The position numbers were made by a program, and so were the translations under genes. This document shows positions 1 through 11,385 of a DNA stretch of 11,385 nucleotides, piece by piece (the stretch's first letter is position 1; each line of letters begins with the position of its first letter). The DNA is from Competibacteraceae bacterium UBA2792 (GTDB lineage Bacteria; Pseudomonadota; Gammaproteobacteria; Competibacterales; Competibacteraceae), in contig DEHU01000017.1 of NCBI GenBank assembly GCA_002352125.1, positions 7,162-18,546 of the forward strand. The letters are read 5' to 3'. Below the pieces are notes generated by a model, which was not told the DNA's origin, did not search any database, and worked only from the letters and a program-made list of their open reading frames with translations.

Positions 1-1791
1 ATTCGCACGCCGCTCAACGCCATCGTCGGAATGACCCACCTGGTGCGGCGTGGGGCGAGCGATCCCAAGCTGCGGGAGCAATTGGACAAGATCGACGGTG
101 CGGCCCATCACCTGCTAGGAGTTGTCAACGATATTTTGGACATTTCCAAAATCGAAGCAGGCCGGCTCCAACTCAAACAATCCGATTTCGTGCTCGCCCG
201 GATTTTCGATCAGGTGCTCGCCCTGATCGGCGGGAAAGCGCGAGCCAAAGGCTTGGAGGTCGTCGCCGACATCGACCCGGCGCTCGCGAGCGTGCTGCGC
301 GGCGATTCCTTGCGGCTGGGGCAGATTCTGCTCAACTATGCCGGCAACGCCGTCAAGTTCACCGAGCGCGGTTTCATCGCGCTGCGGGCCAAAGTCCTGG
401 AGGAAACCGCAACCGATTGGTTGGCGCGTTTCGAGGTACAAGATACTGGCATCGGTATCGTGCCAGAAGAGCAAACGCGGCTGTTCGAGGACTTCGAGCA
501 GGCGGATAGTTCCACCACTCGCCAGTACGGCGGCACCGGATTGGGGTTGGCCATCAACCGGCGGCTGGTGCAACTGATGGGTGGGGATCTGGGCGTCGCG
601 AGCGAACCCGGTCGCGGCAGCACTTTTTGGTTCGTCGTCCGTCTCGGCAAAGGTATCGGTTTGGCGCAACCACTGGAGTGTAACGAAGTGGCAACTGTTT
701 CGGAGACGGAATCCACCGCCGAGCGTACTTTGGCGAGGCACTATCGCGGTGCCTGCCTGCTGCTGGTGGAAGACAATCCCATCAATCAGGAAGTGGCGCT
801 GAGTTTGCTGCAAGAGGTAGGTTTCGAGGTTGATCTCGCGCAGCACGGTGCCGAGGCGGTCGATCTGGTGCGAGCAACTGCCTACGATCTGATTTTGATG
901 GACGTGCAGATGCCGGTGCTGGATGGATTGGAAGCGACCCGGGCGATCCGCGCCCTGCCAGGCCAGGCGCGTGTCCCCATCGTAGCGATGACTGCCAACG
1001 CCTTCGACGAGGATCGACGGCGCTGCTTGGAAGCGGGCATGAACGACCACGTCGGCAAACCGGTGGACCCCGATATCCTGTTTGCGACGCTTCTGAAATG
1101 GTTGCCGGATCGAGCCGCCACTCCCGTATCCACCGCCCGGCATCCCGCCGTTTTAGTGGCGGAAAATGCCGCCGACTTGCTGGCCCGGCTGGCCGCGATT
1201 CCCGGTTTCGATCCTGGCTTGGGGCTCAAGCTGGTGCGCGGTCAGTTAAATACCTACACTCGGTTACTGCGGCAGTTCGTTGAAACTCGCGCCGGCGACG
1301 AGATCGAACTGCGGCGCAGCTTGGCGAGCGGCGACTGGGCCGCAGCCCGGCGCTGGGTCCATTCCCTACGCAGCGCGGCGGGCGTTTTGGGCGCGATCCA
1401 GGTGCAATCGCTGACCACCGAACTGGAGGCAGCGATTCGCGACGAGTGGCCGGTGACCGAGATCGAGCGACTGGCGGTCGCGGTCGAGGCCGCGCAGTGC
1501 GCGTTGGTAACCGCTTTGCGGGCGGTGTTGCCGGTCGAAACGGGTGCCTCCCTCGCCGGAATGGATTGGCCGCAAGCTCGCGCTGCGCTGGCCGAACTCG
1601 ACGCGCTATTGGCCGAAGACGACATCCGTGCCGGCGACGCATTTTGGCAAGCTGCTCCGCTGCTACAGGCTGCTTTGGGCGAGAGGGCGACGGACGAGCT
1701 GGCACGACGGATCGAGGTCTGCGATTACGAACGAGCCCTGGTTGTGTTGCGCGAGGCATACGCGGGCAGATTCGAGCTGGGCGAGCCCTAG
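1..1791 (+). CDS. Hybrid sensor histidine kinase/response regulator with HPt domain (5' partial)
   Basis: This is the C-terminal part of a BarA-like phosphorelay kinase, which autophosphorylates on His and passes the phosphate His-Asp-His to a separate regulator. The reading frame is open from base 1. The first residues ([10 protein letters not shown]) are the end of the HisKA H-box, so the phospho-His lies just outside the window, as do any sensor and membrane domains. Numbering from base 1, the HATPase has the N-box Asn at about 116, DTGIG at 148-152 and GGTGLGL at 177-183. The receiver has acidic residues E257/D258, phospho-Asp D301 (LMDVQMP) and the Lys of GKP near 353. An HPt domain follows with H454 in [10 protein letters not shown] helical tail of about 80 residues ([10 protein letters not shown] onward) continues past the HPt, as is common in this family. 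All catalytic residues inside the window are intact. The stop is TAG at 1789-1791. The signal and the cognate regulator are unknown; no partner regulator is adjacent. Confidence 0.93.
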
Positions 1792-1933
1792 GAACCCCGT
1801 GGGACGAGGGGGCGTAGCCGACGCGCTTACGCTGAAGGCGCAAGGGTATGCGTGACGCCGTGCAGTCCGCGCCGTGCGGCCAGAATTGACCCGTGGATGA
1901 TCGGCGTTGCTGGGGAAACGGTGCTTCCCGGCG

Positions 1934-3187
1934 CTAGCGGCGTCGCGGACCGCGTCCGGCGGCATGGTTTTCTTCGGGTGGTTCGAGCGCGCGAAAACGA
2001 CGGTACAGCAACAGGTCGTAAGCGATTTTCAGGCCGCCGGCCAGAAAAAGCGGCGCGTTCATCAGCAACGGATTGGCCAGCAGCAACCCGCTCAAAAACG
2101 GCGACGCGGCAGCGCCGATCGAGCGCGCGATATTGGTGATGCCGGCGGCGGCGGAGCGTTCGTCGGGCGCGACCACCGCGACGGTGTAGGATTGTCGAGT
2201 CGGCACATCCATCTGCGAAATGCTAAAACGCAACAGCATGACCGCCGTCGCCAGCGGCAGGGTCGGCATCAGCGGTACCAGACACAGCAGGACGTTGGAT
2301 GGAATGTGGGTGAACACCATCGTGTTGATCAGTCCGAACCGCGCGGCCAAGCGAGCGGCGAGCAGCGCGGAAATTCCCGCCAAGAGGTTCGCCCCGAAAA
2401 AAATGCTGCCGAGCAGACCGGGTTCCGCTCCGAAACGCAGATAGAACCAATAAGCCAGCAAGCTTTGCACCACGAAACCACCGGCGAAGGCGTCCAGTGC
2501 GAACAGGCCGCTCAGCGCCAGAACCACCGCCTTGGACCGATGCAACCCAAACAGCCGCCGCGTCGTTGCAGGATGCGCCGTCGGGGCGATCTCGACGCGC
2601 GGAGACAGGCCGAAGAAGAGCAACATCAGCACGCCGCCACCGAGCGCATAGCCCAGCAAGATGGCCCGGTAAGCATCCAGCGCCGCCATGCCGTTCGCCT
2701 GTAAGGCCTGCGCCAGCCAGCCGCCCCCCAAAGCCCCCAACGCAGTGGTGAAAGATCCGGCCAGGTTGTACCAAGCGAAAATCCGCGTGCGTTGCTCGTT
2801 CGGCAACAGTTGCGCCAAAGCGGCCTGCTCGATGGAGAGAAAAGGGCCGATTTCGTTGCCGCTGGGACTGATGACCCCGACGATTGCGGCCAGGATCAAC
2901 AGCGCCGGTTGGCGCGTCAGCAAAAACGCCACGCCGGCCGCCGCCATCAGCAGCGCGCCCAACAGCAACATGCGCCGCCGTCCCAGGCGATCCGCCGTGG
3001 TGGTTATCGCCAGCGAAATGCCGGCGTCTCCCGCCAGCGTGGCGGTGAGCAGCGCGCCGATCAGCGGTTCGCTAAGACCCAGCTCCGCCAGGTAGAGCAC
3101 CAGTACGACCGATAGAGCTCCGTACGCGAACAGCCGGGTCATGCGCGCGGCGAACAGCAGAACTATGTCCGGTTGGCAGCGGTTCAC
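1934..3187 (-). CDS. MFS family transporter
   Basis: This is a major facilitator superfamily permease of the inner membrane, with about 12 hydrophobic segments over roughly 417 residues, the usual MFS length. The family's motif A loop is present between TM2 and TM3 (TADRLGRRRM). A second conserved stretch, SPSGNEIGPFLSIEQAALA, lies before the middle loop. The C-terminal tail is short, basic and hydrophilic. I chose GTG at 3187-3185 because a GGGA-rich sequence lies just upstream and TM1 begins about 6 residues later. The frame stays open to a TTG at 3220, which would add 11 residues. The ATG at 3230 is in another frame and soon hits a stop. The substrate cannot be read from the sequence. The gene converges on the sensor kinase and diverges from the CHAD gene, with only about 60 bases for both promoters. 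Confidence 0.87.
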   Translation of the reverse strand: MNRCQPDIVLLFAARMTRLFAYGALSVVLVLYLAELGLSEPLIGALLTATLAGDAGISLAITTTADRLGRRRMLLLGALLMAAAGVAFLLTRQPALLILAAIVGVISPSGNEIGPFLSIEQAALAQLLPNEQRTRIFAWYNLAGSFTTALGALGGGWLAQALQANGMAALDAYRAILLGYALGGGVLMLLFFGLSPRVEIAPTAHPATTRRLFGLHRSKAVVLALSGLFALDAFAGGFVVQSLLAYWFYLRFGAEPGLLGSIFFGANLLAGISALLAARLAARFGLINTMVFTHIPSNVLLCLVPLMPTLPLATAVMLLRFSISQMDVPTRQSYTVAVVAPDERSAAAGITNIARSIGAAASPFLSGLLLANPLLMNAPLFLAGGLKIAYDLLLYRRFRALEPPEENHAAGRGPRRR

Positions 3188-3249
3188 GAGCGATTTCCCG
3201 CCCCGGCGATGCGAGGCCAACGAATCTTCATGTTCGGCTAACTCCTCAA

Positions 3250-4248
3250 ATGATAAAATCTTTTAGGTGCGAACAGGCACTCTCTCGATTATCGGCCATC
3301 GTGAACCTCGATACCCTTGTTGCCCACGTCAAAGCCAGCCCCCTTCATTTCGACGCCGATACCACCAGCGAAGACGCCTTCGTCGCTGTGATCGGCGCCT
3401 GTTTGCGTCACGCCGAGGCCAATCGGCCAGCGGTGCTGAACGGCGGGATCGAGGGTATTCATCAGATGCGGGTGGCGTTCCGGCGGCTGCGCTCCGGCCT
3501 CAAGATTTTCCGGCCGCTGATTTCGCGCGAAGCGAGCGCCGAACTGGTCGAAGACGTTCGTTGGCTGAACGGGTTTCTGGGACCGGCCCGCGACTGGGAC
3601 GTGTTTCTGGAGGACGGGTTGTCGCCGGTGTTCGGCCGTTTCCCGCGCAAGCGCGGTCTCGTTTGGTTTCGGAGCAAGGCTGAAGCTATCCGCCAAACCC
3701 ACCATCGGGCCTTGCGGCAAGCTTTGGCCGAGCCTCGTTATCCGGCCATGCTACAACGATTCGCCGATTGGTTGAACTGCCATGCTTGGCGGGATGGCTC
3801 CAGCGACAAACAGCGCGAACGATTGGCGGAACTGGTGACGAGTTTCGCCGCGCCGCTGCTCGAACGCGACCACCGGCGAGTGGTCGAACGGGGCGAATCG
3901 TTCTCCGAACTGTCTGCCGAACGGCGGCACGCGCTGCGTATTCGCGTCAAGGAACTGCGCTACGCGCAAGATTTTTTCGCCAGCCTCTACCATGCGGCGA
4001 CGGCCAAAGCTTATCTGGGCACCTTGGCCAAGTTGCAGGACTGTCTGGGGGTCATGAACGACGTTGCGGTCACTCGCCGGTTGTTGGATGAGGCGGGCTT
4101 AAAGTCGGCGTCCGCTGCACGGCAAGTGATCGAAGGTTGGTACGGCTGCCGGCTGGATGTCCACGAACGCCTGTTCGCTGAAGTCTGGCAACAATTCGTG
4201 GAGTGCGAGCGGCCTTGGAAAGATCGACCGGCACGTTTTGGGCGGTAA
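3250..4248 (+). CDS. CHAD domain-containing protein
   Basis: This is a stand-alone CHAD (conserved histidine alpha-helical domain) protein of 332 aa. CHAD domains are known to bind polyphosphate through basic helices, and CHAD proteins localise to polyphosphate granules in several bacteria. The hallmark HQMRVAFRRLRSGLK is at residues 71-85, LGPARDWDVF at 110-119, RIRVKELRYAQDFF at 230-243 and LAKLQDCLGVMND at 259-271. Together they show the two-fold helical repeat with its Arg/Lys/His surface. No CYTH (triphosphatase) domain is fused or adjacent. The start is uncertain: ATG at 3250 has no clear Shine-Dalgarno and sits inside an A/T-rich promoter-like stretch, while GTG at 3301 would give 316 aa and keep the whole domain. 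It may be co-transcribed with the MmgE/PrpD gene 76 bases downstream. A role in polyphosphate storage is inference from the family. Confidence 0.88.
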   Translation: MIKSFRCEQALSRLSAIVNLDTLVAHVKASPLHFDADTTSEDAFVAVIGACLRHAEANRPAVLNGGIEGIHQMRVAFRRLRSGLKIFRPLISREASAELVEDVRWLNGFLGPARDWDVFLEDGLSPVFGRFPRKRGLVWFRSKAEAIRQTHHRALRQALAEPRYPAMLQRFADWLNCHAWRDGSSDKQRERLAELVTSFAAPLLERDHRRVVERGESFSELSAERRHALRIRVKELRYAQDFFASLYHAATAKAYLGTLAKLQDCLGVMNDVAVTRRLLDEAGLKSASAARQVIEGWYGCRLDVHERLFAEVWQQFVECERPWKDRPARFGR

Positions 4249-4308
4249 CTGCAATCGAGGGAAACGGCCCGCCGAATCCGGCCCGTCTTCGGTATTTTGT
4301 CGTGATCC

Positions 4309-4316
4309 AGAGGAGA
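4309..4316 (+). promoter_or_regulatory. Ribosome binding site of the MmgE/PrpD gene
   Basis: AGAGGAGA ends 8 bases before ATG 4325 and fixes that start; the same frame is open back to 4157, inside the CHAD gene. The 8-mer GAGGAGAA at 4310-4317 is an exact complement of the loop of the proposed small RNA at 5767-5774. Confidence 0.7.
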
Positions 4317-4324
4317 ACAGAACC

Positions 4325-5611
4325 ATGCGTAACCCGACGTTGACTCAACGATTGACCGAACTGATCGCCACCAAGCCGGTCGCTGCCACCGATCTGGAAC
4401 ATGCGGCACTGTTGACGTTGGACGCGCTCGCGAATGCGTTCGCGGGCCGGGCGAGCGAGCCCGGCGCGATCCTGTTGCGCTGGGCCGGCGAAACCGCCGT
4501 GATCGATGCCGCGCGCCGCGCTTTTTTGCTGGGGTCGCTGACCCACATTTTGGAAACCGACGATTTGCACCGCGCTTCGGTAGTGCATCCCGGTTGCGTG
4601 GTGATACCGGCAGCCTGGGCGGTGGCGATGCGGGAAGGAATTCGCGGCCACGCCATGCTCAAAGCCGTGCTATGGGGATTCGAAGCGGCAACCCGAGTGG
4701 GCATGGCGGTCGGACCGGCCCATTACCGAATTTGGCACAATACCGCCACTTGCGGGCCATATGGCTCGGCTATGGCAGCAGCGGCGCTGTTGCAGCTCGA
4801 TGCGGCGGCGACGGTCCATGCGCTGGGCAATGCCGGCACTCAATCCTCCGGGCTGTGGCAATTTTTAGAGGCTGGAACGATGACCAAACATCTGCATGCT
4901 GGTCGAGCGGCGGAGGCGGGGGTATTGGCGGCGGATTTGGCACGCTTCGGTTTTACCGGGCCGCCGGCGATTTTGGAAGGTTCCAAAGGTTGGTTTGCCG
5001 CCACCTGTCCCGACGCCGATCCCGACGCGGTGACGCGCGATCCGGACGGCCCTTGGCAACTGCTGCGGACTTCGGTCAAACCTTGGCCTTCTTGCCGCCA
5101 TACTCATCCGGTGATCGATGCGGCGCAGGAGTTGCGCCAGCACATCGTGGCCGGCACCATCGAGCAGGTTGAAGTGGAGACGTATCCGGCGGCGCTGGAG
5201 GTTTGCGACCGGCCGCAGCCGCAAAGCGATTACGAGGCCAAGTTCTCGCTACAACATTGCGTGGTGGCGGCTTTGGCGCGCGAGAACGTGGATTTTGCCG
5301 TTTTTGCCGAGCCGGAGCGAAAGGCGCTGGCAGATTTGCGGAAGCGAGTGACCGTGCGGGTGGCCGAGCCTTACGCTTCGGCCTATCCGCAGTCTTGGGG
5401 TAGCGCGGTGACGGCGACGGTGCGCGGCGGCGAACGGTTGACGGTGCGACGCACCCACGCCAAGGGCGATCCCGAGGCGGCGCTATCGCCGGTCGAACTG
5501 ATCGCCAAGGCGCGGATGTTGATGACTTACGGTGGAGTGCGCGATCCGGATCGGCTCATCGACGCGATTCTGGCTCTGTCCGACGATTCGGCATTGCCGG
5601 AGTTGCCTTGA
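4325..5611 (+). CDS. MmgE/PrpD family protein
   Basis: This is a 428-aa member of the MmgE/PrpD family, which includes 2-methylcitrate dehydratase, cis-aconitate decarboxylase and iminodisuccinate-type lyases. All are cytosolic enzymes acting on small di- or tricarboxylates. The helical domain holds the active-site region ILETDDLHRASVVHPG (75-90, with D79, D80, H82 and H88), then NTATCGPYGSAMAAA (139-153) and MTKHLHAGRAAEAG (186-199, with K188 and H191). The second domain carries CRHTHP (257-262) and YEAKFSLQHC (303-312). These are the segments that line the active site in characterised members, and none is missing. No other methylcitrate-cycle gene (prpB, prpC, acnD) is nearby, so a prpD name is not justified. 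ATG 4325 is supported by the Shine-Dalgarno at 4309-4316. Likely transcribed with, or just after, the CHAD gene. The substrate is unknown. Confidence 0.88.
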   Translation: MRNPTLTQRLTELIATKPVAATDLEHAALLTLDALANAFAGRASEPGAILLRWAGETAVIDAARRAFLLGSLTHILETDDLHRASVVHPGCVVIPAAWAVAMREGIRGHAMLKAVLWGFEAATRVGMAVGPAHYRIWHNTATCGPYGSAMAAAALLQLDAAATVHALGNAGTQSSGLWQFLEAGTMTKHLHAGRAAEAGVLAADLARFGFTGPPAILEGSKGWFAATCPDADPDAVTRDPDGPWQLLRTSVKPWPSCRHTHPVIDAAQELRQHIVAGTIEQVEVETYPAALEVCDRPQPQSDYEAKFSLQHCVVAALARENVDFAVFAEPERKALADLRKRVTVRVAEPYASAYPQSWGSAVTATVRGGERLTVRRTHAKGDPEAALSPVELIAKARMLMTYGGVRDPDRLIDAILALSDDSALPELP

Positions 5612-5630
5612 AGCGAGGGGATTTTTTTTT
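5606..5630 (+). terminator. Weak candidate terminator after the MmgE/PrpD gene
   Basis: A run of nine T (5622-5630) follows a short stem, CCTT 5606-5609 with AGGG 5616-5619 (one wobble pair, 6-base loop), which overlaps the stop codon. The T-tract is strong but the stem is short, so termination here is only possible. Confidence 0.3.
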
Positions 5631-5679
5631 GGCAATGCAGCAAAATTTTGAGGCTTAACCTATTGTTTGAGCAACAAAA

Positions 5680-5704
5680 CGTTGTTTTTTGCCGAAAAAC
5701 AACG
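5680..5704. repeat. Perfect 10-bp inverted repeat upstream of the small RNA promoter
   Basis: CGTTGTTTTT (5680-5689) and AAAAACAACG (5695-5704) are exact complements around a 5-base centre, TGCCG. There is no T-run after it on the plus strand, so it does not look like an intrinsic terminator. Its centre lies about 44 bases upstream of the -10 element at 5736-5741, a distance at which activators often bind. It could instead form a cruciform or an RNA hairpin in readthrough transcripts. I do not recognise the site as a known operator. Confidence 0.55.
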
Positions 5705-5732
5705 CAAAGTAGTGTGTTTACTCTAAAATTTT

Positions 5733-5741
5733 TGATAAAAT
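5733..5741 (+). promoter_or_regulatory. Extended -10 promoter of the candidate small RNA
   Basis: TGATAAAAT fits the extended -10 pattern (TG, one base, then TAAAAT at 5736-5741, one mismatch from TATAAT). No good -35 is seen at normal spacing, but extended -10 promoters can work without one. Initiation 7-8 bases downstream would fall at 5748-5749, exactly the base of the first hairpin. Confidence 0.55.
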
Positions 5742-5747
5742 ACGCGC

Positions 5748-5839
5748 TGTGTAGCAGGCATTTATCTTCTCCTCGGTCTGCTACACATCCTCCTTTGGTG
5801 GTTTTTGGCCGGACACCTTTGTCCGGCCTTTTTTATTTT
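5748..5839 (+). ncRNA. Candidate small RNA with anti-Shine-Dalgarno-like segments and intrinsic terminator
   Basis: A compact transcript of about 90 nt is suggested by a promoter, a hairpin and a terminator placed with no slack. Hairpin 1 pairs 5748-5759 with 5776-5787: ten perfect pairs (TGTGTAGCAG with CTGCTACACA), one G-U and one C-G. Its 16-base loop contains TTCTCCTC (5767-5774). A single-stranded or weakly paired linker follows with CCTCCTTT (5789-5796), which resembles the 3' end of 16S rRNA. The RNA ends in a 9-bp GC-rich terminator stem and a T-tract (5807-5839). C/U-rich loops that pair with ribosome binding sites are a known design in bacterial sRNAs, for example the alpha-proteobacterial anti-SD RNAs and Xanthomonas sX13. 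I do not recognise this one as a named family. The alternative is a 5' leader or attenuator of the HNH gene, whose start lies 11 bases after the T-tract. Confidence 0.6.
5807..5839 (+). terminator. Intrinsic terminator of the candidate small RNA
   Basis: GGCCGGACA (5807-5815) pairs perfectly with TGTCCGGCC (5820-5828) around a CCTT tetraloop. It is followed by TTTTTT, A, TTTT (5829-5839). This is a strong Rho-independent terminator on the plus strand only. Confidence 0.88.
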
Positions 5840-5850
5840 GAGGGCTGCAA

Positions 5851-6192
5851 GTGAGTGAAGTGCCCGACCTCACGACCGAGCTCCGTCGTCGCGTTCCCCC
5901 CAAGCCAGATCGTTGCGAGTTGTGTGGCCGCGTCGTGGCTGCACTAACCCGGCATCATCTGATTCCGCGTACCCGCCATCGCAAGAAACGTAACCGGCGT
6001 CTGTTCGATCGCCAGGATGTCCGTACCCGCATCTTGTGGATTTGCCGCCCCTGTCACGACCACATCCACGAAGTACTGAGCGAGAAGGAAATGGAGGCGG
6101 ACTATCACAGTCGCGAGGCGTTGCTGGAGCATCCGGCAATCCGCCGTTTCGTGGCCTGGATCGAGAGCAAACCGGAGGGATTCAAGCCGTGA
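5851..6192 (+). CDS. Small HNH endonuclease-like zinc protein
   Basis: This 113-aa protein has the layout of a minimal HNH/beta-beta-alpha-metal fold. CELC (C22, C25) and CRPC (C65, C68) form a probable zinc knuckle. LTRHHLIPRT (32-41, with H35 and H36) supplies the HN-type catalytic His, and CHDHIH (68-73) the second metal-binding His pair. The linker is very basic (TRHRKKRNRR, 41-50), which suits nucleic-acid binding. Such stand-alone HNH proteins are widespread in bacteria and I know of no established role. There is no methylase, toxin or phage gene beside it, so restriction or homing is not supported by context. GTG 5851 is chosen because GAGGG (5840-5844) lies 6 bases upstream. The start directly follows the small RNA terminator, so expression from that promoter would need readthrough. 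Confidence 0.82.
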   Translation: MSEVPDLTTELRRRVPPKPDRCELCGRVVAALTRHHLIPRTRHRKKRNRRLFDRQDVRTRILWICRPCHDHIHEVLSEKEMEADYHSREALLEHPAIRRFVAWIESKPEGFKP

Positions 6193-6222
6193 GGGATTTG
6201 GGTGCTACGGCAGGAGGAGAAA

Positions 6223-6279
6223 ATGCGAAGAGGCGAAGTCGGGCGAAAAAAACCCCGCTTTCGCGGGGTTTCGTTTTAG
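6223..6279 (+). CDS. Possible 18-aa micro-ORF overlapping a terminator
   Basis: A consensus Shine-Dalgarno, AGGAGG (6212-6217), lies 5 bases before ATG 6223, which opens a short basic frame (MRRGEVGRKKPRFRGVSF) ending in TAG at 6277-6279. The frame runs straight through the terminator hairpin at 6250-6271. The ribosome binding site is better than those of most genes here, but the peptide matches nothing I recognise and chance is quite possible. Confidence 0.2.
   Translation: MRRGEVGRKKPRFRGVSF
6250..6276. terminator. Bidirectional intrinsic terminator between the HNH gene and the yccA-like gene
   Basis: Positions 6250-6258 (AAACCCCGC, part of an A7 run beginning at 6246) pair with 6263-6271 around a TTTC loop, a 9-bp stem. 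It is flanked by A's on the left and T's (TTTCGTTTT) on the right. It can therefore end the plus-strand HNH transcript and the minus-strand membrane protein transcript. Confidence 0.85.
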
Positions 6280-6301
6280 ACCAGCAGCCCGTTGTGAGGC
6301 A

Positions 6302-6994
6302 TCAATCGTCGCCGGACATGACGCCCAGGATTTGCAGCAGGCTGATGAACAGGTTGAAGAGAGTGATGTACAGGCTGACGGTAGCCATGATGTAGTTGGT
6401 CTCGCCGCCGTGGATGATCTCGCTGGTCTGCCAGAGGATCATGCCGGACATCAGTAGGACGAACATCCCCGACACCGCCAGCGATAACATCGGCACGTTG
6501 AATAGCATGGCGCCCAGTCCGCCCAGGAACGCGACCAGAATGCCGACCATCAGGAAGCCGCCCATGAAGCTAAAGTCCTTGCGGCTGACCACGGCGTAGC
6601 CGGACAAGGCGAGGAAGATGACGCCGGTGCCGCCCAAGGCCGTCATGACGATCTGCGAGCCATTGGGCAGACTGAGGTAAAGGTTCAGGATCGGTCCCAA
6701 GGTGTAACCGAGGAAGCCAGTCAAGGCAAACACTGCCGCCAAGCCCCAAGCGCTGTCGCGCAGCCGGGTCACGACGAATAAGAGGCCGAAATAGCCGCCC
6801 AGCGTGATCAGCCAATGCAGCGGCGCGGCGTTCGTGGCCATGGCGATGCCGGCGGTCAGAGCGCTGAACAGCAGGGTCATCGACAGCAGCATGTAGGTGT
6901 TGCGCAGCACCTTGTTGCCGACTGCCGACACCACCGAACGATCGGCGGTCAGCGAAATCGGCGCTTTGGCCAGTAGGTCGTTTCTCTGCATCAT
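6302..6994 (-). CDS. yccA: Bax inhibitor-1/YccA family membrane protein
   Basis: This 230-aa protein with seven hydrophobic segments belongs to the Bax inhibitor-1 (TMBIM/YccA/YbhL) family. E. coli YccA is an inner-membrane substrate and modulator of the FtsH protease, and other members leak protons or calcium. The first residues (MMQRNDLLAKAP, about 30 polar residues in all) are cytosolic. TM1 begins near NTYMLLSMTLLFSALTAG. The family features are the last three helices, with GMILWQTSEIIHGGETNYI before the final one and a short acidic C-terminus (SGDD). The length is typical. ATG 6994 is chosen over the next ATG because AAGGAGAT (7004-7011) lies 9 bases upstream. It is transcribed alone towards the shared terminator. 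The yccA symbol rests on family membership; orthology to E. coli yccA specifically was not tested. Confidence 0.9.
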   Translation of the reverse strand: MMQRNDLLAKAPISLTADRSVVSAVGNKVLRNTYMLLSMTLLFSALTAGIAMATNAAPLHWLITLGGYFGLLFVVTRLRDSAWGLAAVFALTGFLGYTLGPILNLYLSLPNGSQIVMTALGGTGVIFLALSGYAVVSRKDFSFMGGFLMVGILVAFLGGLGAMLFNVPMLSLAVSGMFVLLMSGMILWQTSEIIHGGETNYIMATVSLYITLFNLFISLLQILGVMSGDD

Positions 6995-7003
6995 CTTTGT
7001 GAG

Positions 7004-7011
7004 ATCTCCTT
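7004..7011 (-). promoter_or_regulatory. Ribosome binding site of the yccA-like gene
   Basis: On the minus strand AAGGAGAT lies 9 bases before ATG 6994. It is a near-consensus Shine-Dalgarno and decides between the two adjacent ATG codons. Confidence 0.75.
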
Positions 7012-7055
7012 AGGGGTTAAAAACTATCGATATTGACCATGCGTACACGCGAAGG

Positions 7056-7068
7056 GTTCACTTTGAAC
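7056..7068. repeat. Short palindrome upstream of the yccA-like gene
   Basis: GTTCA-CTT-TGAAC is a perfect 5-bp inverted repeat with a 3-base centre, about 60 bases upstream of the yccA-like start. The heptamer ACTATCG occurs at 7023-7029 and 7067-7073, and in reverse complement at 7116-7122. A regulator site is possible but not recognised. Confidence 0.25.
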
Positions 7069-7196
7069 TATCGGTCACAACGCGCGGTACCGTCGAACCA
7101 TGATATAGGGGTTGACGATAGTCTTTCAAAGCCTTCCGCTGCGCTTGATATCCAAAATATCGGTCGATCATGGCTGCGGGCAAACGATGCGGCGGG

Positions 7197-7448
7197 GTCG
7201 CGCAGGTTGGTCGGCAGCACGATCAGCGCTCGCTTGCGCTGCCGGGTCATGACCCGGTTAACCGCCTCGGCGTAATCCGGCAGTTCCAGGGTGGGTTGCA
7301 GATCGTAGACGCCGTCGATCACCGCACTCGACGTCCCCGGTCCCGAGCGGGGCGCCAGCCAGCGCTGTTCGCCGCCGAAGCTCTGCACGCCGACCGCGTC
7401 GCCTTGGCGCAGGGCGACGTAGGCCAGATCGAAAACTTTAAACAGCAT
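7197..7448 (-). pseudogene. Remnant of a DUF58 family gene
   Basis: About 84 codons read clearly as the C-terminal half of the DUF58 core: YVALRQGDAVGVQSFGG, then a RWLAPR motif, YDLQPTLELPDY, and RALIVLPTNLRD. DUF58 proteins are usually around 300-450 aa, have N-terminal membrane segments and a conserved Y-PGD-x-R-x-IDW motif, and often sit beside MoxR ATPases. None of that is present. The frame is open upstream only to a stop near 7520, and that stretch does not resemble the family. Downstream of NLRD (below 7197) similarity also stops, although the frame stays open to 7068. The translated frame is undamaged, so decay may be recent, or the piece may survive as a short ORF (7068-7448, 126 aa). 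No Shine-Dalgarno precedes its ATG. This is the main content of the 540 bases between the yccA-like and DUF805 genes. Confidence 0.7.
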
Positions 7449-7498
7449 GGAACGGATCAGGCGGCGAAAAAAGAGAACGTCGCGGTCACAGAACTGTA

Positions 7499-7527
7499 TT
7501 GCTAGTCGTTCGTAAGGCGCCTAAAAT
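7499..7527 (+). promoter_or_regulatory. Candidate sigma-70 promoter of the DUF805 gene
   Basis: TTGCTA (7499-7504) and TAAAAT (7522-7527) are separated by 17 bases, with four of six and five of six consensus matches. Initiation would fall at about 7534, only a few bases before ATG 7537. The mRNA would then be almost leaderless, which agrees with the absence of a Shine-Dalgarno. Confidence 0.5.
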
Positions 7528-7536
7528 TTTTATGAA

Positions 7537-8100
7537 ATGAATCAGAGTAATGACATAGGTAATTCCAGTCCTTACCGACCGCTACGTAGCGCTATTGCGC
7601 CTGCGCCGCCGGCAGCTTACGGTGAAATCAAAGTATTTTCTGTTCGGGGTCGCTTGGGCCGGGTGCGTTATATCGGCTATGCGGTGGGGTTAGGCTGGCT
7701 GCTCAGCCTCGCGGGCGGTCTGCTCGGGGAAACTATTGCGCCGCTCGAAAGCAATGGCGGTTCGCAGATATCGTTGGCCGGCGGCGCGTTCGTCGTTCTA
7801 GCGTTGGCGATATCCGTTCTGCTAACCGTCCAGCGCTTGCACGATTTCGACGCCAGGGGCTGGTGGGTGTTGCTGGTGCTGGTGCCGCCGGTCAACTTGG
7901 CGTTTTGTTTAGCGCTGCTGATCGTGCCCGGTACCCAAGGCTCCAACCGCCTCGGCAATCCGCCGCCACCCAATACGGCGGGGGCGATCATCCTTGCGCT
8001 GGTATTGCCGATGGCCGCGGTTGCCGCCGTGGTTGCCGCCGTTGCCATGCCCGCTTACCGGCATTATCTCGAACGCGCTCCGGCAACGGGTCAACCGTGA
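7537..8100 (+). CDS. DUF805 domain membrane protein with pilin-like C-terminal helix
   Basis: This is a 187-aa inner-membrane protein of unknown function. A proline-rich, disordered N-terminus (1-30) precedes a DUF805 domain: FSVRGRLGRVRYIGY (34-48), a membrane segment, VQRLHDFDARGWW (98-110), further membrane helices, and the terminal PGTQGSNRLGNPPPP (131-145). All the usual DUF805 signatures are present. A fourth hydrophobic stretch (149-170) then runs into AVAMPAYRHYLERA (168-181). This resembles the N-terminal helix of type IV pilins, where GILAAIAIPAYQDY is typical, but it sits at the C-terminus without a prepilin cleavage site. ATG 7537 fits homologues, which begin with a short NPY/PYRP-type leader. 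It is not obviously an operon partner of the HD-GYP gene, since 76 bases separate them. Confidence 0.85.
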   Translation: MNQSNDIGNSSPYRPLRSAIAPAPPAAYGEIKVFSVRGRLGRVRYIGYAVGLGWLLSLAGGLLGETIAPLESNGGSQISLAGGAFVVLALAISVLLTVQRLHDFDARGWWVLLVLVPPVNLAFCLALLIVPGTQGSNRLGNPPPPNTAGAIILALVLPMAAVAAVVAAVAMPAYRHYLERAPATGQP

Positions 8101-8131
8101 GCGCCGCGCACCCAATGCACCGAACCGCGTT

Positions 8132-8152
8132 TCGGATGAAATCCGATGAAAT
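8132..8152. repeat. Small hairpin and GATGAAAT direct repeat before the HD-GYP gene
   Basis: TCGGAT (8132-8137) pairs with ATCCGA (8141-8146) around GAA. GATGAAAT occurs at 8135-8142 and again at 8145-8152. There is no T-tract, so it is not a clear terminator. Confidence 0.25.
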
Positions 8153-8176
8153 ACGGCAAATGCTACGGAGATTTGG

Positions 8177-9424
8177 ATGAGCGTCACGATCGATCTCGGA
8201 CAAGCGATTCATGCGTTGGCGGACGCCCTTGATTTGGTGGGCGTGGATAAGGTGCTTCATGGCAAGCGGGTCGCAGCCATGGCGTGGCAGTGCGGCCGGG
8301 CTTTAGGAATGAGCGAGCCGGAAACGGAAGATTTGTTTCATGCTGGGTTGTTGCACGACTCCGGCGTATCGTCTACGCATATCCATCATTGCTTGATCGA
8401 TCAACTAGACTGGGAAGGCGCCGAATTTCACTGCTTCAAGGGGGGCGAATTGCTCGGGCAATTTGCCCCCCTGTCCCATTTGGCGCCCATCGTTCGCTAT
8501 CACCATACCCATTGGGAGATGCTGCATGCGCTGGATGTTGCCGAGCCGGTCGTGCGCTCGGCTAACCTGATTTATCTAGTCGATCGGGTAGATGCGCTGA
8601 TAACGCCCCACTACGAGCGCGATCTCCTGTTGGCTCGACATGCCGTCCGCGACACGGTTTGGCGCTTGAGCAGCTCTTTTTTTGCCCCGGAGCTGGTGGC
8701 GCTGTTTCTGGATCTGTCCGATAGCGAGGCGTTTTGGTTGAGTTTGGAGGCCCGTCATCTGAGCCGTCTCATCTACGAACGCGAGCGGGCATATCGGTTG
8801 ACGCCGATCAGTTTTCCCGAATTGCGGCAATTGGCGCTCATTTTTGCCCAGGTCGTGGATGCCAAAAGTCCGTATACCATGGAGCACTCGCTCGGTACGG
8901 CGCGGCTGGCGCGATTTTTGGCCGAGCGGATAGGGCTGCCGGTCGAGGTCTGCGAGAAAATAGAAGTGGCGGGGCTATTGCATGATCTGGGTAAGCTGCA
9001 AGTGCCGGACGAAATTTTGGAAAAGCCTGGACCGTTGAGTCGCGAGGAGCGCTCGTTGATCGAGCGCCATAGCTTCGAAACTTATCAAATTTTGCGCGGC
9101 ATCGCTGGCCTGGAGGACATCGCGTTGTGGGCTGCCTATCACCACGAAAGGCCCGACGGCGGCGGTTATCCGTTCCGTTGCAGCGGAACGGAGCTGACGC
9201 TCGAAATGCGCATTATCGCCGTGTCCGACGTGTTCCAGGCGCTAGCTCAGCGCCGGCCCTACCGACGATCGTTGCCGCCGGCCCAGATTTTGGAAATGTT
9301 GCGAGCTTTCGTTGCCCAGAATCGATTGGATGAGGAAATCGTGGAACTGATCGGGCAAAATCTGGACACATCCTGGCGGTTGGCGACTAGTCAGGAGACC
9401 GAGCCGGGAACCGCCCGGCACTGA
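8177..9424 (+). CDS. Tandem HD / HD-GYP domain phosphodiesterase
   Basis: This 415-aa soluble protein has two related metal-dependent HD domains. The C-terminal one is a canonical HD-GYP domain, a family that hydrolyses cyclic-di-GMP (or cGAMP in some members). It carries H237, HD at 269-270 with K273 (HDLGK), H298, HHE at 322-324, DG at 327-328, GYP at 330-332 and D351. The N-terminal copy (about 20-145) keeps probable metal ligands H28, H60, D61, H109/H110 and D136, but its HDxGK is HDSGVS, its HHE is HHT, and the GYP motif is gone. It is therefore probably regulatory or altered in activity. There is no receiver or sensor domain. ATG 8177 has GGAG 7 bases upstream. The gene precedes a GGDEF-EAL regulator, which fits a cyclic-di-GMP role. 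Substrate and activity are inferred from motifs. Confidence 0.9.
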   Translation: MSVTIDLGQAIHALADALDLVGVDKVLHGKRVAAMAWQCGRALGMSEPETEDLFHAGLLHDSGVSSTHIHHCLIDQLDWEGAEFHCFKGGELLGQFAPLSHLAPIVRYHHTHWEMLHALDVAEPVVRSANLIYLVDRVDALITPHYERDLLLARHAVRDTVWRLSSSFFAPELVALFLDLSDSEAFWLSLEARHLSRLIYERERAYRLTPISFPELRQLALIFAQVVDAKSPYTMEHSLGTARLARFLAERIGLPVEVCEKIEVAGLLHDLGKLQVPDEILEKPGPLSREERSLIERHSFETYQILRGIAGLEDIALWAAYHHERPDGGGYPFRCSGTELTLEMRIIAVSDVFQALAQRRPYRRSLPPAQILEMLRAFVAQNRLDEEIVELIGQNLDTSWRLATSQETEPGTARH

Positions 9425-9425
9425 T

Positions 9426-9456
9426 TCGGGCTCGCTGGCAAGCTCGGCGAGCCCGA
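9426..9456. terminator. GC-rich hairpin after the HD-GYP gene
   Basis: TCGGGCTCGC (9426-9435) pairs perfectly with GCGAGCCCGA (9447-9456), giving a 10-bp stem with an 11-base loop that starts right after the TGA stop. No T-tract follows on either strand, so it may stabilise the mRNA end or act as a Rho-assisted or weak terminator. Confidence 0.5.
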
Positions 9457-9587
9457 CCGGCTCAAACGAAATGCGGCGATCTTGCCGGTCGGCGAGGGGT
9501 ATCGGCGGAGGCGATTTTGCAGGCGGCGGCTTGCGGGGGGATCGGCGAAAACGAGTGGTTGGTGGCGAGTATCGACGAAGACGATTT

Positions 9588-11385
9588 ATGAACGGAGAAA
9601 ATAATGATGATCGGATTACGATCTTGGTGGCCGACGATGACCCGGTGACGCGATTGCTCGCTGGCGAAATCTTGGAACGGGAAGGTTTCGCCGCAAGAGT
9701 CGTAGAAAGCGGCGAGATCGCGCTCGCCCTTTTTGCCAGCTACTCTTTCGATTTGGTCCTGCTCGACGTGGTAATGCCTGGACTGGACGGCTTCGACACA
9801 TGCGCGCGACTGCGCCAGATGCCGGCCGGAGCGCATATCCCGATCTTGATGGTGACCGGGCTGGACGACGAGTCCTCCATCCAGCGCGCCTACGGCGCGG
9901 GCGCCACCGATTTCATCACTAAACCGCTCAACGCGCTCATTCTCGCCCAGCGAGTGCGCTACGTCCTGCGAGCCAGCGCCGCCATGCGGGAGCTGGCTTG
10001 GCGGGTCGATTTCCAGCGGGTGCTGATCGAGACCATTCCGGTTCCGATCGTGGTGGAGGATGCCCGGGGTGGGTGCCTGCTGTGCAATCCTGCCTGGGAG
10101 ACGCTGGTGGGCCGGTCGCTTGCGGAGATGGCGGGCGGCGTGCCGCAGATGGTTGGCCGCGGGATACCGAAACCGGCGGTGCTCGCTCCCGAAGTCGACG
10201 ACGATGGCCGTTGGCAACAGCAGGTTTACGAGACCGAGGTAGTCGGCGCCGGCGCCGAGCCGCGTTCGGTCATCGTGCATCAGGCAGCGTTTACCCTGCC
10301 GGCGTCGGGCGAACCCGGCGTGATCAGCGTCGTGCTGGACATTACCGAGCGCAAGAAAAGCGAAGAGCATCTGCGCTTGGCCGAAACCGTTTTCCGGACC
10401 GCAGCGGATGCGATCATGGTGACCGATGCGGCGGGCGTCATCAAATCGATCAATCCCGCATTCACGACCGTTACCGGCTATCAGCCGCGGGAGGCGATCG
10501 GTTTGACGCCTCGTTTGCTGGAATCCGGACGCGAAGACGATCAATTCTTCGCCGATGTGTGGCGGAGCCTGCGCGAGACCGGCAAATGGTCTGGCGAGCT
10601 GTGGCAGCGCCGCAAAAACGGCGAAATCTATCCGGTGTGGGAAACCATTGCGGCGGTCCACGCTCCGGATGGCCACGTCGTCGAATACGTGGCTTTCTTT
10701 AACGATATTACCGCGCGCAAACGGGCCGAACAGGAAGTTTTTCATCGCGCTAACTATGACCTGTTGACCGGCTTGCCCAACCGGAATTTGTTGTGCGAAC
10801 GGTTGGACCAAACCCTCAAGCAAGCGCGTCGCTACAGTCGGCGAGCGGTGTTGATGTTCGTCGATCTCGACGGTTTCAAACAGGTCAACGACACGTTGGG
10901 GCATGGTGTGGGGGACATGCTGCTCTGTCAGGTCGCCGCGCGGTTGGGCGTGTGCGTGCGCGATACCGATACCGTGGCTCGGCAGGGCGGCGACGAGTTC
11001 GTGGTCGTGTTGCCGGATATGGCGGACGAAGAGGATGCCAGCGTTGTCGCGGAGAAGATTATCGCCCGGTTGACCGAACCGTTCGATTTGGGTGGAAACG
11101 TCGTTCGCATCGGCGCCAGCGTCGGCGTCGCGTTTTATCCCGACCACGGAGCCAGCGCGGAGCAGTTGTTGCGCCATGCCGATTTGGCGATGTACCAGGC
11201 CAAGCTTGCAGGGCGTGGCGCTTATCGGATATACGAGCCGGCCATGACCAACAAGGCCGCTCGACAGGCTTCGTTCGAAAACAACCTGCGTCTTGCTCTG
11301 GAACGTAAAGAGTTCGCGGTTTATTACCAGCCGATCCTAGAAGTGGACAGCGGCCGGTTGGTGGGGGCCGAGGCGCTGCTGCGCT
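9588..11385 (+). CDS. Response regulator with PAS-PAS-GGDEF-EAL output (3' partial)
   Basis: This is a cyclic-di-GMP turnover protein controlled by phosphorylation; its 3' end lies beyond the window. There are 599 codons visible. The receiver (10-125) has D16-D18, phospho-Asp D60 (LLDVVMPG), T90 and K112. PAS1 spans about 140-255, ending ITERKK. PAS2 spans about 262-381. The GGDEF domain begins near YDLLTGLPNR (390), with an intact GGDEF at 467-471 and an RxxD inhibitory site at R458-D461, five residues before it as in PleD. The EAL domain starts near 564 with YYQPI and the EALLR motif at 595-599, the last codons seen. Cyclase activity is predicted; phosphodiesterase activity cannot be judged without the rest of the EAL domain. 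ATG 9588 fits receiver starts (ITILVADDD follows) but has only a weak GAAG Shine-Dalgarno. The frame is also open from an ATG at 9471. The kinase acting on it is not known. Confidence 0.92.
   Translation, partial: MNGENNDDRITILVADDDPVTRLLAGEILEREGFAARVVESGEIALALFASYSFDLVLLDVVMPGLDGFDTCARLRQMPAGAHIPILMVTGLDDESSIQRAYGAGATDFITKPLNALILAQRVRYVLRASAAMRELAWRVDFQRVLIETIPVPIVVEDARGGCLLCNPAWETLVGRSLAEMAGGVPQMVGRGIPKPAVLAPEVDDDGRWQQQVYETEVVGAGAEPRSVIVHQAAFTLPASGEPGVISVVLDITERKKSEEHLRLAETVFRTAADAIMVTDAAGVIKSINPAFTTVTGYQPREAIGLTPRLLESGREDDQFFADVWRSLRETGKWSGELWQRRKNGEIYPVWETIAAVHAPDGHVVEYVAFFNDITARKRAEQEVFHRANYDLLTGLPNRNLLCERLDQTLKQARRYSRRAVLMFVDLDGFKQVNDTLGHGVGDMLLCQVAARLGVCVRDTDTVARQGGDEFVVVLPDMADEEDASVVAEKIIARLTEPFDLGGNVVRIGASVGVAFYPDHGASAEQLLRHADLAMYQAKLAGRGAYRIYEPAMTNKAARQASFENNLRLALERKEFAVYYQPILEVDSGRLVGAEALLR

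Follow-up and report, generated by a model that had tools for sequence, protein, structure and literature searches.

A probable anti-Shine-Dalgarno small-RNA gene of Competibacteraceae and its siblings with PhaR-type operator-like motifs

The main finding of this study is that positions 5748-5839 of the window—the whole stretch of 11,385 nucleotides analysed here, from Competibacteraceae bacterium UBA2792—very probably hold a real, evolutionarily conserved small-RNA gene, for which the evidence in the sequence is strong and which is predicted to be transcribed. In our preferred reading, to which we assign a probability of about 0.75, this is a free-standing gene for a trans-acting sRNA, an anti-Shine-Dalgarno (anti-SD) repressor of translation that is one of several siblings in a gammaproteobacterial branch of the kind of RNA represented by Rfam family RF02278, with the tandem siblings, and less surely the window copy, under the control of PhaR. 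This reading builds on observed conservation, covariation, synteny and copy number, on a core shared, nearly unchanged, with RF02278 members and on an operator-like motif at sibling and phasin loci. It would entail transcription, anti-SD pairing with target mRNAs, a contact with Hfq and binding of PhaR.

Results

The candidate lies in an AT-rich stretch between prpD, which ends at 5611, and an HNH-like gene that begins at 5851 (Table 1). An earlier note on this DNA had described an extended -10 element, a 12-bp hairpin from 5748 and a strong intrinsic terminator with a 9-bp stem and a T-tract to 5839, and all three are borne out, the first by the sequence, the second by the fold, and the third by the fold and a terminator scan. 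The promoter is an extended -10 element without a good -35, and a sigma-70 scan of the window, a two-hexamer scan that does not cover extended -10 elements, reported no site there. The predicted transcription start falls at the base of the 5' hairpin, in which 5748-5759 pair with 5776-5787. Directly ahead of the terminator lies the C/U-rich anti-SD segment AUCCUCCUUU (5787-5796), and inside the core CAUC (5786-5789) could form a small stem with GGUG (5797-5800). The terminator stem (5807-5815 with 5820-5828) runs into the T-tract TTTTTTATTTT at 5829-5839. The predicted 92-nt RNA has a folding energy of -38.3 kcal/mol, whereas shuffled sequences average -17.28 (sd 2.62); this corresponds to z -8.0, and 0 of 200 shuffles reach that energy. 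Its terminator tops the 15 terminator-like sites of the window, a pattern that is by itself weak evidence because shuffling leads one to expect 12.7 (sd 3.5).

Table 1. Features of the candidate sRNA gene and its surroundings, in window coordinates
Feature	Position	Strand	Evidence
MmgE/PrpD gene (prpD), upstream; true start probably further in	4157..5611	+	Pfam PF03972, PF19305
PhaR-operator-like site GCAATGCAGCA	5632..5642	+	pattern match; putative role
23-nt inverted repeat GTTGTTTTTTGCCGAAAAACAAC	5681..5703	.	kept in 25/27 window-type loci (<=3 substitutions, one indel allowed)
Conserved upstream box AGTRTGTTTACTCTAAA	5711..5727	+	alignment of 26 loci
Extended -10 promoter element TGATAAAAT	5733..5741	+	sequence; TGNTARRAT-like conservation in 26-locus alignment
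5' hairpin, 12 bp, CUCCUC in loop at 5769-5774	5748..5787	+	fold, covariation
Core AUCCUCCUUUGGUGG, anti-SD segment	5787..5801	+	invariant 27/27
U-rich linker, possible Hfq contact (putative role)	5802..5806	+	sequence
Intrinsic terminator, 9-bp stem and T-tract	5807..5839	+	fold, terminator scan, covariation
HNH-like gene, downstream	5851..6192	+	Pfam HNH 20.0 bits, cut-off 21.4

The candidate is conserved as an RNA. DNA matches were found in 31 of 59 genomes (its own counted), all from one family, and a pattern made of the core and the start of the terminator recovered 27 stretches from named genomes: 19 from Competibacteraceae, Competibacter or Contendobacter, one from Dichelobacter nodosus and seven under broad or apparently mislabelled names. 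In an alignment of 27 window-type copies, which leaves out two later finds (G059 and G060), AUCCUCCUUUGGUGGUU is invariant throughout, and the two main stems covary: 8/12 pairs of the 5' hairpin and 4/9 of the terminator change on both sides, with 92.6% and 96.7% of cells paired, respectively, these figures counting sequences and not independent events. Overall, 95.3% of cells pair, versus 35-40% when partners are slid. A middle helix of the minimum-free-energy fold (CC.CC/GG.GG) was dropped as uninformative because its four pairs never vary in the 27 copies. The CAUC/GGUG stem looked promising in a permissive scan whose 164 rows included chance rows; it shows both-sided change in 0/5 pairs among 53 aligned wide sequences and, taken alone in the window, is weak at -0.7 kcal/mol.

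A model built from the aligned window-type copies (R1) finds the family in 37/39 Competibacteraceae genomes, missing only G002 and G003; in 29 of them the window-type match is strong (E<=1.7e-13). The model has no match in the single genome from another family of the order; E-values here and for the second model below are rough, and the genomes are drafts. The extended -10 and its spacing to the hairpin are visibly kept in the 26-locus alignment. The earlier note had also held that no plausible protein is encoded at the locus, and we agree: the 68-codon frame across the sRNA (5648-5854) has no Pfam match, and the longest sense-strand open reading frames over the homologous stretch vary in length, start and end among the 27 loci, so a conserved peptide was rejected. 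Homologues in related genomes thus keep promoter, spacing and stems and no peptide frame, and the two computational checks that the earlier note had called for leave its sRNA reading standing. The homologues, the sibling copies and the C/U-rich anti-SD segments go beyond what that note described.

Competibacteraceae genomes carry further copies that share the core, as diverged solo copies and as a tandem pair whose members lie ~130-160 nt apart. In several inspected loci, with gene families read by eye, solo copies are found near an acyl-carrier-protein-like gene and the tandem pair between quinone-oxidoreductase-like and parC-like genes. The genome of the window has three matches, namely the window copy, C176 and C199; C199 has a TGC-rich promoter and contains unread bases. 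At this C199 locus (L107, in G000) the unread bases fall in a tandem-type sibling core at ~3530-3612, perhaps a tandem pair collapsed in assembly. At another locus (L111, G012 C12:103500-105600), a phasin gene is preceded on its own strand, at a distance of ~150-240 nt, by an sRNA copy, and TGC-rich repeats stand at the sRNA and phasin promoters alike.

The core also reaches well beyond the family. R1 matches 73 of 369 genomes of the class, 69 of them outside Competibacteraceae. Of the 72 outside-family rows, all of which were retrieved, 59 have the 13-mer CCTCCTTTGGTGG unaltered and 70 have it with <=3 substitutions, while in 2 it could not be located; the commonest outside-family form is CUCCUCCAUCCUCCUUUGGUGG ahead of a variable terminator. 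A wider model (R2) was made from 53 sequences, 49 from outside-family rows, and in its alignment all 8/8 terminator pairs change on both sides, as do 0/5 of the middle stem. R2 matches 162/369 class genomes at E<=1e-3. Because the weak tail of its matches includes PrrF, SorX and mmgR, we counted at E<=1e-9, where it matches 107/369 genomes from 57 families; of these, 49 had contributed sequences to R2 and so match by construction, and 58 had not. A sample of 398 genomes from across the phylum, class members among them, gave 79 matches at E<=1e-3. The best match outside the class (1.5e-6) is SorX and another, L277, is an mmgR member (RF00519 at gathering score), and weak matches inside the class include PrrF. 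The sRNA had no match in a search of plasmids, and the only match among phages spans 20 bases, in two records of a single phage. One genome of another family has three successive cores with terminator-like stems, ~100-120 nt apart (L100).

How this RNA relates to named families requires some care. The earlier note could match it to none, which holds insofar as an Rfam 15 scan of the window gives no family at gathering score, so membership of a known Rfam family was rejected; it needs amending insofar as the nearest family, RF02278 ("Betaproteobacteria toxic sRNA"), is a sub-threshold relative at 34.0 bits against a cut-off of 50. Six of eight phylum-search loci that were checked are RF02278 at gathering, and four of these six (L266, L267, L270 and L272) carry the exact 13-mer after a CUCCUCC stretch, whereas RF02278 was found at gathering in 0/18 of the outside-family gamma-form loci checked. 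We read the window sRNA as a so far unlisted, widespread gammaproteobacterial branch of the RF02278 kind. That the RNA is indeed an anti-SD sRNA whose resemblance to RF02278 is convergent, C/U-rich segments followed by terminators arising repeatedly, seems unlikely to us: the wide model does weakly pick up PrrF, SorX and mmgR members, and 5' parts and neighbours differ, but the likeness exceeds composition, with the 13-mer of those four members exact and in the same place before the terminator. By title, a literature text search for the core returned no bacterial sRNA paper, and a search for Competibacter with small RNA found none. Separately, at L267, L268, L270 and L272 the RNase P RNA gene is followed, ~850-900 nt further on and in the same orientation, by an RF02278 copy.

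The likely mode of action is suggested by the C/U-rich segments. CUCCUC in the loop of the 5' hairpin and the invariant AUCCUCCUUU resemble the 3' end of 16S rRNA, and the CUCCUC and UCCUCCUUU segments would pair with the SD sequences of mRNAs and thereby repress their translation, with Hfq probably seated on the U-rich 3' part, where the sRNA has a U-rich linker and a U tail. There is a precedent in Caulobacter SisA, overexpression of which is described as repressing many targets via an anti-SD 10-mer (PMC12559287). A search of the window's own genome for AAAGGAGG before ATG showed no enrichment (3, versus 3 in the backwards control), and this route to targets by SD pattern was abandoned. Phasins were compared in a duplex test in which start codons were chosen crudely and one phasin locus (L189) was left out since its start looked wrong: duplexes of the window-type loop average -12.0 kcal/mol on 29 phasin ribosome sites, -8.2 on 147 background starts and -10.7 on the 13 strong-SD starts among the background, while the core segment does no better on phasins (-9.6) than on the 13 strong-SD starts (-10.1). 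GAGGAGA or CAGGAGA occurs in 19/29 phasin sites versus 1/147 background starts. The test is suggestive but does not set phasin sites apart from other sites with a strong SD. It is quite improbable that the RNA instead acts as a sponge, of a protein of the Hfq or CsrA type or of another sRNA: multiple copies and a U-rich tail would fit, and G/A-rich sponges of anti-SD siblings are described in Caulobacter (PMC12559287), but the part that is invariant is rich in C and U, complementary to SD sequences, and no GGA-loop array is visible.

Two further explanations would deny the sRNA a gene of its own. Since it follows prpD, on the same strand, in 24/27 loci (a contig end truncates one of the three exceptions), it might be nothing other than the prpD 3' untranslated region with its terminator. 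We rate this as highly improbable: a conserved -10 and the 5' hairpin intervene, and siblings elsewhere have promoter-like sequences of their own. In the window the HNH-like gene has its start codon 12 nt past the T-tract. The idea that the RNA is a leader or attenuator acting in cis on this gene was rejected and is hardly credible, for the gene follows in only 7/27 homologous loci in which the RNA is kept, and sibling copies sit among other neighbours. The free-standing sRNA gene is the reading that we retain. Further along the window, AAACCCCGCTTTCGCGGGGTTT (6250-6271) looks like a bidirectional terminator between the HNH-like gene and a convergent Bax1-I (YccA-like) gene.

The promoters of the siblings point to a regulator. 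A motif for PhaR of S. meliloti, WNWD2NYGCRNYGCRNH2WNW, has been described for the promoters of mmgR and of phasin genes (PMC12542648), and it was with this motif that the TGC-rich repeats were compared as PhaR operators. Tandem-type promoters read like TTGACGCAGTGCARCA-N-TATACTGCATTGCARCA. In 20 large loci, GCRNYGCRRCA occurs within 110 nt upstream of 19/21 tandem-type cores versus 0/6 solo cores, a contrast that is partly circular, tandem and solo copies having been sorted by eye with the promoter in view; at one solo locus (L078) the operator scan recognised no core. The count at phasin loci is independent of this sorting: the same PhaR-type motif is present, anywhere in loci of <=3.3 kb, in 29 of the 30 best-scoring phasin matches with loci given (out of 39 genomes), with >=2 copies in 27, versus 4 matches in all 30 when the motif is read backwards. 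A stricter double-site pattern occurs in 5/39 genomes, always at a sibling locus, and its backwards control in 0. PhaR itself is encoded in 37/39 genomes and phasins in 39/39. Against a PhaR link stand the phaR loci, of which 3/20 have the motif, and the cores outside Competibacteraceae, which it precedes in 5/64 cases, versus 1/64 for a downstream control stretch. On balance, the sibling copies seem to be wired to the bioplastic-storage regulator PhaR, which would bind at their promoters.

The window copy also counts against the link, in that its PhaR-type palindrome is limited to a distal, imperfect site, ~115 nt 5' of the predicted start. One base departs from the published core motif, with G where C/T should precede the first GC. 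Of the window-type loci, 17/27 have a comparable site 136-166 nt 5' of the core. Its inverted repeat is centred at about -56 from the predicted start and is a possible activator site, or it could instead belong to prpD termination. Both this repeat and the conserved box AGTRTGTTTACTCTAAA could be regulator sites.

Discussion

Competibacteraceae are storage-polymer bacteria of wastewater plants. In the mechanism that we propose, the PHB-sensing repressor PhaR would control the tandem siblings, and less surely the window copy, and would in this way tie repression of the targets to carbon storage. As a tentative extension, which we hold at somewhat less than even odds, there may be a PhaR-controlled set of anti-SD sibling sRNAs in Competibacteraceae: PHB would draw PhaR off the DNA, tandem siblings would be made together with phasins, and translation of strong-SD mRNAs would be damped. 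This would amount to a feast/famine circuit parallel to that of alphaproteobacterial MmgR and built on a different RNA lineage, a branch of the RF02278 kind that extends across the Gammaproteobacteria as a class; the window copy would be a member induced in another way. Siblings and phasin genes of Competibacteraceae have the operator-like motif in common, so a connection of polymer storage to post-transcriptional control can be tested directly. More broadly, many other gammaproteobacterial families have the core. Rfam 15 cut-offs pass it over in those loci that were checked, so a translational regulator may lie unannotated in many genomes.

Comparison with known systems highlights important similarities and differences. 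RF02278 RNAs, which include ncS03/05/27/62 and bdhR1 of Burkholderia cenocepacia and to which S17 of Bordetella pertussis is related, are described as confirmed by Northern blot in Burkholderia (PMC4603805, PMC5688073) and reported exclusively from beta-proteobacteria (PMC7011215). Like the window sRNA, they begin this region with a C/U-rich stretch, followed by a hairpin or segment with CCUCCUUUGGUGG and then by a GC-rich terminator whose U tail is long, and like its family they come in several copies per genome, four being described in B. cenocepacia (PMC4603805). S17 also shares a variable 5' part ahead of a conserved region; it is reported to repress directly a gene for a sigma-54 activator, and S17S not to impair exponential growth (PMC11722255). 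One difference is that the window sRNA carries its first C/U-rich motif in a loop, that of the 12-bp 5' hairpin, which covaries. For an RF02278-type first hairpin around an anti-SD loop, the window offers a possible small stem, with both-sided changes in 0/5 pairs of the wide alignment and -0.7 kcal/mol when taken alone. PrrF (RF00444), SorX (RF02784) and SorY (RF02651) likewise have a C/U-rich linker ahead of a strong terminator, and PrrF and SorX members are weak R2 matches, but the window is far under the cut-offs of these families (26.6 of 90, 19.6 of 46.6 and 31.1 of 111, respectively).

A functional parallel may be MmgR/alphaR8 (RF00519), the family of Sinorhizobium MmgR and Caulobacter SisA-D, which also consists of anti-SD siblings with a terminator (PMC12559287). 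The window scores 22.0 bits against the cut-off of 41 of that family, and the 10-mer UUUCCUCCCU is absent from its sequence. MmgR is described as repressed by PhaR/AniA and as tuning PHB and phasins (PMC8401924, PMC12542648), and the PhaR-type operators that we predict at the siblings resemble, by analogy, this PhaR-controlled MmgR of Sinorhizobium.
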